Of a stretch of DNA of 64,000 bases, positions 1 to 64,000 are shown one piece after another; within the stretch, counting starts at the first letter, position 1; every line of letters starts with the position of its first letter. The DNA is from Candidatus Desulforudis audaxviator MP104C. Lineage in GTDB: Bacteria > Bacillota > Desulfotomaculia > Desulfotomaculales > Desulforudaceae. Location: positions 1,302,001-1,366,000 of the forward strand of contig NC_010424.1 of the NCBI RefSeq assembly GCF_000018425.1, written 5' to 3'. The notes under the pieces are model-generated. The model searched no databases, was not told the origin of the DNA, and saw only the letters and a program-made list of their open reading frames with translations. The translations under genes and the position numbers were made by a program.

Positions 1-53
1 ACTGCAATTTGCCCTGGTTTCGGGGCCGTGGTATCTTTAACGCAAATGCGGTA

Positions 54-1577
54 ATGAGGATGAGGGGGAACTTGACCTTGCGCGGGTTCGTGGCCCGAAT
101 TGCCGCCCGGCTTGCCGGTACCGGATGGCGCCTGGTCGCGGTTGAACTGCTGGCCGTTATTACTGGGGCGGTGTTCTTTGTGACGGTCTTCGGCCCGGCG
201 GTATACGAGGTGCAGGGCGTCTTCTTCCGGGGCGAGCTGCGCCCGGTCCTGAACGGCCGGACAGTGCTGGAGATCCCGCCGGTCGGCAGTCTCACCGCCG
301 ACACGCACCCCACCCCGATAGAGATTCAGATCACCGTACAGGGCGTGAGGCCGGATGTTATCGGCCGGCAACTATACCCCCAGGTGGATTCCAACCTGAT
401 CAGCAACTTTGAATCAAAATCCCAGCAGACGCTCACGGCTTTCGCCGCCCGGCAAGTCGCCTTTGGGGCCCTGGGCGCGGTCATCATCTTTTGGGCCTTG
501 GCCCGCCCCCCCTCGATCCGGCTCGTCCGGGCCGGAATCTACGGCGCCCTGCTCGTCGGGCTCACCCTGGGTCTGACCCTACATACCTATGACCGGTCGG
601 CCTTCCGGGAGCCAGAGTACCATGGGGCCATCGCCGCCGCCCCGCGGGTCATGCACATGGCCGACCAGTTGCTGGATAAGCTTCAGGACTTTCAGAACAA
701 GACTGATCTTCTGGTGAGCAACATCCAGATCCTTTCCGGACAGGTGGACCGGCTGTCTCTGTTGGGAACCGCCGGCGAGGAAAGCAACCGGCGGGTGCTG
801 GTAATCGCAGACATTCATAACAATCCAGTCGGCCTTGACTTTGCTCAGGCCTTGGTCCATCACTTTCAGGTGGACACGGTTCTCGATGCCGGTGATCTGA
901 CCGACTTCGGTTCCCCGCTCGAAGCGCAGGCGGCGGCCAAGCTGGCCGATTTGGGCGTGCCCTACGTCTTCGCGCCGGGCAACCACGATTCAACCGGGGT
1001 CATGGATTTTGTGCGGGGCCTTCCAAATGGGCTGTTGTTAAACGGTCGGGTCGAAGACGTCAAGGGAATCAAAATCCTGGGCTCTCCCGATCCCTGGGCT
1101 TACGTTGACGCGGTGACAGCCGTGGACGCCGACGAGGAGCGCCTGCTTCTGCAGGAACAGATCGACTGGCTGCGCGGCGAGTTTGACCGGGCGCAGACGA
1201 AGCCGGACATCCTGCTCGTGCACCACCCGGATGTGGCCCGGGCTTTCGCCGGCCAAATACCCATCCTCATCAGCGGCCACACCCATCGAACGGGATTCGA
1301 AAACCTGGAAGGCTCCTGGCACATCAACCCCGGCAGCACCGGTGCCGCCGGCCTGCGGGGACTGCAGTCCGCCTCGGAGATCCCCTACGCGGCGGTGATC
1401 ATCCACTTCGACGGCGCCGACCGTACCGCCATCCTGGCCGACTTCATTACCTATCACTCCCTTTCGGGCCGCTTCACGGTGGAGCGGCGGCTGATGGGTA
1501 AACCGAACGCCGAAAACGGGTCCACGTTCCAGGACCAGGAACCGCCGCTTCGCCCGCCCGTTCAAACCCGCCCTTAG
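54..1577 (+). CDS. Membrane-anchored metallophosphoesterase
   Basis: This is a calcineurin-like phosphoesterase fused to an N-terminal membrane region. Seen in the sequence: one hydrophobic helix near the N-terminus, two more around residues 135-180, then a C-terminal domain with all the family metal motifs in order: D-x-H (ADIHNN), GDLTD, GNHD, VHH and GHTH. These bind two metal ions in known family members. Residues between the first and second helices probably lie outside the cell; the catalytic side is not clear. The substrate cannot be deduced. The frame is open to base 1, so the start is uncertain: TTG at 9, ATG at 54 and ATG at 60 are all possible, and I use 54 because it leaves a short tail before the first helix. 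The C-terminus is Pro-rich. Confidence 0.8.
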   Translation: MRMRGNLTLRGFVARIAARLAGTGWRLVAVELLAVITGAVFFVTVFGPAVYEVQGVFFRGELRPVLNGRTVLEIPPVGSLTADTHPTPIEIQITVQGVRPDVIGRQLYPQVDSNLISNFESKSQQTLTAFAARQVAFGALGAVIIFWALARPPSIRLVRAGIYGALLVGLTLGLTLHTYDRSAFREPEYHGAIAAAPRVMHMADQLLDKLQDFQNKTDLLVSNIQILSGQVDRLSLLGTAGEESNRRVLVIADIHNNPVGLDFAQALVHHFQVDTVLDAGDLTDFGSPLEAQAAAKLADLGVPYVFAPGNHDSTGVMDFVRGLPNGLLLNGRVEDVKGIKILGSPDPWAYVDAVTAVDADEERLLLQEQIDWLRGEFDRAQTKPDILLVHHPDVARAFAGQIPILISGHTHRTGFENLEGSWHINPGSTGAAGLRGLQSASEIPYAAVIIHFDGADRTAILADFITYHSLSGRFTVERRLMGKPNAENGSTFQDQEPPLRPPVQTRP

Positions 1578-1690
1578 ACTAATCCGGCCGAGCCCTCCGG
1601 GGTCGCTCCCCGGCCCGGCCCGGTATAGACTACCTGATCCTCGGAGAAGATAAGCAAGAATGCAAAACTTGTCATGGGGAGGGATCCGGC

Positions 1691-1949
1691 GTGGTCAATA
1701 TCACGATCTACTCCAACCAGGTGGAAGGCGCGACCTGAAGGAGCCTGCAGGCTTGGGCCGGGAAAGTCAAAGACAAATATGGTGACGCCGTCCAGGTGGA
1801 CGTGGTCCGGCTGCAGGACCGGAAACACAACGGCAATCCGGATACCCCGACGGCCCCGAACATTGCGGTTGACGGGCAACTGTTTGGGCAAACGCGTAAC
1901 CCTGAGTGAACTCGACCGGGTCGTGTCCGGCAGGCTCAAGGCACACTAG
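1691..1949 (+). pseudogene. Small thioredoxin-fold-like protein with in-frame TGA and frameshift
   Basis: A GTG start at 1691 follows a good ribosome site (GGGAGGG). The reading begins VVNITIYSNQVEGAT, hits TGA at 1736-1738, and continues in the same frame as a plausible protein (AWAGKVKDKYGDAVQVDVV) up to about 1885. There one extra base in a TTTGGG run moves the reading to another frame ending GKRVTLSELDRVVSGRLKAH, with stop at 1947-1949. The beta-strand start, the TGA where thioredoxin-like proteins often have a redox Cys, and the end resemble small redox proteins. The TGA could encode selenocysteine, or the two lesions together may mean a dead gene. A palindrome (AGCCTGCAGGCT) follows the TGA by 5 bases, closer than usual bacterial SECIS loops. 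The last bases overlap the convergent nth-like gene. Confidence 0.5.
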
Positions 1950-2640
1950 TTCCCGCCGGCTGTCGGCCGTCCGGCTGTACGCCGGCTTGGGACGCGTGGG
2001 CACAGAGGTCGGACAGCGGACACTCCGGGCAGCGCGGGCCGGTCTTGAGGCACAGGCGATGACCGTGCGTCACCAGCAACGCGTGGTACTCGTTGAAGAG
2101 CGCTGCGTTCAGCGGCAGGTGGGCCTCAAACAGGTGCTGGAGTTGGTCGTAGGACTCGCCGCCGTGGGCCAGCCCCAGGCGCTTCAGAATTCGGTGCGTG
2201 TAATGGTCTATCACGAACACCGGCCGGCCCGCGGCGTAAAGCAAGATAGAGTCGGCAGTCTCCTTACCGATCCCCCGCACCGCCAGGAGGCGCCGCCGCA
2301 AGGCCCCGGGCTCCTGTTGGAGAAACAGCCCGGTGTCCCCGCCGAAATCCTCACGGATCACCAGGCATACATCCTTAAGCCGCTGGGTCTTCTGGTTGTA
2401 ATAGCGGGTAGGCCGAATCAGAAGGCCCAACTCGGCATGGGGCAGGGCCAGAATGCCTTCTACCGACAGGCTGTCCCGGGCCTTCAAGTTCGCAATCGCC
2501 TTTTCCACATTCCTCCAGGATACCTGCTGCGTTAAAATGGCACCCACGATCACCTCAAAGGCCGACTCCGCCGGCCACCAGTGGCGGGGCCCATAATGCG
2601 CGTACAGCCGCTCGTAAACGTCCAGCAGAAACCCCTGCAA
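1936..2640 (-). CDS. Endonuclease III / MagIII-like DNA glycosylase (HhH-GPD, 4Fe-4S)
   Basis: A base-excision repair glycosylase that removes damaged bases from DNA. The helix-hairpin-helix with catalytic Asp is present (VRGIGKETAD then VFVIDHYTHRIL), and the C-terminus has the 4Fe-4S signature C-x6-C-x2-C-x5-C (CLKTGPRCPECPLSDLC). The hairpin reads GIGKET, closer to the 3-methyladenine glycosylase MagIII subgroup than to classical Nth (GVGRKTA), so an alkylated-base substrate is possible; this is inference. I start at TTG 2640, which has GGGGAG 5 bases upstream and gives about 234 residues; the frame is open to 2754 but that part is unlike the family. It converges on the broken redox gene. 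Confidence 0.8.
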   Translation of the reverse strand: MQGFLLDVYERLYAHYGPRHWWPAESAFEVIVGAILTQQVSWRNVEKAIANLKARDSLSVEGILALPHAELGLLIRPTRYYNQKTQRLKDVCLVIREDFGGDTGLFLQQEPGALRRRLLAVRGIGKETADSILLYAAGRPVFVIDHYTHRILKRLGLAHGGESYDQLQHLFEAHLPLNAALFNEYHALLVTHGHRLCLKTGPRCPECPLSDLCAHASQAGVQPDGRQPAGTSVP

Positions 2641-2693
2641 GTTCTCTCTCCCCGGTTCACGCTGTGTCTCCTCGCCACTATAACACAAAAAAC

Positions 2694-2768
2694 AAGGGTG
2701 CGATGAACCTTTAGGCTTTGGAGAACTAAGTTCATAGTCTTTAATCGCCTTCAAGTTATCGCACCCTT
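2694..2768. repeat. 75-bp palindromic element with 11-bp perfect terminal inverted repeats
   Basis: AAGGGTGCGAT at 2694-2704 is perfectly inverted at 2758-2768, and the pairing continues imperfectly inward (GAACCTTTAGGC against GCCTTCAAGTT) for about 25 bases per arm. It lies just upstream of the glycosylase gene. It may be a small non-autonomous mobile element or a structured RNA; a terminator is less likely because no T-run follows. Confidence 0.5.
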
Positions 2769-2811
2769 ATGACCTGATTCTGCCCGTTGCGGATACCAAA
2801 TATACATGCGC

Positions 2812-3195
2812 CTAGTTTATTTTGTAACTGCTCTGGTAACCCTGCGGGAGGCAAATCAGAGAAACCGGGTGTGGTATGGGCGTCCGGACCCCCGCCACTT
2901 GCAGGCCCAAGTCTTCCAGTGTCTTAATCAAGAGCATCTGATCCCGGAGCCTCCTGGCCAGACAATCCAACTCAAAAAAAATAAAATACGATACGCCGCC
3001 TTCCTCGATCCGGGCTAGGGCCGCTTGAAGGCCCGGACGGTCCAACGTCCAACCCGAGAGACCCTCATCCGTGAAGACCTCTACCTCCGTACAGCCGACC
3101 CTCAGCGCGTACTCTTTGCATTCAAGTATCTGTAAGTCCAAAGAAAACGCATCCGCTGACGGTTTGGTCTGACGGGCATACACAATGGCCGTCAT
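2812..3195 (-). CDS. Truncated serine recombinase (resolvase N-terminal domain only)
   Basis: The protein matches the catalytic N-domain of resolvases/invertases: YARQT, then SLDLQ, DEGLSG, RPGLQAAL and FFELDCLARRLRD, which holds the Asp/Arg residues of the active site. It stops at about 127 residues, with no DNA-binding helix-turn-helix domain. The position normally held by the nucleophilic Ser (YxRxS) is Thr here, so the enzyme is probably inactive. ATG 3195 follows AAGGAG by 8 bases; a GTG at 3204 would overlap that site. It is likely a remnant of a mobile element, close to an IS and a tRNA gene. Confidence 0.6.
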   Translation of the reverse strand: MTAIVYARQTKPSADAFSLDLQILECKEYALRVGCTEVEVFTDEGLSGWTLDRPGLQAALARIEEGGVSYFIFFELDCLARRLRDQMLLIKTLEDLGLQVAGVRTPIPHPVSLICLPQGYQSSYKIN

Positions 3196-3621
3196 GCCTC
3201 GCACTCCTTTTCAACTAGTTCCGGTTGTCCCCAAATTAACAGGTCTTTGGGGGCAAATGCAATGCCAAATCTCTGGTTGTTCCAGAAACTTATTGCTGCA
3301 ATGCCAGCGACGGCCGCCGGCAAAGCGGGAGCTTTCCTAAAAATAATATAAATAATATACGGAGGGAGCTTGAGCACCGGACCGGATTCAGGCCCGATTC
3401 CGGCAGTCAACTTTTTCTATCTGCGTTTGTGTTTCCCAGTCGGTAGTGACGAGCCCGCCGTTCGGCAAAGCCGTCATCCCCCGGGGGCCGGTAACGGCTG
3501 AAGCCATTTGCGATGTTCGGGAGAAAAGATAAATAGGCTGTTTTAGAGTTGCGGAAAAAACATTTTACCCCGGTCCAATCCGGATTTTATGCGGTTTGCA
3601 GGGATGGGTAACGGGCGGATC
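3196..3621. other. Non-coding stretch between resolvase stub and IS
   Basis: No convincing gene. It contains an AT-rich patch (about 3338-3360) that could be a promoter for either direction, but no clear pair of boxes. A 72-codon minus-strand reading frame (3192-3410) lacks a ribosome site and any recognisable domain. Confidence 0.4.
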
Positions 3622-5150
3622 GGCAAAATTGACCCCAAGGGAGAAAAGCGGAGAAAAAGCGAAGGAGAATGAGAAATAAGAAGGGAAACCCCCTTTTGTG
3701 GAGAATCCTTTTTGTAACCACCAAAAAAGAACCACGAAGGAGGTTTCCCTTATGGCCATTATACCACAACAGCGGCTTTTTGGGTGGCAGGAAATCGACG
3801 AACTCGGTGACTTGGAACGTTTTTTGCTTGTAGTGAACCACCTGCCCGATGAGCAGTTGATGCAAAAGCTGGAGAGAGAGCGTGGTAAGGGACGGGATGA
3901 TTACCCGGTGCGGGCGGTTTGGAACTCCATCCTGGCCGGGATCGTATTTCAGCACGTGTCTGTGGAGAGCCTGCGGCGGGAACTCTGCCGGAACGGCCAG
4001 TTGTGGGAACTTTGCGGTTTTGATCCGGCCCGGGGCGAGGATGCCGTTCCGCCTTCTTACATATACAGCCGCATCTTGGTGAAACTGATGCGGCACGCCG
4101 ACGAAGTGGAAAACATATTTACGCGGCTGGTGGATGAAATAAGAGTGCTGCTACCGGATTTCGGTCGAATTTTGGCCATAGACAGCAAAGCCGTCAGCAG
4201 TCTGGCCCGGGGCAAAAAGCGGGATGAAGAAGAGAAGGTCCAAAAGCCTGACGGGCGCCGGGACACCGATGCGGACTGGGGCCGGAAAACATACCGGGGG
4301 CGTAAGAAAGGCGGCACCCTATGGGAAAAAGTCGTGTGGTGGTTTGGCTACAAACTCCACCTTGTAGTTGACGCTGTTTATGAACTGCCGGTGGGATTTG
4401 CGGTGACAAAGGCATCGGCCAGCGACGTGAAAGAGGGACATATACTCATTGATCGGGTGGCGAAAGAGCATCCGGAGATTGTGGCCCGCTGCGAGGCATT
4501 GGCGGCGGACAAAGCCTTTGACGACATCAAGCTAAACGTGAAACTCTGGGACGAATACCGGATCAAGCCCGTGATTGACATCCGCAACACGTGGCGGGAC
4601 GGCGAGGAGACGTGGCTTGTAACCGGTAAGGAGAACATCGTTTACGATTACCGTGGAACGGTTTATTGTTGCTGCCCCGAGACAAACAAACATCGCGAGA
4701 TGGCCTTCGGGGGATTTGAGAAAGACCGGGAAACCTTGAAATACCGCTGTCCGGCCCGGCACTACGGAGTAGAGTGCCGGGGCATGGAACAATGTGCCGC
4801 AACCGGTGGGATACGTATTCCCCTGGTGGAAGACCGGCGGATCTTCACCCCGCTGGCGCGGTCCAGCTACAAGTGGAAAACACTCTACAAAAAGCGTACG
4901 GCGGTAGAAAGGGTAAATGCCCGCCTGGACGAGGCCTACGGATTTGAAAAGCATTTCATTCGGGGCTTGAAGAAGATGAAGCTGCGTTGCGGGTTGGCCC
5001 TGATGGTGATGCTGGCGATGGCCGTGGGCCGACTGCGACAAAAACAAGGAATAGACTTAAGGAGCCTGGTGAAGGCGGCCTGACGGGGCTCAACCGGAAA
5101 ACAGATTACCTGCCAAGAGACGCCCAGAGTGGCGCTGGGGTAAGTTTGCC
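3622..5150 (+). mobile_element. Insertion sequence, about 1.53 kb, DDE transposase
   Basis: A single transposase gene is flanked by imperfect inverted repeats: GGCAAAATTGACCCCA at 3622-3637 and, inverted at 5136-5150, GGCAAACTTACCCCA. I see no certain target-site duplication. The element sits between a resolvase stub and tRNA-Leu, and its gene is intact, so it may still be mobile. Confidence 0.7.
3752..5083 (+). CDS. IS transposase (DDE, IS4/IS1182-like)
   Basis: The transposase cuts and joins the ends of the surrounding IS. Candidate DDE residues are visible in order: ILAIDSKAV, AADKAFDD and TAVERVNARL. The N-terminal region (QRLFGWQEIDELGDLERFL) resembles the DUF772-type domain of this group. 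A run of Cys residues (VYCCCP, CPARHYGVEC) lies between the second Asp and the Glu. Start ATG 3752 has AAGGAGG 8 bases upstream; the open frame to 3698 is not needed. The length of 443 residues is full for the group and there is no internal frameshift. Exact IS family is my inference. Confidence 0.85.
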   Translation: MAIIPQQRLFGWQEIDELGDLERFLLVVNHLPDEQLMQKLERERGKGRDDYPVRAVWNSILAGIVFQHVSVESLRRELCRNGQLWELCGFDPARGEDAVPPSYIYSRILVKLMRHADEVENIFTRLVDEIRVLLPDFGRILAIDSKAVSSLARGKKRDEEEKVQKPDGRRDTDADWGRKTYRGRKKGGTLWEKVVWWFGYKLHLVVDAVYELPVGFAVTKASASDVKEGHILIDRVAKEHPEIVARCEALAADKAFDDIKLNVKLWDEYRIKPVIDIRNTWRDGEETWLVTGKENIVYDYRGTVYCCCPETNKHREMAFGGFEKDRETLKYRCPARHYGVECRGMEQCAATGGIRIPLVEDRRIFTPLARSSYKWKTLYKKRTAVERVNARLDEAYGFEKHFIRGLKKMKLRCGLALMVMLAMAVGRLRQKQGIDLRSLVKAA

Positions 5151-5306
5151 CTTTGGCAGAGCGGCATAGTCTATATACTCCATTTACCCCAATATTAGGT
5201 TGCTAACTGTGTTTTGTGGCTTGGGGAACAGCCGGTGCCGGGTGTGGGCGTTGCCTTGTCGGGACCAAAAATGCTTACAACGCAAAACGCTGGGCTGCAA
5301 CTCGCC

Positions 5307-5335
5307 TTGACAAACCGCCCCCCGGCATCTACACT
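5307..5335 (+). promoter_or_regulatory. Sigma-A promoter of tRNA-Leu
   Basis: TTGACA (5307-5312) and TACACT (5330-5335) are 17 bases apart, so transcription should start near 5342, about a dozen bases before the tRNA. Confidence 0.8.
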
Positions 5336-5353
5336 GTTACTAGTACACAAAAC

Positions 5354-5438
5354 GTCGGAGTGGCGGAATGGCAGACGCGCACGTTTGAGGGGCGTGTGGG
5401 GTACTCCCGTGGGGGTTCAAGTCCCCCCTCCGACACCA
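5354..5438 (+). tRNA. tRNA-Leu (anticodon GAG)
   Basis: Acceptor stem GTCGGAG pairs with CTCCGAC, followed by A and an encoded CCA. The anticodon stem CACGT/GCGTG holds the loop TTGAGGG with GAG at 5387-5389. There is a long variable arm (class II tRNA) and the T-loop GTTCAAG. At 85 bases this fits tRNA-Leu. It has its own promoter and terminator, and borders the IS, as tRNA genes used for integration often do. Confidence 0.95.
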
Positions 5439-5452
5439 AATGCAGACAGGCA

Positions 5453-5500
5453 AAAGGGCTGTGGGTTTGGAACACAATTCCACCAGAGCCCTTTCTTTAT
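5453..5500 (+). terminator. Terminator of tRNA-Leu
   Basis: AAAGGGCT-GTGG pairs with CCAC...AGCCCTTT, followed by the T-rich tail CTTTATTTAT. Confidence 0.8.
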
Positions 5501-5725
5501 TTATATTTTATATTTTAGCGTGTGACGTAAGCGTGTACGACGCATTGGGGTCTTAATAGAAGGTCCTTTTTTGGCTAACACTAATTGGTGTGAGGTGATG
5601 GGGGCTGTTTGCCGGATCGCGGTGGTTGACTTCGTGGGTGCGGTTGTCTTTGATTCAGTTATGGCCCTTACGCTGGCTTGGTTGGATAACCGGCTGCCGC
5701 AGGGTGAATAATAGCCTGATATAGC
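5501..5725. other. Short gap with a 37-codon reading frame
   Basis: Mostly non-coding. ATG 5598 to TAA 5711 would encode a 37-residue hydrophobic peptide (MGAVCRIAVVDFVGAVVF...) but GAGGTG sits too close to the start to be convincing. It may be a decayed remnant. Confidence 0.25.
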
Positions 5726-6079
5726 GTGAAATTCTCACGTTTGTTTCACCGGGCTGCCAAGCTCATCCGGCCGCCGGAGCGCCGGCTGCCGGTTTTCATC
5801 ATTGCTATTTGGGCGCTGACGCTTGCCGACGTGGCGCTCACACATCACGGTCTTCAGATTGGTGCCATCTGCGAGGGTAATCCCATCCTGGCCGCACTTT
5901 TTGACATCTCCCCCGCCCTTGCCGCAGCCTCCGTCTTGCTCTACGTGGGCTTGGCGTGCGTCGCATTGTGGTGGGCACGGAACAAAGTTGTCTGGCTGCC
6001 GGCGGCCGTGCGGGTGATCGTTGTTGTCAAGGTGGTTGTGCTGGGAGCCCACGCACTGTGGGCTTTTCGTATTGTTTGA
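5726..6079 (+). CDS. DUF5658-like small membrane protein
   Basis: A 117-residue protein with a basic N-terminus and three hydrophobic segments: residues 23-40, about 60-85 and about 90-113. The pattern LADVALTHHGLQIGAICEGNP, with Asp/His and a following E-x-NP in the first loop, is typical of DUF5658. The function of that family is unknown. No partner gene is evident; the nearest neighbours are equally obscure. Confidence 0.65.
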   Translation: MKFSRLFHRAAKLIRPPERRLPVFIIAIWALTLADVALTHHGLQIGAICEGNPILAALFDISPALAAASVLLYVGLACVALWWARNKVVWLPAAVRVIVVVKVVVLGAHALWAFRIV

Positions 6080-6102
6080 AACTCTCCGGTTTTCTCTGCA
6101 AA

Positions 6103-6276
6103 ATGTTCCTGGAACTCCAAAAGGAACGGGTATTTGAACGTAGAAGCATTGGAAAAAGCGGACGTAACCGGTTCGATGAGGGGTTGCTGCGGCGGTGGCG
6201 CCGAATGAACGACCGCATGCGGGAGATCGGCGTCGAAGCCTACTACCACGAGCAGAAGAAAAGCCCGCGCTACTGA
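6103..6276 (+). CDS. Possible small basic hypothetical protein
   Basis: A 57-residue charged reading frame beginning MFLELQKERVFERRS and ending YYHEQKKSPRY. It follows the membrane gene by 23 bases, but no ribosome site is visible before ATG 6103, and the frame runs on upstream through that gene. No family recognised. It could be spurious. Confidence 0.3.
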   Translation: MFLELQKERVFERRSIGKSGRNRFDEGLLRRWRRMNDRMREIGVEAYYHEQKKSPRY

Positions 6277-6321
6277 TGGCACGGGAACGCGAGGGTCTGA
6301 AACGGAAACCTTGGAGTAGAA

Positions 6322-6777
6322 ATGTCCAGAAAAAGAGGTGTCTTGCCCATGCAGCCCAAAAACAGCTTGCTTCAGGCCGCGGAGAAGTGGTATGGAGGTC
6401 CGGCGGTCAAGGAAATCCTGGCCCGGACACTTCCCCGGGACGGCCTGTTCGCCTGGTACGAAGCATCCCGGATTCAGCAGCTGGACGGGTCGTTTCTGGC
6501 CAAATATTACGTCTGCACCCGCGCCAAGCTCCTGGTTCTGTCCGTATCGGCCTTGCAGTTCGAACTGCGCACCTATTCCCTGGCGGCTCTGCAGAAGATG
6601 ACCGCCAGGATCCCCTTCTCCGCCGGACACCGTGCAGTGTGGCCGCGGACCGAGTTCAACTGCCGCTTCCTGGTCGGTTCCGAGTCGGAACTGGTGCAAG
6701 TCGATTTTCCAGAGCGCGACGCTGAACTGCCCGGCTACTTTTCAATTGTCGAACTCCTGCTTGATCACGGCGGCTGA
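6322..6777 (+). CDS. Hypothetical protein, 151 aa
   Basis: No known domain recognised. The product looks soluble and globular, with a central beta-rich part (AKYYVCTRAKLLVLSVSALQ, CRFLVGSESELVQVDF). Start ATG 6322 follows GGAG by 6 bases; ATG 6350 is an alternative. A terminator follows at 6803, so it is probably the last gene of its unit. Codon use matches its neighbours. Other frames across this stretch are open but give low-complexity Arg/Pro-rich products. Confidence 0.55.
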   Translation: MSRKRGVLPMQPKNSLLQAAEKWYGGPAVKEILARTLPRDGLFAWYEASRIQQLDGSFLAKYYVCTRAKLLVLSVSALQFELRTYSLAALQKMTARIPFSAGHRAVWPRTEFNCRFLVGSESELVQVDFPERDAELPGYFSIVELLLDHGG

Positions 6778-6802
6778 TCTCCGATTCCCGCTCTGACTCA
6801 TG

Positions 6803-6828
6803 CGGCCCGGCCTAACTGGGGCCGTTTT
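6803..6828 (+). terminator. Intrinsic terminator
   Basis: CGGCCC and GGGCCG form a 6-bp stem with a 10-base loop, followed by TTTT, placed 26 bases after the stop of the preceding plus-strand gene and facing the end of the fumarate reductase gene. Confidence 0.65.
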
Positions 6829-6829
6829 G

Positions 6830-8428
6830 CTATCCACTGATTTTGCCGCGATAATCAGGCAGTAATATCGGCGCCACCCGTTGACCCAATCCTTGTTTTT
6901 TCAATTCTTCATTGAACCGCTTCGTATGATCCAAGGTCAATTTGCCCAGTTTGACGGTCTTCGCTTTTTCGGCGGCATTTTTCCCGGCCCGCCGGCCGAA
7001 AACGATTATGTCCAGCAGCGAGTTGCCCATTAAACGGTTACGGCCATGTACCCCGCCGGATGCCTCTCCGGCGACATACAGGTTGGGTACTTCGGATTCC
7101 GCATTCTCATTGATCAGCACTCCGCCGTTTTGATAATGCAGGGTCGGGTAAACGATGATCGGCATCTCAGCCATATTGATGCCGAATCGTATGTACTGCC
7201 GGAACATGGCCGGCAGTTCTTTTTCGATGGTCCCCTTGCCATGGATGATTTCGATCATGGGTGAATCAAGCCATACTCCGTAACCGCTGGGAACACTGAT
7301 CCCCTTCCGGCGTTCCCGGCATTCCCTGATAATGGCTGAAGACACCGCGTCTCTGGTTTCCAGGGGGTAGATGAACTGTTCCCCGTCAATATTGACCAGT
7401 TGGGCACCCAGGCCGCGTACCTTTTCCGTAACCAACTGGCCCACTATTTGTTCCGGAAATGCCACCCCCGTGGGATGGAACTGCGTGGCATCCAGGAAAA
7501 TAAGCCTGGCGCCAGCACGGTAAGCGATCACCAGTCCGTCCGCTGTTGCCCCATAGTGATTGGTGGTGGGAGAGTCATTGATATGCAGGCGCCCGGAACC
7601 GCCGGTGGCGATAATCACCGTCTTGGCCCTGACAACCTGGTATTGCCCGGTTTCCAGGTTGTAAAGAACGGCTCCGGCACATTGACCGTGGTCGTCCGTT
7701 AACAATTCCACGGCGGGCGAAAATTCCACGACCTTGATGCCCCGGTTACGGGCCTCATCCCTCAATGTACGCATTATTTCCGCACCGGTGTAGTCATGTG
7801 CAAAATGCATCCGTTTTCGGGAGGTGCCCCCACCGTGGATGCTGTTCATTGTACCATCGGGATCTTTGCTGAACATGCAGCCCAGGCTTTCCAACCATTG
7901 AATGCACAGCGGCGCATCGGTGACCAGGGCCCGCACCAGTTCAGGGATATTCGTAAAGCCGCCGCCCCCCATGGCGTCCAGGTAGTGAATGGCTGGCGAA
8001 TCGTTCTCCTTGTCAGCGGCCTGAATCCCCCCTTCGGCCATCATGGTATTGGCATCGCCATGGCGCAGTTTGGTGGCCAGGAGAACATCGGCGCCCCCCT
8101 CGGCGGCGAGCAGAGCGGCGGCCGTGCCGGCACCGCCGCCGCCGATAACCAGCACATCGACATCGTAATCGATCGTATCCAGCGATAGGCCGTCAACATC
8201 CACCATGGAGCGGCTTTCCAGAAGGTCAACGTGTGCGTGCGGCATTTTTTCCCCGGCATTGGGTCCGACTCTGACCGGCCGCATGGAGCCTTCCATATAG
8301 TCCGGGTGGTAAGATCGCAAGATATTAGCTTTTTCTTCGGCCGTCAATCGCGGGAAGGATTCTTTCAGGCGTCTCTCCCTGGTCTGTTCCACGGTCTTGA
8401 TCAAACCGAGCATTTCCGGTGTGTACAT
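6830..8428 (-). CDS. Fumarate reductase / succinate dehydrogenase flavoprotein, TfrA-like
   Basis: FAD subunit interconverting fumarate and succinate. Visible: the dinucleotide-binding motif VLVIGGGGAGTAAAL near residue 92, the substrate motif HPTG (ATQFHPTGV), and the C-terminal FAD/active-site stretch AGEASGGVHGRNRLMGN. In membrane FrdA/SdhA a His before the A-x-GG motif holds FAD covalently; here that place is Asn (NTMMAEGG), so FAD is probably bound non-covalently, as in L-aspartate oxidase and archaeal TfrA. Residues 1-85 form a family-atypical leader. It is the last gene of a minus-strand set HdrC, HdrB, FrdB, FrdA, 14 bases after FrdB, with AAGGAAGG before the ATG. No membrane cytochrome subunit is nearby. 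Confidence 0.88.
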   Translation of the reverse strand: MYTPEMLGLIKTVEQTRERRLKESFPRLTAEEKANILRSYHPDYMEGSMRPVRVGPNAGEKMPHAHVDLLESRSMVDVDGLSLDTIDYDVDVLVIGGGGAGTAAALLAAEGGADVLLATKLRHGDANTMMAEGGIQAADKENDSPAIHYLDAMGGGGFTNIPELVRALVTDAPLCIQWLESLGCMFSKDPDGTMNSIHGGGTSRKRMHFAHDYTGAEIMRTLRDEARNRGIKVVEFSPAVELLTDDHGQCAGAVLYNLETGQYQVVRAKTVIIATGGSGRLHINDSPTTNHYGATADGLVIAYRAGARLIFLDATQFHPTGVAFPEQIVGQLVTEKVRGLGAQLVNIDGEQFIYPLETRDAVSSAIIRECRERRKGISVPSGYGVWLDSPMIEIIHGKGTIEKELPAMFRQYIRFGINMAEMPIIVYPTLHYQNGGVLINENAESEVPNLYVAGEASGGVHGRNRLMGNSLLDIIVFGRRAGKNAAEKAKTVKLGKLTLDHTKRFNEELKKQGLGQRVAPILLPDYRGKISG

Positions 8429-8442
8429 GTGGCAACCTTCCT

Positions 8443-9126
8443 TTATTGTTCGATATCCCGGGCGTCATAGAGTTTTTGAAGCTCTTCCTTATCCATTCGC
8501 ATCAGCCTGTTAAGCTCGTCATCAAACTTTCCGGCTTTAATCTCTTCCACCCGTTTCGCCAGATGCTGGGCCGGAGGAACAAGATGCCGGGCGTAAAGCC
8601 TGCGTGCCAGAATACCGACGTTATACTGTACGATTTCGGCCGGGCACCGGGAAGCGCACAGGCCGCACATGATGCAATCGAAAGACTGGTGCGCCGTTTT
8701 CTCGATGTCTCCGCGCTGGGCGGCGGCGATATAATCCATAACGGACAGTCCCTGTGGGCAGATCCTGGTGCACTGGTTGCAGCCCAGGCAGCGTGTCACC
8801 TCCGGATAATGCTGAAGCAACGTGCCCAAGGTGGGTTTGAGCGCCTGTAGATCATAAGCAGCCCTGTTGGCGGGATAAAACGGTATTTGGGTGAGGTGCA
8901 TCCCTTCCTCCACCATGGTGGCGCAGGCCAGTCCCACTTTCAGGCGGAAATTGCCGGGTGTCCGGTAGACGGTGCCACAGGCGCCGCAGAAGCCGCCCCG
9001 ACAGCCGCAACCCCGGATAAACCGGTAACCGGCGAATTCCATGGCTTTCATAATGGTTACGCCACGGGGAACTTCATATTGTTTGCCCATGATATATATA
9101 CTTACCATTTTCGTCTCCCCGGTCAT
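8443..9126 (-). CDS. Fumarate reductase iron-sulfur subunit
   Basis: This subunit carries electrons to the flavoprotein. The N-terminal domain has a plant-type [2Fe-2S] motif (GCGCRGGFCGAC), and two 4Fe-4S-type Cys clusters follow: CLGCNQCTRICP and CIMCGLCASRCP. The layout matches the SdhB/FrdB family, and the N-half of archaeal TfrB. The C-terminal tail is charged. ATG 9126 follows AAGGAGG by 7 bases; ATG 9108 also has a ribosome-like site. It lies 22 bases after the HdrB-like gene. Together with the two Hdr-like genes it could make a soluble or peripherally bound complex. Confidence 0.85.
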   Translation of the reverse strand: MTGETKMVSIYIMGKQYEVPRGVTIMKAMEFAGYRFIRGCGCRGGFCGACGTVYRTPGNFRLKVGLACATMVEEGMHLTQIPFYPANRAAYDLQALKPTLGTLLQHYPEVTRCLGCNQCTRICPQGLSVMDYIAAAQRGDIEKTAHQSFDCIMCGLCASRCPAEIVQYNVGILARRLYARHLVPPAQHLAKRVEEIKAGKFDDELNRLMRMDKEELQKLYDARDIEQ

Positions 9127-9148
9127 GCTCCGGCCTCCTTATTGTACC

Positions 9149-9997
9149 TTATGCTTCCCGCAACAGCGGTTTGGGGTCGCCATCCTGACCGGCCAACCCC
9201 AGCCTATCTATGGGTATCTCCAGGGCTATACCCAAAAGCTGTGTAAAATACAGGACCGGGATCTTTGAGCGATTTTCGGCTTCACCGAACGTATCGAGAT
9301 TGAATCGGCACAGCGGACAACTGGTGATTATCACCTGGGAACCGCATAACGAGGCGGCCTTGAAAATATCCTTCACTCTGCCGGCAACCAACTCATGTTC
9401 GTTCAATACCTGGTATGAACCGCAGCATTTTGTCTTGCCGGGAAAATCAACAGGTTCGGCACCCAACGCTTCCACGAATTCTTCCATGATGGTCGGATTC
9501 TCGGGCGCTCCGAAATCCATCTCCCTGGCGGGCCGCGACAGCATACAGCCGTAGTAGCACGCCACTTTCACGCCTTTCAGTCTCTCGCCGACCCGGTTCC
9601 TCAAGGCGTCAAACCCAACCTCATCGCGCAGAAGCTCCAGGGGGTGCAGCAGACTGAGCCCACCGTCATAATCCTCTTCAAGATACTCTTTCAGTTTGGT
9701 TCTGGCTTCGTCGTTGTTCTTGATCGCGAAATTGACCCGCTTCAGAACATGGTAGCAGAAGGAACACACCGTCACCAGCCGGCCGTCTCCTTGTTTGGCG
9801 GCGTTGGACAAAATACGAGCGGAGGCCACCATCCCCATATAGTTGTTTTGGGCCAGCGGAAATACCGTGCCGCAGCAGGTCCATTCAGGCAGCTCAGCCA
9901 ATTCCACACCCAGAGCAGCCAGCGCGGCCCGGGTGGAATCGTCCAACTCCTTAGCCTTCACGTGTAAAGTACATCCCGGAAAATACGGAATACCCAT
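9149..9997 (-). CDS. Heterodisulfide reductase subunit B-like (two CCG domains)
   Basis: HdrB-family proteins hold unusual 4Fe-4S clusters in cysteine-rich CCG domains that react with disulfides or quinones. Both domains are visible: GCTLH, WTCCGT and CSFCYHV in the first half, then YYGCMLSRP, KCCGSY and CPLCRFNL in the second. In type E fumarate reductases a subunit of this kind (SdhE) takes the place of the membrane anchor, which fits the neighbouring FrdA and FrdB. ATG 9997 has AGAGGT upstream and lies 11 bases after the HdrC stop; GTG 10015 would overlap HdrC. Confidence 0.85.
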   Translation of the reverse strand: MGIPYFPGCTLHVKAKELDDSTRAALAALGVELAELPEWTCCGTVFPLAQNNYMGMVASARILSNAAKQGDGRLVTVCSFCYHVLKRVNFAIKNNDEARTKLKEYLEEDYDGGLSLLHPLELLRDEVGFDALRNRVGERLKGVKVACYYGCMLSRPAREMDFGAPENPTIMEEFVEALGAEPVDFPGKTKCCGSYQVLNEHELVAGRVKDIFKAASLCGSQVIITSCPLCRFNLDTFGEAENRSKIPVLYFTQLLGIALEIPIDRLGLAGQDGDPKPLLREA

Positions 9998-10007
9998 GGT
10001 AAACCTC

Positions 10008-10388
10008 TTATGCACTGAGTTTGCGAAACGCGCTGGTCAAGGCCATTTGGGGAATCTCGGCCAGGAATTCCGCCGCGAGGTCCTCCGGCGCCAGCACACC
10101 ATCGCCCCGGCGTAAGTTAATCGTTCTTAACGCTTCCATCACGCGGGCGATATCAATGCCCCGGGGACACCTGGCCGTACAAGTCAGGCAGGTGGTGCAC
10201 ATCCAGATTGACCGGTTGTCCAACACCTGCGCGTTGCCAAACTGAATCAAACGCATAACCTGCCTGGGCAGCATATCCATTATCCCTCTTCCGGTACAGC
10301 CGGCACTGCAGAGTCCACACTGCATACAAAGGAATGGATTTTGCCCGCTTATCTCTTTGACTTGCAAGGTCATTTCAACCCTGGTCAT
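10008..10388 (-). CDS. Heterodisulfide reductase subunit C-like ferredoxin
   Basis: A small protein with two 4Fe-4S motifs, CMQCGLCSAGC and CTTCLTCTARCP, as in HdrC. It likely wires electrons between HdrB and FrdB. Start ATG 10388 follows GAGGGG by 10 bases and gives 126 residues; the frame is open to 10490. It is the first gene of the hdrC-hdrB-frdB-frdA set. The 182-base gap before it, after fumarase beta, may hold a promoter, though I could not identify one with confidence. Confidence 0.82.
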   Translation of the reverse strand: MTRVEMTLQVKEISGQNPFLCMQCGLCSAGCTGRGIMDMLPRQVMRLIQFGNAQVLDNRSIWMCTTCLTCTARCPRGIDIARVMEALRTINLRRGDGVLAPEDLAAEFLAEIPQMALTSAFRKLSA

Positions 10389-10570
10389 TTCACGGCTACC
10401 CCTCGTTCGGTAGTACTGGGCACCGAAGGCCAAAAGCCCTTGTCCGACCCTAACCCGGATAAACGGGAATTCAGAATCCAGAATGGACAACCAAAAACCC
10501 GAATCAGAATAATGCCAGAATCTGCCTCACCTATCGTCCGGCCTCGGACCAAAAACACCAGACTCCCAGA

Positions 10571-11131
10571 TCACTTGTTGACGGCATATTGCCGCCGGCC
10601 TTCGCGGTACAGGTCGCCGCCATGGATGTCATTGATCACCACCGCCGGAAAGTCGACAACAATCAGTTCGTGAACGGCCTCTGGCCCCAGTTCCGGATAA
10701 GCGACCACCCTGGCTGCCTGTACGCACCTGGAAAGCAGAGCGCCAGCGCCGCCCACCGCCCCGAAATACACCGCCCGGTACTCTTTCAGGGCCGTGATCA
10801 CCTCCGGAGACCGGAAGCCCTTGCCGATCATGCCTTTCAGGCCCTGGGCCAACAGGGCGGGCGTGTAGGAATCCAAGCGTCCGGCCGTGGTGGGCCCGCA
10901 GGCGCCGATCACCCGGCCCGGACGGGCCGGCGACGGCCCGACATAGTACACCACCTGGCCGTTCAAATCCACGGGCAATGGGACACCCTGTTCGATGAGC
11001 GCCACCAGCTTTTTGTGGGCCGCGTCCCGCGCCGTCAACAGTGTGCCACTCAAACGCACCCGGTCGCCGGCCCGCAACTCGGCCACCAGTTCATCGGTCA
11101 ACGGAAGCGTGATGCGTCTGGGATCGGACAT
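10571..11131 (-). CDS. Fumarate hydratase class I, beta subunit
   Basis: The C-terminal subunit of the two-subunit, oxygen-sensitive Fe-S fumarase that interconverts fumarate and malate. Family features: RLSGTLLTARDAAHKK near the start, YYVGPSPARPG, GPTTAGRLD, and GKGFRSPEV. The length of 186 residues is normal. ATG 11131 follows GAGGAGGG by 8 bases. It lies 43 bases after the alpha-subunit gene and before the fumarate reductase set, so fumarase and fumarate reductase may be co-transcribed in a malate-fumarate-succinate branch. Confidence 0.9.
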   Translation of the reverse strand: MSDPRRITLPLTDELVAELRAGDRVRLSGTLLTARDAAHKKLVALIEQGVPLPVDLNGQVVYYVGPSPARPGRVIGACGPTTAGRLDSYTPALLAQGLKGMIGKGFRSPEVITALKEYRAVYFGAVGGAGALLSRCVQAARVVAYPELGPEAVHELIVVDFPAVVINDIHGGDLYREGRRQYAVNK

Positions 11132-11174
11132 TCCAAAAACCCTCCTCGCGGGGTCGGCCGTCCCGGAACCAGCA

Positions 11175-12017
11175 CTAGAGCACGGCCGTCTTGTGCCGCA
11201 CCGCGTGGCAGTTCAGGTTCACGGCCACCGGCAGCATGGCGATGTGGGTGGGATAGGTCGAAAGGTGTACGGCCAGGACCGTGACGCGGCCGCCGAGTCC
11301 CATCGGGCCGATGCCCAACTCGTTCAGGAAAACGCGGAGGTTTTCCTCCAGTTCGGCCAGTTCGGCGACGGGGTTTCTGGTCCCCAGCGGACGGAGCAGC
11401 GCCTCCTTGGCCAGCAGGGCCGCTTTTTCCATCGTGCCCCCGAGGCCCACGCCCACCACCAGCGGGGGACAGGGGTTCGGCCCGGCGGACGACACTGTCT
11501 CCAGGATGAACCGCTTCACCCCGTCCAGCCCCTCGGCAGGCTTAAGCATTTTGAGGGCGCTCATGTTCTCGCTGCCAGCGCCTTTCGGCATCACCGATAT
11601 CTTCAGCCGGTCGCCCGGAACCAGCCGCCAATGGATCACCGGCGGGCTGTTGTCGCCCGTGTTGACCCGGTTCAGCGGGTCGGCCACCACCGACTTGCGC
11701 AGGTAACCCTGCTCGTAGCCCTCCCTCACTCCCCGAACCACGGCTTCCTCCAGGCTGCCGCCCACAATCCGCAAGTCCTGACCGACCTCCACAAAGACCA
11801 CGGCGATACCGGTGTCCTGGCAGAGTGGAATCTCTTCACGGACCGCAATCCGGGCGTTTTCGAGGAGCTGTCCCAAGACGTCCTTTCCGGTGGGTGAGAC
11901 TTCTTCCTGGCGGGCTCCTTCAAGGGCAGCGACCACGTCCGGTTCGAGTACATAGTTTGCTTCCCGGCAGAGACGGGAGGTTGCTTCAACAACTTTTTCA
12001 CAGTCCAGGGTGCGCAC
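11175..12017 (-). CDS. Fumarate hydratase class I, alpha subunit
   Basis: Catalytic Fe-S subunit of class I fumarase (TtdA/FumA N-domain type). Cys residues likely to bind the 4Fe-4S cluster are in PLCQDTG, GPNPCPP and LNCHAVRH; conserved GVGLGGTMEKAALLAKEALLR is present. I start at GTG 12017, which follows AAGGA by 8 bases and gives 280 residues, the usual family length; ATG 12059 is an alternative. It is the first gene of the fum pair. The TRAP transporter next door may import the C4-dicarboxylate substrates, but this is inference from position. Confidence 0.88.
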   Translation of the reverse strand: MRTLDCEKVVEATSRLCREANYVLEPDVVAALEGARQEEVSPTGKDVLGQLLENARIAVREEIPLCQDTGIAVVFVEVGQDLRIVGGSLEEAVVRGVREGYEQGYLRKSVVADPLNRVNTGDNSPPVIHWRLVPGDRLKISVMPKGAGSENMSALKMLKPAEGLDGVKRFILETVSSAGPNPCPPLVVGVGLGGTMEKAALLAKEALLRPLGTRNPVAELAELEENLRVFLNELGIGPMGLGGRVTVLAVHLSTYPTHIAMLPVAVNLNCHAVRHKTAVL

Positions 12018-12108
12018 TAGTACATCCTTCTTTATCTGGCTATTGGGTATCGACGACACTGAACTATTTTAACCCGGGGGACCGACCGCCAGCCGGCCCC
12101 ACCGCAGC

Positions 12109-14097
12109 TTACCCCGCCACGGCCGGCGCGCCCGGCGCTTGGTCGTTCCGCCGCCGGTAGTACCGCTGGTAGAAGAACAGCCCGGCTAGTACGGCTAAGC
12201 CCGCACCGCCCAGGTACAGGTTCGGAGAAACCAGGCTTACCGCCGTCACGAACATCACTACCGCCAGCGGCACGTTCAGCCGGCCGAAGTAGAAGCGTTG
12301 CGCCGCGCAGGAGAGGGCGATGATGCCAATCAGAGCGGTGAACGAGTGCAGGATCAGTTTCAGCAGGTTGTCGTGGGTCAAAATCTCCGGAGCGTAGAAA
12401 AACATGAACGGCACAATGTACGCGGCGATTCCCAACCGGAAGGAGGTGACCGATGTTTTCATCGGGTCCGAACCGCTAATGCCGGACGCGGCGTACGCCG
12501 CCAGCGCCACCGGGGGTGTAATCGCCGAAACACAGGCGAAATAGAAGATGAAGAAGTGGGCCACCAGGGGCGTTATCCCGAGCTGGATCAGGCCCGGGGC
12601 CACCACCGAAGCGGCCACCGCGTAGGCGGCCGTGGTCGGCAGGCCCATCCCCAGGACAATGGAGATGCCCATTGCAAAAACAAGCGCCAGGAACTGGTTG
12701 GTATCGGCGATGCCCAGAATGACCGACGCGAACTTCATGCCGACCCCGGTGAGGGCGATTACCCCCATAATGATGCCGGCCCCCGCGCACACGGCCATGA
12801 GTTGTACTGCGTTTTTGGCACCGGTTTCAAGCGCTTTCAAGACTTTGGACGGTCCCATGGCCGTCGACCGACTGAACCAACTCACCAACAGGCTGCTGAC
12901 AATGGCCCAGAACCCGGCCATGACCACCGACCGCCCCATTAAGAGCATCACGAACAAGATCAGCACGGGCAGGAACAGGTAGCCCTGTCTCATCACCGAC
13001 CGGAACGAGGGGAGCATATGCCTGGGAAAACCGACCAGCTTGAGCTTTATCGCCTCCAGGTCGACCATGAAATATACCGAGATGAAGTAGAGCAACGCCG
13101 GAATGATCCCGGCGATTATAAGGTGCTGGAAGGGGATTCCGGTCAGCTCCGCCATGATGAAGATGCCGGCCCCCATCACCGGCGGCATGATCTGCCCGCC
13201 GGTGGAAGCTACCGCCTCGGTAGCGGCGGCAAACCGCGGCGAATACCCGACCTTGCGCATCAGCGGGATGGTGAAGCTGCCCGTGGCCACGGCATTGCCC
13301 GCCGAGGTGCCGTTCATGGTGCCCATCAGGGCGCTGGCGATAACGGCCACCTTGGCCGGCCCGCCGCGGGCGTGCCCGCTGACCGAGAACGCCCACTTCA
13401 CAAAGTACCGGCCCACGCCGGACACCTGCAAGAAAGCGCCGAAAATAATGAACAGGATGATGTACTTGGAAGAAATGGCCAGGGGAACGCTGAACACGCC
13501 GTCGAGGCTGTAGATGTAGGTGAAAAACCGCTCCATGGAGTACCCGCGGTGCTGGAGCATGCCGGGCAGGTACGGACCCAGAAAGGCGTAAGCGATGAAT
13601 ACGCTGCACAGGATGGGTAGCGCCCAGCCGCTGGCCCGCCGCACCAGTTCCAGAACCAGGAGCACGCCGATCAGGGCTACGTAGAAGTCCATTTTGGTGG
13701 GTACCACCCCAGCGCGCCAAAGCAGCGCCTGGAAATGGTGGACGATGTACCAACCGCACACCAGCAGCAGGACCACAAACACCCAGTCCAGCCAGTGCAC
13801 CCGTTCCTTAGCCTTGCTCCAACCCGGAATGAGGATGAAACCCAGGACCCCAAGCAACACCAGATGGTAGTTGCGAAATAACCACGGGTCTATCGGGTGA
13901 AACACAAGGACAACGAGGTGAAAACCGGCGGCGAAGATGGCCCAGACCGCAACCAACCTGGCCAGCCATCCGCTCAGCCGGCGGTGGCCTGAGGAATCGA
14001 GGGCCTCGATCTGGTCAAAGTCGATTTGATCCGTGATTTTCCCCGACCCGGATTGCGGGCCTGGATCAACTGGTTCGTGCTGTTTGCCCTGGGTCAT
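12109..14097 (-). CDS. TRAP transporter permease, 4TM/12TM fusion (DctQM)
   Basis: Membrane permease of a tripartite ATP-independent transporter, driven by an ion gradient. The small (DctQ-like, 4 helices) and large (DctM-like, 12 helices) parts are in one chain of 662 residues, which is the rule for TAXI-type systems. Conserved glycine-rich stretches are clear, such as LMGTMNGTSAGNAVATGSF, GGQIMPPVMGAG and GMGLPTTAAYAVAA. ATG 14097 follows AAAGGAG. It lies downstream of the TAXI receptor gene, separated by a strong hairpin at 14133. The substrate is unknown; fumarase and fumarate reductase nearby make a C4-dicarboxylate likely. Confidence 0.9.
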   Translation of the reverse strand: MTQGKQHEPVDPGPQSGSGKITDQIDFDQIEALDSSGHRRLSGWLARLVAVWAIFAAGFHLVVLVFHPIDPWLFRNYHLVLLGVLGFILIPGWSKAKERVHWLDWVFVVLLLVCGWYIVHHFQALLWRAGVVPTKMDFYVALIGVLLVLELVRRASGWALPILCSVFIAYAFLGPYLPGMLQHRGYSMERFFTYIYSLDGVFSVPLAISSKYIILFIIFGAFLQVSGVGRYFVKWAFSVSGHARGGPAKVAVIASALMGTMNGTSAGNAVATGSFTIPLMRKVGYSPRFAAATEAVASTGGQIMPPVMGAGIFIMAELTGIPFQHLIIAGIIPALLYFISVYFMVDLEAIKLKLVGFPRHMLPSFRSVMRQGYLFLPVLILFVMLLMGRSVVMAGFWAIVSSLLVSWFSRSTAMGPSKVLKALETGAKNAVQLMAVCAGAGIIMGVIALTGVGMKFASVILGIADTNQFLALVFAMGISIVLGMGLPTTAAYAVAASVVAPGLIQLGITPLVAHFFIFYFACVSAITPPVALAAYAASGISGSDPMKTSVTSFRLGIAAYIVPFMFFYAPEILTHDNLLKLILHSFTALIGIIALSCAAQRFYFGRLNVPLAVVMFVTAVSLVSPNLYLGGAGLAVLAGLFFYQRYYRRRNDQAPGAPAVAG

Positions 14098-14132
14098 GGC
14101 AGTCTCCTTTCTGGGTTGGGACTTCAGTTAAG

Positions 14133-14165
14133 GGGCTCTCGCCGCCGTGAGGCGGGCGAGAGCCC
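14133..14165 (-). promoter_or_regulatory. Strong intercistronic hairpin between receptor and permease genes
   Basis: GGGCTCTCGCC and GGCGAGAGCCC form a long GC-rich stem (extended by an inner GCC/GGC pair) with no T-run. Placed between receptor and permease, it may stabilise or attenuate the transcript so that more receptor than permease is made. Confidence 0.5.
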
Positions 14166-14249
14166 GCTGCCGTGCTCTCCGTGACCGGTTGAACCGCCGG
14201 AAAGACTCCAATCGCCACCGCGTGGCAAAAGGACCCGTCTCAGGTATGC

Positions 14250-15284
14250 TTACTTCTTATACTCCGCCGGGTAGACTTCCGCCGGCAGTTCGATGCCGAT
14301 TTCCTCGTAGTACTTGATGGCTCCAGGATGCATCGGCAACCAGGTGTTCTTGACCACGTTCTCCGCCAGCGTCTCCTTGGCGGCCGGGTGCGCCGTGATC
14401 ATCATCTCCCGGTTCTCGAATACACCCTTGACGATCTCATAAACCAGATCATCTGGCAGGTCTTTGTGGGCGATGGCCATGTTCCACATTTCGATCGTCT
14501 GCACGTCTTCGGTCAGGAAGTCGTACGCACCGGCCGGAATGACCGACGGGCTCCAGAAGGGCCACTCGGCGCAGACCTTATCCCGGGCCTCGCCGTCCAC
14601 CCCGAAGAGAACCAATTCCTTCTGCGCCGCCGCCTCCATCACGCTCGAAACCGGAATGCCAGCCGCAAAGCTGTTCGCGTCCAACTGCCCGTCCTGGTGC
14701 TGGGCCACCAGGTCGCCGATACCGGCGTGCCGCACGGTGGCGTTAATTCCCAGCAACTCCAGGATGCGCGGATGGTAGGTTCCGGCCGTGCCGCCGGCTG
14801 GGCCGACGCCGACTCTCTTGCCCGCCAGGTCGGTGATGGATCTGATGCCAGAATCCTTGAAGGCCCACCACTGGGAGTAAGTGGTGTACATCGGGAAAAT
14901 CGCCCGTACGTTGGTCATCTTGACCCCTTGCGTCCAGTCGCCTTCACCGTTCCAGCCTTCGAAGGCTGGACCCATGGTCACCATACCCAGTTCCAGGTCA
15001 CCGTTATGCACTAACTGCATATTGTGGTTCGGACCACCGGTCACCTCCACGGCGGTGGGAATCCCCGTGACTTTCTCAATGACTTGGCTCCAGCCGCCGG
15101 CATACAGGTAATAAGTGCCGCCGATGGATGCGGCGCCGATGGTCATGGAAGTCGGCCACGGCTTCTTCTCCTCTTGGGGTGCGGGTGCCGGCGCCTTCCC
15201 ACCGCCGCAGCCGGCCGCCACAGCCAGCCCCAGCACGAACACTACGGTCACTATCCAGGCTAGAATTCTCCTCTTTTTCAACAA
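14250..15284 (-). CDS. TAXI family TRAP solute-binding lipoprotein
   Basis: Extracellular receptor that hands substrate to the TRAP permease. The N-terminus is a lipoprotein signal: KKRR, a hydrophobic core, then the lipobox AAGC, followed by a Pro/Ala linker. The mature part has TAXI features: GAASIGGTYYLYAGGWSQVI, TGGPNHNMQLV and GKRVGVGPAGG. TTG 15284 follows GAGGGGG by 8 bases, giving 344 residues; the open frame to 15365 would spoil the signal. Regulation by the adjacent CitB-type regulator is plausible. Confidence 0.88.
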   Translation of the reverse strand: MLKKRRILAWIVTVVFVLGLAVAAGCGGGKAPAPAPQEEKKPWPTSMTIGAASIGGTYYLYAGGWSQVIEKVTGIPTAVEVTGGPNHNMQLVHNGDLELGMVTMGPAFEGWNGEGDWTQGVKMTNVRAIFPMYTTYSQWWAFKDSGIRSITDLAGKRVGVGPAGGTAGTYHPRILELLGINATVRHAGIGDLVAQHQDGQLDANSFAAGIPVSSVMEAAAQKELVLFGVDGEARDKVCAEWPFWSPSVIPAGAYDFLTEDVQTIEMWNMAIAHKDLPDDLVYEIVKGVFENREMMITAHPAAKETLAENVVKNTWLPMHPGAIKYYEEIGIELPAEVYPAEYKK

Positions 15285-15625
15285 TACGAAATCCCCCTCT
15301 CTTTTTTCTTGGTGCTCAGAAAACCACGGACTACCCCCCGCCGCCAATTCCCCTGGTAAATGCACGCCCTCACTACGGATGAATCTTTGCGCTGTTCACC
15401 CCCCAATCCGAAAAACGGCAAGTATTGAGAAAGCGGGATAAGGACTATAGAACCGACCAGGAATTAGGTTTATTTTCAACTCAACCTTCATTAATCTCTG
15501 ATAATCTTCATTAGCGTATCTTATTCAGAGTCTTTTGGCCAATAACCGAACACCTTTTCAAATTCTAATTTATCTAAACGAGGGTGGACAATATTATGCT
15601 CATTTTGTTGTTTTTATTCATTAGG
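15285..15625. other. Regulatory region between receptor gene and response regulator
   Basis: No gene. The stretch 15440-15620 is strikingly AT-rich compared with its surroundings and carries a direct repeat described separately. It should contain the promoter of the receptor-permease unit; I could not fix the boxes. Confidence 0.5.
15486..15513 (-). promoter_or_regulatory. Candidate operator: direct repeat of TAATGAAG, 20-bp period
   Basis: On the minus strand TAATGAAG occurs twice (15506-15513 and 15486-15493), exactly 20 bases apart, about two turns of DNA, within the AT-rich region upstream of the TRAP receptor gene and downstream of the response regulator gene. Tandem sites of this spacing suit a dimeric regulator. 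Binding by the neighbouring regulator is inference. Confidence 0.4.
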
Positions 15626-16300
15626 TCAAACAAGTCGGTACTTGGTGGTCGGGCGCCCGATTGAGCCGTATTCAAGATCGGGGCGCGCCAAGCCGTTGCG
15701 GGCCAGGTACTCCAAGTACCGTCGCGCGGTAGCCCGGGAGAAGCCGATACCGCGGGCGACTTCCTCCGCTGAAACACCGGCGATATTTTCACCCAGAAAC
15801 AGCACCACCTGTTCCATGGTCAACCGGTGCAGGCCCTTTGGGAGCTTGTCCGCCGGCAGGTTCGGAAAACGCCGAAACACGTGGTCGTCGACCCACGCCT
15901 GGTTCACCGCCTGCTTGCCGCACAGCGTCACGTACATTGCGGCGTAGGACTCGACGGAGCTTTTGAGCCTGTGCCGGCGGTACGGCTTGATGATGTAGTC
16001 GAAGATCCCGAGTCGCAAGGCCTGCTCCAAGGTACCGGCGTCTTCCGCACCGGTCACCACGATAACGTCCACCGGCAGTCCCTGCCGCCGGATCTCCCGG
16101 AGCAGTTCCAGCCCATCCGCACCGGACAGTTTTAGTTCGAGGAGCAATAGAACCGTCTCATCGCCGCACAACACCTCCAGCGCCGATCGGGCGGAGACTG
16201 TGCTGAGCACGACCATACACCCGGGAACCAGGCTTAAGACATCCTCATGCGCCTCTAGCATCACCGGATCACTGTCCAGGACTACAGCCTTCAGGATCAC
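15626..16300 (-). CDS. CitB/DctR-type response regulator with Glu at the phospho-acceptor site
   Basis: Receiver domain (residues 1-115) plus a C-terminal helix-turn-helix (ISAEEVARG-like GVSAEEVARGIGFSRATARRYLEYL), the pattern of regulators of citrate, malate and other C4/C6 acids. The receiver has acidic residues D9/D11, the Thr of VVTG (T83) and the Lys of IIKPY (K105), but the phosphorylated Asp is replaced by Glu (LLLLELKLSG, E55), which in known mutants often mimics the active state. No sensor kinase gene is in the window. GTG 16300 is chosen; TTG 16318 lacks a ribosome site. It lies upstream of, and points toward, the TRAP genes, which it probably controls. Confidence 0.82.
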   Translation of the reverse strand: MILKAVVLDSDPVMLEAHEDVLSLVPGCMVVLSTVSARSALEVLCGDETVLLLLELKLSGADGLELLREIRRQGLPVDVIVVTGAEDAGTLEQALRLGIFDYIIKPYRRHRLKSSVESYAAMYVTLCGKQAVNQAWVDDHVFRRFPNLPADKLPKGLHRLTMEQVVLFLGENIAGVSAEEVARGIGFSRATARRYLEYLARNGLARPDLEYGSIGRPTTKYRLV

Positions 16301-16488
16301 CGCCCCCCACCGCCTCAAAAAAAACTTTATGCCGTGTAATTATTTAGACACGATACCTTCTTCATCCTCCCGTAAAGGGGTGGAATGTATCGCCGGCGCC
16401 TGCGGTGTTCTTCCAAATCGCCACAAAAATTTGCAAACTTGTATAGTTTGACAACCCCTGGATAATACAATAATAAAGGTGTTGCCTT

Positions 16489-17703
16489 ATGGTGGAAGCC
16501 CCACACGTCGCCGCGGTATTGCGTTCTTTCACGGCAAGCCCGAGTCTCTGGCTGCAGCATCTGGCCCTGGGACACCCGTGCTGCAGTCCCGAACTGCTGC
16601 TCAGGACGGGGTCCGGGCCGGATTTCCAACTCCGGGGCTTGCTCTTGCGGCACCCCCGGTGCCCCGCGGACATCCTCTCCGATTTTAGCACCCACAAGAA
16701 CCACCGTTACCGGGAAAACGTGGCCAGCAATCCAAACTGCCCCGGCTCGGTGCTTGCCGGTCTGGCCCGGGATGCCGAACAGGCCGTGCGGGCGGCGGTG
16801 GCCGCCAACCGGTCCGCACCGCCGGCGGTGCTGGAAAGCTTGAGTCGCGATTCCAGTCCCTGGGTGGTGGCGAAGACCGCCGCCAACCCGGCCACACCGC
16901 CGGGAACGCTGGCCAGGCTGGTCGGCGATGGAAACGGCGCCTACTGGTGCTCCCTGGCCGCGAACCCCGCCTGTCCCCAAGTGATACTGATCCAATTGGC
17001 CCGTTCGGGTTCGCCCGACGTGCAAGGCCGGGTGGCCGCTAATCCGGCGGCCGGAACCGCGCTCCTGATCTGGTTGTTGGCTGGAGCTTCCGGGCCGCAC
17101 CGGCCCGCCAATGAAACGGAAGTCCTGCAGGGGACAGCGGGAAACCCCAACTGCCCGGGTTATCTGCTCACCGCGTTCTCCCGGCATCCGCAGGCGGCCG
17201 TCCGCCGGGCGGTCCCCCGGAATCCGGCCTGCGGGACCGTGCTCCTCAGGGTCCTGGCAAGCGATACTGACGCCCTGGTCCGGGAGGGGGTCGCCCAGCA
17301 TCCCCGCACCCCGGTTGTCGTCCTCTCCCGGCTCGCTTCCGACCAGGCAGTGGGCGTACGGTTCGGCGTGGCCCGGAACCGGACCACACCCAGCGACCTG
17401 CTGGAGCGCCTGGCGCAGGATCCCGACAGCCGGGTGCGTGACGCGCTGACCGACAACCCCGCGTGCCCGCTCCCCGCCCTCACCAGGCTGCTCACCGACC
17501 CGTACCGGACCGTCCGGCTGAAGACGCTCCTGCACCCGAACTGCTCCGCCGTGCCGGTCCGGGAAACGGCCCTGAAAATCTGCAATTCTCCGGCCGGGAA
17601 GAACATACCGGCTGTTTTGCGGGATCTGGCCCATCACCCCGGGTTTCCGCCACATCTCAAAACAATGATCGCCTGTGACAAAATGAGGGGGTTGCCCTGT
17701 TGA
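16489..17703 (+). CDS. Leucine-rich-variant (LRV) repeat protein
   Basis: A 404-residue protein made almost wholly of about 24-residue repeats with the pattern V-R..VA-x-NP-x-CP-x-x-(V/L)L-x-x-LA-x-D, as in LRV proteins, which form a right-handed solenoid of alternating helices. Many repeats carry a Cys in NPxCP (NPNCP, NPACP, HPRCP), and an HPCC pair lies near the N-terminus; the Azotobacter LRV protein binds a 4Fe-4S cluster, but whether this one does is unknown. ATG 16489 follows AAAGGTG. Its stop overlaps the TTG start of the MoxR gene, so the two are translationally coupled. It is likely a recognition or scaffold part of the MoxR-VWA system. Confidence 0.8.
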   Translation: MVEAPHVAAVLRSFTASPSLWLQHLALGHPCCSPELLLRTGSGPDFQLRGLLLRHPRCPADILSDFSTHKNHRYRENVASNPNCPGSVLAGLARDAEQAVRAAVAANRSAPPAVLESLSRDSSPWVVAKTAANPATPPGTLARLVGDGNGAYWCSLAANPACPQVILIQLARSGSPDVQGRVAANPAAGTALLIWLLAGASGPHRPANETEVLQGTAGNPNCPGYLLTAFSRHPQAAVRRAVPRNPACGTVLLRVLASDTDALVREGVAQHPRTPVVVLSRLASDQAVGVRFGVARNRTTPSDLLERLAQDPDSRVRDALTDNPACPLPALTRLLTDPYRTVRLKTLLHPNCSAVPVRETALKICNSPAGKNIPAVLRDLAHHPGFPPHLKTMIACDKMRGLPC

Positions 17704-18938
17704 CCGAACTGTCGGGTGTACTGAAGCCCTCGGCGGCCAAGAGATTGCTTTATTTTATCAACCACACCGATGCCAAACGGAGCACGCTGCTGCTCGGCCC
17801 ACCGGGAATCGGCAAAAGCATCCTGGTCCGGGAAGTGGCGGAGGAAACCGCGCGTGCCGCCGGCCTTACCTTTCTGGAATATCGGCGGCAGAACCTGCGC
17901 ACGGCGGACCTGGAGGAGATATTTGCCCACCCCGACCGGTACTTTGTGTTCGTCGACCTGCGCCTGACCGAAACCGAACCGGTCGACCTGCTGGGCCGCC
18001 CAGCGACCATCAGCATCAGGGAGCGGCGGCAACTGGTGTACCATCCGCCGCAGTGGGCGGTCCTGCTGGCCGAAGTCCCGGGAATCCTGTTCCTGGACGA
18101 GCTTACCAACGTCCAGCGACCTGATGTGCTGGCTGCGGCCTACAAACTTATCCAGGACCGGGCCGCCGGTTTTGTCGGGTTCGGTCCGGGCGTGCACGTG
18201 ATCGCCGCCGGGAACCGGCCGGAGGACAGTGTTCTGGCCAACCCGCTGCCCGCTCCCCTTCTGAACCGTGTCTACCAGATCACGGTCGAGCCGCCGCGAA
18301 TCGAACAGTGGATGCGCTGGATGAACACCAACCATCCCGGCGGCCACAACCATGTCTTCGCCTATCTCCAGCGCTTCCCACAGGACTTTTGCCGGGTTCC
18401 CGCGGAGGGAGAAACTTTGGAGAGCTACCCCACACCGCGGAGTTACACGAGCCTGGCCCGTGACCTGCCGGCGGCGATTGAAGCCGGCCTAGACCGCCCG
18501 GCGTTGCGTGCCCTGTGCATCGCCGCTCTGGGCCGCGAGGTCGGGCAGAAGTTCTTTACCTTTCTGGAGTACAACGTGCCCGCTTACGAAACTTTCATCA
18601 AAAACCCGGCCGTCTTCGCCGCCCTGGACGTCGACCAGCGTTACATCGGCGTGGTGGTGGTGGGACAGGGACTGGCGGCTACGGTCACGGCCGCGTCCGG
18701 CGGCGTTGCCGGAGACGACATTATGGAGGCCCGGGCGGCGCTCCGGCCCCACGTGACCAACTGCATCCCGCTCCTGGACGTGATGGCCGGGCAGAGCCGC
18801 GAGTACCTGACCCTGCTCTGGTACCTGATTGCGAGCCGCCTGAGTCACCCGTGGAACGATGCCCTTTTCCTGGAAATGTGCGCCCAGTCCGAACCGGTCA
18901 TGCAGGCCTACGCCGCGATCGGTGAGCTGCTGGGATAG
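17700..18938 (+). CDS. MoxR-type AAA+ ATPase
   Basis: ATP-driven remodelling enzyme of the MoxR group. Walker A is GPPGIGKS (33-40), Walker B ILFLDE (129-134), sensor 1 VIAAGNRPED (about 168-177), and the LLNRVYQI stretch contains the Arg-finger region. The C-terminal 180 residues are less typical and may bind the partner. TTG 17700 overlaps the LRV stop, with GAGGGGG 9 bases upstream. Known MoxR enzymes work with a VWA protein to insert metal cofactors or assemble complexes; the VWA gene here follows by 12 bases. The target complex is not known. Confidence 0.88.
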   Translation: MTELSGVLKPSAAKRLLYFINHTDAKRSTLLLGPPGIGKSILVREVAEETARAAGLTFLEYRRQNLRTADLEEIFAHPDRYFVFVDLRLTETEPVDLLGRPATISIRERRQLVYHPPQWAVLLAEVPGILFLDELTNVQRPDVLAAAYKLIQDRAAGFVGFGPGVHVIAAGNRPEDSVLANPLPAPLLNRVYQITVEPPRIEQWMRWMNTNHPGGHNHVFAYLQRFPQDFCRVPAEGETLESYPTPRSYTSLARDLPAAIEAGLDRPALRALCIAALGREVGQKFFTFLEYNVPAYETFIKNPAVFAALDVDQRYIGVVVVGQGLAATVTAASGGVAGDDIMEARAALRPHVTNCIPLLDVMAGQSREYLTLLWYLIASRLSHPWNDALFLEMCAQSEPVMQAYAAIGELLG

Positions 18939-18950
18939 CGGGTGAGCCCA

Positions 18951-20198
18951 ATGGATGACACGCAGGCCATGCGCCGTGAGCTGGACGACTTGAAGGCGCT
19001 CCTGTTCCTGAAAACGCCCTACCTGGCCCTCTTGTTGAGCAAAATGCGCATCGCCGTCAGTCACGCCGTGCGCACCGTGCTGGCCACGCCCAATGGGGAG
19101 ACGATCGTGAACCCGGATTTCTGGGGCAAGCTCCGCAACCGGGAAGAAAAGACCTTCGTCCTGGTGCACGAGGCCCTACACCTGGCTTTTCGCCATCCTT
19201 GGACGGTCCAGGGGCGCGACCGGGCGTTATTCAACGTTGCGGCCGACGTGGTGGTCAACGAGATGCTCTTCCGGCACGGCTACCACGAGGCCGCCGGCAA
19301 TCCGGTGACCGCCCCGATGGTCAGGGAAATGCTGTGGGCTCGAAATGTACCCATCACCGTTGAGGAATTGCGCCGCGCCTCCAGCGATGAGATTTACCGC
19401 CTGCTGGTGTCCGCCAGGGCCCAGGATACCGCGGAGCAAATGCTCAATGACGCCCCCCGGGATCTCAATCCCGAGGAAAGCGAACCGCCGGATACGGAAA
19501 AAGAGATCGTCCAGGAGGGTTCGCAGGGGCCGGGCGAAGACCCGGAGGAATACTGGCGGGCGACAGTGGTGGAAGCCGTGGTGGTGGCCCAGGCGGCGGG
19601 GACTTCCCCGGGTGAACTCCAGCGGGTCGTGGAGGAGTCCCTTAAACCGCGGGTGAACTGGCGCAGCCAACTGAAAAACGGACTGCGTGATGCCGTGGGC
19701 CGCACCGTGGTGTGCACCTGGGAACGGCCGTCACGGCGCTATGCCACCTTTCCGGGGATCAAGAGGTTGGGGGTGCAAACGGTCTGGGCCCTCGTGGACT
19801 GCTCTGGTTCAATCACCGAACGGGCACTGGCCCAGTTCGTGGCCGAGGTCTGGGCTCTGTCCCGGGTTTTCCGGTGCGAACTGCGGGTACTGCCTTGGGA
19901 CGCCGCCGCCTACCCGGAAATCAGGGTGTACACTCCCGGACAGGTGCAGGCGCGGGTTGTCTCGGGGCTTTGGGGCGGGGGCGGCACGCTGCTGGCCCCG
20001 GCACTGCGCCGGCTGCAACGGCGGATGCGGGCCCAGGACGTGGTGGTGATCATTTCCGACGGGCATATCGGCGACCTGGAGAACGCCGAAACTTTAAGGC
20101 TTTACCGGATGGTGTCCCGGAAAGCAGCCGGCCTGATTTTCCTAACCAGCGACCGGTACCCGGACCTCCCCCACACCCGGGTGATCGACTTCCGCTAG
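18951..20198 (+). CDS. DUF2201 protein: putative metallopeptidase domain plus VWA-like domain
   Basis: The N-terminal domain has the zinc-peptidase-like motif VHEALHLAFRH (HEALH at residues 73-77) and a following NVAADVVVNEML helix, typical of the DUF2201 putative metallopeptidase. A Glu/Asp/Pro-rich linker (about 170-200) joins it to a C-terminal VWA-like domain with a MIDAS site DCSGS (283-287), a Gly-rich GLWGGGGTLL and ISDGHIGD. Such proteins pair with MoxR ATPases. Start ATG 18951 or GTG 18942. The stop is 28 bases from the convergent deacetylase gene. Role in the triad is inferred from family knowledge. Confidence 0.85.
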   Translation: MDDTQAMRRELDDLKALLFLKTPYLALLLSKMRIAVSHAVRTVLATPNGETIVNPDFWGKLRNREEKTFVLVHEALHLAFRHPWTVQGRDRALFNVAADVVVNEMLFRHGYHEAAGNPVTAPMVREMLWARNVPITVEELRRASSDEIYRLLVSARAQDTAEQMLNDAPRDLNPEESEPPDTEKEIVQEGSQGPGEDPEEYWRATVVEAVVVAQAAGTSPGELQRVVEESLKPRVNWRSQLKNGLRDAVGRTVVCTWERPSRRYATFPGIKRLGVQTVWALVDCSGSITERALAQFVAEVWALSRVFRCELRVLPWDAAAYPEIRVYTPGQVQARVVSGLWGGGGTLLAPALRRLQRRMRAQDVVVIISDGHIGDLENAETLRLYRMVSRKAAGLIFLTSDRYPDLPHTRVIDFR

Positions 20199-20226
20199 CC
20201 GGGAGCGGCCGAGCCGGGAGGCGTCA

Positions 20227-20991
20227 TTACCGGACCCGGCAAACTGAGTAGTTGCAGAGGGTAACGCCCTCGGATTTTAACCAGTCGCGGGTCTCCGGGG
20301 CGCACAGAATGGCCAGTTCTTTCTGCCGTTCGCCAACGTAGGAACTCCTCGTCTGCAGGGCGACATCGGCGAAACCGGGATGGGTCATGAGTTCCACGAC
20401 CTGATGACCGTTGTCCCGAGCCCCCAGGATCATTTGGTACAGGTTTTCGCGGGAAACCGCCGGGCCTATCCATTCGCCGCAGAAATGATCCGGGGTAGCC
20501 ACGCCCCGCTCCCGGATCCGCTCGCGCATAGCCGGGTCCAGGTGACGCACCGGGAGGTCGTAGCGGTGGGCGACGGTGATCAGGGCTTCCAGCACTACCG
20601 GGTAGCGCTGAATGTGGTGGTGGGTGTCCAGATGGCTGATCGATACCCCGCCGGCCAGCACCTTTTCAATTTGCGCTTCAAATTCCCTTTCAATATCCAG
20701 TGGGTTGATATCAAGTTCGGCATAACGGCTCGGGCGATGGAAAAAACCGTGCTCGTCAACCAGTGAAGGAATCCGGCCCGAAGGCAGGAGCGGCCGTCCC
20801 GCTGAGATGCACAGGTGTACTCCAGTGCAGGGAATGAGACCGCTCCGCAGGTACTGAATCGCGGCGTCGGTACCGTCCTGGTTAACCATCAAGCTGGTAC
20901 TGCTCACGATTCCGCGCCGCATACAGAGCAGTATCGCCTGGTTCACACCGGCTGTGACTCCAAGATCATCAGCGTTGATAATCAAGTTCAT
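20227..20991 (-). CDS. ChbG/YdjC family carbohydrate deacetylase
   Basis: Removes acetyl groups from N-acetylated sugars such as chitin fragments or glycolipids. Metal and catalytic motifs of the family are present: NADDLG at residues 6-11, THHHIQ (SHLDTHHH) near 122 and THPGF near 203. The 254-residue length is normal. ATG 20991 with GGGAG upstream. It stands alone; no sugar-use operon is around, so the substrate cannot be told; hopanoid or cell-wall sugars are possible. Confidence 0.85.
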   Translation of the reverse strand: MNLIINADDLGVTAGVNQAILLCMRRGIVSSTSLMVNQDGTDAAIQYLRSGLIPCTGVHLCISAGRPLLPSGRIPSLVDEHGFFHRPSRYAELDINPLDIEREFEAQIEKVLAGGVSISHLDTHHHIQRYPVVLEALITVAHRYDLPVRHLDPAMRERIRERGVATPDHFCGEWIGPAVSRENLYQMILGARDNGHQVVELMTHPGFADVALQTRSSYVGERQKELAILCAPETRDWLKSEGVTLCNYSVCRVR

Positions 20992-21052
20992 GGCCCATAC
21001 TCCCTCACCTGATCTAGCCTGATTATATCATCAACAGCAAAAGTCTACTCGC

Positions 21053-21086
21053 ACAAAGCGGCACCCGGGGGAAACCCCGGGTGCCG
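21053..21086 (-). terminator. Strong terminator hairpin with tetraloop
   Basis: A 12-bp perfect stem (CGGCACCCGGGG/CCCCGGGTGCCG) around a four-base loop, GAAA on the plus strand. On the minus strand it is followed by CTTTGT, fitting termination after the small membrane protein gene. Confidence 0.7.
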
Positions 21087-21111
21087 CGGCAGCCCTTGAT
21101 GAGACTTAAAG

Positions 21112-21285
21112 CTACGTCCTTTTGTTGATCGTAGGGCGGATCAAGTCCAGCAAAGCCAGTACTACGGCGGCCACCCCGAAACCGAGCACTCCGGCACCCA
21201 GCAGGCCGCCGACCAAGAACCAACCGGCAAGCGCGATGACCGCCCCGGCGATCAGGATGATCCAGGTAAGCGTCGTGCCTTCCAT
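21112..21285 (-). CDS. Small two-helix membrane protein, 57 aa
   Basis: Reads MEGTTLTWIILIAGAVIALA, a Gly-rich turn, a second hydrophobic helix (GFGVAAVVLALLDL) and a short basic end (RPTINKRT). AGGAGG lies 13 bases before ATG 21285, somewhat far but the only good start. A strong terminator follows its stop by 26 bases. Function unknown; a hydrophobic pattern this clean is unlikely by chance, while the longer overlapping frame in this place is Arg/Gly-rich and not protein-like. Confidence 0.6.
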   Translation of the reverse strand: MEGTTLTWIILIAGAVIALAGWFLVGGLLGAGVLGFGVAAVVLALLDLIRPTINKRT

Positions 21286-21398
21286 CTTTCACCAGACACC
21301 TCCTAAAAATACTTGGTTGTCAACATTAGATTAACCGGATGCCCACATTTTAAATCGGAATGTATAATGAAGGCTAAGAACGTAAGGGAGGCGGTTCG

Positions 21399-22349
21399 AT
21401 GTTAAACCCCGTTGATCCGGTAACCGAAATAAGAACGCACCTGCGCGCCGCGCGCGACCGCAGCTACAGTGAAGGCGAGGTGCACTTGACCGGCGGCGCG
21501 GTAAGGTTTACGGTCGACACCACCCCGCTGCGGGTGCTCGTATCTTCCGGGCCCTTGGGGGGAATCGACGCCCTCGGCGTGGAACTCCTGGATGCCGTGC
21601 GCCGTATTCTGGGCAATCCGCCCGACGCCGTGTTCACCCGTGGGAAAAGCGGCGAGGAGAATCTGAGTTACTGCGGGGTGTGGGGTAACCCGGCCCTGAC
21701 TTTTCAGGATGATCTTTTCGACTTGGTACCGGAGATTTACGCCGTCGATCACCGGGTGGTGCTGATCTCACCGCGCCTCCGCTCCTACCTGGTGCCCAGC
21801 CACCCCGAGGACTGGCCGCCGGGTCAGGTCGAATTATGGTCCAGTTTCTGGACACTCAGACTGGAAAGCCCGGAAACCCGAGAGCGTATCGACTTTTTCA
21901 GTCACCCCGACACCTGGACGTATTTTGAACTCCTGAGCGGCAAACTGGCTTCGCTTACGGCCGGTAACCTGACGGAAGGGACTTCCACGGGCGAAAGGAA
22001 GGTCGCTTTATTGTACCGGGCGGCCGCGCTCACTGGATACTACCTGTACCACCTAGAACACCGAGAGCCTTTTGACCTGCGCAGTGTTGATTTCTCCCGG
22101 GTGATCGAGCAGATCCCGGAAAACTTGCGCTGGGAGAACATCCCCGAGCCGGTACTGCAGATCATAAACGAGGTGAACATGTCCGATATCCGCACCTCCG
22201 GAGAATTGTTCAGGCGTGCGGCGCTGATGCCTCCCGGCACCCTGGACGGCCTGCTGTTCAACGCCAACAAATGCGCAGCCCTGGGCCACACTACCGCCGC
22301 AGTGGCCCACAAGCTTGCGGCGAGCCTATCCGAAGGCCCGCCCTGTTGA
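21399..22349 (+). CDS. Hypothetical protein, 316 aa, no recognised domain
   Basis: A soluble protein of normal composition, likely alpha/beta at the N-half (VRFTVDTTPLRVLVSSGPLGG, RVVLISPRLRSYLV) and helical at the C-half. ATG 21399 follows GGGAGGCGG. No family is recognised and no motif suggests catalysis. Gene stands alone between a minus-strand membrane gene and the phosphate transporter, which has its own promoter. Confidence 0.65.
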   Translation: MLNPVDPVTEIRTHLRAARDRSYSEGEVHLTGGAVRFTVDTTPLRVLVSSGPLGGIDALGVELLDAVRRILGNPPDAVFTRGKSGEENLSYCGVWGNPALTFQDDLFDLVPEIYAVDHRVVLISPRLRSYLVPSHPEDWPPGQVELWSSFWTLRLESPETRERIDFFSHPDTWTYFELLSGKLASLTAGNLTEGTSTGERKVALLYRAAALTGYYLYHLEHREPFDLRSVDFSRVIEQIPENLRWENIPEPVLQIINEVNMSDIRTSGELFRRAALMPPGTLDGLLFNANKCAALGHTTAAVAHKLAASLSEGPPC

Positions 22350-22393
22350 CGCCATGTTGTGTAAGTACATAATATAGCAAACTGATTGACCAG

Positions 22394-22422
22394 TTGACGG
22401 GGCCCGAATTAATGGATAGAAT
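22394..22422 (+). promoter_or_regulatory. Sigma-A promoter of the phosphate transporter gene
   Basis: TTGACG (22394-22399) and TAGAAT (22417-22422) are 17 bases apart. The start near 22429 leaves an untranslated leader of about 155 bases, with short GC-rich inverted segments (GGGGAATACCCC at about 22490), before GTG 22585. Confidence 0.75.
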
Positions 22423-22584
22423 GCTTAGAATACGGATTCATGGCAGATTAGCACGGCCAGGCAGCCACCTCCAGGCTGGGGGGATCTTGGGGAATACCCC
22501 TACCCGTCAATCGGTTTTTAAGGCCTTTGTCGGGGCTGCCCTTTGTGCGTTATTTCACATCAAGGGAAGGGAGAGTGTTCTTCA

Positions 22585-24261
22585 GTGTGGCTCACGGTGA
22601 TTTTCGGCTTGCTGGGCGGCATGGGGCTATTGCTTTACGGCATGTACGTGCTGCGTGAAGGTTTGCAGAAGATCGCCGGCCACAAACTGCGGAACATCCT
22701 GAGCTCCCTGACCCAGAACCGGTTCGTCGGCCTCTCCGTCGGGGCAGCCGTAACCATCCTGTTTCAGAGCAGCACGGCCACCACTGTGCTCCTGGTCGGC
22801 TTGGCGAGCGCCGGGGTCATGTCGCTCAGACAAACCCTGCCGGTAATCCTGGGCGCCGATATCGGCACGACGGTAACCGCCCAACTGATCGCCCTCAAGG
22901 TGACCGAAATCTCCCTCCCGATCGTGGGCCTGGGTGCCACCATCATTTTCTTCACCAAGCGTGACCGCTACCGGAGAATCGGCCAGGTGCTCCTGGGCTT
23001 CGGCCTTCTGTTCCTCGGCCTCAAGGTGATGGGCGACGCGATGTACCCCTTGCGCGATGAGCCCTTTTTTGTCAGTCTTCTGGCCACCATGAGCGACTTC
23101 CCCCTCCTGGCCATCCTCGCCGCTGCGCTCTTCACCTTCCTGATCCACAGCAGCGCCGCTGCAGTCGGTATCATCATGCTTATGGCCATACAGGATCTGG
23201 TCACCCTAAAAGCCGCCATCTACCTCCTGTTCGGAGCCAACATCGGCACCTCCTTCACCGCGGTGCTGTCCAGCCTGGGCTCGTCAAGAGAGGCACAGCG
23301 GGTGGCCATCGCCCACCTCCTGTTCAAAGTGGCGGGTGTGCTCCTGTTCCTGCCGTTCGTGAACCAGTTCGCCCACCTGATGGTGCTCATCACGGGCTCC
23401 ACTGCCGGTCAGGTGGCAAACGTGCACACCTTCTTCAACCTGACGATCGCACTCCTGTTCCTGCCCTTCACCGGGCAGTTCGCCGCCTTTTTGAACCGGA
23501 TCCGCCCCGACGAGGAGACCTGCGCCCTGGACATGCGGCCCAAGTACCTTGACCAGGAAATCATCATCTCCAGCCCGTCGCTCGCCCTTGGGCTGGCCAC
23601 CCGCGAGATCGTCCGGGTGTTCGACCTGGTGCACAACATGACCTCGAACGCCAACCAGGTATTCGAGAAAAACGACCGGGATCTTCTGGACACCATCCTT
23701 TACACCGAAGAGAAGGTCGACAACCTGTCCCGGGCGACCAAGACCTACCTGGCCAACGTGCTGCGCCAGCCGCTCTCCCGGCAGGAGTTCGGCCGGGCTA
23801 TGGGCTTGATTCACATCATCACCGACCTGGAACACATCGGCGACATCATCGAAAAGAGCATCGCCCACCTGGCCGAGTGCAAGATATACGGAGGCTGTGA
23901 CTTCTCGGAGTCGGGCTGGGAAGAACTGACGATCATGCACCAGCGGGTGTGCAACCTGATGGAGAAGACCCAGACCGCGCTGGTCACGGGCAACGCCAAC
24001 CTGGCCCGGCTGGCGGTGCAACTGCAGCCCAAGATCGTGTCTATGGAACGGAGCCTGCGGCAGTTCCACATCCATCGGCTCCGGATCGGGGTGCAGAAGT
24101 CCGAGGCCACAAGCTCCATACACCTGGACCTGATCAACGCCTACCTGCGCATCAGCGAACACGTACGGAATATTGCGCTGGCCATCGCAGAAGAGGTGCT
24201 CGGGGAAGTGGCGACGGAGGAGAGCGCGGCGGGCGTGTCCGACCAGGTCGCGGATTCCTAA
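22585..24261 (+). CDS. Na/Pi-cotransporter family protein with PhoU-like domain
   Basis: Sodium-phosphate symporter family (NptA/YjbB type). Two inverted repeats of the transport domain carry the signature QSSTATT (LFQSSTATTVLL) and HSSAAAV (LIHSSAAAVGII), with ADIGTTVTAQL and ANIGTSFTAVL. The last 220 residues form a helical PhoU-like domain (TYLANVLRQPLSRQEFGRAM, HIITDLEHIGDIIEKS). GTG 22585 follows GGGAGAG; the open frame to 22543 is upstream padding. 558 residues is a normal size. The stop overlaps the convergent terpenoid-synthase gene by four bases. A clear promoter is present upstream. Confidence 0.9.
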   Translation: MWLTVIFGLLGGMGLLLYGMYVLREGLQKIAGHKLRNILSSLTQNRFVGLSVGAAVTILFQSSTATTVLLVGLASAGVMSLRQTLPVILGADIGTTVTAQLIALKVTEISLPIVGLGATIIFFTKRDRYRRIGQVLLGFGLLFLGLKVMGDAMYPLRDEPFFVSLLATMSDFPLLAILAAALFTFLIHSSAAAVGIIMLMAIQDLVTLKAAIYLLFGANIGTSFTAVLSSLGSSREAQRVAIAHLLFKVAGVLLFLPFVNQFAHLMVLITGSTAGQVANVHTFFNLTIALLFLPFTGQFAAFLNRIRPDEETCALDMRPKYLDQEIIISSPSLALGLATREIVRVFDLVHNMTSNANQVFEKNDRDLLDTILYTEEKVDNLSRATKTYLANVLRQPLSRQEFGRAMGLIHIITDLEHIGDIIEKSIAHLAECKIYGGCDFSESGWEELTIMHQRVCNLMEKTQTALVTGNANLARLAVQLQPKIVSMERSLRQFHIHRLRIGVQKSEATSSIHLDLINAYLRISEHVRNIALAIAEEVLGEVATEESAAGVSDQVADS

Positions 24262-25325
24262 ACCACGCCGACCCGGCGCAAGGCCCGGCACACACGGTGC
24301 ATCAACCGGGCGTCCGTCCCGGCGCCGGCGAACAGCATTCTGGATACGGGCTCTAAACCCTGCCGGCGCACCTTCGGGTCGGAGAGGTAGAGCGCCAGCA
24401 GACCTTTTACCACCGTGCGGTGGAAAAGCGGCCGCTTCAACCTTGACACCCGTTCCAGGCTCTCAGCCAGGAAATGCCGCAGACGGCGGCCGCACGTCTC
24501 GGGATCGGGGTAGTAAAAGCAGAAGTTCAGGTCCCCGCCCTGCCGGTCCTCCTCCTGGTCGATGAAGTAGTCCAGCAGGATGTGCAGGCCGCACACGTAC
24601 GGAAAGTAGGCCTTAACCAGGGCGTTCACCTCCCGCCGCTCAAGTTCCGGCCGGGTGGCGGACGCCAGGAGGCCGAAAATGCCCAGCGTGGACCCGGCGG
24701 CGGCCGCGAATTCCCACCATTCAATGCCCGGGTAACGACCGCGGTGGCGGTTGAACCAGGAAATCAGCAGCGGCTCCCGCGCCCAGAGTTCAGTGTGCTT
24801 GTACACCTGCAGGTCGCAGTATAGTTCGGCCAGCCTGAGCACGTCATCCCGGACCAGCCGGTAGGCAGGCAGGTCAGCCGTCACCCCGCGGCATACCTCC
24901 ACCAGGGAACGCAGGTAACCACCGTCTCCGCCGAAGGGGTAGAGTTGGTAAAAGTCCGGGACCTCCCGCTCGTCGTCAACGGCACACAGGAAGGCTTCGT
25001 GGAGCATGCGGAAGGCGTGCCGGTCGTAACAGCCGGCCCGGTCGCAGAGATTGTCCAGGTAGTCACTGATGGTCTGCAGGGCGACAATCAGCCGGACCAG
25101 GTCCCGCCGGTATCCACCGGCCGTAAGGGCAAAAACGCTCCCTCCCTGGGCGTGAAAACGCTTCAGGCGTATGCTGGAGGCCGCCTGCCGGGCCAGTTCG
25201 CTTTCGGGGCACTCGCTGATCTTAGCCTGCCAGCGGGCGAGTTCGCGGTCCACGTCGGGGAGCACCAAGGTCAGAAAACGGCCGATGAATGCCATTTGCG
25301 CTGGTAATTTCCGGGCTACCGACAC
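24258..25325 (-). CDS. DUF2600 / YtpB-like terpenoid synthase
   Basis: The family includes Bacillus YtpB, which makes tetraprenyl-beta-curcumene from a C35 prenyl diphosphate, later cyclised to sporulenes. Family features: HAQGGSVFAL near the N-terminus, ISDYLDNLCDR (an Asp-rich motif that would bind the metal-diphosphate), and HILLDYFIDQEEDRQGGDLNF. The protein is all-helical. GTG 25325 follows GGGAGGGG; TTG 25343 is an alternative. No squalene-hopene cyclase gene is in the window. Sporulation genes elsewhere in the window make a spore-lipid role possible, but this is inference. Confidence 0.8.
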   Translation of the reverse strand: MSVARKLPAQMAFIGRFLTLVLPDVDRELARWQAKISECPESELARQAASSIRLKRFHAQGGSVFALTAGGYRRDLVRLIVALQTISDYLDNLCDRAGCYDRHAFRMLHEAFLCAVDDEREVPDFYQLYPFGGDGGYLRSLVEVCRGVTADLPAYRLVRDDVLRLAELYCDLQVYKHTELWAREPLLISWFNRHRGRYPGIEWWEFAAAAGSTLGIFGLLASATRPELERREVNALVKAYFPYVCGLHILLDYFIDQEEDRQGGDLNFCFYYPDPETCGRRLRHFLAESLERVSRLKRPLFHRTVVKGLLALYLSDPKVRRQGLEPVSRMLFAGAGTDARLMHRVCRALRRVGVV

Positions 25326-25454
25326 GCCGACCCCTCCCGGCAAAGAACCTCACCTTAGTCTTCCGTACCGCACCAGGGAATATGCCTGTCCGAACCCATG
25401 ATACCAGTTCCGGGAACATCCGGCAAAACCCAGCCGACCGCCTCCCGGAAAAGC

Positions 25455-25604
25455 TCATTTCCCCTGAAAGACGCCGAAAACCTGTGGGTTTTGCTCCACC
25501 ACGTCCAGAAAATGTTTGACCCGTCGGAGGTTTTCTGCGCTGATGAAGTGCTTGATGCCTTCCACCACTTTTTCGCTCGCGTCCTGTAACCCAATCACCT
25601 CCAA
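25455..25604 (-). CDS. Short remnant resembling the end of a DtxR/MntR-type repressor domain
   Basis: A 49-residue frame just after feoB reads MEVIGLQDASEKVVEGIKHFISAENL... and ends VVEQNPQVFGVFQGK. The central part resembles the dimerisation helices of iron/manganese-dependent repressors (IEHxISPExLxRLxxFLxF). There is no DNA-binding domain, so it would be either a small Feo-associated protein or the tail of a lost repressor gene. The best ribosome site (GGAGGTG) overlaps the TTG codon, so the start is uncertain. Confidence 0.4.
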   Translation of the reverse strand: MEVIGLQDASEKVVEGIKHFISAENLRRVKHFLDVVEQNPQVFGVFQGK

Positions 25605-25640
25605 GAGCCTATTCAGCAGAAGATGCCTTTAGCCCCAAAA

Positions 25641-27710
25641 CTAGCCAAGGCCGAGGAGAATCCCCAGGCGGTGGGCGATAAAAGTCAGCAGCACGGCCCA
25701 GGACAGCGGTAGCAGCATCGCCCAGGCGGTCCACCGGGCGCTGCGGGTTTCCCGGTAGATCATCACCCCCGTATAGGCGCAGGGCATGCACAGCATGTAG
25801 AACAGCAGGAAATTGAAAGCCGTCAGTGTGGACCAGTTGGCGGCGAGCACCTCTTCGATCAGGACCGATCCGGATAAATCGGCCGCCAGGCCGTTGGTGA
25901 TGGCCAGGGAGCCGATCACGATCTCCTTGGCCGGGAAAGCAAACAGAATGGCGGTCAGGATGCCCCCGTCCAGCCCCAAGAAACGGCCGGCCGGTTCCAG
26001 GCCGGCGCTCATGCGGCCGGTCAGAGTGTGCTCAAAGCCTCCCCCGGCCGGGTAATTGCTCATGAACCAGATCAGGACCGTGATGGGTGCGGCCACGGAA
26101 GCGGCGCGCACGAGCACGTGGAGCACTCGTTCCCGTAGGGTGCGCATTACGACCCGGCCGAACTGCGGCTTCCGGTAGGGCGGGAGTTCCATCGCGAAGC
26201 TCGGGGACCGCCCTTTCAGCACCGTGCGGCTCAACAGCAGCGTACTCGCCATTACCGTGCCCATGCTGATCAGGAACAGGGCGCCGACCACCAGGATGCC
26301 GGCGACCCCGAAAAACAGAATTGACAGCGGCAGAATAATCCCGATCCGCCCGTTGCACGGGATCAGGCTGTTCGTGATCACGGCCATCAGGCGGTGATTT
26401 CCCTCCAGGATCCGGGCGGACATTACGCCCGGAATGTTGCAGCCGTAACCCATCATGCAGGTCAGGCAGTGTTTTCCCTGCGAACCAACGGCCTGCATCG
26501 GCCGGTCCATGTTAAACGCGATGCGGGGGATGAACCCGCTGTCCTCCAGCAGCGCGAACAATATAAAAAAAATGGCCATGGTGGGCAGCATCACCGCGAT
26601 AACCGTTCCGACGCCGACGATCAGCCCTTCCACGAGGGGTCCGGAAATCCAGTAAGGGGCGTTCACCGTGAGCATGAACGCGGCCGCCGCACCGGCAAAC
26701 CAGACGAAGAACGCTTCCAGCGCCTCGCTCAGGGGTTCGGCGCCGAACATGGTGATACTGAGGATCGCGCCCAGGGCCGCCAGCATCACCGGGAAGGAGA
26801 ACCACCGGTGGGTCACGATTTCGTCAACCCGCTGGGTCAAATCCGGAGCTTCCCGGCCGGGTTTCCGGACCACCTTGCGGGCAACCCGTTGGGCAAACGC
26901 GTACCGTTCCCAGGCCAGGTCGGTGTCCAGGTCCCCCTGGTACGCAGCCCTGATCAGGGCCGACTCCCGCTTCAACTCTTCCCGCCGCGCTGGGTCCAAT
27001 TCGTCCAGCGCCTCCGTGTTTCCCCGCAACAGCTGTCCGGCCAGCCAGCGCCGCGGGGGCCCCTCTGCCGCCCCGTCCGGCAGGCCGCAGGCGGCGAGCG
27101 CCCGTTCCACCCGTCGGAACGCCTCTTCAACCGCCGGTCCGTAGAAATCACGTCTGGGCGGGGGGTGGTGCCCGCGGGCCAGATCGACAGCCCGCAGCAC
27201 CAGTTCATCCAGACCCCTCCGCCGCGCCGCGGCGGTGGCCACGACCGGCACTCCCAGAAGGCGGGAAAGCCCGGCGGTGTCGATGATCAGGCCGCCTTGT
27301 TCGGCGGCGTCGATCATGTTGACGGCCACCAGCACCCGGTCGTGGATTTCCAGGCACTGCAGCACGAAGTACAGCGTCCGCTCCAGGTTGGTGGCGTCCA
27401 CCATTGCGATCACCGCGTCGGCCTCGCCGCTCAGCAGGTACTCCCGGGCGATGACCTCGTCCTGCGAGGTGGACAAGAGGCTGTAAGTGCCCGGCAAGTC
27501 GACCAGCCGCAGGTACTCGTTCCGGTATCTCCGGAAGCCCTCGGCCCGCGCCACCGTTTTGCCGGGCCAGTTCCCCACATACTGTCGCAAACCGGTCAGT
27601 TCGTTAAAAAGCGTGCTCTTGCCGATATTGGGGTTTCCGGCCAGAGCGATGGAGAGCGAGTGCCGCCGTCCGGAGGCGTGCGCTTCCTCCCGGACCTGAG
27701 GGTCGCGCAA
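25641..27710 (-). CDS. feoB: Ferrous iron transport protein B
   Basis: GTP-dependent Fe(II) permease of the inner membrane. The N-terminal G domain has G1 GNPNIGKS (about residue 25), G3 DLPGTY, G4 NMID, and a helical spacer. The membrane part has two Gate-type segments with conserved Cys (MMGYGCNIPGVM and ITNSLIPCNGRIGII). TTG 27710 lies 2 bases after the feoA stop with GAGGTGA 7 bases upstream, giving 689 residues; the frame runs on to 28241 through feoA but that part is not FeoB. Iron control would be expected; no Fur box was identified. Confidence 0.92.
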   Translation of the reverse strand: MRDPQVREEAHASGRRHSLSIALAGNPNIGKSTLFNELTGLRQYVGNWPGKTVARAEGFRRYRNEYLRLVDLPGTYSLLSTSQDEVIAREYLLSGEADAVIAMVDATNLERTLYFVLQCLEIHDRVLVAVNMIDAAEQGGLIIDTAGLSRLLGVPVVATAAARRRGLDELVLRAVDLARGHHPPPRRDFYGPAVEEAFRRVERALAACGLPDGAAEGPPRRWLAGQLLRGNTEALDELDPARREELKRESALIRAAYQGDLDTDLAWERYAFAQRVARKVVRKPGREAPDLTQRVDEIVTHRWFSFPVMLAALGAILSITMFGAEPLSEALEAFFVWFAGAAAAFMLTVNAPYWISGPLVEGLIVGVGTVIAVMLPTMAIFFILFALLEDSGFIPRIAFNMDRPMQAVGSQGKHCLTCMMGYGCNIPGVMSARILEGNHRLMAVITNSLIPCNGRIGIILPLSILFFGVAGILVVGALFLISMGTVMASTLLLSRTVLKGRSPSFAMELPPYRKPQFGRVVMRTLRERVLHVLVRAASVAAPITVLIWFMSNYPAGGGFEHTLTGRMSAGLEPAGRFLGLDGGILTAILFAFPAKEIVIGSLAITNGLAADLSGSVLIEEVLAANWSTLTAFNFLLFYMLCMPCAYTGVMIYRETRSARWTAWAMLLPLSWAVLLTFIAHRLGILLGLG

Positions 27711-27712
27711 GA

Positions 27713-27964
27713 TTATTTCACCTCTTCCACTAGGATCATGTCCGCTTCCGAACTCCGCAGGGCGATGCAGAAGCCCCGTACCCTGTAGGCTATGGGGCCG
27801 GACATTGGTGCTCTCCGCAAAGCTTCGATCGGGGTGTCCGGGACCAGCCCCAAGTCCAGCAGCCGTTGACGCCGGGATCCGCTCAAAACCAGTCTGATTA
27901 TTCCCTTGCGCCTGACTCCCAGTCGGCTCAGTGTGATTTGCCGCGTGTCGCTCACTGCGTCCAA
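27713..27964 (-). CDS. feoA: Ferrous iron transport protein A
   Basis: SH3-like partner of FeoB of 83 residues. The pattern RQRLLDLGLVPDTPIEALRRAPMSGPIAYRV (read as separate stretches) has the family L-x-x-LGL-x-P-x-x-x-I core, and a final LRSSEADMILVE strand. TTG 27964 follows GGAGG by 6 bases; GTG 27955 is possible. Directly precedes feoB in one unit. Confidence 0.88.
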   Translation of the reverse strand: MDAVSDTRQITLSRLGVRRKGIIRLVLSGSRRQRLLDLGLVPDTPIEALRRAPMSGPIAYRVRGFCIALRSSEADMILVEEVK

Positions 27965-28155
27965 CTACCTCCTCCGGTGTGCCGTTAGCCCGGGGTAAAC
28001 ATCTTATCCCGGACAAAACAGTTCCTACTAGCCATGGTATGGTGTCGGGCACAAAAGGTAGCTTGTCCGGCCGGGATGGCGCGCATGGCCGTACAGAGGG
28101 CAAGGACGAGCCGGGGAAGGGGTTCCGTAACGCGGTTTCCCCTCCCCCGCCGGTC

Positions 28156-29121
28156 TTAATCCCAGAGTTTTTCGATGCGGATGTTATTGAAATAGTATCG
28201 GACGATGTCCGCGGCCGGCGTGCCCCGGTTGGCCATCTCAAACGCTCCCCACTGGCTCATGCCGACCCCGTGCCCGTAGCCGGAGCCCCGGAAGGTGATC
28301 TGGTCGCCGGTCATCTGGATGGAATGGATGCGCATCGATTTGAGTTCGGTGGCCCCGAGGGCGATCCGGAAATCCGCTCCCGGCACCTCCGCCCGGCCGA
28401 CCCGGAGGCGGGTCACCCGGTTTGAAGGCCCCCGGCCGACCACTTCGATGCGGTCTATGGTTCCCGGGTCTTGCCCCAGGTCACGCACCGCTTGGGCCAC
28501 CTGGCTCTTGGAGAAGGTGGCCGTCCAGTCCTTGACGTCCGCCGGCGCCTGGTCGGAATCCGGCGAATCCACGGACTGGATGTAGGGCGGCTCCCGCCCC
28601 TTCCAGTTTAAACCCTCCCGGGCCGTAGCCGTTTCCCCACCCGCATGGGCGTGAAACCAGGCGTTGATGAACCGGTTGCGGTGTACGGCCACCTGGCCTC
28701 GCGTCGCCGCGACCGCGTTCCGGATGCGCTCGTTTACCGCGCCGGCGTCCCAGGCCTGGGCCTCCTCGATGTCGGTGGAGATGTGGGCGCCCTCATACTT
28801 GGAATCCTTCTCGGCGATGAACTTCAGCGCGAAAGTGCGGGCCAGGATGGCCTGTGCGGCCAGGGCTTCATCCGGCCAGTCGTTGTGCATCTCTCCGGCC
28901 AGCACTCCGGCGACGTATTCCTCGAAGTTCATGTCCCGGAGTTCACCGGCCTCGACGTCATACACCCGCAGCACCGGCACCTGGCGTTCCCCCCGGGCGA
29001 TTTCGCGCGGGATCCCGGGTGTCCGCATCTGCGTCGCGGCAAAAATGGCGCCCCCGACCACCAGCACCAAGATCACCGCTCCGATCGGCCAGAGCTTTTT
29101 GTACTTGTCCAGCATCGGCAT
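28156..29121 (-). CDS. Stage II sporulation protein D-like (SpoIID/LytB domain)
   Basis: SpoIID is a lytic transglycosylase that remodels septal peptidoglycan during engulfment. One N-terminal membrane anchor (IGAVILVLVVGGAIFAA) is followed by the SpoIID domain: FEEYVAGVLAGEM with the catalytic Glu, ALAAQAILARTFAL, AHAGGETA and the end motif GSGYGHGVGMSQWGA. ATG 29121 has GGGGGTGG upstream. Here it is next to feoAB instead of the usual spoIID-spoIIID or murA setting, so it may be a paralogue; I leave the symbol empty. Confidence 0.82.
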   Translation of the reverse strand: MPMLDKYKKLWPIGAVILVLVVGGAIFAATQMRTPGIPREIARGERQVPVLRVYDVEAGELRDMNFEEYVAGVLAGEMHNDWPDEALAAQAILARTFALKFIAEKDSKYEGAHISTDIEEAQAWDAGAVNERIRNAVAATRGQVAVHRNRFINAWFHAHAGGETATAREGLNWKGREPPYIQSVDSPDSDQAPADVKDWTATFSKSQVAQAVRDLGQDPGTIDRIEVVGRGPSNRVTRLRVGRAEVPGADFRIALGATELKSMRIHSIQMTGDQITFRGSGYGHGVGMSQWGAFEMANRGTPAADIVRYYFNNIRIEKLWD

Positions 29122-29273
29122 TCTTACCACCCCCTTTTACCCTTTATTCTTTGGAAAAAGACGGGGTAGTAATTAGGCAAATAATAACAACCGGATGTAA
29201 CGCGGTTCAGTGAGCCTCGCCCGATACTCCCCTAACAGCATATTCGCCTCTGTGCCGGGTTGCCCCCAATATG

Positions 29274-29297
29274 GAAAAGAACCGGTTCCCCCGGTTC
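29274..29297 (-). terminator. Terminator downstream of nrdJ
   Basis: On the minus strand GAACCGG-GGGAA-CCGGTTC is followed by TTTT; it lies about 165 bases past the nrdJ stop. Confidence 0.6.
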
Positions 29298-29353
29298 CCA
29301 CCATAATAAACAAATAAACAGGGCTTTTTAAGAAAGGATCAAGAAAGGGTCAG

Positions 29354-29403
29354 GACACTCAACTCTTCGGAAAGGACCCCGACCCCTTTCTCGGAGTTGT
29401 GTC
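29354..29403. repeat. Inverted repeat near nrdJ 3' end
   Basis: GACACTCAACTC at 29354-29365 pairs with GAGTTGTGTC at 29394-29403 (one two-base bulge), with an inner GAAAGG/CCTTTC pair. It may be a second termination or RNA-stability element. Confidence 0.45.
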
Positions 29404-29460
29404 GGGGAAAAGGTATCTGACACCTTTTTGACACCTTTTTGACGGTTCCTTTCCGCTTTG

Positions 29461-32400
29461 TTAGCACTTGGCGAATCCACAGTGCGGGCAGACGTAGCAT
29501 CCCTCCGCACGGTTCATCCGGAGCCCGCAGACCTCGCAGCGGTCCGGCCCTGGTTCCGTGTCCGGATTGCGGACCCCCCACGGGGCGGGAATCTCGCCGC
29601 CGTTGCAGCGACGGGCCAGTTCGGTCTGGATTTCGATCAGTTTCCGGGCGATGGCCGAGGCGCAGGACTTGCCCGGAGAAAGCTGCCGGCCGCGGCCGCG
29701 GGCCAGTTGGTAGGACGGGCAGGCGTGCGTGCTCTGCAGCTGCCCGATGATCTCTTCCAACGGTATCCCGCCCCTGATCGCCAGGCTGATCAGGCGGGAA
29801 GTAGCTTCGGTGTAAATCAGGCAGCCCCCGTCCGAACCGGTGGTGATGAAGGTCTCCAGGATCTCGCCGGTGGCGGGGTGGTAGTTCACAGTCAGGTAGA
29901 TCTTGCCGCACCCGGAGTCCAGCCGGTGCGTAACCCCCTGGGCGTTCTCCGGCCGGGGCATGATCTCGCCCCGGGCCAGTTCGCCCGGCACGGGTTTACG
30001 CTTCTTCCTTCCCACCGTCACCACGCCCTGCTTGCAGCCGTCTCGGAAGACGGTGACGCCCTTGAGCCCCAGTTCATAGGCCAACCGGTAGCAGGTTTCG
30101 ATATCGTGAATGGTGGCCGAATTAGGCAGGTTGATGGTCTTGCTGACGGCGTTGCAGACGTACTTCTGGACTTCGGCCTGCATCAGAATGTGATCGCGCG
30201 GACTGATTTCCTGCGCCCCCTTGAAGATCCGGGCCAGTTCGGGCGGTACCCCCTCCACTCCCTGGCAGCCGCCGCGACGGGCCACCTCGGACATCACCTC
30301 ACGGGACACCCCCAGCCGCTCGCAGGCCTCCAGGAACAGCGGCGAAAACACCTCGAAGGAACCGGCCACGTCAGTGTCCTTCGTGTAGGCCACCGCAAAG
30401 ATGGGCTCGATGCCGTAGCCCTCGCACCCGGCGATCGTGGTCACGCTGCCGGTGGGCGCGACCGTGATGCAGGCCGCGTTGCGCCGCTTCTCATGGGGGT
30501 GGAACACACTCCGTTCCCACTCCGGGAAGCAGCCCCGCTCGCCGGCCAGTTCGCGGGAGTAGGCGAGTGCCGCGTCCTGCACCGCCTTGAAGACGGTGCC
30601 GGCGAAACGACGGCCCTCTTCCGCGTCGTAGGGTAAACCCATCTTGATCAAGAGGTCGTGCAGTCCGGTGTACCCGAGGCCCACCTTGCGGGTGGCCCGG
30701 GTGGCTTCGGCGATGAACTCCAGCGGGTATTCGGCCACGTCGATAAGGTTATCCAGGAAACGGATCCCCAGCCGCACCGTGTCGCGCAGCAGCTCCCAAT
30801 CTACCACGTACCCGTCCCGGCCCGGCTTCAGCATCCGGGCCAGGTTCACGCTGCCCAGCAGGCATGATTCGCCCGGCGATAAAGGCTGTTCGCCACAGTT
30901 GTGGGCAACTATGCCGTTGGCGTCAAAGGCATTGATTCCCGGTACTTGAACATCATAAACGTCCTCTATCCCGTCTTCTTCGACGCACAGCACTGTCGCT
31001 GTGAAGCGTTCGCGATTTAGGTCACGCTTGTATGCTTCAAGAAGGGACTTGAGCCTGCCGGCTTTTTCACTATTTCCGAAACCGATCCGCTCAGCAAATA
31101 CGGAAATATTGTCCCTGCTGATGACCAGCTCATGCTGCGCCTTGATGTGATACTCTTTGTTACCGCCATTGCCGTCCGGCAGAGATTTCAGGCCGGCAGG
31201 ACGCCGCCCTTCGTAGATGGTGCTGATGATGCCAAGTCGCGCCAGCATCCGTTGAACTATGCCCAAAAGGTCGCGATTGCTTTGGGTCAGGCGGATGCTG
31301 ACACCTTTTTGCTGCTCTCCTATAATCGTTCCGTCCGCATCGAACAGGCCCCGCAGGAACCCGCGGTACCCTTCCGAGGAAGCACCCTCGATTTCCGGAG
31401 TGGCGGTTTTCCTGCCGGGACCCAGGCCCATCCGTTCCGCCAGCACCTTTATCCCGGCAGATTTAAAACGGTACTCGTTTCGTCCCTTGACCGGGTCCCA
31501 GCCGGTAAAATCAGCCCGGTGACGCATTTTTCCGGTGTACTGCAGCACCAGCTGCATCACGGAATCTACTCCGTCTCCGGCCCCGGAGCCGTTGACCGCT
31601 TGCTTTTTAACCCAGGTACTGAGAATGGCAGTTTCTTTTTTCAGTGTTCCGTCGCCCACTAGGAGGCCCAGCAGGTATCCTTCTCCTTCGGTTAGAGCGC
31701 CGGGCCAGCCGGGCAACGGCCGGTGATTATGCAGCACAATTTGATCGCCAGCCTTCAGGTCCGCTGCAGGAACCCATTCCTGGCTCAGGCGGTAACGGGT
31801 TTTATCGGTCACCCGCAGGATCATGTGGTCCGCCGTCAGCCGGACCGTATAACCTTCCCTGGTGCACAACTTGACCACAGGTTTGGTCCCGGTCTGAAAA
31901 AAGCCGTCTTTCCCTGTCCCGTAAGCTTTCCCGTTAACAATGGCCTCAAAGGGACGGCCCACCAGTTCCCTTACCTGCCGGGGCCCTGCTCCGGTGGTCA
32001 CCCAGGTGTCACCTGTCACACAGGGGTTGGTGGCGTTGATCTTCTTTTCCGGAACCGGGTTGTCCCGCTGCAGGCGGTCCAGGAAGATGATCCCGGGATC
32101 CCCGCAGGCGTGGGCGGATTCGGTGATCAGGTCCCAGAGTTCCCGGGCCGGCACCGTCTGGTGCACCTCGCCGTTGAACACCAGCGGCCAGTCTTCGTCC
32201 CGCTCCAGGGCTTCCATGAACGCGTCGGTCACTCCGACCGAGAGGTTGAAGTGGGTGATGTCCCCGCCGCGCTTACTGTTAATGAAGTGAATGATCTCGG
32301 GGTGGTCGATGTTCAGGATGCCCATCGAGGCGCCCCGGCGGACGCCGCCCTGCATGACCATCCCGGAGGAGGCGTCGTACAGGCGGATCAATTCCACCAC

Positions 32401-32826
32401 GCCCGAGGCCTGTCCCTTGGTCGACCGCACCATCGAGCCCCGTGGGCGGATGGCGCTGAAGTTGTATCCCACTCCGCCGCCGGACTTGAACACCATCGCT
32501 GTGTCCTTGAGGGTCTGGTACATGGACTCCAGGGAATCCTCCACGGCCAGCACAAAACAAGCCCCCGGCTGCCAGGGGCGGTCGGTTTTCCCGATGTTTG
32601 CCCAGATGGGCGTCGAGGGGACAAAAAGCAAGCCGCCGATGGAAGCGGCGAACTTCTCTTCCCAGGCGGCGCGGTCTTGCGCTTTCTCGGCCAGGGCGGT
32701 GGTGCGCGCCAGGCGGTGAACCGCCTGTTCAAATGTCTCGGTTACCCGGCCCTGTTCGTCTTTAGCCGCGTAGCGGGCTTCGAACACTTTCTGGCCACTG
32801 TCACTGAGTTGGGCGATTTCTACCAT
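29461..32826 (-). CDS. nrdJ: Adenosylcobalamin-dependent ribonucleotide reductase with intein
   Basis: Class II reductase that turns ribonucleotides into deoxyribonucleotides with coenzyme B12. The 1121-residue precursor is interrupted after TNP (residue 268) by a 375-residue intein; splicing would rejoin TNP with CGEQPL to form the NPCGE active-site motif in a 746-residue enzyme. Other core motifs: STPIWANIG, GACFVLAVEDSLESM, FKSGGGVGYNFS, and the redox and Zn-binding C-terminus CEVCGLRMNRAEGCYVCPHCG. A promoter lies upstream on the minus strand. Start ATG 32826 is preceded by AGGAGGAGT. No class I or III reductase is in the window. Confidence 0.93.
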   Translation of the reverse strand: MVEIAQLSDSGQKVFEARYAAKDEQGRVTETFEQAVHRLARTTALAEKAQDRAAWEEKFAASIGGLLFVPSTPIWANIGKTDRPWQPGACFVLAVEDSLESMYQTLKDTAMVFKSGGGVGYNFSAIRPRGSMVRSTKGQASGVVELIRLYDASSGMVMQGGVRRGASMGILNIDHPEIIHFINSKRGGDITHFNLSVGVTDAFMEALERDEDWPLVFNGEVHQTVPARELWDLITESAHACGDPGIIFLDRLQRDNPVPEKKINATNPCVTGDTWVTTGAGPRQVRELVGRPFEAIVNGKAYGTGKDGFFQTGTKPVVKLCTREGYTVRLTADHMILRVTDKTRYRLSQEWVPAADLKAGDQIVLHNHRPLPGWPGALTEGEGYLLGLLVGDGTLKKETAILSTWVKKQAVNGSGAGDGVDSVMQLVLQYTGKMRHRADFTGWDPVKGRNEYRFKSAGIKVLAERMGLGPGRKTATPEIEGASSEGYRGFLRGLFDADGTIIGEQQKGVSIRLTQSNRDLLGIVQRMLARLGIISTIYEGRRPAGLKSLPDGNGGNKEYHIKAQHELVISRDNISVFAERIGFGNSEKAGRLKSLLEAYKRDLNRERFTATVLCVEEDGIEDVYDVQVPGINAFDANGIVAHNCGEQPLSPGESCLLGSVNLARMLKPGRDGYVVDWELLRDTVRLGIRFLDNLIDVAEYPLEFIAEATRATRKVGLGYTGLHDLLIKMGLPYDAEEGRRFAGTVFKAVQDAALAYSRELAGERGCFPEWERSVFHPHEKRRNAACITVAPTGSVTTIAGCEGYGIEPIFAVAYTKDTDVAGSFEVFSPLFLEACERLGVSREVMSEVARRGGCQGVEGVPPELARIFKGAQEISPRDHILMQAEVQKYVCNAVSKTINLPNSATIHDIETCYRLAYELGLKGVTVFRDGCKQGVVTVGRKKRKPVPGELARGEIMPRPENAQGVTHRLDSGCGKIYLTVNYHPATGEILETFITTGSDGGCLIYTEATSRLISLAIRGGIPLEEIIGQLQSTHACPSYQLARGRGRQLSPGKSCASAIARKLIEIQTELARRCNGGEIPAPWGVRNPDTEPGPDRCEVCGLRMNRAEGCYVCPHCGFAKC
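30898..32022 (-). mobile_element. Intein with LAGLIDADG homing endonuclease in nrdJ
   Basis: The insert starts with Cys (CVTGDTWV), has the block B T-x-x-H motif (RLTADHMIL), two endonuclease motifs (LLGLLVGDGT, and LRGLFDADGTI with the two Asp), and ends with INAFDANGIVAHN, followed by Cys. These are the splicing residues of a complete intein. It reads through in frame, so it appears able to splice. The host site in the reductase active-site loop is a known intein insertion region. Confidence 0.9.
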
Positions 32827-32878
32827 CCGTCGCTGACTCCTCCTCTTTCTCCACGGCCGGGGTTGTTCCCACTCTTTA

Positions 32879-32908
32879 ATTATTCTCTCTAAACTCCGCC
32901 GTTGTCAA
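32879..32908 (-). promoter_or_regulatory. Probable sigma-A promoter of nrdJ
   Basis: On the minus strand TTGACA (32908-32903) and AATAAT (32884-32879) are 18 bases apart, placed about 50 bases before the start codon. A cobalamin riboswitch was not seen in the leader, which is too short. Confidence 0.6.
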
Positions 32909-33043
32909 AGGCGGTTATCCAGTCCAATCATCAGTGTTTGGAGAAATACACAAAGACGGTAGTACGATTTTGGATTCAATGTTACAATTTCGTCAACGGT
33001 GTTAAGTCTCAACTTTAACCAAATATGAAGGAGGTATCGGCTG

Positions 33044-34042
33044 ATGACTTTGAGAATCGGCATTAACGGGTTCGGACGCATCGGGCGCTGCATTTTCCGG
33101 ATTGCCCGGAGACGTCCCGACGTCCGGGTGGTGGCCGTCAACGACCTGGGAGACATCAAAACCCTGGCCCACCTGCTGAAATACGACTCGGCGCACGGCA
33201 ACCTGAGAGGTCAGTTGCGGGTGGACGGCGACCGGATCTGGGTGGATGACGAGGAGACAGTGTTTTTCAGCAAGTCCGCGCCCGAAGAACTGCCATGGGG
33301 AGAATACGGCGTGGATGTGGTGGTCGAGTCCACCGGGAGGTTCCGCAGCGTCCAGGAGGCGAGCCGGCACCTCGCCGGCGGAGCGCCCAGGGTCGTGGTC
33401 ACCGCTCCGCTGAAGGGCCCGGGACGTACCATCGTGATGGGCGTCAACGAGCAGGATTATGATCCGGCCACGGACCTGGTGGTGTCCGGCGCCTCCTGCA
33501 CCACCAACTGCCTGGCCCCGATCGCCAAGGTGTTGGGGGCGCACTTCAAGGTCCGTTCGTCCATGGTCTCCACCATCCACGCCTACACCAACGACCAGCG
33601 GCTGTTGGACTCGGCACACTCCGACCTGCGGCGGGCCCGGGCGGCCGCCCTTTCCATTGTGCCCACCACCACCGGTGCCGCCAAGGCCGTCGGCCTCGTC
33701 CTCCCCGAGTACAAGGGGCACTTCGAGGGGCTGTCTTTCCGGGTGCCCACTCCGGTGGTCTCGGTTCTGGACGCCGTTTTTCAGGTGGAGATCCCGGTCA
33801 CGGCCGAAGAGGTCAATGCCGTCCTGCGCGATGCCGCCAAAACGCCGCCCCTGCAGGGGATTTTGGATTTCATTGAAGAGCCGGTGGTTTCCTGCGACAT
33901 CATCAGGAACACCCACTCTTCAATCGTGGACGGGCTGTTGACGGCTGCGGTCGACCAGTTGGTCAAAGTGGTGTCCTGGTATGACAACGAATGGGGATAT
34001 GCCTGCCGCGTATTGGACCTGGCGGTGCACATCACCAGGTAG
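33044..34042 (+). CDS. gap: Glyceraldehyde-3-phosphate dehydrogenase, type I
   Basis: Makes 1,3-bisphosphoglycerate in glycolysis or runs backward in gluconeogenesis. The N-terminal NAD fold starts INGFGRIGRCIFR; the active-site Cys is in SGASCTTNCLAP; the catalytic His follows near HAYTND; the C-terminus is WYDNEWGYACRVLD. The 332-residue length is normal. ATG 33044 follows AAGGAGG by 9 bases, and a terminator follows the stop. It stands alone, without pgk, tpi or the CggR regulator often found beside it. The usual ATD/ATH near residue 140 reads DPATD. Confidence 0.93.
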   Translation: MTLRIGINGFGRIGRCIFRIARRRPDVRVVAVNDLGDIKTLAHLLKYDSAHGNLRGQLRVDGDRIWVDDEETVFFSKSAPEELPWGEYGVDVVVESTGRFRSVQEASRHLAGGAPRVVVTAPLKGPGRTIVMGVNEQDYDPATDLVVSGASCTTNCLAPIAKVLGAHFKVRSSMVSTIHAYTNDQRLLDSAHSDLRRARAAALSIVPTTTGAAKAVGLVLPEYKGHFEGLSFRVPTPVVSVLDAVFQVEIPVTAEEVNAVLRDAAKTPPLQGILDFIEEPVVSCDIIRNTHSSIVDGLLTAAVDQLVKVVSWYDNEWGYACRVLDLAVHITR

Positions 34043-34057
34043 GCGCCTAAAATAGGC

Positions 34058-34088
34058 TGGGGACGGTCTTTCGGCCGTCCCCCGTTTC
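34058..34088 (+). terminator. Terminator of gap
   Basis: GGGGACGG and CCGTCCCC form the stem around TCTTTCGG, followed by CGTTTC. It ends against the stop of the convergent small gene. Confidence 0.75.
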
Positions 34089-34353
34089 AGTCGTAAACAC
34101 CCAGTTTGCTTTCGTGGTCCAGCCGCTTCAGAAACCCCTCGAAATCCTTGGTCTCCAGAGGCCGGCCATCGTCCCCACCCTCCATCATCTGGGACAATAT
34201 GTCGAGCAGGGCCTCGCTGTCCGCATCGCCGGCATCGGCAATGAACTCGGTATTCCTGCACTTGTTTGCCGCCCAACCTGAAATCTCGTCGTAGGACAGG
34301 TACCCGTTCAGGTAGAGCTTGATCATACCTCGGACCAGGTCACTGCCGATCAA
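34087..34353 (-). CDS. Hypothetical protein, 88 aa
   Basis: An acidic helical protein (MIGSDLVRGMIKLYLNGYLS...) with no recognised domain. TTG 34353 follows GGAG by 5 bases after a GGAGAGGAG stretch. Its stop overlaps the end of the gap terminator. A conserved-hypothetical gene is likely since codon use looks native; no function can be given. Confidence 0.55.
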   Translation of the reverse strand: MIGSDLVRGMIKLYLNGYLSYDEISGWAANKCRNTEFIADAGDADSEALLDILSQMMEGGDDGRPLETKDFEGFLKRLDHESKLGVYD

Positions 34354-34631
34354 ACCGCTCCTCTCCTTTTCTGCCTGTTTGCCGAATATTATGTATCGAA
34401 CCGGCTATTTAAACTCTGGCTATTCTCTGCCAATGGTTTTTCCTCGCCTTCATCCACTCTCCTAGAACCAAAAAACCAAAAACGGCCCAACAACGTCTTG
34501 AAAAATGTAAAGGCGCCCTGAAAACGGAACGCCGACGCCCGAGGAACCGGTGCGGAATTATCACCGCCGCTTAGGCAGAAAACAGGATTTTGTGCGACCC
34601 ATCACGAAACAATCACCGGGTGAAAAGGCGC

Positions 34632-35192
34632 ATGGCGTTTGAATTCTTAAAACGGAGACTGGTGGCGCGCGACATCCAAGCCCTTGAGGAGCTGTTTAAC
34701 CAGTTCCACGAGACGGTTTACAAATCGGCTTACTTTATCACTCACGACCGGATGCTGGCGGAGGACGTGGTCCAGAATACTTTTCTGAAGGCATATGATA
34801 AAATTGACCAGTTGAAGGATTCCTCCCGGGTCGAATCGTGGTTGATCCAGATCGCGGTCAACCAGGCCCGGGACGAGATAAGGCGCCGGCACCGGCAGGC
34901 CTGGTCCCAGGAGGAAGCCCATCTGCCCGGCCCCCCGGAAGAACTGCCGGAGTTCCAGGTGGTAGCCCGGGAAGAGCACGCGGTGATCAGCGCCGCGATC
35001 GACGGTCTGGCCGCCGAGTACCAGGACGTGATCCTGCTCAAGTATCAATTCGAAATGACAACCAAAAGAATTGCCGAAACCCTGAACATTCCGGAGGGCA
35101 CGGTCAAGACCCGGCTCCGGAAGGCCCGCGCGATCCTGGAGAGTGTGCTCCGGGAATCAGGTTTCGCCGAACAAAAGGTGGAAGGGGGGTGA
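34632..35192 (+). CDS. ECF-type RNA polymerase sigma factor
   Basis: Alternative sigma factor of the sigma-70 extracytoplasmic function group. Region 2 is clear (ALEELFNQFHETVYKSAYFITHDRMLAEDVVQNTFLKAYDK, read in parts), and region 4 has the helix-turn-helix KRIAETLNIPEGTVKTRLRKAR. Start ATG 34632 is chosen; GTG 34620 and an earlier open frame to 34590 exist. The stop is 5 bases before the anti-sigma gene. Self-regulation is usual in this family, but I could not define the promoter with confidence. Confidence 0.88.
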   Translation: MAFEFLKRRLVARDIQALEELFNQFHETVYKSAYFITHDRMLAEDVVQNTFLKAYDKIDQLKDSSRVESWLIQIAVNQARDEIRRRHRQAWSQEEAHLPGPPEELPEFQVVAREEHAVISAAIDGLAAEYQDVILLKYQFEMTTKRIAETLNIPEGTVKTRLRKARAILESVLRESGFAEQKVEGG

Positions 35193-35197
35193 GCTAG

Positions 35198-36142
35198 GTG
35201 TCCAGTCAATGGAGTGAAGACAGCTGGGAAGCATTGATGCGCAAAGCGGTCCAACACCGGATGGCCTCGGCCCCCGAGCCCCGGCGGGACGCGCAGTGGC
35301 GGCGCATTCGCCAACACCTGGACGCCCATCCCCGCCGCTCCGGTTGGGTGAACCTGGGTCCCTGGTCCTTCTCCAGGATGGGTCTGGCCACCTATTGCCT
35401 GATGCTGGTCATCCTGGTGGCGCCCCTGGCTTTTTTCCAGCAACTGACCGGTATTGCCGACCGGCTGTTCGCGCCGCTCGCCCTGACGGAACAGGCCCCT
35501 TCGACCGGAAAGACCGAGGTGGCGGCCGACGATGCAAAGAAGAGGTTGGCTTTCGAACGGTCCGCACCGGTCGAAAAAGGTGGAGCCGAACTCTTCGGCA
35601 CGGGCGGCGGTGAACCGGTCGGGCCCTCGGCCGGAGCACCGCAACCGGAAGCGGCCCCGATGCTGATGGGCGTTCCGGAGCCGTCCGGGGAGAGCGCCTC
35701 CGAAACCCAGGAACCGCTGCCCGACTCGGTCACCCGGACCGCCGATAAGGAACGTGCCGTCCAGCACGGTCTCACCGTCGACGAGGTGAAGGCGACCGCG
35801 CCTTACCCGGTGAGGTTCCCCCGGCTACTGCCGGAACGGTTTAAGTTGGCCGATATCACCTACGAGGCGCACAGCGCGGAAACCGGCAAGGTGATCCTGT
35901 ATTACGAGCACCCGGAAGGCAAATACCTGCGTATCGAACAGCAAAAGACCGGCCGCACCCATGACGAACCGCCCGTTCAAAACGGCGTGCCGGAGCGGGT
36001 GACCGTCAAAGGATATCCCGGCAAGATCGTCATCCGCGGGGAAGAATGGTGTGATCTCCAGTGGACTGAAGGAGAGATCACCTTCAGAATGTGGGGCCAG
36101 CTTTCGCCGGCTCAGATGAAGGAAATCGCGGAAGCGCTCTAG
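35198..36142 (+). CDS. Anti-sigma factor-like membrane protein with DUF4367-type C-domain
   Basis: A 314-residue protein with an N-terminal cytoplasmic part (about 60 residues), one membrane helix (ATYCLMLVILVAPLAFFQQL), a long Pro/Ala/Gly-rich stretch and a folded C-terminal domain (PVRFPRLLPERFKLADITYEA..., IRGEEWCDLQW) like the extracellular sensory domains of ECF anti-sigma factors. The start GTG 35198 follows GGGGGG. It probably holds the ECF sigma factor inactive until an envelope signal arrives. The exact signal is unknown. Confidence 0.75.
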   Translation: MSSQWSEDSWEALMRKAVQHRMASAPEPRRDAQWRRIRQHLDAHPRRSGWVNLGPWSFSRMGLATYCLMLVILVAPLAFFQQLTGIADRLFAPLALTEQAPSTGKTEVAADDAKKRLAFERSAPVEKGGAELFGTGGGEPVGPSAGAPQPEAAPMLMGVPEPSGESASETQEPLPDSVTRTADKERAVQHGLTVDEVKATAPYPVRFPRLLPERFKLADITYEAHSAETGKVILYYEHPEGKYLRIEQQKTGRTHDEPPVQNGVPERVTVKGYPGKIVIRGEEWCDLQWTEGEITFRMWGQLSPAQMKEIAEAL

Positions 36143-36149
36143 ACACGGG

Positions 36150-36374
36150 CTAGGAACTGAGCAGTCCCTCACACTCCTGAATAATGCCCTTGAGTTCCCG
36201 GACCAGCCGCTGGTCGGGACACTGCTTGAGCGTGAGATTATAGGCCAGGCGCAGCTGAAACATGAGCCTGGCTCTTTGCATTGGAGAGATCTCCTGCTCT
36301 TCCAGGCGCAACGTCTCCACGAGGTTTCTTGAATTGTATATCAGTACTTTGAATTCCTCACCGTTGTTCAGCAT
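36150..36374 (-). CDS. Hypothetical protein, 74 aa
   Basis: A small helical protein (MLNNGEEFKVLIYNSRNLVE...) rich in Leu, Arg and Glu, possibly a coiled coil. ATG 36374 follows GAGGTAGG. It converges on the anti-sigma gene 8 bases away. No family recognised. Confidence 0.55.
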   Translation of the reverse strand: MLNNGEEFKVLIYNSRNLVETLRLEEQEISPMQRARLMFQLRLAYNLTLKQCPDQRLVRELKGIIQECEGLLSS

Positions 36375-36506
36375 TGCCTACCTCGATAACCCGGTTCTTC
36401 TTGCTGCAGGCTGACTCTCCACGACACTATTTGACTTAACAGACAACCGTTTCGCGCCTGAGGTTCCCCAAAAACGCTGCCACTTGTTGCCCGTAAACCA
36501 AATCCG

Positions 36507-36959
36507 TTACTTCCCCGGCTTTCCCGCCTGCAGGATGCCGGTCAAGGCGGCCTCCAGGCGCCGGTCGTCCACGGCCGTGCGCCGCCGCGGTCCTTTGGTA
36601 CGTCCGCCCCCGCGCCGGAAGCGGAACTTGATGGCGCGTTCCTCCAGCAGAAAAGCCACGGTCTCGGGGCGATATACCCGCCCGTCCGGAGACACCGCCC
36701 GGGCCTTGCGGCCCAGAACCAGCGCCGCCAGTCCCCAGTCCTGGGTCACCACCACGTCGCCCTCCCGCGTCGCGTTCGCGACCGCGATGTCGGTCTCCTC
36801 GGGCGCGTCCCCCACCACGATATGCCGGTCCGATTCGATCCGGTGGTTGAAGCTGGCCACGGTCCAGACCGGCACGTCGAAGGCACGGCCCAGCCGCCGG
36901 CAGATCTCCAGGGCCCCACGCGGACAGGCGTCCGCGTCGATAATCAGCTTCACGCGCAT
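36507..36959 (-). CDS. UPF0178/DUF188 family protein (YaiI/YqxD-like)
   Basis: A PIN-like fold protein of 150 residues, family function unproven. The conserved start [13 protein letters not shown], a central [26 protein letters not shown] and the C-terminal basic [20 protein letters not shown] are typical. Acidic residues in these motifs match those of metal-dependent nucleases, so a nuclease role is possible. ATG 36959 follows GGGAG by 5 bases. Confidence 0.85.
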
Positions 36960-37073
36960 CAGACTCCCACATCCCCAAAATGACGAACACCCCGCTCCGG
37001 GTTTGGATACGGCGTCGCCGCCGCAATCTCCTCCCGGGAATCCAGGGTGATCTTGTCGTCCTTCAAGGTTTTT

Positions 37074-37101
37074 GAAAGACTGGCCTTCGGGCCAGTCTTT
37101 C
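37074..37101 (-). terminator. Terminator hairpin downstream of DUF1540 gene
   Basis: A 12-bp perfect stem (GAAAGACTGGCC/GGCCAGTCTTTC) with a four-base loop, starting 5 bases after the stop. It should also shield the next gene on either strand. Confidence 0.65.
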
Positions 37102-37105
37102 CGCG

Positions 37106-37258
37106 TTACATTCTCCGCTTGAAGGTTTCACATTTGGTTTCGTCCGAAGACTTCGCGCTGCTCGCGTGGTTCCGATCCACCTGGATCATCGGGGCATCGC
37201 ACTTGACGTTCCGGTTGTATTCGCACTCGGTGACCGTGCATTTGATTTCGCCAGGCAT
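37106..37258 (-). CDS. DUF1540 small Cys-rich protein, 50 aa
   Basis: [20 protein letters not shown] and the end [10 protein letters not shown] are characteristic of DUF1540, with four Cys that may bind metal. GGGGGTGA precedes ATG 37258 by about 7 bases. It lies 64 bases beyond addA and ends at a terminator. The function of this family is unknown; it is common in spore-forming Clostridia. Confidence 0.75.
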
Positions 37259-37322
37259 TAATGTCACCCCCTTCCTTAAAACCCGCGCTTAGTGTTCTCG
37301 GGGGGTGAACCGTTTATGCATA

Positions 37323-40300
37323 TTACTGGATAATCTGGGCCGAACCCGTCATTACCAGGAAAAGGTAACGCTCCTTAACCCGCCGTCTCAGGACCGCCTC
37401 CACGGCCCGGGCATAAAGATCCAACTGCCCGCGGTACCGGTCCGCCAGCGCGGCCTCGCCGCCCGGCCCCACTCGGTCGGTCTTGTAGTCCACCAGAACC
37501 AGGCCGTCCGGTTCGGCGAAAAGGCAGTCGATGATTCCCTGGACCATCACCCGCTCCTCCGGATGGCCCTCCAGCCCGGGGTAAATCTCGTGGGCCGGGA
37601 CGACCAGGCAAAACGGCCACTCCCGGCGCACCCACAACGCCCCGGCGAGGCGCCGCCCCAGGCCGCCCGCGAACAGCCCGGCCAGCTTTTCAGCGTCAAT
37701 CGCCCGGGCCTCCGTCGCCGTCAAGAACTCCCTTTCCTCCAGCCCGGCCACCTGCGCGCGGATGCCGTCCACGCTCAAGTCCCCGGCGAGGTCCAGGTGC
37801 TGGAGCACCACGTGCATGGCCCGGCCGAACGCCTGCGGCGAGAGTCCCCGGGCGGTTTCCAGGAATGCCGGGCGGGCGGGCGGCGCACGGTACGGGAAAA
37901 CGGCAGGCACTTCCTCCTCTCCGGCGGCGGCCGCCGCAAAACGGCGCTTGACCTCGGTGGCCGAGATCTTTGCGCCGCAAGAGGCAAGGGCGGACCAGGG
38001 ATAGTGCCAGGACAGCGCCCGGTGAACCGCCTCGTCCAGGCCGCCGTCCGCGGGTATCGGCGCCAGCCGGCGCAGGCTCTCGAGCACGGCCGCCGTGTCC
38101 GGGTCCGCCCCCGCCGCCTCTTCCAGGTCCTCCGGCCGGTGCAGGTGCACCTCCCACCGGGACCGGTCTTTAGGCGTTCCGGCCGCCGGGCGGGAGCGAA
38201 CGGCAAGGCGGCGCAGCGGTTCGCCGTCCGGGTGCGCCATCAGAACCGGCATCACCCAGTCCAGGAAACTCTCGGCCTCCGCGAGCACGGGCACGGGCAG
38301 GGTCTCCCCGTCACCGGCGGCCGCGTGGCTCCAACGGAGCACGGCCTGCTCCAGCCGGCCCGCCGAGCCGGTCAGGATCAGCCGCTCGCGGGCCCTGGTC
38401 ATCGCCACGTACAGGATGCGCATTTCCTCCGCCAGTTGCTCCCGGCGCAGCCTCTCCCGGACGACGTGCCACGCCGCGGTGGGGTGGCTGACCCGGGCCC
38501 CCGGGTCCACGAAGTATGGCCCGAGCCCGAGGTCCTTGTGCAGCAGCACCTCCCCGTTCAGGTCCGGCATGTAGAACCGCCGGCCCATGTCGGCCAGGAT
38601 CACCACCGGAAACTCCAGCCCCTTGGCCTGGTGAATGCTCATGATCCGGACCACGTTCTCGCTCTCGGCCAGGGCCGGGGCCGGCCCGAGGTCCTGACCC
38701 CCTTCCTGGAGCAGCTCAATGAAGCGCAGGAACCGGAACAGCCCCCGGAAGGCGGTCGCTTCGTACTGGCGCGCCCGGTCGTATAGGGCCCGCAGGTTGG
38801 CCTGCCGCCCGGCACCTCCGGGCAGCCCGCCGACATAGTCGTAGTAACCCGTGGTCCGGTACACGTCCCAGATCAGGTCCGCCAAAGACCCGCACCGCGC
38901 CTGCGAGCGCCACTTTTCCAGCCGCTCCAGGAAGCCCGCCAGGACCGCGCCCAGGCGGCCGCCCTGCCCCGCCGCCGCCACCACCGCCCGGAAGAAGTCG
39001 CCCTCTTTGTCCGCGAGGCGGACGGCGGCCAGTTCCGCCGCGCCGAGTCCCACCAGGGGCGAGCGGAGCACACCGGCCAGCGGGATGTCCTGGTGCGGGT
39101 TGTCGATCACCTTCAGCAAGGACAGCACAGTCTCCACTTCCACGGCCTCGAAGTAGCCCGTGCCGACCTTTGCGTACGCCGGGATGTTCTGCCGACGGAA
39201 TTCCTCCAGGTAGGTGCCCGCCTTCCCAGTGGTGGCGCGCATCAGCACCACGATATCCCGGTAGGGCACCGTGCACTCCCCGCCGAGGCCCGCCAGGCGC
39301 CGGATGATCCCCGCGACCAGCCGCGCCTCGCGCTGGACGGCGGTCAGGTCGGCCTCGTCCGACCGGTCCGGCTCGTCATCCGCCGTTCCGGCGGTATCCC
39401 GACCCACTGACGTGGGTGCCCCGAGCAGGTGCACCTCCACGGGCGGGCCGCTCCCCTCGAGCTGGGCCGGCGTGCCGCCGCATACCAGTTCCGCAGCCGT
39501 GTCATAGGCCAGTTCTCCGACCGCCGGAGTCATGATCCGCCGGAAAACCGCGTTCACCGCGTGGATGATCGATTCCCGGCTCCGAAAGTTGTGACTCAGG
39601 TCGATGCGCCGGGCTCCGCCGGCGTCCTCCCCCGTGTCAAACGCGCGGTACTTTTCCAAAAAGAGTGCCGGTTCGGCCAGCCGGAACCGGTAAATGCTCT
39701 GTTTCACGTCCCCCACCATGAACAGGTTGGGCGCGGCGGCATCCTGCCTGGACACCAGGCGCAGGATGGTCTCCTGAACGGCGTTGATGTCCTGGTACTC
39801 GTCGACCAGCACCTCGACGTAGTATTCCCGGAGTCCGGCCGCCACCGGCGAGGGCACGGGCGCCTCCGGGGTGGAGCCCGGGGCCAGCAGGATCTGCAGG
39901 CAGTAGTGTTCAAGGTCGGCGAAGTCCACCAGGTTGCGCGCTAGCTTGGCCGTCCGGTAGGCCTCCCCGAAATCGGCCGCCAGCGCTGCGAGCCGGCGCA
40001 TCGCCGGGCCGAGGGCCGCCATCTCGCTTAAGAGTTCCTCGGGGCGGCGGGCGAAAAAGGTCTCCTTCAGGTTCTGGATACGCTCCTTGGCTTTCTTCCG
40101 GCAGCGGGAACACAGATCCTTTAGTTCCTGATCCACGCCGGCGCGGGCCGCCGGCAGCCGGGGCGTGAACCCAAAGGCCAGGAAGGCGGCCCGCAATGGC
40201 TCCCAATCACCGGCCACCAGGCCCGCGAGCCGCGCCGTCCCTTCAACCTCCGCGGCGAGCGCGTCTGCGTAGACCGCTGGCCCGCCCGGCGCTTTTGCCG

Positions 40301-41027
40301 CTTCCAGGGCGGCCCGCAGTTCAAACACGGCGGCCTCGAGCCCCGTCCCCACCAGGTCCCTCAAGCCCCACGCCAGCGGACCGTCCCCGTCCAGACCCTG
40401 CGGGTCCGCGCCAAAGGCGGCGGCCCGCGCGAGCCAAGCCTCGGGCCAGGGATTGCTCCGGGCAAACCGGTGCAGACCCGACACCAGGTTCTGTAGTTTC
40501 AGGTCGTCCCGTTCACCCCCGTACGCCTCGACCAGGAACTCCAGGTCGGGGTCGCCGGTGATCACCCGGTACTGCTCTTCAAAGAACTCCTCCAGGGTTT
40601 CCTGGCGCAAGATCGCGGCTTCGGTCTCGTCGGCCACCCGGAACTCCGGGTCCAGGTCGATGAGGTAGTGGTACCGGCGGAGTAGTTCCGCGCAGAAGGA
40701 GTGAATCGTAGTGATGTCCGCCTGGGGCAGAAGCCGCAGCTGGTGCTCCAGCAACGGCATGCCGGGGTGTTTCTCCAGCTCGCGCTCCAGCGCCTCGGCC
40801 ACCCGCTTGCGCATCTCCGCCGCGGCGGCGTTCGTGAAGGTGACCACCAGGAGCCGGTCGACGTCCACCGGCGCGGCCGGGTCGGAAATGCGGCGGATCA
40901 CCCTTTCCACGAGCACCGCCGTCTTCCCCGAGCCGGCACCGGCCGCGACCAGGAGGTTCTTCTCCCGGCAGCCGATGGCCGCTTCTTGGGGCCCGGTCCA
41001 GTTTCTGCTACTCATCGCCCGGTTCAT
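37323..41027 (-). CDS. addA: ATP-dependent helicase/nuclease subunit A (AddA)
   Basis: Part of AddAB, which processes double-strand DNA ends for recombination, the RecBCD counterpart in Firmicutes. The protein is 1234 residues, the usual size. UvrD-type helicase motifs: Walker A AAGAGSGKTAVL (about residue 28), VLVDEYQDIN with Walker B, and later IHQAKGLEFP and ALTRARERL-like VAMTRARERL. The C-terminal nuclease motif is VDYKTD. Start ATG 41027 overlaps the end of addB (coupled translation); ATG 41015 is also possible. Confidence 0.93.
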   Translation of the reverse strand: MNRAMSSRNWTGPQEAAIGCREKNLLVAAGAGSGKTAVLVERVIRRISDPAAPVDVDRLLVVTFTNAAAAEMRKRVAEALERELEKHPGMPLLEHQLRLLPQADITTIHSFCAELLRRYHYLIDLDPEFRVADETEAAILRQETLEEFFEEQYRVITGDPDLEFLVEAYGGERDDLKLQNLVSGLHRFARSNPWPEAWLARAAAFGADPQGLDGDGPLAWGLRDLVGTGLEAAVFELRAALEAAKAPGGPAVYADALAAEVEGTARLAGLVAGDWEPLRAAFLAFGFTPRLPAARAGVDQELKDLCSRCRKKAKERIQNLKETFFARRPEELLSEMAALGPAMRRLAALAADFGEAYRTAKLARNLVDFADLEHYCLQILLAPGSTPEAPVPSPVAAGLREYYVEVLVDEYQDINAVQETILRLVSRQDAAAPNLFMVGDVKQSIYRFRLAEPALFLEKYRAFDTGEDAGGARRIDLSHNFRSRESIIHAVNAVFRRIMTPAVGELAYDTAAELVCGGTPAQLEGSGPPVEVHLLGAPTSVGRDTAGTADDEPDRSDEADLTAVQREARLVAGIIRRLAGLGGECTVPYRDIVVLMRATTGKAGTYLEEFRRQNIPAYAKVGTGYFEAVEVETVLSLLKVIDNPHQDIPLAGVLRSPLVGLGAAELAAVRLADKEGDFFRAVVAAAGQGGRLGAVLAGFLERLEKWRSQARCGSLADLIWDVYRTTGYYDYVGGLPGGAGRQANLRALYDRARQYEATAFRGLFRFLRFIELLQEGGQDLGPAPALAESENVVRIMSIHQAKGLEFPVVILADMGRRFYMPDLNGEVLLHKDLGLGPYFVDPGARVSHPTAAWHVVRERLRREQLAEEMRILYVAMTRARERLILTGSAGRLEQAVLRWSHAAAGDGETLPVPVLAEAESFLDWVMPVLMAHPDGEPLRRLAVRSRPAAGTPKDRSRWEVHLHRPEDLEEAAGADPDTAAVLESLRRLAPIPADGGLDEAVHRALSWHYPWSALASCGAKISATEVKRRFAAAAAGEEEVPAVFPYRAPPARPAFLETARGLSPQAFGRAMHVVLQHLDLAGDLSVDGIRAQVAGLEEREFLTATEARAIDAEKLAGLFAGGLGRRLAGALWVRREWPFCLVVPAHEIYPGLEGHPEERVMVQGIIDCLFAEPDGLVLVDYKTDRVGPGGEAALADRYRGQLDLYARAVEAVLRRRVKERYLFLVMTGSAQIIQ

Positions 41028-44000
41028 CCTCCTCCGGCAGCCCCAACAGGCGCCACAGCTCCCCGGCGGTCAGGGCGCGGAGCTGCCGGTAGCGGTTCGA
41101 TTCCAGCAGGGGGTCGAAGGCGCACACCGGCTTGAAAGCGCAGTACCGGCAGGCGTTGGCCTGACCCTTGCGGTACGGGGCGATGGCCACCACGCCGGCC
41201 TGGATTTCCGCCGCCGTTTCCGCAACCACCCGGCGCACGTGCTCCTGCAGCCGTTCGAGCTGCGCCGCGCTCACGACGCCCGGCTTCTTTTTCACCGTCC
41301 CGTCCTGCTTCAACCCGGCGGGCACGATCGCCGACTCGCTCCCGATGGCGTCGTCCATCAGGCGCAGGAGCGCTGGATCGTCCAGCACCAGACCCTGCAG
41401 GCGGAAAGCCTTCAAGAGGCGCGGCGCCACCTCCGCCGGCGGCACCGGCGTCCCGCCCTTGAGGAGCGGGTTCTGTACCCGGAAGTAGAAGGCGCCTGCC
41501 GGCCGGCACTCCCGGCCCGCCAGCGCCGCCGCCTCTCTGAGGCCAGCCTCCAGGTACACCAAAAGCTGCAGGTTCAAGCCGTAGTAGACGTCGTCCAGCG
41601 CCAGGCTCCGGGGTCCCGCCTTATAGTCGATCACCCGCAGGTACGCGGCGTTATCGGTGTGGGCCACGTCCACCCGGTCGATCCGTCCGGCCAGCTCCAC
41701 CGAGCCGCCGCCGGGGAGCGGGTACGCCGGCCCCGGCACGTCCCGCCCCGGCCCGAACGCGACTTCCACCGCCACCGGCTGGAAGCGGCTATGCCGGGCG
41801 TGGGCGGCCATCACCCCGGCGGTCCGCTCCACCACGCGCTCCAGCTTGCCGGTCAGGAACCGGAGGCGCGGCGAACTTAAGAGAACCTCGCTCTGCAGTT
41901 GGGGCGCCAGTTCCTCCACCACTGCGGACGCCAGCCGGGTACAGTCCGCACTCTCCAGCGCGTCCCACTCCATGCCGGCCTCCCGCAGCCGGTCCTCGAA
42001 GGTCTTGAGCGCGGCGTGGAAAAAAAGCCCGATGTCCGGCGCGGCCAGCCGACACACGTCCCGCTCCTTAAGCCGCAGGGCGTAGCGGGCGAAGTGGGCG
42101 AACGGGCAGCCCCGGAATTCCTCCAGCCGGGACACGCTGACCACCAGCCGGCTCCCATACAGTTCCGGGGTCAGTTCCGGGTCCAAGCGCGGTTCCCGGT
42201 TTTCGTAAAAAAGGCCGGCCAGCACGGGAGCGCACCGCTCCCGCCAGCCGGCGTGAGCAGCGAACCAGTTGAATACCGACCACCACACCGGGTCCACCGT
42301 CACGCCTGATTTCCAGTCCCGGAGCCTGGTGACCAGAAAGCCCAGGGTGCGGCCGGGCGCCGTGACGTAAGGAAGGTCCGCGCCGGGCGCGGTCCCCTCG
42401 GGTTCCAGGGCCAGCGTCTCTTCCCGGAGCCCGGGGAAAAGCTCCCGGAGCCGGGGAATGACACTGGACGGGGCCAGGGCGCCCCCCTCCTCGTCGGCCA
42501 ACGGGTAGCTCACCCACAGGTAGTGGCCGGCGCGGGTCAGGGCGATGTACACCAGGTACTGCTCCTCGTAGACCTTCCGGCGGGTGTCGGGCGCCACCTC
42601 CAGGCCGGCGGCGAGCAGCACCTCCCGCTCCCGGTCGGTGAAAAGCCCGGTGCCGCCGTGGCGGCCTGGTAGGACACCCTCGGACACCCCGAGCACGAAG
42701 GCCGCCCGGATGTCCGGGTTCCGGGACCGTTCCAGGGAACCGACCAGCACTTGGTCGAGCGCCGGCGGAATCAGGGCGAGCTGGAGCCCGTCCATCCCGG
42801 AGTCGAGGATCCGCCCGTACTCCTCCGGGGTCAGGGCCTCGTCCCCCAGGGTTTCCACCACCTGGTCAAGAAGTTCAACCACGCCGTCCCAGAGTTGCCG
42901 ATGTTCGCGGGCGGCCTCCAGCCGCCCCTCGGTCTCGGCCTCCCGGCTCCACTCCTCGATCCGTCCGGGCACGTCCAGGTCGCTCAAAAGGTCGTACAGG
43001 GCCGCGGTCAGCTCTCGCACCGTCCCGGCCGCCTGAACGCGGCGCTGGAAGTCCAGCAGGTGCCGCGCCGCACGCCGCCGGATGCGGTTCACCTTTTCCC
43101 GCAAGTACCGATCGCGGTCGGATGGCGCCGGGGCACCCGTGCCGTTAGGCACGGGTCGGTTCAGCGCGTCCGAGCGCCGGTAGTGCCAGTCTTCCGGGTC
43201 CGCCCACTTCGCCCCCTTGATGCCGTGGGCCAGCACGTAGTTCTCCAATAGGTCCACGTCCCCACGGGATACCGGCACCAAGTCGGTCTTCAGGTACCGG
43301 AACACCGGATCGTAGGTCCAATTCTCGGTCACCGTCTCCAGGGCCGAGCGGATCAGCTCGACCAGCGGGTGGTGCCGGACCGGGCGCTTGCGGTCGATGA
43401 AGCACGGGATGCCGTAGTCGGCGAACACCGTGGCCACGAGTTCATGGTAGTCCGCCAGGTTCCGGACGACCAGGGACACGTCCCGCCAGCGCCAGCCCCG
43501 CTCCCGGCTCAAGCGCAGGATTTCCCGGGCTGCCCCTTCCACCTCCGCCCGGCGGCTTGCGGCCGCAACCAGGCGCAAGTTCTCCGGCGGGCCGGCAAAC
43601 TTTTTGGTAGGGCGGCGGAAGAACTCCCGCTCCAGGTGGGCCAGCGCGGGGTTCGCCCGAAACCGCGCCGGCGGCCCGGCCAGCTCCACCGGCCGCTCCA
43701 GTTCCACCCCGTTTTTGCGCGCCAACTCGGCCAGCCGCGCCCGGGTGTCCCGGGTCACCTGGAAAAGCTCCAAATCTTCGCGCCGCCCCGAACGCGGGTC
43801 CAGACAGAGCGCCACGTTCACCCGGGCGGCCGCCTTCAAGAGCGCCTCCAGCACCGCGTACTCCTGCGGCGTGAAGCCGGCGAACCCGTCCACCCACACC
43901 TCGGCCGCCCGCAGCGTGGGGCTTTCCCCAAGCCGGGCGGCCAGCAGGGTCAGGTAGTCGTCCGGGTCGATGTATTTCCCGGCGAGTTCACGTTCGAAGT

Positions 44001-44505
44001 CGGTGTAGAGCAAGCGCAGGTCCTCCAGCTTGGCCTGCAGGGAGTCCGTCTCGGCGGTGCCGGGCAGCATGCGGACGGCCTGTTCCAGGGCCTCGGGGGT
44101 GACCAGGTAGGTCTTCAGTTCGGAGAGCACGCCCGCCAGGGTACCGGAAAAGCCGTACTGTCCGGCGGCCCGCCCGAAGAGGCGCAGTTCGTTCCGCCGA
44201 CGCGCCAGAATCCGGGCGAGCATCATCCGCTTGCCCACGTCGCCGACATGCGGGCGGGCCGCCCCGCCCACCTCCGAGAACACCCGCCAGGCCAGGCGGC
44301 GAAAACTCAGCACCTGGGCCCGGAACATCCCGGACAGGCCCGGGGTGAGCGCGAGCGCGTACTCGGTCTGAAAGGTGGCCTGCTCAGGCACGAGAAAAAC
44401 AAGCGGCGGCCCGTCGGGCGCCTGCCGCAGTTCTTTCCGGATCTCTTCCAGGCAGAGCCGGGTCTTGCCGGTACCGGCCCGCCCCAGGATAAACCGCAAA
44501 GCCAA
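41008..44505 (-). CDS. addB: ATP-dependent helicase/nuclease subunit B (AddB)
   Basis: Partner of AddA with a nuclease and an inactive or vestigial helicase. Walker A is GRAGTGKT (residues 8-15). Near the C-terminus is the RecB-type nuclease (RVIDYKAG) with its 4Fe-4S cluster ligands, one Cys before it (RGCPFAHFARYAL) and three after (ACRYCAFKPVCAFD). 1165 residues fits the family. TTG 44505. It overlaps addA by 20 bases and follows the fused nuclease-ATPase gene by 76 bases, so the three may be one repair operon. Confidence 0.93.
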   Translation of the reverse strand: MALRFILGRAGTGKTRLCLEEIRKELRQAPDGPPLVFLVPEQATFQTEYALALTPGLSGMFRAQVLSFRRLAWRVFSEVGGAARPHVGDVGKRMMLARILARRRNELRLFGRAAGQYGFSGTLAGVLSELKTYLVTPEALEQAVRMLPGTAETDSLQAKLEDLRLLYTDFERELAGKYIDPDDYLTLLAARLGESPTLRAAEVWVDGFAGFTPQEYAVLEALLKAAARVNVALCLDPRSGRREDLELFQVTRDTRARLAELARKNGVELERPVELAGPPARFRANPALAHLEREFFRRPTKKFAGPPENLRLVAAASRRAEVEGAAREILRLSRERGWRWRDVSLVVRNLADYHELVATVFADYGIPCFIDRKRPVRHHPLVELIRSALETVTENWTYDPVFRYLKTDLVPVSRGDVDLLENYVLAHGIKGAKWADPEDWHYRRSDALNRPVPNGTGAPAPSDRDRYLREKVNRIRRRAARHLLDFQRRVQAAGTVRELTAALYDLLSDLDVPGRIEEWSREAETEGRLEAAREHRQLWDGVVELLDQVVETLGDEALTPEEYGRILDSGMDGLQLALIPPALDQVLVGSLERSRNPDIRAAFVLGVSEGVLPGRHGGTGLFTDREREVLLAAGLEVAPDTRRKVYEEQYLVYIALTRAGHYLWVSYPLADEEGGALAPSSVIPRLRELFPGLREETLALEPEGTAPGADLPYVTAPGRTLGFLVTRLRDWKSGVTVDPVWWSVFNWFAAHAGWRERCAPVLAGLFYENREPRLDPELTPELYGSRLVVSVSRLEEFRGCPFAHFARYALRLKERDVCRLAAPDIGLFFHAALKTFEDRLREAGMEWDALESADCTRLASAVVEELAPQLQSEVLLSSPRLRFLTGKLERVVERTAGVMAAHARHSRFQPVAVEVAFGPGRDVPGPAYPLPGGGSVELAGRIDRVDVAHTDNAAYLRVIDYKAGPRSLALDDVYYGLNLQLLVYLEAGLREAAALAGRECRPAGAFYFRVQNPLLKGGTPVPPAEVAPRLLKAFRLQGLVLDDPALLRLMDDAIGSESAIVPAGLKQDGTVKKKPGVVSAAQLERLQEHVRRVVAETAAEIQAGVVAIAPYRKGQANACRYCAFKPVCAFDPLLESNRYRQLRALTAGELWRLLGLPEEDEPGDE

Positions 44506-44581
44506 GACCGCTCACCCCTCTCCGTCCCAGTTCCCTTCTCGCAACTAACTCACCTTACGACGTTGTCCCGAGGACAATTGA

Positions 44582-46669
44582 TTAACCCGGCGGCCGCCCG
44601 CGCCAGCTGCTAGCCCGGATCGAGCTGCCCCGGTCGTGAACCGCGCTCGCCCCAGACTCGATCCGGAGCACAAACACGGCGTCCGCGGTGCCCGACAGGG
44701 GCTGGTTGTGGGTGGTGACGATCACCTGGCGGCCGAACGAGTCTGTAAACCCCTTCAGCAAGCGGGCCACGCGGGACAGGAACCGGTGACTGACCTGCTG
44801 CGCCGGCTCATCCAGCACCAGCGGCCCGGGCACCGCCGGGCGGGCCACTTCTAGAAAGGCCACCCGCAAGGCCAGGGACACCACGTCCCCGACCCCGCCG
44901 CCGTGCACATTGAGGTACGCCGCCGTGGGGCCGCCCCCCAGGGTACCCGGGGGTACCCGCTCGGGGTACCCGCGACAGCGGGTCGGGTCAGCGGGTCGCC
45001 CGGAACTCACCAGAAAGTCCGCCTCTGCTGGCTGCCGCTCCTCCCGTAGCGCGATCTTAAACTCCATCGGGACGTCGAACACAAAACTCAGCGCCCGGCC
45101 GACCACCTCCTCGGCCCGCGCCAGGGCTTCGTCACGGGCGCGTACGGCAGCCAGGGCCAGCAAGGCCCGTACCGCTTCCGGGTCTGCGCCCCCGCCGCCC
45201 GCCGCGGTGTTTTCCCGGGCCGCCTCAAAGAGCGCCGCCCCAGACATCCGTTCCAACGCCCGGGCCCGGAGCACTCCCGGCAGGCCCAGCAAGAACGGCC
45301 CCTCGCGTTCTTGCGCCACGCTCAAACAGATGGCGGTCTCCCGGTCCAGCGCCAGAAGCCCCCCGCACTGGAGACCTTCTTCTCCGGCCGGCAAAAACCG
45401 CGCACCCGCCGGCACCGCGCTTCCGGGGGCGCCGTCCGGCGCCGCGGCCAGCCGGTGTTCCCGAACCAGCCGCCGCCCGTCGCCGCAGACCGCAGTCACC
45501 CGGCACCCGGGAGCGCCGGCCCGCACGTACTCGTCCCGGGCCGGCTCGCGACACAAAAGCCAGCGCAACGCCCGGACGATCGCGCTTTTGCCCTGGCCGG
45601 ACTCGCCCAGGATCACGTTCAGCCCCGGCGCCAGTTCAAACTCGGTGTGCAAGTGCGACTGGAAGTTCTCCAGTACCAGGTGCGTGAGGTGCGCCCCTCG
45701 CTCCCGGCTCCCTTCGGCACGGGCCAGACACCGGGCGGCTGCCGCGACCACCTCGGGAGCGAAGCCGCCGGCACGCGCGGTTTCCCGGAGCACCTCGGAT
45801 GGCTCCAGGTAGGTGCAGCATTCGGGACGGTCGAACCGCCCGAAAACGGTCCCCGGCCCGTCGCGTCCCGCTGCCGCGGCGGCCAGGCCGGCGTCCAGCA
45901 CCTCATGACCGGGCCGGGCCGACTTCAACGGAATCTTGGTGTGAACCGGGCGGCTGCCGGTAAAATCCAGCAGCAGCACCTGCGGCGTGCGCTGGATGTC
46001 GCCGGGCTGGACCGAAAGCCGGACCAGCGAACCCGGGTTGATGAACCAGCGGCCGTCCCACTCCACGTCCGGGTAGCCGAAGTGGGCGTGACTCCCCAGC
46101 GTGTAGTCGGCCGCGGTGTGCGGGGCGACCGTGCTCACCAGGGTGTGCGGCGTCCCCGGAAAGAAGGGTTTGTCCAGAAGCATCCCGTGGGCCAGGTGGA
46201 CGGCGTAGTCACAGTCCTCCTTGGTCACGCAGTAATCGGCCAACGGGTCCACCCGGTCCATATTGAAGTGAAAGGGGGTGCCCGTCAGCTGGACGCGCAC
46301 CCCCCGCGACTCCAGGTACACTCTCTCCCCCCGGCGCAGCACGTGAAGAGTACCCACCCGGTGCAGGAGCCCGAGCATGGTGTGCTCGAGGGTGTCCGGG
46401 TTGCAGGCGAAAATGTCGTGGTTCCCCTGGACCACGTAGATGGGCACGCCCATCTCGATGAAGATCCGGATGAAATCCCCGACCACGGAGAGTTCCGGCG
46501 ACGGCTGGTCGAAAAAGTCCCCGCCGTGCAGCACTGCGTCGACCTCCAGGGCGCGGACGAGTCCGGCGACCTCCAGGAGCTTAGCGCGGACCGTGGCCGG
46601 GAAATCGTCGCGGCGGTGGAGCGGGTTGTCACCGCGGATGTGGGTGTCCGTAAGGTATAGCAGTTTCAT
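44582..46669 (-). CDS. Single-chain SbcD/Mre11-like nuclease fused to a coil-less Rad50/SbcC-like ATPase
   Basis: The first 320 residues are a calcineurin-type nuclease with D8-x-H10, GGDFFD (49-54), GNHD (82-85), LAHGML (159-164) and GSHAHFG (192-198). The rest is a Rad50/SMC-type ATPase head: Walker A GESGQGKS (355-362), a Q-loop SVAQEREGPFL (450-460), a signature-like GGGVGDVVSLALR (590-602), Walker B LVLDEP (617-622) and a His switch VTTHN. Between Q-loop and signature only about 130 residues remain, so the long coiled coil and zinc hook are missing. In SbcCD or Mre11-Rad50 these are two proteins. It precedes addBA, so a role in DNA-end repair is likely. A low-complexity stretch lies at residues 555-582. 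Confidence 0.85.
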   Translation of the reverse strand: MKLLYLTDTHIRGDNPLHRRDDFPATVRAKLLEVAGLVRALEVDAVLHGGDFFDQPSPELSVVGDFIRIFIEMGVPIYVVQGNHDIFACNPDTLEHTMLGLLHRVGTLHVLRRGERVYLESRGVRVQLTGTPFHFNMDRVDPLADYCVTKEDCDYAVHLAHGMLLDKPFFPGTPHTLVSTVAPHTAADYTLGSHAHFGYPDVEWDGRWFINPGSLVRLSVQPGDIQRTPQVLLLDFTGSRPVHTKIPLKSARPGHEVLDAGLAAAAAGRDGPGTVFGRFDRPECCTYLEPSEVLRETARAGGFAPEVVAAAARCLARAEGSRERGAHLTHLVLENFQSHLHTEFELAPGLNVILGESGQGKSAIVRALRWLLCREPARDEYVRAGAPGCRVTAVCGDGRRLVREHRLAAAPDGAPGSAVPAGARFLPAGEEGLQCGGLLALDRETAICLSVAQEREGPFLLGLPGVLRARALERMSGAALFEAARENTAAGGGGADPEAVRALLALAAVRARDEALARAEEVVGRALSFVFDVPMEFKIALREERQPAEADFLVSSGRPADPTRCRGYPERVPPGTLGGGPTAAYLNVHGGGVGDVVSLALRVAFLEVARPAVPGPLVLDEPAQQVSHRFLSRVARLLKGFTDSFGRQVIVTTHNQPLSGTADAVFVLRIESGASAVHDRGSSIRASSWRGRPPG

Positions 46670-46778
46670 AGTCAGATCACGTCACCGCATTTTGATTCCA
46701 TATTCTATAAGCTATGACTAAATCCTGCCCGCCGGACCGGGCGGCCGGACGCCGGCGTACTAATAAGGAAATACTGTG

Positions 46779-47837
46779 CTACAGGTGGCTCACCACCAAG
46801 TCGCCGACCTCGTCGGTCCCGTAGCCCATCCGGCCGGCCGCCAGGCTCTTTAAGTGCCCGGCGCATACTTTCTTCACCGCTTCCTCGATCCGGGCGGCCG
46901 CCCCGGTTTCCCCGAGCTGCTCCAGCATCATCGCCCCGGCGCAGACGGCGGCAAGCGGGTTGATCACGTTCTTCCCGGTGTACTTGGGAGCCGAGCCGCC
47001 GATCGGCTCGAACATGGACACGCCCTCGGGGTTCAAATTCCCCCCGGCGGCGATCCCCATCCCCCCCTGGAGCATCGCCCCCAGGTCGGTGATGATGTCC
47101 CCGAACATGTTGTCGGTGACGATCACATCGAACCATTCCGGGTTTTTCACCATCCACATGCAGATCGCGTCCACGTGGGCGTAGTCGCGCTCGATATCCG
47201 GGTACTCCTCGCCCACCTCGTTGAACACCCGCTCCCACAGGTCGAACGCGAACGTCAGGACGTTGGTCTTGCCGCACAGGGTGACCTTGCGGCGCCCGCC
47301 GCGCTTGCGGCAGTACTCGAAGGCGAACCGGACGCACCGCTCGACCCCTTTGCGGGTGTTGATCGAGGTCTGGATGGCCACCTCGTCCGGCGTGCCCCGC
47401 TTCAGGAAGCCGCCGCTCCCGGCGTAGAGGCCCTCGGTGTTCTCCCGGACGACCACGAAGTCGATGTCCTCGGGGCCCTTGCCGGCAATGGGCGTTTCCA
47501 CGCCGGGGTAGAGCTTCACCGGGCGGAGGTTGATGTACTGGTCGAGTTCAAATCGCAGGCGGAGCAAAATACCCTTTTCCAGGATTCCGGGCCGCACCTC
47601 GGGGTGCCCGATCGCCCCCAGGTAGATGGCGTCGTAGCGCTTGAGCTGCTCGACCGCGTCCGGGGGCAGCACCTCTCCGGTCCGCAGGTAGTACTCGCCC
47701 CCCCAGTCCAGCACCGTCGTCTCCAGCGCGAAGCCCTCTTTGCCGGCGGCCGCGTGCAGCACCTTCAAACCCTCGCGCACCTGCTCGGGGCCCGTGCCGT
47801 CCCCCGGGATTACCGCGATCTTATACGTTTTTTGCAT
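46779..47837 (-). CDS. Isopropylmalate / tartrate / D-malate dehydrogenase family
   Basis: A beta-decarboxylating dehydrogenase using NAD. Family features: IPGDGTGPE at the N-terminus, [60 protein letters not shown] (in parts, with the metal-binding Asp residues) and [15 protein letters not shown]. The substrate segment [11 protein letters not shown] differs from classical LeuB and is nearer to the less defined group that includes tartrate and D-malate dehydrogenases, and there is no leuACD nearby, so I leave the symbol empty. Start ATG 47837 follows AGGAGG. Confidence 0.85.
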
Positions 47838-47853
47838 CGTCGTCCGGTCCTCC

Positions 47854-49179
47854 TTACATTGCCCTATTTTCATATTCTTCGTCCCCCACTACGGCGTGCA
47901 CCAGGGGTCCCGGGGCGGTCTTCTCCGCCGCCAGGACGTAGGCCTCCCGGACCAGGGCGGCCGCCTCGGCCTCCCCCCGCCCGGCGCCGTGCACGGTGGC
48001 CAACGCCGCGCCCGGTTCCACCCACGACCCCACCTTGTGGTGGAGGACCACCCCGACCGCCGGGTCGACGGGCTCGCCCTTTTTCGTGCGCCCGGCCCCG
48101 AGGGCCAAGGCCGCCTGTCCCACCGCCCGGGCGTCGATCCGCTGCACCCATCCCCCGGTCTCGGCCCGCACCGCGGTCCGCTCCGGGGCTTTAGCCAAAA
48201 GTTCCGGGTCGTCCACCACCGCCGGGTCGCCCCCTTGCGCCCGCACCCAGGCCCGCATCTTCTCCCGGGCCGCCCCGGACGCCAGCGCCCCCTGCGCCAG
48301 CGCCCCGGCTTCGTCTAGGCTCCCCGCCCGGCCGGCTAGGAACACCATGTGCGCGGCCAGCACCAGGCAGAGTTCCACCAGGTCCGGGGGCGGGTCCTCG
48401 CCCGCCAGCACCGCCAGCGCCTCGTGCACCTCCAGGGCGTTCCCCACGGCGCGCCCCAGCGGCTCATCCATCGCGGTCACCAGGGCCACCGTGCGCCGGC
48501 CGTGCTGCCGGCCGATCTGGACCATGGCCCGCGCCAGCTCCAGCGCGTCCTCCGTTTTCTGCATGAAGGCCCCGGTGCCCGCTTTCACGTCCAGCACCAC
48601 CGCGTCCGCGCCCGAGGCGATCTTCTTGGACATCACGCTGCTGGCGATGAGCGGGATGCTGTCCACCGTAGCCGTGACGTCCCGCAGGGCGTACAGCAGC
48701 CGGTCGGCCGGCGTGAGGTCCCCGGTCTGGGCACCCACCGCGAGCCCGATCTCCCGGACCTGCCCCGCCACCTCCGCGAGGCCGAGGTCGGTCCGGAAGC
48801 CCGGGATCGACTCCAGCTTGTCGATGGTACCCCCGGTGTGCCCGAGACCCCGCCCCGACATCTTGGCCACCGGCACGCCGCAGGCCGCCACCAGGGGAGC
48901 CAGCACCAGGGTGGTCTTGTCCCCCACCCCGCCCGTGCTGTGCTTATCCACCTTGATCCCCGGGATGGCCTTGAGGTCGATCGTTTCGCCCGACGCCACG
49001 ATGGCGGCGGTCAGATCGGCCATCTCCCGGAAGGTCATCCCCTGGAAGTACACCGCCATCAGGAAGGCCGCCATCTGGTAGTCGGGGACCGTGCCGTCCA
49101 CGAACCCGCGGATCATAAACCCGATCTCCGCGTCGGAAAGCTCGCCCCCCGCCCGCTTTTTCAGGATTAGGTCCACCAT
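47854..49179 (-). CDS. pdp: Pyrimidine-nucleoside phosphorylase
   Basis: Splits uridine or thymidine with phosphate to base and (deoxy)ribose-1-phosphate. It reads MVDLILKKRAGGELSDAEI, then the phosphate/substrate motifs KVDKHSTGGVGDKTTL and KMSGRGLGHTGGT, with KAGTGAFMQ later; the C-terminal alpha/beta domain is complete. ATG 49179 lies 2 bases after the deoB stop. 441 residues is normal. The product feeds DeoB. Confidence 0.9.
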   Translation of the reverse strand: MVDLILKKRAGGELSDAEIGFMIRGFVDGTVPDYQMAAFLMAVYFQGMTFREMADLTAAIVASGETIDLKAIPGIKVDKHSTGGVGDKTTLVLAPLVAACGVPVAKMSGRGLGHTGGTIDKLESIPGFRTDLGLAEVAGQVREIGLAVGAQTGDLTPADRLLYALRDVTATVDSIPLIASSVMSKKIASGADAVVLDVKAGTGAFMQKTEDALELARAMVQIGRQHGRRTVALVTAMDEPLGRAVGNALEVHEALAVLAGEDPPPDLVELCLVLAAHMVFLAGRAGSLDEAGALAQGALASGAAREKMRAWVRAQGGDPAVVDDPELLAKAPERTAVRAETGGWVQRIDARAVGQAALALGAGRTKKGEPVDPAVGVVLHHKVGSWVEPGAALATVHGAGRGEAEAAALVREAYVLAAEKTAPGPLVHAVVGDEEYENRAM

Positions 49180-49181
49180 TC

Positions 49182-50375
49182 TCAAGGCCGCCCGCCCCCT
49201 TCCGGGACGAGCCGCCCGTAAAAACTCGTCCCCACCGGCCACCCGAAACCGAACACCTCCGCCACCGTCGCGGCCACGTCGGCCAGGGAGGCCCGCGTCC
49301 CCAGGTCCACCCCGCCGCGCAGGCGCGGCCCCAGCGCCAGCAGGGGCACGTACTCGCGCGTGTGGTCGGTGCCGGCCGTGGTCGGGTCGCACCCGTGGTC
49401 GGCGGTGAGCACCAGGAGGTCCTCCGTCGCAAGGGCTCCGAGAATCTCCGGCAGCCGCCGGTCAAAGGCCGCCAGCGCCGCGGCGTAACCGTGCGCGTCG
49501 TTCCGGTGACCGTAGAGCATGTCAAACTCGATCAGGTTGGTGAACACCAGCCCGGACGGAAAGGTGCGCAGCACCGCGAGCGTCCGGTCCACCCCCTGCT
49601 CGTTGTCCCTGGTGGGAAAACTCTCGGTCAAGCCCCGCTCGGCGAAGATGTTCCCGATCTTCCCCACACCCACTACCGCGTGGCCCCGCTTTTTCAGGGC
49701 GTCCAGGATGGTCTCCCCGCTCGGCGGCAGGGAGAAATCTTTGCGGCGCGGCGTGCGCACGAAGCGCCCCGGCGGGCCCGCAAACGGCCGGGCGATCACC
49801 CGCGCAGGCGCGTGCTCGCCGGTTAAAAGCTCCCGCGCCACCCGGCAGATCCGGTAAAGCTCCTCCACCGGGATAACTTCCTCGTGGGCGGCCACCTGGA
49901 ATACGCTGTCCGCCGAGGTGTACACAATCGGCGCGCCGGTGCGCACGTGCTCGGCACCCAGCTCTTCGATGATCGCCGTGCCCGAAGCCGGCCGGTTCCC
50001 CAGGGTCGGGCGGCCGATCCGCGCCTCGAAGGCCGCGATCAGCGCCGCCGGGAAACCGTCCGGGTACACCGGAAACGGCCGGTCCAGCACGAGCCCCGCC
50101 AGCTCCCAGTGTCCCGTGGTGGTGTCCTTCCCGGCGGACAGGGTGGCCATCTTCCCGTAGGCCGCCCGCGGGCGCGAGGCCGGTGGCACGCCCGGGACCG
50201 GGATGATGTTCCCCAGCCCCAGGGCCTCCAAGTGCGGCAGGGACAGGCCGCCCACGGCCCGGGCGGTGTTCGCCAGGGTGTTCGTGCCCGCGTCGCCGTA
50301 CGCGGCGGCATCCGGCAGCTCTCCCACCCCGACGCTGTCCAAAACGATCAGGATCACCCGCTTGACGGGGCCCAA
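49182..50375 (-). CDS. deoB: Phosphopentomutase
   Basis: Moves phosphate between C1 and C5 of ribose or deoxyribose, linking nucleoside breakdown to central metabolism. An alkaline-phosphatase-fold enzyme: [17 protein letters not shown] at the start, KDTTTGHWE (catalytic Thr), [13 protein letters not shown] and [10 protein letters not shown] with metal ligands. TTG 50375 follows AGGAGG by about 10 bases and gives 397 residues; the open frame to 50783 is an Arg/Pro-rich extension with no resemblance. Lies between xerD and pdp as in Bacillus. Confidence 0.92.
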
Positions 50376-50392
50376 ACGAACGCTTCCTCCTC

Positions 50393-51280
50393 TTAAGCCC
50401 GGGGATGGGTGCGGTCGTAAACGGCGCGCAGACCCCGGGATGTCAGGTGCGTGTAAATTTGCGTGGTGACGATGTCGGCGTGGCCGAGCATCTCCTGGAC
50501 CGCCCGGAGGTCGGCTCCGTTCTCCAGAAGGTGCGTGGCGAAGGAGTGCCGCAGGGTGTGCGGGGTGATCTCCTTCTGGATCCCGGCCTCGCGCGCGTAA
50601 CGCTTTAAGAGCTTCCACACCGTTTGGCGGGTCAGGGGTTGACCCCGTCGGTTCACGAACAAAAACCTGGTCCGCCGTCCTTTCAGCAATAGCGGCCGGG
50701 AGCGCGCCAGGTACTCGTCCACCAAGCGGACCGCCTCCCCCCCGACCGGAACGACGCGCTCCCGGCCGCCCTTCCCCACGCAACGCACCAGGCCGCCCCG
50801 CAGGTCCAGGTCGCCCACCTTGAGGTTCACCGCCTCCGATACCCGGAGCCCGCTCGCGTACAGGACCTCCATCAGGGCCCGGTCTCGCAGGCCCATGGGG
50901 TTGGCAGTGTCCGGCGCCGTCAAGAGCCGGTCCACCTCGTCCACCCGCAGCACCCGGGGCAGCCGCTGCGCCTGCTTCGGAGAGCCCGTGTACTCCGCCG
51001 GGTTGGCCGTCACCAGCCCTTCGGCGGTCAAAAACTTCAGGAAAGCCCGCACCGCCGACAGCCGGCGGGCCACCGTGGCCGGGCGCCGCCCTAGCCGCTT
51101 TTGCGCCAAAAGATAGGCGGTGATGTGGCTTGCCTGAAGGTCGTTTAGGTCCCGTACGCCCTGGGCGGCCAGGAAAGCGCCGAACTGCTGGAGATCCCCC
51201 CGGTAGGCGGCCAGCGTGTTTTCCGAAAGCCCCCGCTCCACGTGCAGGTGATTCAAGAAAAGCCCCAACTGTTCGTCCAC
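50393..51280 (-). CDS. xerD: Tyrosine recombinase XerD
   Basis: Site-specific recombinase that resolves chromosome dimers at dif. The N-terminal SAM-like domain is followed by the catalytic domain with Arg (SGLRVSE), [21 protein letters not shown] and the nucleophile Tyr in QIYTHLT. 295 residues is standard. Start GTG 51280. The setting, spoIIM-(yqzK place)-xerD-deoB, matches the Bacillus order and supports the XerD assignment. No dif site is seen in the window. Confidence 0.92.
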
Positions 51281-51336
51281 GGTTTTACCACCCGTATGTC
51301 ACATTACTATTTTTTTCGCCCCCAACAAAAAAAATC

Positions 51337-51564
51337 CTACCAGGGATTCCCCCGGTAGTAGTCCTTGAGCCAATCGACCATCTGTTCCAGGAAGCCCCCC
51401 GCCCCCGCCGGCCCCGCCGTCACCGGGCCTGCGGGCGGCGCGGCCCCGGTTTTGAACACCCCGTAGATCTGGATCACCAGCAGGGTGAAGATGATCACCA
51501 GCAGGCAGAGCCGGAGGGCAAACAAAAGTTTTCGCTTCAGCTGGGAAATGACCACAATGAACAA
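51337..51564 (-). CDS. Small single-helix membrane protein at the YqzK position
   Basis: A 75-residue protein with a basic start, one membrane helix (LLFALRLCLLVIIFTLLVIQIY) and a Gly/Ala/Pro linker ending in VDWLKDYYRGNPW. The TTG start follows GGGAGGG by 9 bases. In Bacillus the YqzK/DUF4227 gene occupies this place between spoIIM and xerD, so it may be a distant relative; the sequences alone do not prove it. Confidence 0.55.
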   Translation of the reverse strand: MFIVVISQLKRKLLFALRLCLLVIIFTLLVIQIYGVFKTGAAPPAGPVTAGPAGAGGFLEQMVDWLKDYYRGNPW

Positions 51565-51582
51565 AGCGCGCTTCCCTCCCCT

Positions 51583-52212
51583 CTAGTCCGGCAGGGACAT
51601 CAAGAGCCCGATGATCCGGGGCGTGAGGTACGCCTCCACGAAGGCCGCGCTCACCGCCACCCCCGCCGCGCCCAACTGCATCGCCGAGTATCGCAGAAAG
51701 TTCGACCACACCCCGACCTCCGGGTTGAACCCGCGCCGGACGAGCAGCAGCGCGAAGGACACCGCGGCCGCCGCCGCGAACAGGGCCGCGGGGATCAGGA
51801 GCAGGTTCTGGGGCACGATCGCGGCCAGCACCAGGACCACCCCGGGACCGCCCATCTCCCCGATCACGAACCACACAGCGAACCCGAGGGCGAACCCGCG
51901 GATGGCCACCAGCCCCAGCATCACCGGGATACCGATCACGGTGATTCCGGCCAGGAAAATCAGGGCGATGAACAAGAGGTTGTTGTAGGTGACCTCGAGA
52001 AAAGTCTCCCGGGCGTTAAAGTCGGAGTGGTAAGCATTGAGGAAGAGGCGGTCCAGGTAATCGTGCAGCTCCCCGGCCGTTTCGGCCTCGAGCCCGCCGG
52101 CCGCCCAGCCTCCGGCCAGAAGACCGCCGCAAAAGCAGAGGCCGACCACCAGGTAGACCACCCAGTGGCCCTGGAGCGCCACCAACCGGAACCGCCGCAT
52201 GATCCTGGCCAC
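51583..52212 (-). CDS. spoIIM: Stage II sporulation protein M
   Basis: Membrane protein of the DMP complex (SpoIID, SpoIIM, SpoIIP) needed for engulfment and septal wall breakdown in sporulation. Several hydrophobic segments and the family patterns LYNNLLFIALIFLAG-like TYNNLLFIALIFLAGI and GFALGFAVW are visible, and PEVGVW-like motif near the end. GTG 52212 follows AAGG; 209 residues. Gene order with xerD and deoB supports it. Confidence 0.85.
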   Translation of the reverse strand: MARIMRRFRLVALQGHWVVYLVVGLCFCGGLLAGGWAAGGLEAETAGELHDYLDRLFLNAYHSDFNARETFLEVTYNNLLFIALIFLAGITVIGIPVMLGLVAIRGFALGFAVWFVIGEMGGPGVVLVLAAIVPQNLLLIPAALFAAAAAVSFALLLVRRGFNPEVGVWSNFLRYSAMQLGAAGVAVSAAFVEAYLTPRIIGLLMSLPD

Positions 52213-52279
52213 ATAAACCTTCCCCTTCCCCGGGGAAACCTGTCCCCCGCTAGGCAAGTTTATGGGCCGGAGAAACCGT

Positions 52280-53383
52280 TTATGACTGGTGCGGACCCTT
52301 CAGCCGGCTCCGGCGGACGTCCACGGCCAGCCGGGCCGCCGCGCCGCAGGCCAGGAAAAACTCAGGGGTGGTGTGCCGGTCCCGTCCCATGGTGGTCACG
52401 TTCAGCCCGTGGCGCTTGAGCCCGGTGAGCGCCGGGCCCCCGTCGGCGACCACCACCTGGTGCCGCGCGCTCACCCCGGCCGCCGCGAGCTGCGCCTCCA
52501 GGTACGCCTGGGCCTCGGCATCGTCCAGCCGCGGCAGGGCCACCAGGGCCCGCGCCAGCGCCACCCGGCCCAGAGCGGTCAGGGTGTGGTGGCTCACCCC
52601 CCGGTGGCGCTCCCGGGGGTCGGCGAAACTGATCCGCGGAATGGCGATCGGCACCCCGCCCAGCACCCCCGCCGCGTTGATGATTTCACCCTGCTCGATC
52701 CCCGTAAACCCGAACGCCTGCGCCGTCCCCACGATCCCCGGACCCATGGCCGCCAAAATGACATCCGCTCCCCCCGCCTCCCGGGCGGCCAAAAGCCCGC
52801 TGTACACGTTGATCGCCTCGAAATCGCCCCCGAAGGCGTGCCCGCAGGTCACGGTGGCGTGCACCAGCCCCGCCTCCTTGAGCTGCCCCACCAGCCGGCT
52901 AAACGCCAGGGGCAGCGCCCCCCCGTCGGTCATCAGGTACACCACCCGCAGCTCCGGCGCCAGCTCCCCCACCGCCGCCGCGAAGGGCCCGAGCATGCTG
53001 TGCAGGGAACCCGCCACCACCGGCAGCCCGTCCAGCCCTGCACAGTCCCGCAACCGATCCGCGTGGGGGCTCGCCTCCTCCTCCACCGCCAGCACCTGCA
53101 CCTGAAACGGTGTGTACCGGAGCTTCATGATGTGCCCCGCCTCCGGACCGTCCCACTCCAGCCGCTCCAGGTTCACCATCACGAAATGCACGCCGCCGGT
53201 CCCGAGCCCCAAAGCCACCGCCGCGGTGTTCAGGACCACCCGGTCCCCCACCCCCACCGGCCCGGTGACCAGGTCGTAGTTGACCGCCCGCTCCACCCGG
53301 CCCTCGACATCCACCAGCACCTCGGACACCCCCGGGCGTTGCTCTGCCACTTCCACAACCCGCCCCGGCCGCATTCTGATCAC
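52280..53383 (-). CDS. DUF3866 family protein
   Basis: A conserved protein of about 367 residues of unknown function, common in Firmicutes. Features: MIRMRPGRVVEV start, GDRVVLNTTAVALGLGTGG-like GDRVVLNTAAVALGLGTGGVHFV, HIMKLRYTPFQ, GSLHSMLG and VTCGHAFGGDFEAIN. GTG 53383 follows AAGGAG by 8 bases. It precedes spoIIM and is the last ordinary gene before the CRISPR array. Confidence 0.85.
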   Translation of the reverse strand: MIRMRPGRVVEVAEQRPGVSEVLVDVEGRVERAVNYDLVTGPVGVGDRVVLNTAAVALGLGTGGVHFVMVNLERLEWDGPEAGHIMKLRYTPFQVQVLAVEEEASPHADRLRDCAGLDGLPVVAGSLHSMLGPFAAAVGELAPELRVVYLMTDGGALPLAFSRLVGQLKEAGLVHATVTCGHAFGGDFEAINVYSGLLAAREAGGADVILAAMGPGIVGTAQAFGFTGIEQGEIINAAGVLGGVPIAIPRISFADPRERHRGVSHHTLTALGRVALARALVALPRLDDAEAQAYLEAQLAAAGVSARHQVVVADGGPALTGLKRHGLNVTTMGRDRHTTPEFFLACGAAARLAVDVRRSRLKGPHQS

Positions 53384-53448
53384 GGCGCACACTCCTTATT
53401 AAGGAAGGTTGTCTACTACAGTATATTCCTGGATGTGCGAAACGCAAG

Positions 53449-56400
53449 CATATTGAGGCATTAACAAGGTACCTGTAGCTGAAACCGCAAGTCGCTTCCA
53501 CGCTTGCTTGCCAAAACGATCACTTTCAGTCCCCTTTTCGTCGGGTCGGTCGCTGAAACGCAGGTGGGCCGGTGGGCCAGACAAGGAGAACATTGATTCT
53601 TTCAGTCCCCTTTTCGTCGGGTCGGTCGCTGAAACTACATATCAGGCAACGGCGTTCGGGGGAAGCTTCGCCTTTCAGTCCCCTTTTCGTCGGGTCGGTC
53701 GCTGAAACGGTGCCGTGACTTTTTAGAAGCCCCGGAAAAACCGCTTTCAGTCCCCTTTTCGTCGGGTCGGTCGCTGAAACCTACTCACCGACCCCTACCA
53801 TTTCAACCGCAACCTGTCGCTTTCAGTCCCCTTTTCGTCGGGTCGGTCGCTGAAACAGAGCGTTTGCGCTGCCTGCCATAACAGGAAGCACCTTTCAGTC
53901 CCCTTTTCGTCGGGTCGGTCGCTGAAACAGGCGGTACGTCCTGCAGGAATGGCGGTGCGTCAGGGAAACTTTCAGTCCCCTTTTCGTCGGGTCGGTCGCT
54001 GAAACTGTTGCATGAAATGCAACACACTACCTTGGGGTGGTAGCTTTCAGTCCCCTTTTCGTTGGGTCGGTCGCTGAAACTGCTGGTGCCGCATCCCGGA
54101 TCGGGGATGCTTGGATCTTTCAGTCCCCTTTTCGTCGGGTCGGTCGCTGAAACCGGGGCCTACCGCTATATCAACGCCGATGTGGTATACGACTTTCAGT
54201 CCCCTTTTCGTCGGGTCGGTCGCTGAAACACAGAGCAGACTACACCATTTCCGGTAACAACATCCCTTTCAGTCCCCTTTTCGTCGGGTCGGTCGCTGAA
54301 ACGGTGCCGGGGCAGGTGTCGGCGTTCGTGTCAGTACCCTTTCAGTCCCCTTTTCGTCGGGTCGGTCGCTGAAACTCCACTGCAACCGATGGTTCGACAA
54401 TCCGTGTTACGCTTTCAGTCCCCTTTTCGTCGGGTCGGTCGCTGAAACTGGGAATCGGCCTAAACACGCTGTCGGACAAAATAAACTTTCAGTCCCCTTT
54501 TCGTCGGGTCGGTCGCTGAAACTCGGCAACGCCGTAGTTCCTCAAGTCGCCGAGGTAATCTTTCAGTCCCCTTTTCGTCGGGTCGGTCGCTGAAACTGCG
54601 ATGAATCCTCAATCCTGAAAGCGTTTGACGCTTTCAGTCCCCTTTTCGTCGGGTCGGTCGCTGAAACACAACGCGCAACGGATCGCCGTAACCGGTACGG
54701 TCAACCTTTCAGTCCCCTTTTCGTCGGGTCGGTCGCTGAAACAGTTGCTGAATTAAAATTTGAGTGCCGACTGGGAACTTTCAGTCCCCTTTTCGTCGGG
54801 TCGGTCGCTGAAACAGCACGCACTTCTTCGTGTTCGACCTGAACCTACCCCCTTTCAGTCCCCTTTTCGTCGGGTCGGTCGCTGAAACGGATACAACCCA
54901 CAACTTCGCTCAATCTCAAAAATAAACTTTCAGTCCCCTTTTCGTCGGGTCGGTCGCTGAAACAGGTGATAGCTTATGCAGCGCAAGAAGCACGGGGCGC
55001 TTTCAGTCCCCTTTTCGTCGGGTCGGTCGCTGAAACGAACGCATATTGTAGTCGCAAATGTTACGAACTAAATCTTTCAGTCCCCTTTTCGTCGGGTCGG
55101 TCGCTGAAACCCGTTCAGCCGCAAGCACCTTCTGGCCCGGCGTGTTCGCTTTCAGTCCCCTTTTCGTCGGGTCGGTCGCTGAAACTCGGCGGCGCAATGG
55201 AAGTGCAGAGCAGAACAATGATCTTTCAGTCCCCTTTTCGTCGGGTCGGTCGCTGAAACAGTAACTCCATACGGTCCGGATCGATCTGACCAGTCTTTCA
55301 GTCCCCTTTTCGTCGGGTCGGTCGCTGAAACAGCCTGGTGGATGCGCCAGCGGGCGCGACGATAATGGCTTTCAGTCCCCTTTTCGTCGGGTCGGTCGCT
55401 GAAACACTTTAGGAGACCAAGCTACTTATGCCTTCCTATGGCCTTTCAGTCCCCTTTTCGTCGGGTCGGTCGCTGAAACAGGGGCTGCGCGTCGAGATCG
55501 ATCCGCCGAATACTACGGCCTTTCAGTCCCCTTTTCGTCGGGTCGGTCGCTGAAACATGTCGGCGCTGCGGAGTTGTGACATCGTGGTGCCTTTCAGTCC
55601 CCTTTTCGTCGGGTCGGTCGCTGAAACCGGCCCAGGCATACACACAGCACTGGGAAGGTGGCATCTTTCAGTCCCCTTTTCGTCGGGTCGGTCGCTGAAA
55701 CTTCCTCCCGCCTTTCGCGGGCTGCCAGATTCCGGCTCCTTTCAGTCCCCTTTTCGTCGGGTCGGTCGCTGAAACCGCGGACGATCTTCTCTTGCCAGGG
55801 TAGTAATTCAAACTTTCAGTCCCCTTTTCGTCGGGTCGGTCGCTGAAACGCTTGACTGAAACCAGTTACAAGTACGCCGCTTTGGACTTTCAGTCCCCTT
55901 TTCGTCGGGTCGGTCGCTGAAACGCGCACGAAGTTGCCGGCCCAGGTGTGTCTGCTCAGCTTTCAGTCCCCTTTTCGTCGGGTCGGTCGCTGAAACCATA
56001 ATCGCAGGATGCCGGGGCCGGAGCAAAGCCGTCCCTTTCAGTCCCCTTTTCGTCGGGTCGGTCGCTGAAACAACCGAGACAAGGACATTGACGGTTCGGC
56101 TGCTGGCGCTTTCAGTCCCCTTTTCGTCGGGTCGGTCGCTGAAACTGTTACAAATCCCAGCGGCAGTGCGTTTCGTTTCGGCTTTCAGTCCCCTTTTCGT
56201 CGGGTCGGTCGCTGAAACTTAATTGGTTTTATCTGTCAAATTTGTGGTTGTACGGAACTTTCAGTCCCCTTTTCGTCGGGTCGGTCGCTGAAACACCAGT
56301 CCCATGCGACATACTCCGCAAGTTCTTTACTTTCAGTCCCCTTTTCGTCGGGTCGGTCGCTGAAACCGCTTCTGGACACCTACCAGCCAACCCCTCGTAG

Positions 56401-57324
56401 AACCTTTCAGTCCCCTTTTCGTCGGGTCGGTCGCTGAAACTACGAGGAGCGCCTTCGTGCGAAGGCGGAAGGCAACACTTTCAGTCCCCTTTTCGTCGGG
56501 TCGGTCGCTGAAACCTTCGATCTTCGGCCAGCCGACCACGACCATGCTGCTTTCAGTCCCCTTTTCGTCGGGTCGGTCGCTGAAACGGACCCGGCATGCA
56601 ACAACTCGTCCGCCGTCTTAACCTTTCAGTCCCCTTTTCGTCGGGTCGGTCGCTGAAACCGATTCTAGAGCCGGCGGTACGGGCGTTGCCCAATTACCCT
56701 TTCAGTCCCCTTTTCGTCGGGTCGGTCGCTGAAACCGCACCGCCTTGTCCCCGACGACGTAATCCTTGGCTTTCAGTCCCCTTTTCGTCGGGTCGGTCGC
56801 TGAAACGCATACCGGACTACTACAAGGCAATTTTAACCCGCGGCCCTTTCAGTCCCCTTTTCGTCGGGTCGGTCGCTGAAACGCGCCGGCAATCGCCGGC
56901 CTTACTTGCAGGTGCTGGCCTTTCAGTCCCCTTTTCGTCGGGTCGGTCGCTGAAACTCACCTGGTTTGCAACGCTCGCCGCGATACACAAGCTTTCAGTC
57001 CCCTTTTCGTCGGGTCGGTCGCTGAAACCGTCCAGGGCGGCCTCGAAAACCTGGCCGCCCTTCTCATCTTTCAGTCCCCTTTTCGTCGGGTCGGTCGCTG
57101 AAACCAAGCTGCTCTGCGGGGATGGGTTGACCACACGTCCTTTCAGTCCCCTTTTCGTCGGGTCGGTCGCTGAAACAGCCGGGGATTGCGGGGAGGGTAA
57201 GAAAGGGGGAGAACTTTCAGTCCCCTTTTCGTCGGGTCGGTCGCTGAAACTTCGACGCTGGCCGGCTGGTCGCGGACGCCGAAGAAACTTTCAGTCCCCT
57301 TTTCGTCGGGTCGGTCGCTGAAAC
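53449..57324 (-). CRISPR. CRISPR array: 52 full 37-bp repeats, 51 spacers, plus one degenerate repeat
   Basis: The repeat begins CTTTCAGTCCCC and ends GGTCGCTGAAAC on the plus strand. I count 52 full copies: the first is 53523-53559, the last 57288-57324. Spacers are 34-40 bases. The only mismatch I noticed is one C-to-T (CGTTGGG instead of CGTCGGG) at the eighth copy, 54044-54080. A decayed copy at 53449-53485 keeps only its 3' end (GCTGAAAC) and is followed by a normal-length 37-base spacer, which marks the left as the trailer. Transcription should run leftward from the cas side; crRNA would then carry the 5' handle ACTGAAAG (end of the reverse-complement repeat). The cas genes lie right of the array on the same strand. 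Confidence 0.97.
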
Positions 57325-57558
57325 AGACCCTGGCGTCAAAAAAGAAACCAGGCGCTGCAAGGGTTCCAGCCTACGCACAAGGAGCAAAATACACAGTCTC
57401 TTCGAAACTGGGTTACCTGCACAAAATCACCCTCTTTTTGCGAAAACCTCTGATCCGCCTGTAGCACAGTGATCGCGCTGATCCATCAGGATCGTTTCCT
57501 GGGGACGGTGCCATCCAAGACCATCCCAACCTATGCCTAAGAGTCCATTTTCGAAAAA
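57325..57558 (-). promoter_or_regulatory. CRISPR leader region
   Basis: 234 bases between the last repeat and the csa1 stop, without a gene. It is more AT-rich than the flanks but only moderately. By array polarity it should hold the promoter and the integration signal. No clear box pair was identified. Confidence 0.6.
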
Positions 57559-58479
57559 CTACCCATGGCAGGCTGCATAACAATGACAACCCTGATAACA
57601 TTCCGCTGGAAAACCGGGATCAATCTCTTCGTAAACCATGCGGGCTTTTTCATCCCGCGATTCGATAAACCACTGGCGGAGTTCGTCATCAATTATGTGC
57701 AAGTCCTTGTTGATGATGAGCCGGTCACCCCGGAAACTGCCGTAAACCAGACAGCCGATGTTGACCGGGAATTCATAAAGGGATTCCATTACGAGGGCAT
57801 AGCCGGTGGTAGTCAATCGGTGAAAGTCCCGCCGCTCTCCGAACTTCAGATCGACAATCATCGGCTCGCAAACCGTAAACGCGTCCGTGCTGAGGTTTGG
57901 GCTGAGGCCCAAGAAGGAACCGTCCAACTTCTGCTCCACAATCACCGGTATCGCCAGGACGGCCAGTGAATCTTCGCCTATGTAGGGTTGTTTAAACAGA
58001 ATCTCCTGAATGCGCGATATGATCCGCGCTTTCTCAAATTCGGTCACGATGGCCACCTTGCGTTTCAGGTCCGCGGCGTCCTCAGGTGCCAGCGCCTGCA
58101 ACTCGGATTCGACATTGACCGGCCCCAATTCCTGCAGCTCACGGCATATGGTCTGGTACTGTGCAACCCCAACCGAGTATATCAGCCTCTTGGCGGACAC
58201 CAGCACGTGGACCAACGCAGCGTGCAGCACTCGCCCTTGGACCATGGCTGCACTCGGAGCCGGAAACACCCGCCGCACCCGCCGCAAGTACAGATCCCGG
58301 TTGGTGGGGCAATACGAGTTGGCTACCTCATACAGGGCCAGTACTGTATCGTACACCGGCTGTAACGGCGGCGCGGGCCAATTCCATCCCCTAAGCTCTT
58401 CGGCAATTCCCAGTTCCCGGGATCGGGGCAGCAGTCCTTTCAGCAGGTGCTTCTTTTCTTCCTCGGTAAGAAAGTACAC
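57559..58479 (-). CDS. csa1: CRISPR-associated protein Csa1 (Cas4-type nuclease)
   Basis: Second Cas4-like protein of subtype I-A loci, thought to trim pre-spacers and set orientation. It has FLTEEEKKHLL near the start, a nuclease core with EQKLDGSFLGLSPNLSTDAF and the catalytic DLKFGE, and a C-terminal Cys group ECYQGCHCYAAC likely to hold Fe-S. GTG 58479 has GGAG 9 bases upstream; TTG 58494 lacks a site. 24 bases downstream of cas4, it is the last cas gene before the array. Confidence 0.8.
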   Translation of the reverse strand: MYFLTEEEKKHLLKGLLPRSRELGIAEELRGWNWPAPPLQPVYDTVLALYEVANSYCPTNRDLYLRRVRRVFPAPSAAMVQGRVLHAALVHVLVSAKRLIYSVGVAQYQTICRELQELGPVNVESELQALAPEDAADLKRKVAIVTEFEKARIISRIQEILFKQPYIGEDSLAVLAIPVIVEQKLDGSFLGLSPNLSTDAFTVCEPMIVDLKFGERRDFHRLTTTGYALVMESLYEFPVNIGCLVYGSFRGDRLIINKDLHIIDDELRQWFIESRDEKARMVYEEIDPGFPAECYQGCHCYAACHG

Positions 58480-58517
58480 CTCATACCACTCCAATCCTGA
58501 TCAATCACGAAGAAAGG

Positions 58518-59090
58518 CTAAACCACGTCCGCACAGTAGTTGCGGTATTCGCACTCGAAACAGCGCGCCGGTCTCCTGGGGGCCGGGGGAAAGCTCTCGC
58601 GGGCGATCATCATCTTGATCTGGTCTAGCGTTTTTCGCACGAACGTCCGGGCGTTCGGCGTTATCTCTACCACGTGCACCCGCTTCCCCGGTATCAGGTA
58701 CAGGAAGCCGTGCCGCACCGGTTTTCCGTACTGTTCCTCAAGAAGCATCGCGTAGCAGACAAGCTGGTACTTGTGATTCAGCCCCGGGTGACGGGAGGTG
58801 TTCTTGAACTCCACCGGAAAACAGCCGGAGCCGCACACAATGTGCATGTCCAGCACACCCTCCACGCCCAGGCGCTCGGAGCACAGCTTGGTCCGGTAGC
58901 GCCGCTCCCCTTCGGACAGATCATAGCTGCGGAATCCGCGGCGCCTTTCCAGCCTTTCTATCTCCAGGTGTTCCTCCTTGCCGTATTCCATCTTGCGCGT
59001 CACTTTCCGATGCACCGGCATCACGTAAGTGAAGTAAACCACCCGCGGGCAGTAGAGAAACTGCTTTACGTCACTGACTTTCAGCATCAT
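58518..59090 (-). CDS. cas4: CRISPR-associated exonuclease Cas4
   Basis: RecB-like nuclease that prepares spacers with a correct PAM. Cys ligands: FLYCPRVVYF at the start and CFECEYRNYC at the end (4Fe-4S type). The catalytic core contains GVLDMH, FPVEFKN and YQLVCYAMLLEE. ATG 59090 overlaps the cas2 stop by 4 bases, so translation is coupled. 190 residues. Forms an adaptation module with cas1, cas2 and csa1. Confidence 0.9.
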   Translation of the reverse strand: MMLKVSDVKQFLYCPRVVYFTYVMPVHRKVTRKMEYGKEEHLEIERLERRRGFRSYDLSEGERRYRTKLCSERLGVEGVLDMHIVCGSGCFPVEFKNTSRHPGLNHKYQLVCYAMLLEEQYGKPVRHGFLYLIPGKRVHVVEITPNARTFVRKTLDQIKMMIARESFPPAPRRPARCFECEYRNYCADVV

Positions 59091-59407
59091 CCGGCCCGTG
59101 CCTTCTTTCGGCTTCGTCCGGGGTACGACACGGCGGCCTCCGCGGCCTCTTCAGGCATCCCTGCGGACACCTCAATGGCCTTCGAAAGGCGCAGGTCCTT
59201 GTCACAGACTGGGCAGATCAGCACCTTCCCCTCCTGGCGCCCGATAATCCTCCGGAGCCGCTGAAACAGTTCTTCGCGGCGGTTATGGGTCATATCGCCG
59301 AAGAAAAGCGAGTACTGCACGTTCGTCAGGCCGTAATCTTTGCAGGCCTCAAACACCTTGCGCCGGACCTTGTCTTCCACGATATCGTAGGACACCAGCG
59401 TCTTCAC
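59087..59407 (-). CDS. cas2: CRISPR-associated endoribonuclease-like Cas2
   Basis: Structural partner of Cas1 in spacer integration. The ferredoxin-like fold begins TLVSYDIVEDKVRRKVF, with NVQYSLFFGDMTHN and LRRIIG. A tail of about 40 residues, with CPVC and ending in basic residues, extends past the usual core. GTG 59407 lies 2 bases after the cas1 stop, with GGGGAG upstream. Longer upstream frames are shadows of cas1's shifted end. Confidence 0.9.
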   Translation of the reverse strand: MKTLVSYDIVEDKVRRKVFEACKDYGLTNVQYSLFFGDMTHNRREELFQRLRRIIGRQEGKVLICPVCDKDLRLSKAIEVSAGMPEEAAEAAVSYPGRSRKKARAG

Positions 59408-59409
59408 GG

Positions 59410-60416
59410 CTACCAGCTCCCCGTGAAGGGCTTGTACTTCCCCTCGCCCCTGAGAAAGCCGGCCACCCGCCGCGCCTGCATCTGAATGATGTTCCTCAGC
59501 TTGTGTTTCTTGCCCTCGAAGCTCTCTTCGCCTTCCAGGCGTTCCAAGACCCGCCGGCCCAACTCCTTTCTGTTTCATCGGTCAGCTTGTCCCCATCCAT
59601 TTCGATACCGGGCCCTTTGGTCACCATCGCAACGACCACCCGGTCCACGGTCACCGCCCGGAACTCCTCCACCAGATCCAGCACCATGGATGGCTTGCCG
59701 GGGCGGTCGGTGTGAAGGAAGCCGCCGAAGGAGTCAAGACCGGCCAGAAGGACGGCCCCTTCCACCTGGGAGTACAGAATGCCATAGCCGTAATTGAGCG
59801 CCGAATTGACGGGGTCGGTCGCCCCACGGCGTTCCCGGCCGGGGAACTCGATGCGGTCCCCGATGATCAGCCCCAGGGCGTCCCAGTAGTGATGCGCCCC
59901 CCGTCCCTCGATCGCGAACAACTGCCCCCGCAGATCGTCAATCCGCGCGGCATCCAGAGTTGCCAGCTGGCTGCGAATCCGATCGATCTCCTCGATCTTC
60001 CGGTAGATCTCCGCATACTTTTCCGTGTCGGCGCTGCGCCGGTACTTGGCGAAATACTTGAGCACGTTGACCTGGTTCTTCAGCTTCCCCTCGACAAATG
60101 CCTTCGCCAGGATTACGCCCCGCCGGTCGTCGTAGGCCTTCAACTGTTCCCGCCGGGTGAGCACCGTGCCGGTCAGGTTCGGCGCCGCCAGTTTGGCGTA
60201 CGGTTTGCCGGAGAAGGATATGAAGTTGATCTGGATGCCATGCTCCAGGCATTCCTGAATCACATCCGTGGAAAGAGAAACCCCGCGGCCGGAAATGGTG
60301 ATCTGTTTTATGTCGTAAAACGGGGTCTCACTCAACACTTCTCCCTTTTGCCGCACCAACAGCCGCTCGCTCTTTTTCCCCAGCGCACATCCGTAGTCCG
60401 AAACGACAAGATGCAT
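59410..60416 (-). CDS. cas1: CRISPR integrase Cas1, frameshifted near the C-terminus
   Basis: Integrase of new spacers. Residues 1-282 read cleanly from ATG 60416 (GGGGAGGTG upstream) and include the expected catalytic residues: E170 (FAIEGRG), H235 (FLHTDRPG) and D247 (MVLDLVEEFR). After DGDKLTDET the frame breaks at about 59563-59575: the direct reading ends at 59496 with unrelated residues, while the next frame gives a typical Cas1 end (KELGRRVLERLEG, KYKPFTGSW) to TAG 59412-59410. One missing base, probably an A in the A/G-rich run, explains it. It may be a real inactivating or low-efficiency mutation, or a sequencing error. Confidence 0.85.
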
Positions 60417-60524
60417 AGGCAAAACACACCTCCCCGTCAAAAAAATGGTTAGGGAAATGCATTTTACCATAATCCGCGACCTCGCTCAATAGCTAGGCGA
60501 AATAAGCCAAATTACGCGAAATAA

Positions 60525-60848
60525 TTATCTATTTCGTCCTGGTAACAGATAACAGATTGTTCCGTATTGATGAACAACCAGGTCACGGAACTTGGCCATA
60601 CCGGCCAACCGCTCAGCTAAAACAGGAGAGATTACCCCCTTTCTCTCCGAGGATCAAGTAACAGTCGCCGTATCCGATGGGTGTCCGTTCGGCAATCCGG
60701 GCTACAGCTGATACTTCGCCGATGAAACGATGGTGTCGTCAGCCAGAAACTCTTCCTTGCCCATCGCAGCGTAGCCAGCAAGCACTCTTTGTGCCCGGCG
60801 GATATCGGTGGCCTTTTGACGAAGCATGTCAACATTGTAGTTTTTCAT
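60525..60848 (-). pseudogene. Decayed HepT (DUF86) toxin gene
   Basis: ATG 60848 opens MKNYNVDMLRQKATDIRRAQ, a good match to the N-terminus of HepT-type RNase toxins (ends SAKYQL, then TAG). A later frame continues IAERTPIGYGDCYLILGEKG, and a third VISPVLAERLAGMAKFRD, LVVHQY, with the family RX4HXY motif. About 15-20 residues are missing between the first two parts (the AIEAA helix), so at least two lesions separate them. No MNT antitoxin gene is next to it. It lies between cas1 and cas3. Confidence 0.65.
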
Positions 60849-60880
60849 GGATGGCTCTTAGCATCCCCTTATCTTATTGT

Positions 60881-63268
60881 TTATCCAGTCTCACGCAGCA
60901 ACTCCCGCTGCAATTGAAGCCCAAAGCGGGAATCATAGGGAACACGGACCCCCCATAAATGCTGGTCCACTTTTTCGAGCAGATGTTCCTTCCGCAATCG
61001 CCAAAACTGCCTATTACTCACGGAGACTAACAGCGACTGCGTATGTAAGGGTTCCTCCTGATTGAGCCGGATGTATTCATCGCATAGATCCATTGGTAGA
61101 ACTTCTTGTCCATCAAACATTTCACAGAATTTTTCTTCCAACCGTTCGTCAGTCTCAAAAGCATACAGATTGGACAAGACCTCGGACTTAAATGCTTCTG
61201 CGGCCTTCAGTACCTCATCTCTCCACCAATCGGAGACCGAACCGCTGTATACGGCATCCAACAGAAGTTGGATTTTGGCTTCATCCACCATATGCCCATC
61301 CAGCGGCACCAATTGCTGCAAGGCCTTTTCAATGAGGGTTTTCGAATAAACCGGACAGCCTTTCGGAATCTCGGTTAAAACAATCACGTCCCGTTCCCGG
61401 TACCGGCGACCGCGATTGACCCGTCCGAAACGCTGCAACAACGCCTCCAAGGGCGCTGGATCGGTAAACAAGACATCAAAATCCACATCTAGACTAACCT
61501 CCACCACCTGGGTAGCCACCAGAATTAATGGGTTCTTCCGTTTCCCGGCATTTCTCGTGGAGACCTGCTGCAACAACCACTGCTCTTTCTTAAAGCGGTC
61601 CCGGGAACAAAACTTGCCGTGGAGCAGTTCCACCGGGATTTCACCATTCGAAACAGCATTCAACGTCTCCCACATTTGCTGTGCACGCTGAACAGTAGTA
61701 GCTACGACCATAACAGCCAAACCTCTTCTCGCCTTCTGATGAATCTCCAGTATTGTCTCTTCATCCAGCAAATCTGCCGCTTTCAAGCATAAACGGTGGC
61801 GGCGAAACGCCTCATATGCTTTCGTCGTGGCTATAATCGGTGTAGGTCGGTTGAGTTTTTCATTTAGAATCTCTTTAAGGATTGAAGGCAAAGTGGCGGA
61901 CATTACCAGCACGTTTACCGTCAAATCTCGAACCATATGCTCTAGGAGCGCCAAAATCATTCCCAGTCGGCTAGGATCGTAAGCGTGGATTTCATCAAAG
62001 ACTATGCGACCTCCTGCACAATCAGTCCAGATAGCCTCATGGCCGCGAAGCTGGAATGCACCACGCAGAAGCTGGTATGGGGTAAGAATACGCACCGGGG
62101 CAACATGCAACCTTCCGAGATTGATCTCTCGCTCAGCCTGGTTCTTTGCTTCTCCCGGAGTGTAACCACGGTCCAATAACTGCCGGTAAAGGGCCTGCAA
62201 GGCACGGGAATGCTGCAACACCACCCGGTCGTCACCGAAGCGCTCGCCCAAGCGACTACGCATCGCATTCAGGCTAGCCTGGTAAGGAAGCACATAGAAA
62301 AGCGGAGGGTTTCCAACGGTTTGTCGCCCGTTTGCGGCGGCCCATAGTAAAGCGGCCTCGGTCTTGCCGCTCCCCGTCGGGGCTACCAGAACAGCGCACC
62401 CCGGCGTCTCGCTGGCGTGGGTTTGATGGGCATAGACCTCATCTCCAGTCTTTGCAGGCGGTGGCAAATCCAGCACCCTTGCCATGATGGCTGGAGATGC
62501 AAGAGACTCCAACTTCGCAAATGCCTGCCAAGCTGACCCCGCATGATCCGCCAAGATCAACACGCCCCTTGTAAATCGTCCGGCTAGGGCTGCTGAGGAA
62601 CGAGCATCCTCTTTGCGAAGGCGGACGACCAGTTGAGCGTAGGCGTCCAATGCCCGCCGCGCAAACCCCGGGAAGGTTGACCGATCAAAGGTTCCATCTG
62701 AAGCCGGAAGGATGAACCGTTCATTCGACGCCAACAACAAACACCCTTTTAGTAACGGCAACAAGCCATACAAGACCATTTTCGGGGCAAGATGGAAAAA
62801 CTCTTCGTCCAGATCCAGGGCCACTTGCTCCAAAGAATCGGACAGTGGAGGCTCCTCCCAGTCGCAACCCGGAGGAAAATCCCGCTCAAGAATCGAAAAA
62901 TCCTTGTGATGAGACAGAATCCCGGCAGCCACCCACGGCAGATCCTGATGCGGGTCGTTGTCTAGAAGCCAAGGAAGAAAGGCGGCAGAAAGGACTTCAT
63001 GCCGGAATGGAAACTCTCCATTGCCTCTGAGCATTTTCTGGAATCCACCGGCACATTTCCCGACATCGTGGAGAACCGCTGCCAGGGCCATTCGCGACCA
63101 GAAACGCGGCATTTGAGAAAGCTGATCCAATTCCGGCATACGCGCATGCAAAGCAACAACATTGGCAAGGACCCGTTGAGTATGACTGACTAACGTCTCT
63201 CCACTGGTTGCCTTGCCAACCCGGCTTTTGGCCCAAATATGATCAAAATCTGGCAACACTATCTTCAT
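60881..63268 (-). CDS. cas3: CRISPR-associated nuclease-helicase Cas3 (fused HD-helicase)
   Basis: Degrades target DNA once the Cascade complex has bound it. N-terminal HD nuclease: SHTQRV and LHDVGKCAGGF with HD at residues 67-68. Then a superfamily 2 helicase: APTGSGKTEAALL (Walker A), VFDEIHAY (DEIH box), VMSATLPS, and QRFGRVNRG. Both parts are in one chain of 795 residues, unlike the split Cas3'/Cas3'' of classical I-A. ATG 63268 lies inside the end of cas5 (26-base overlap); TTG 63292 is an alternative. Confidence 0.92.
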   Translation of the reverse strand: MKIVLPDFDHIWAKSRVGKATSGETLVSHTQRVLANVVALHARMPELDQLSQMPRFWSRMALAAVLHDVGKCAGGFQKMLRGNGEFPFRHEVLSAAFLPWLLDNDPHQDLPWVAAGILSHHKDFSILERDFPPGCDWEEPPLSDSLEQVALDLDEEFFHLAPKMVLYGLLPLLKGCLLLASNERFILPASDGTFDRSTFPGFARRALDAYAQLVVRLRKEDARSSAALAGRFTRGVLILADHAGSAWQAFAKLESLASPAIMARVLDLPPPAKTGDEVYAHQTHASETPGCAVLVAPTGSGKTEAALLWAAANGRQTVGNPPLFYVLPYQASLNAMRSRLGERFGDDRVVLQHSRALQALYRQLLDRGYTPGEAKNQAEREINLGRLHVAPVRILTPYQLLRGAFQLRGHEAIWTDCAGGRIVFDEIHAYDPSRLGMILALLEHMVRDLTVNVLVMSATLPSILKEILNEKLNRPTPIIATTKAYEAFRRHRLCLKAADLLDEETILEIHQKARRGLAVMVVATTVQRAQQMWETLNAVSNGEIPVELLHGKFCSRDRFKKEQWLLQQVSTRNAGKRKNPLILVATQVVEVSLDVDFDVLFTDPAPLEALLQRFGRVNRGRRYRERDVIVLTEIPKGCPVYSKTLIEKALQQLVPLDGHMVDEAKIQLLLDAVYSGSVSDWWRDEVLKAAEAFKSEVLSNLYAFETDERLEEKFCEMFDGQEVLPMDLCDEYIRLNQEEPLHTQSLLVSVSNRQFWRLRKEHLLEKVDQHLWGVRVPYDSRFGLQLQRELLRETG

Positions 63269-64000
63269 CTCCGACAAACGAGTGGAAAACAAGTCCCCTT
63301 CTCGCCCCTTCGTGTTTTGCGGGCGAATATGGGTCTACTAACCATCCCTCCGGTGCCCGATCTTTATGCTGAAGCAACCGGTTGGTATGGGGAACCTCTC
63401 CGGCGTAAACCAGATCAAAGAGCATGATGTATCTACCGAAATGCGGTTCCCTGCCCGGAGGTGGCTCAATGTAGCGAGGCATGAGGACGGTCACCCCGCG
63501 TCCAAGCAGTGGCCGCATGGCAAACGGCAGCAAGGTCTGTTCCAAATAGGCTCCTTTTGCCTTCTCTAATTCAATCACTTCAACCGAGGTAATGCTCGCC
63601 AGATCTTGAGACCGTCCTAGAATTACGCAAAACACCGGATTGCGAAAAGCTTCGGCCAAATCTGGCGGGTAGAGGTAAAGGGTCAACCGGCAGCCGAACA
63701 AAAAATCCCGTAGATGTGGTTGAACTACAGCCTGAGTGGAAACAGGATATTTCCTTTCTCCCCATTTGAAAGTTTGGCCGCCTTTGGTGATCACATGCTG
63801 GTGTTCCAAGTCACTCCCTTTAGCTTGAAAACTAAATTGGTAAGCAAACTTAACGGTTGCTGGGTTGAACCATTCGCCCACCGCGCTTGCAATATGACCG
63901 TAAATGGTCGAGGGCGGCGGCATATCAAAACTGGTCTGCCGCCCGATCAAAAAATGAGGGTAGCGAAACGAGGCGATAGGTGCTTCAATATGCACTTTAG
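63243..64000 (-). CDS. cas5: Cas5 family protein (partial, runs off the window)
   Basis: Cascade subunit that caps the 5' handle of crRNA. The start region HIEAPIASFRYPHFLIGRQTSF is the typical Cas5 beta-strand and Gly-rich pattern, with PPSTIYGHIASAVGEW next. The frame is open to base 64000; a GTG at 63995 could start it, but the family usually has a few more residues, so the gene probably begins outside the window. It overlaps cas3. Cas7, Cas8 and Cas6 genes must lie beyond the edge. Confidence 0.85.
   Translation of the reverse strand, partial: KVHIEAPIASFRYPHFLIGRQTSFDMPPPSTIYGHIASAVGEWFNPATVKFAYQFSFQAKGSDLEHQHVITKGGQTFKWGERKYPVSTQAVVQPHLRDFLFGCRLTLYLYPPDLAEAFRNPVFCVILGRSQDLASITSVEVIELEKAKGAYLEQTLLPFAMRPLLGRGVTVLMPRYIEPPPGREPHFGRYIMLFDLVYAGEVPHTNRLLQHKDRAPEGWLVDPYSPAKHEGARRGLVFHSFVGDEDSVARF

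Follow-up and report, generated by a model that had tools for sequence, protein, structure and literature searches.

The 64,000-nucleotide stretch that we analysed (hereafter the window), from the genome of the deep-subsurface bacterium Candidatus Desulforudis audaxviator MP104C, carries three adjacent genes, coding for a leucine-rich repeat variant (LRV) alpha-solenoid, a MoxR-type AAA+ ATPase and a DUF2201 protein in which a metallopeptidase-like domain is fused to a VWA domain, and these make up a well-supported conserved three-gene unit. In related genomes the triad has been inherited, moved and lost as one, which points to a three-part protein-remodelling machine. Our leading proposal, to which we assign as much probability as to its negation, is that the triad acts as a client-specific, ATP-driven remodelling machine of the MoxR-VWA type, with the solenoid as third subunit.

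Gene layout

The three open reading frames are intact on the plus strand and form one tight operon (Table 1), in agreement with an earlier reading of this DNA from its sequence only. The four-base overlap which that reading described between the LRV stop and the MoxR start is present as TTGA, and is replaced by ATGA at the same junction in the genome G007 and in the distant G179. Its 12-base gap between the MoxR and VWA genes holds for an ATG start at 18951, but shrinks to 3 bases for the GTG start at 18942. A promoter scan upstream of the genes returned a single weak site, no better than chance, and an NCBIfam search of the three proteins gave sub-cut-off matches only.

Table 1. Features of the LRV-MoxR-DUF2201 unit, numbered from the first base of the window.
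Feature	Positions	Strand	Basis or remark
AAAGG, RBS-like	16475..16479	+	9 bases 5' of the LRV ATG; direct sequence reading
LRV alpha-solenoid protein, 404 aa	16489..17703	+	PF01816, PF25591; AlphaFold2
TTGA, 4-base overlap of LRV stop and MoxR TTG start	17700..17703	+	sequence
MoxR-type AAA+ ATPase, 412 aa	17700..18938	+	PF07728, PF00004; orthologues
Walker A GPPGIGKS, residues 33-40	17796..17819	+	invariant in alignment A2
Walker B LFLDE, residues 130-134	18087..18101	+	invariant in alignment A2
DUF2201_N metallopeptidase-like domain fused to VWA domain, 418 aa	18942..20198	+	PF13203, PF09967; PDB VWA fold
HEALH zinc-site motif, residues 76-80	19167..19181	+	H76, E77, H80 identical in all 13 homologues (bacteria and archaea)
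N98-A100-D102-N106 motif	19233..19259	+	invariant in 13 homologues
MIDAS DCSGS, residues 286-290	19797..19811	+	D286, S288, S290 invariant in 13 homologues

The LRV solenoid and its cysteines

The first protein matches the Pfam families PF01816 (E=2.8e-26, 90.5 bits against a curated cut-off of 21.6) and PF25591 (E=3.9e-23), and is predicted with high confidence to be an alpha-solenoid: its AlphaFold2 model (mean pLDDT 92) is a paired-helix solenoid along the whole length. A fold search retrieved alpha-repeat proteins, among them HEAT-type solenoids (PP2A scaffold). Their TM-scores were low, mostly 0.2-0.4, which makes the fold class alone informative. The LRV protein of Azotobacter vinelandii (PDB 1lrv) belongs to the same repeat family and gave a weak match to residues 253-355 (E=0.012). 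It carries a 4Fe-4S domain at its N-terminus, whereas no Cys-rich N-terminal domain of this type is listed among the Pfam matches of the Desulforudis protein, and the company of the two genes also differs.

The sequence-only reading had pointed out an NPxCP motif with a Cys in many repeats, and proposed that the solenoid might sense or hold metal or redox ligands. The motif is indeed there, with 13 Cys in 404 residues, six of them invariant across six relatives, and Cys occupies loop position 4 (NPx?P) in 27 of 55 repeats of the Desulforudis-type LRV group, against 3/26 in other MoxR-linked LRVs and 0/6 in unlinked ones. Both observations would fit a sensor whose repeated Cys bind a metal or an Fe-S cluster and control the MoxR-VWA pair. 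However, the conserved Cys mostly recur once in each 26-residue repeat, and in solenoids generally such a spacing places neighbours about 10 Å apart, beyond a single metal site. Moreover, LRVs outside the Desulforudis-type clade mostly have Thr at this position, and therefore a small residue suffices there; the Pfam scan reported neither an Fe-S (LRV_FeS) nor any other metal domain. The suggested ligand role thus finds no support, and we regard a sensor as highly improbable.

A MoxR-VWA pair with a metallopeptidase-like domain

The second protein matches PF07728 (AAA_5, E=4.9e-6) and PF00004 (AAA, E=2e-7), each scoring over its cut-off; AAA_3, the classical model for MoxR, is absent from its Pfam matches, and bpMoxR reaches 15.2 bits, under its cut-off of 27. 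Sequence searches of the PDB returned P-loop matches to other AAA+ proteins only, and MoxR orthologues are 54-71% identical. The third protein matches DUF2201_N (PF13203, E=1e-34, 120.9 bits against a cut-off of 23.2) and the DUF2201 VWA-like family (PF09967, E=7.6e-8, 33 bits against 26.4). The HEALH site reported in the earlier reading is present as a putative zinc-site motif, possibly gluzincin-like, and a profile search matched MJ1213 around this motif (E=0.002); D102, in the second invariant motif, is a candidate third zinc ligand. T349 and D373, both invariant in the 13 homologues, complete the MIDAS, and a Foldseek search with a model of mean pLDDT 79.6 matched VWA folds in the PDB, including the MIDAS domain of human MDN1 (8ql1). 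With Walker A and B intact in the ATPase, and a VWA protein with a complete MIDAS encoded beside it, the two genes have the sequence features of a MoxR-VWA chaperone pair.

In this they resemble NorQ/NorD and RavA/ViaA, which likewise consist of an adjacent MoxR-type AAA+ ATPase and a VWA protein with an intact MIDAS. They differ from both in that the DUF2201 HEXXH domain takes the place of the N-terminal domain of NorD or ViaA, and in the LRV gene coupled upstream. We found no paper in the open-access literature that joins MoxR with DUF2201 or with LRV, and for that literature the claim that LRV as third partner is not a described system stands.

Inheritance of the triad in relatives

A single-protein search of the genome contigs found no orthologues, while an alignment-based search recovered 21 loci. 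Nine genomes have an intact Desulforudis-type MoxR-DUF2201 pair, and in each of them the LRV gene lies directly upstream. The nine are patchily spread (9/113 genomes of the class), and the triad is dispensable. It sits in several different flanking contexts with no common fourth gene by inspection, and in two genomes (G002 and G008) it survives as broken remnants in which deletions have decayed the whole unit rather than LRV alone. Purifying selection acts on each of the three genes, and least tightly on LRV: in two pairs of relatives, dN/dS was 0.18-0.25 for LRV, 0.04-0.09 for MoxR and 0.08-0.17 for DUF2201. The gene order is the same in all relatives that have this MoxR type intact, which rules out a chance neighbourhood, and the dN/dS values, well below 1 for all three, also argue against it.

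Gene order in other genomes was the check set by the sequence-only reading, which would have given up the system if most relatives kept the pair without LRV. The outcome is divided: the order held at all nine intact Desulforudis-type loci, but most other MoxR-DUF2201 pairs lack LRV, although it turns up again in another, distant clade of MoxRs. Most pairs in the wider family do without LRV, and so the core pair does not depend on it. By tree, the nearest MoxRs belong to archaeal MoxR-DUF2201 pairs (Thermoproteota and others; 37-42% identical), and no LRV gene lies beside the pair in the archaeal loci examined.

Some archaeal pairs adjoin aprBA, in two arrangements (L031/L032/L208 and L207), and this group is the nearest to the Desulforudis-type MoxR. 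The triad could accordingly be a maturation factor for APS reductase or another sulphate-reduction enzyme, and an AprA match occurs in every triad genome except the incomplete G060 and G061. This co-occurrence is nevertheless uninformative, since 76 of the 113 class genomes have AprA matches and most of them lack the triad. Furthermore, apr genes are not adjacent to any bacterial triad seen, and other archaeal pairs have different neighbours. We regard such a role as highly improbable.

In the second MoxR clade, the pair is adjoined by LRV or LRV-like genes (the solenoids of G184, G1203 and G179 were matched solely by profiles built in this analysis, and those of G184 and G179 had no Pfam match at E <= 0.001). 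A single clade of LRV-linked MoxRs was rejected (AU test, p = 3e-63). In these other lineages LRV may stand upstream, downstream or on the opposite strand relative to MoxR-DUF2201. In three further genomes, a pentapeptide-repeat protein occupies the same upstream slot as LRV, and the upstream gene of the f7 family (~198 aa) has no above-cut-off Pfam match. We tentatively suggest, at somewhat less than even likelihood, that MoxR-DUF2201 is the core of a hitherto undescribed class of ternary machines with repeat solenoids as exchangeable client adaptors, two or more distant MoxR clades having taken up LRV separately and others pentapeptide repeats.

A proposed remodelling machine and its alternatives

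In NorQ/NorD, a finger of the VWA protein in the AAA+ pore drives client remodelling (PMC9976466, PMC13036017). In the machine that we propose, the LRV solenoid would recognise and hold a particular client protein or complex, which the VWA domain would clamp through its metal-bearing MIDAS. The MoxR ATPase, presumably a hexamer, would spend ATP on pulling or twisting this clamp and so remodel the client, and the HEXXH domain, a putative peptidase, may cut it once. The three proteins would then form a physical complex. The faster change of LRV fits what is expected of a recognition part, and it is on fold and rate that we favour an adaptor over a substrate or regulator.

The same rate would also suit LRV as the client itself, the real effector or scaffold, which MoxR-DUF2201 would mature, remodel or cleave. 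The overlapping genes suggest translational coupling, a client may adjoin MoxR-VWA genes (as cNOR does with NorQ/NorD; PMC9976466), and the variable place of LRV in other lineages is compatible with this reading. On the other hand, the Pfam scan found no catalytic domain or cofactor motif in LRV, and the unrelated pentapeptide-repeat protein in its slot is more easily read as an interchangeable recognition part than as an interchangeable client. We therefore consider it unlikely that LRV is the client.

A third partner also characterises the ternary MoxR-VWA systems, in which superstructure-forming repeats occur and which were described as conflict systems (Kaur et al., 2020, PMC7159879). A defence role of similar logic would agree with the patchy distribution and losses of the triad, with the DNA methyltransferase flanking it in G003 and G005 (the former also with a WYL regulator), and with CRISPR-cas genes, assigned partly by reading, near two archaeal MoxR-DUF2201 pairs. 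Nevertheless, one flanking context alone is defence-like, and PADLOC returned P-loop matches only for the three proteins, the best of them (E=1.9e-4) spanning some 41 of the model's 314 positions. The third component here is LRV, which that survey does not mention, and none of VMAP, iSTAND, double FtsH or a beta-propeller fused to VWA; the VWA protein has the DUF2201-VWA architecture only, with no variable effector domain, and the sub-cut-off bpMoxR score sets the ATPase apart as well. A conflict system is, in our judgement, quite unlikely.

The remodelling machine, if correct, bears on a general difficulty: MoxR-VWA pairs are widespread, and for most of them no client is known, since a pair by itself gives no clue to its target. 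A solenoid partner inherited together with the pair, and changing faster than either of its members, would offer a way to fish out clients by pull-down, and DUF2201, widely spread and hardly studied, would acquire a functional setting. Should the LRV and pentapeptide solenoids prove interchangeable as adaptors, two poorly understood repeat families would be linked to ATP-driven remodelling.

The LRV-MoxR-DUF2201 unit and its near relatives

The window is part of a single contig of 2,349,476 bases, and an alignment scan placed Desulforudis sp. as its nearest named relatives. As the sequence-only reading had proposed, the three genes lie on the same strand and almost touch, which is borne out by their open reading frames and coordinates (see table). 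The gap of 12 bases given there ahead of the VWA gene holds for an ATG start at 18951, whereas a GTG at 18942 leaves only 3. Where LRV meets MoxR, the stop and start codons share 4 bases, TTGA in the window and ATGA both in its relative G007 and in the distant genome G179. In two ortholog pairs, dN/dS was 0.18 and 0.25 for LRV, 0.04 and 0.09 for MoxR, and 0.08 and 0.17 for DUF2201, values that are approximate because dS was about or above 1 in several comparisons.

Coordinates of the triad and of pentapeptide-repeat genes at related loci
Feature	Location	Strand	Remarks
LRV	window 16489-17703	+	open ORF; Pfam LRV match
MoxR-type AAA+	window 17700-18938	+	open ORF; Pfam AAA_5/AAA match
DUF2201 protein (VWA)	window 18942-20198	+	open ORF; Pfam DUF2201_N and DUF2201 matches
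Pentapeptide-repeat protein	L020 8812-9630		directly upstream of MoxR-DUF2201; three other genomes of the order (this and next two rows)
Pentapeptide-repeat protein	L021 8702-9532		directly upstream of MoxR-DUF2201
Pentapeptide-repeat protein	L022 10399-11226		directly upstream of MoxR-DUF2201

Searching 60 relatives with the MoxR gave seven matches at E < 1e-40, spread over six other genomes, G002 with its broken copy among them; two of the seven are halves of one gene on separate G007 contigs. Three further matches were distant. Wherever a near genome has an intact copy, MoxR is immediately preceded by LRV and immediately followed by DUF2201. Besides the window, seven genomes carry intact triads (G003, G005, G012, G042, G007, G060 and G061), giving eight intact units at the locus level; in G007 both contigs end within MoxR, one carrying LRV and the other VWA. 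G060 and G061, taken to be Ammonifex sp. SURF_55 and Bacillota DeMMO5_7, came from the alignment scan together with a survey of the class. MoxR proteins of the window's clade (Desulforudis-type) occur in 9 of 113 class genomes (the window's own, G002 and these seven), and an LRV match adjoins them in all nine, eight intact and one, G002, broken. Away from a unit or remnant, the sole LRV-region match at E ≤ 1e-6 in these 113 genomes was in G027; as the survey scored at most six first-look candidates per genome, weak LRVs can escape it.

The flanks vary. The window and G007 have TRAP-transporter and regulator genes there, G003 and G005 a methyltransferase (with a WYL regulator identified in G003), and G012 and G008 ruvABC/queH, while the setting is yet another one in G042, G060 and G061. 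Several of these gene names were read off sequence beginnings, the WYL and methyltransferase assignments coming from Pfam and PADLOC. By inspection, no fourth gene was seen to be common to all contexts. A minus-strand response-regulator-like gene (15626-16318), divergent from the triad, adjoins the TRAP-type transporter in the window, and by reading a similar neighbour stands beside LRV in G007 (L019).

Two genomes hold broken copies. In G002, of the same genus, LRV residues 1-50 run directly into MoxR from residue 100 in a different frame, and the DUF2201 gene has a frame change and lacks its middle. A tenth genome, G008, keeps the LRV start and pieces of DUF2201, with no match to MoxR. We read these copies as a probable joint decay of the unit, while an error of draft assembly may lie behind either of them.

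Third partners and the wider MoxR-DUF2201 family

A pentapeptide-repeat protein precedes MoxR-DUF2201 in G009, G018 and G035, and in genomes of family f7 (L074-L084) that position is taken by a conserved gene (e.g., L081 6610-7206) whose product of some 198 aa has no accepted Pfam match. A third upstream gene is therefore frequent in the order and lineage-dependent.

Elsewhere among bacteria and in archaea, MoxR-DUF2201 pairs are common and mostly lack an adjoining LRV, the fractions coming from small and partly selected samples. The conserved gene order holds for all intact units with a Desulforudis-type MoxR, but not for most pairs of the wider family. Archaeal loci are the nearest relatives by tree, and no LRV stood beside MoxR-DUF2201 in those examined. 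In a second, distant MoxR clade, however, LRV genes (Pfam above cut-off) lie upstream in G113 and G114 and downstream, convergent, in G1332. G1273 of this clade lacks LRV, and the contigs of G195 and G116 end close to the locus. Matches in that search that are more remote than this clade have no LRV beside them. In G213 an LRV above the Pfam cut-off is convergent beside DUF2201, MoxR being off the contig and thus outside clade placement. The solenoids of G184, G1203 and G179 were matched only by profiles built for this analysis, those of G184 and G179 having no Pfam match at E ≤ 0.001. A single clade of LRV-linked MoxRs was rejected (AU p = 3.09e-63; tree of 43 MoxR proteins, two LRV-linked rows of which, G184 and G179, depend on these profiles). 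LRV may have been gained twice, or an ancient linkage may have been lost many times.

In the open-access literature searched, no paper was found that joins MoxR with DUF2201 or with LRV, and DUF2201 is named in four papers, which agrees with the earlier proposal that the triad is undescribed.

The window also carries a CRISPR array (repeat CTTTCAGTCCCCTTTTCGTCGGGTCGGTCGCTGAAAC; 54100-57330), after which come cas genes on the minus strand (57559-64000). Of these, Csa1 (E = 2.2e-75), an archaeal-type exonuclease, and Cas1 (E = 3.2e-76) were confirmed, with Cas3- and Cas5-like genes assigned by reading. Two archaeal MoxR-DUF2201 loci lie near CRISPR-cas genes (L029 1-10217, with Csa1 confirmed; L211 195-7061; the rest by reading). 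DUF2201-like proteins occur in 166 phage records from many hosts (e.g., OK149216 19128-20123), at 23-28% identity for the best matches listed.

Predicted structures and proposed function

The LRV model (mean pLDDT 92.2) consists of helix pairs throughout, and its nearest PDB folds are HEAT-type solenoids at low TM-scores. That of the DUF2201 protein (mean pLDDT 79.6) is poorly defined in the middle and chiefly matches VWA domains. Across 13 homologues, DUF2201 residues H76, E77, H80, N98, D102 and N106 are invariant, as are the MIDAS residues D286, S288, S290, T349 and D373. Around the HEXXH motif the profile matches MJ1213, which weakly suggests a gluzincin-like site.

Six proteins were compared, and six LRV cysteines (C32, C58, C84, C248, C352 and C365) do not vary among them. 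Cys stands in the NPx?P..L loop in 27 of 55 repeats of the Desulforudis-type group, and Thr is foremost in other MoxR- or DUF2201-linked LRVs (12 vs 3 Cys). The suggestion that these cysteines could sense or hold metal or redox ligands appears disfavoured as regards a metal site, because they are spaced one per repeat and an Fe-S domain is absent.

Known MoxR-VWA pairs such as NorQ/NorD remodel clients (PMC9976466, PMC13036017), and by analogy the MoxR ring would act on a client held through the VWA MIDAS. That client would most likely be selected by the LRV solenoid, since LRV is the fastest-evolving of the three and is replaced elsewhere by another repeat type. Archaeal MoxR-DUF2201 pairs adjoin the APS reductase genes aprBA, with two different gene orders (L031 7463-11631; L207 6322-11626), a lead that may point to a candidate client.
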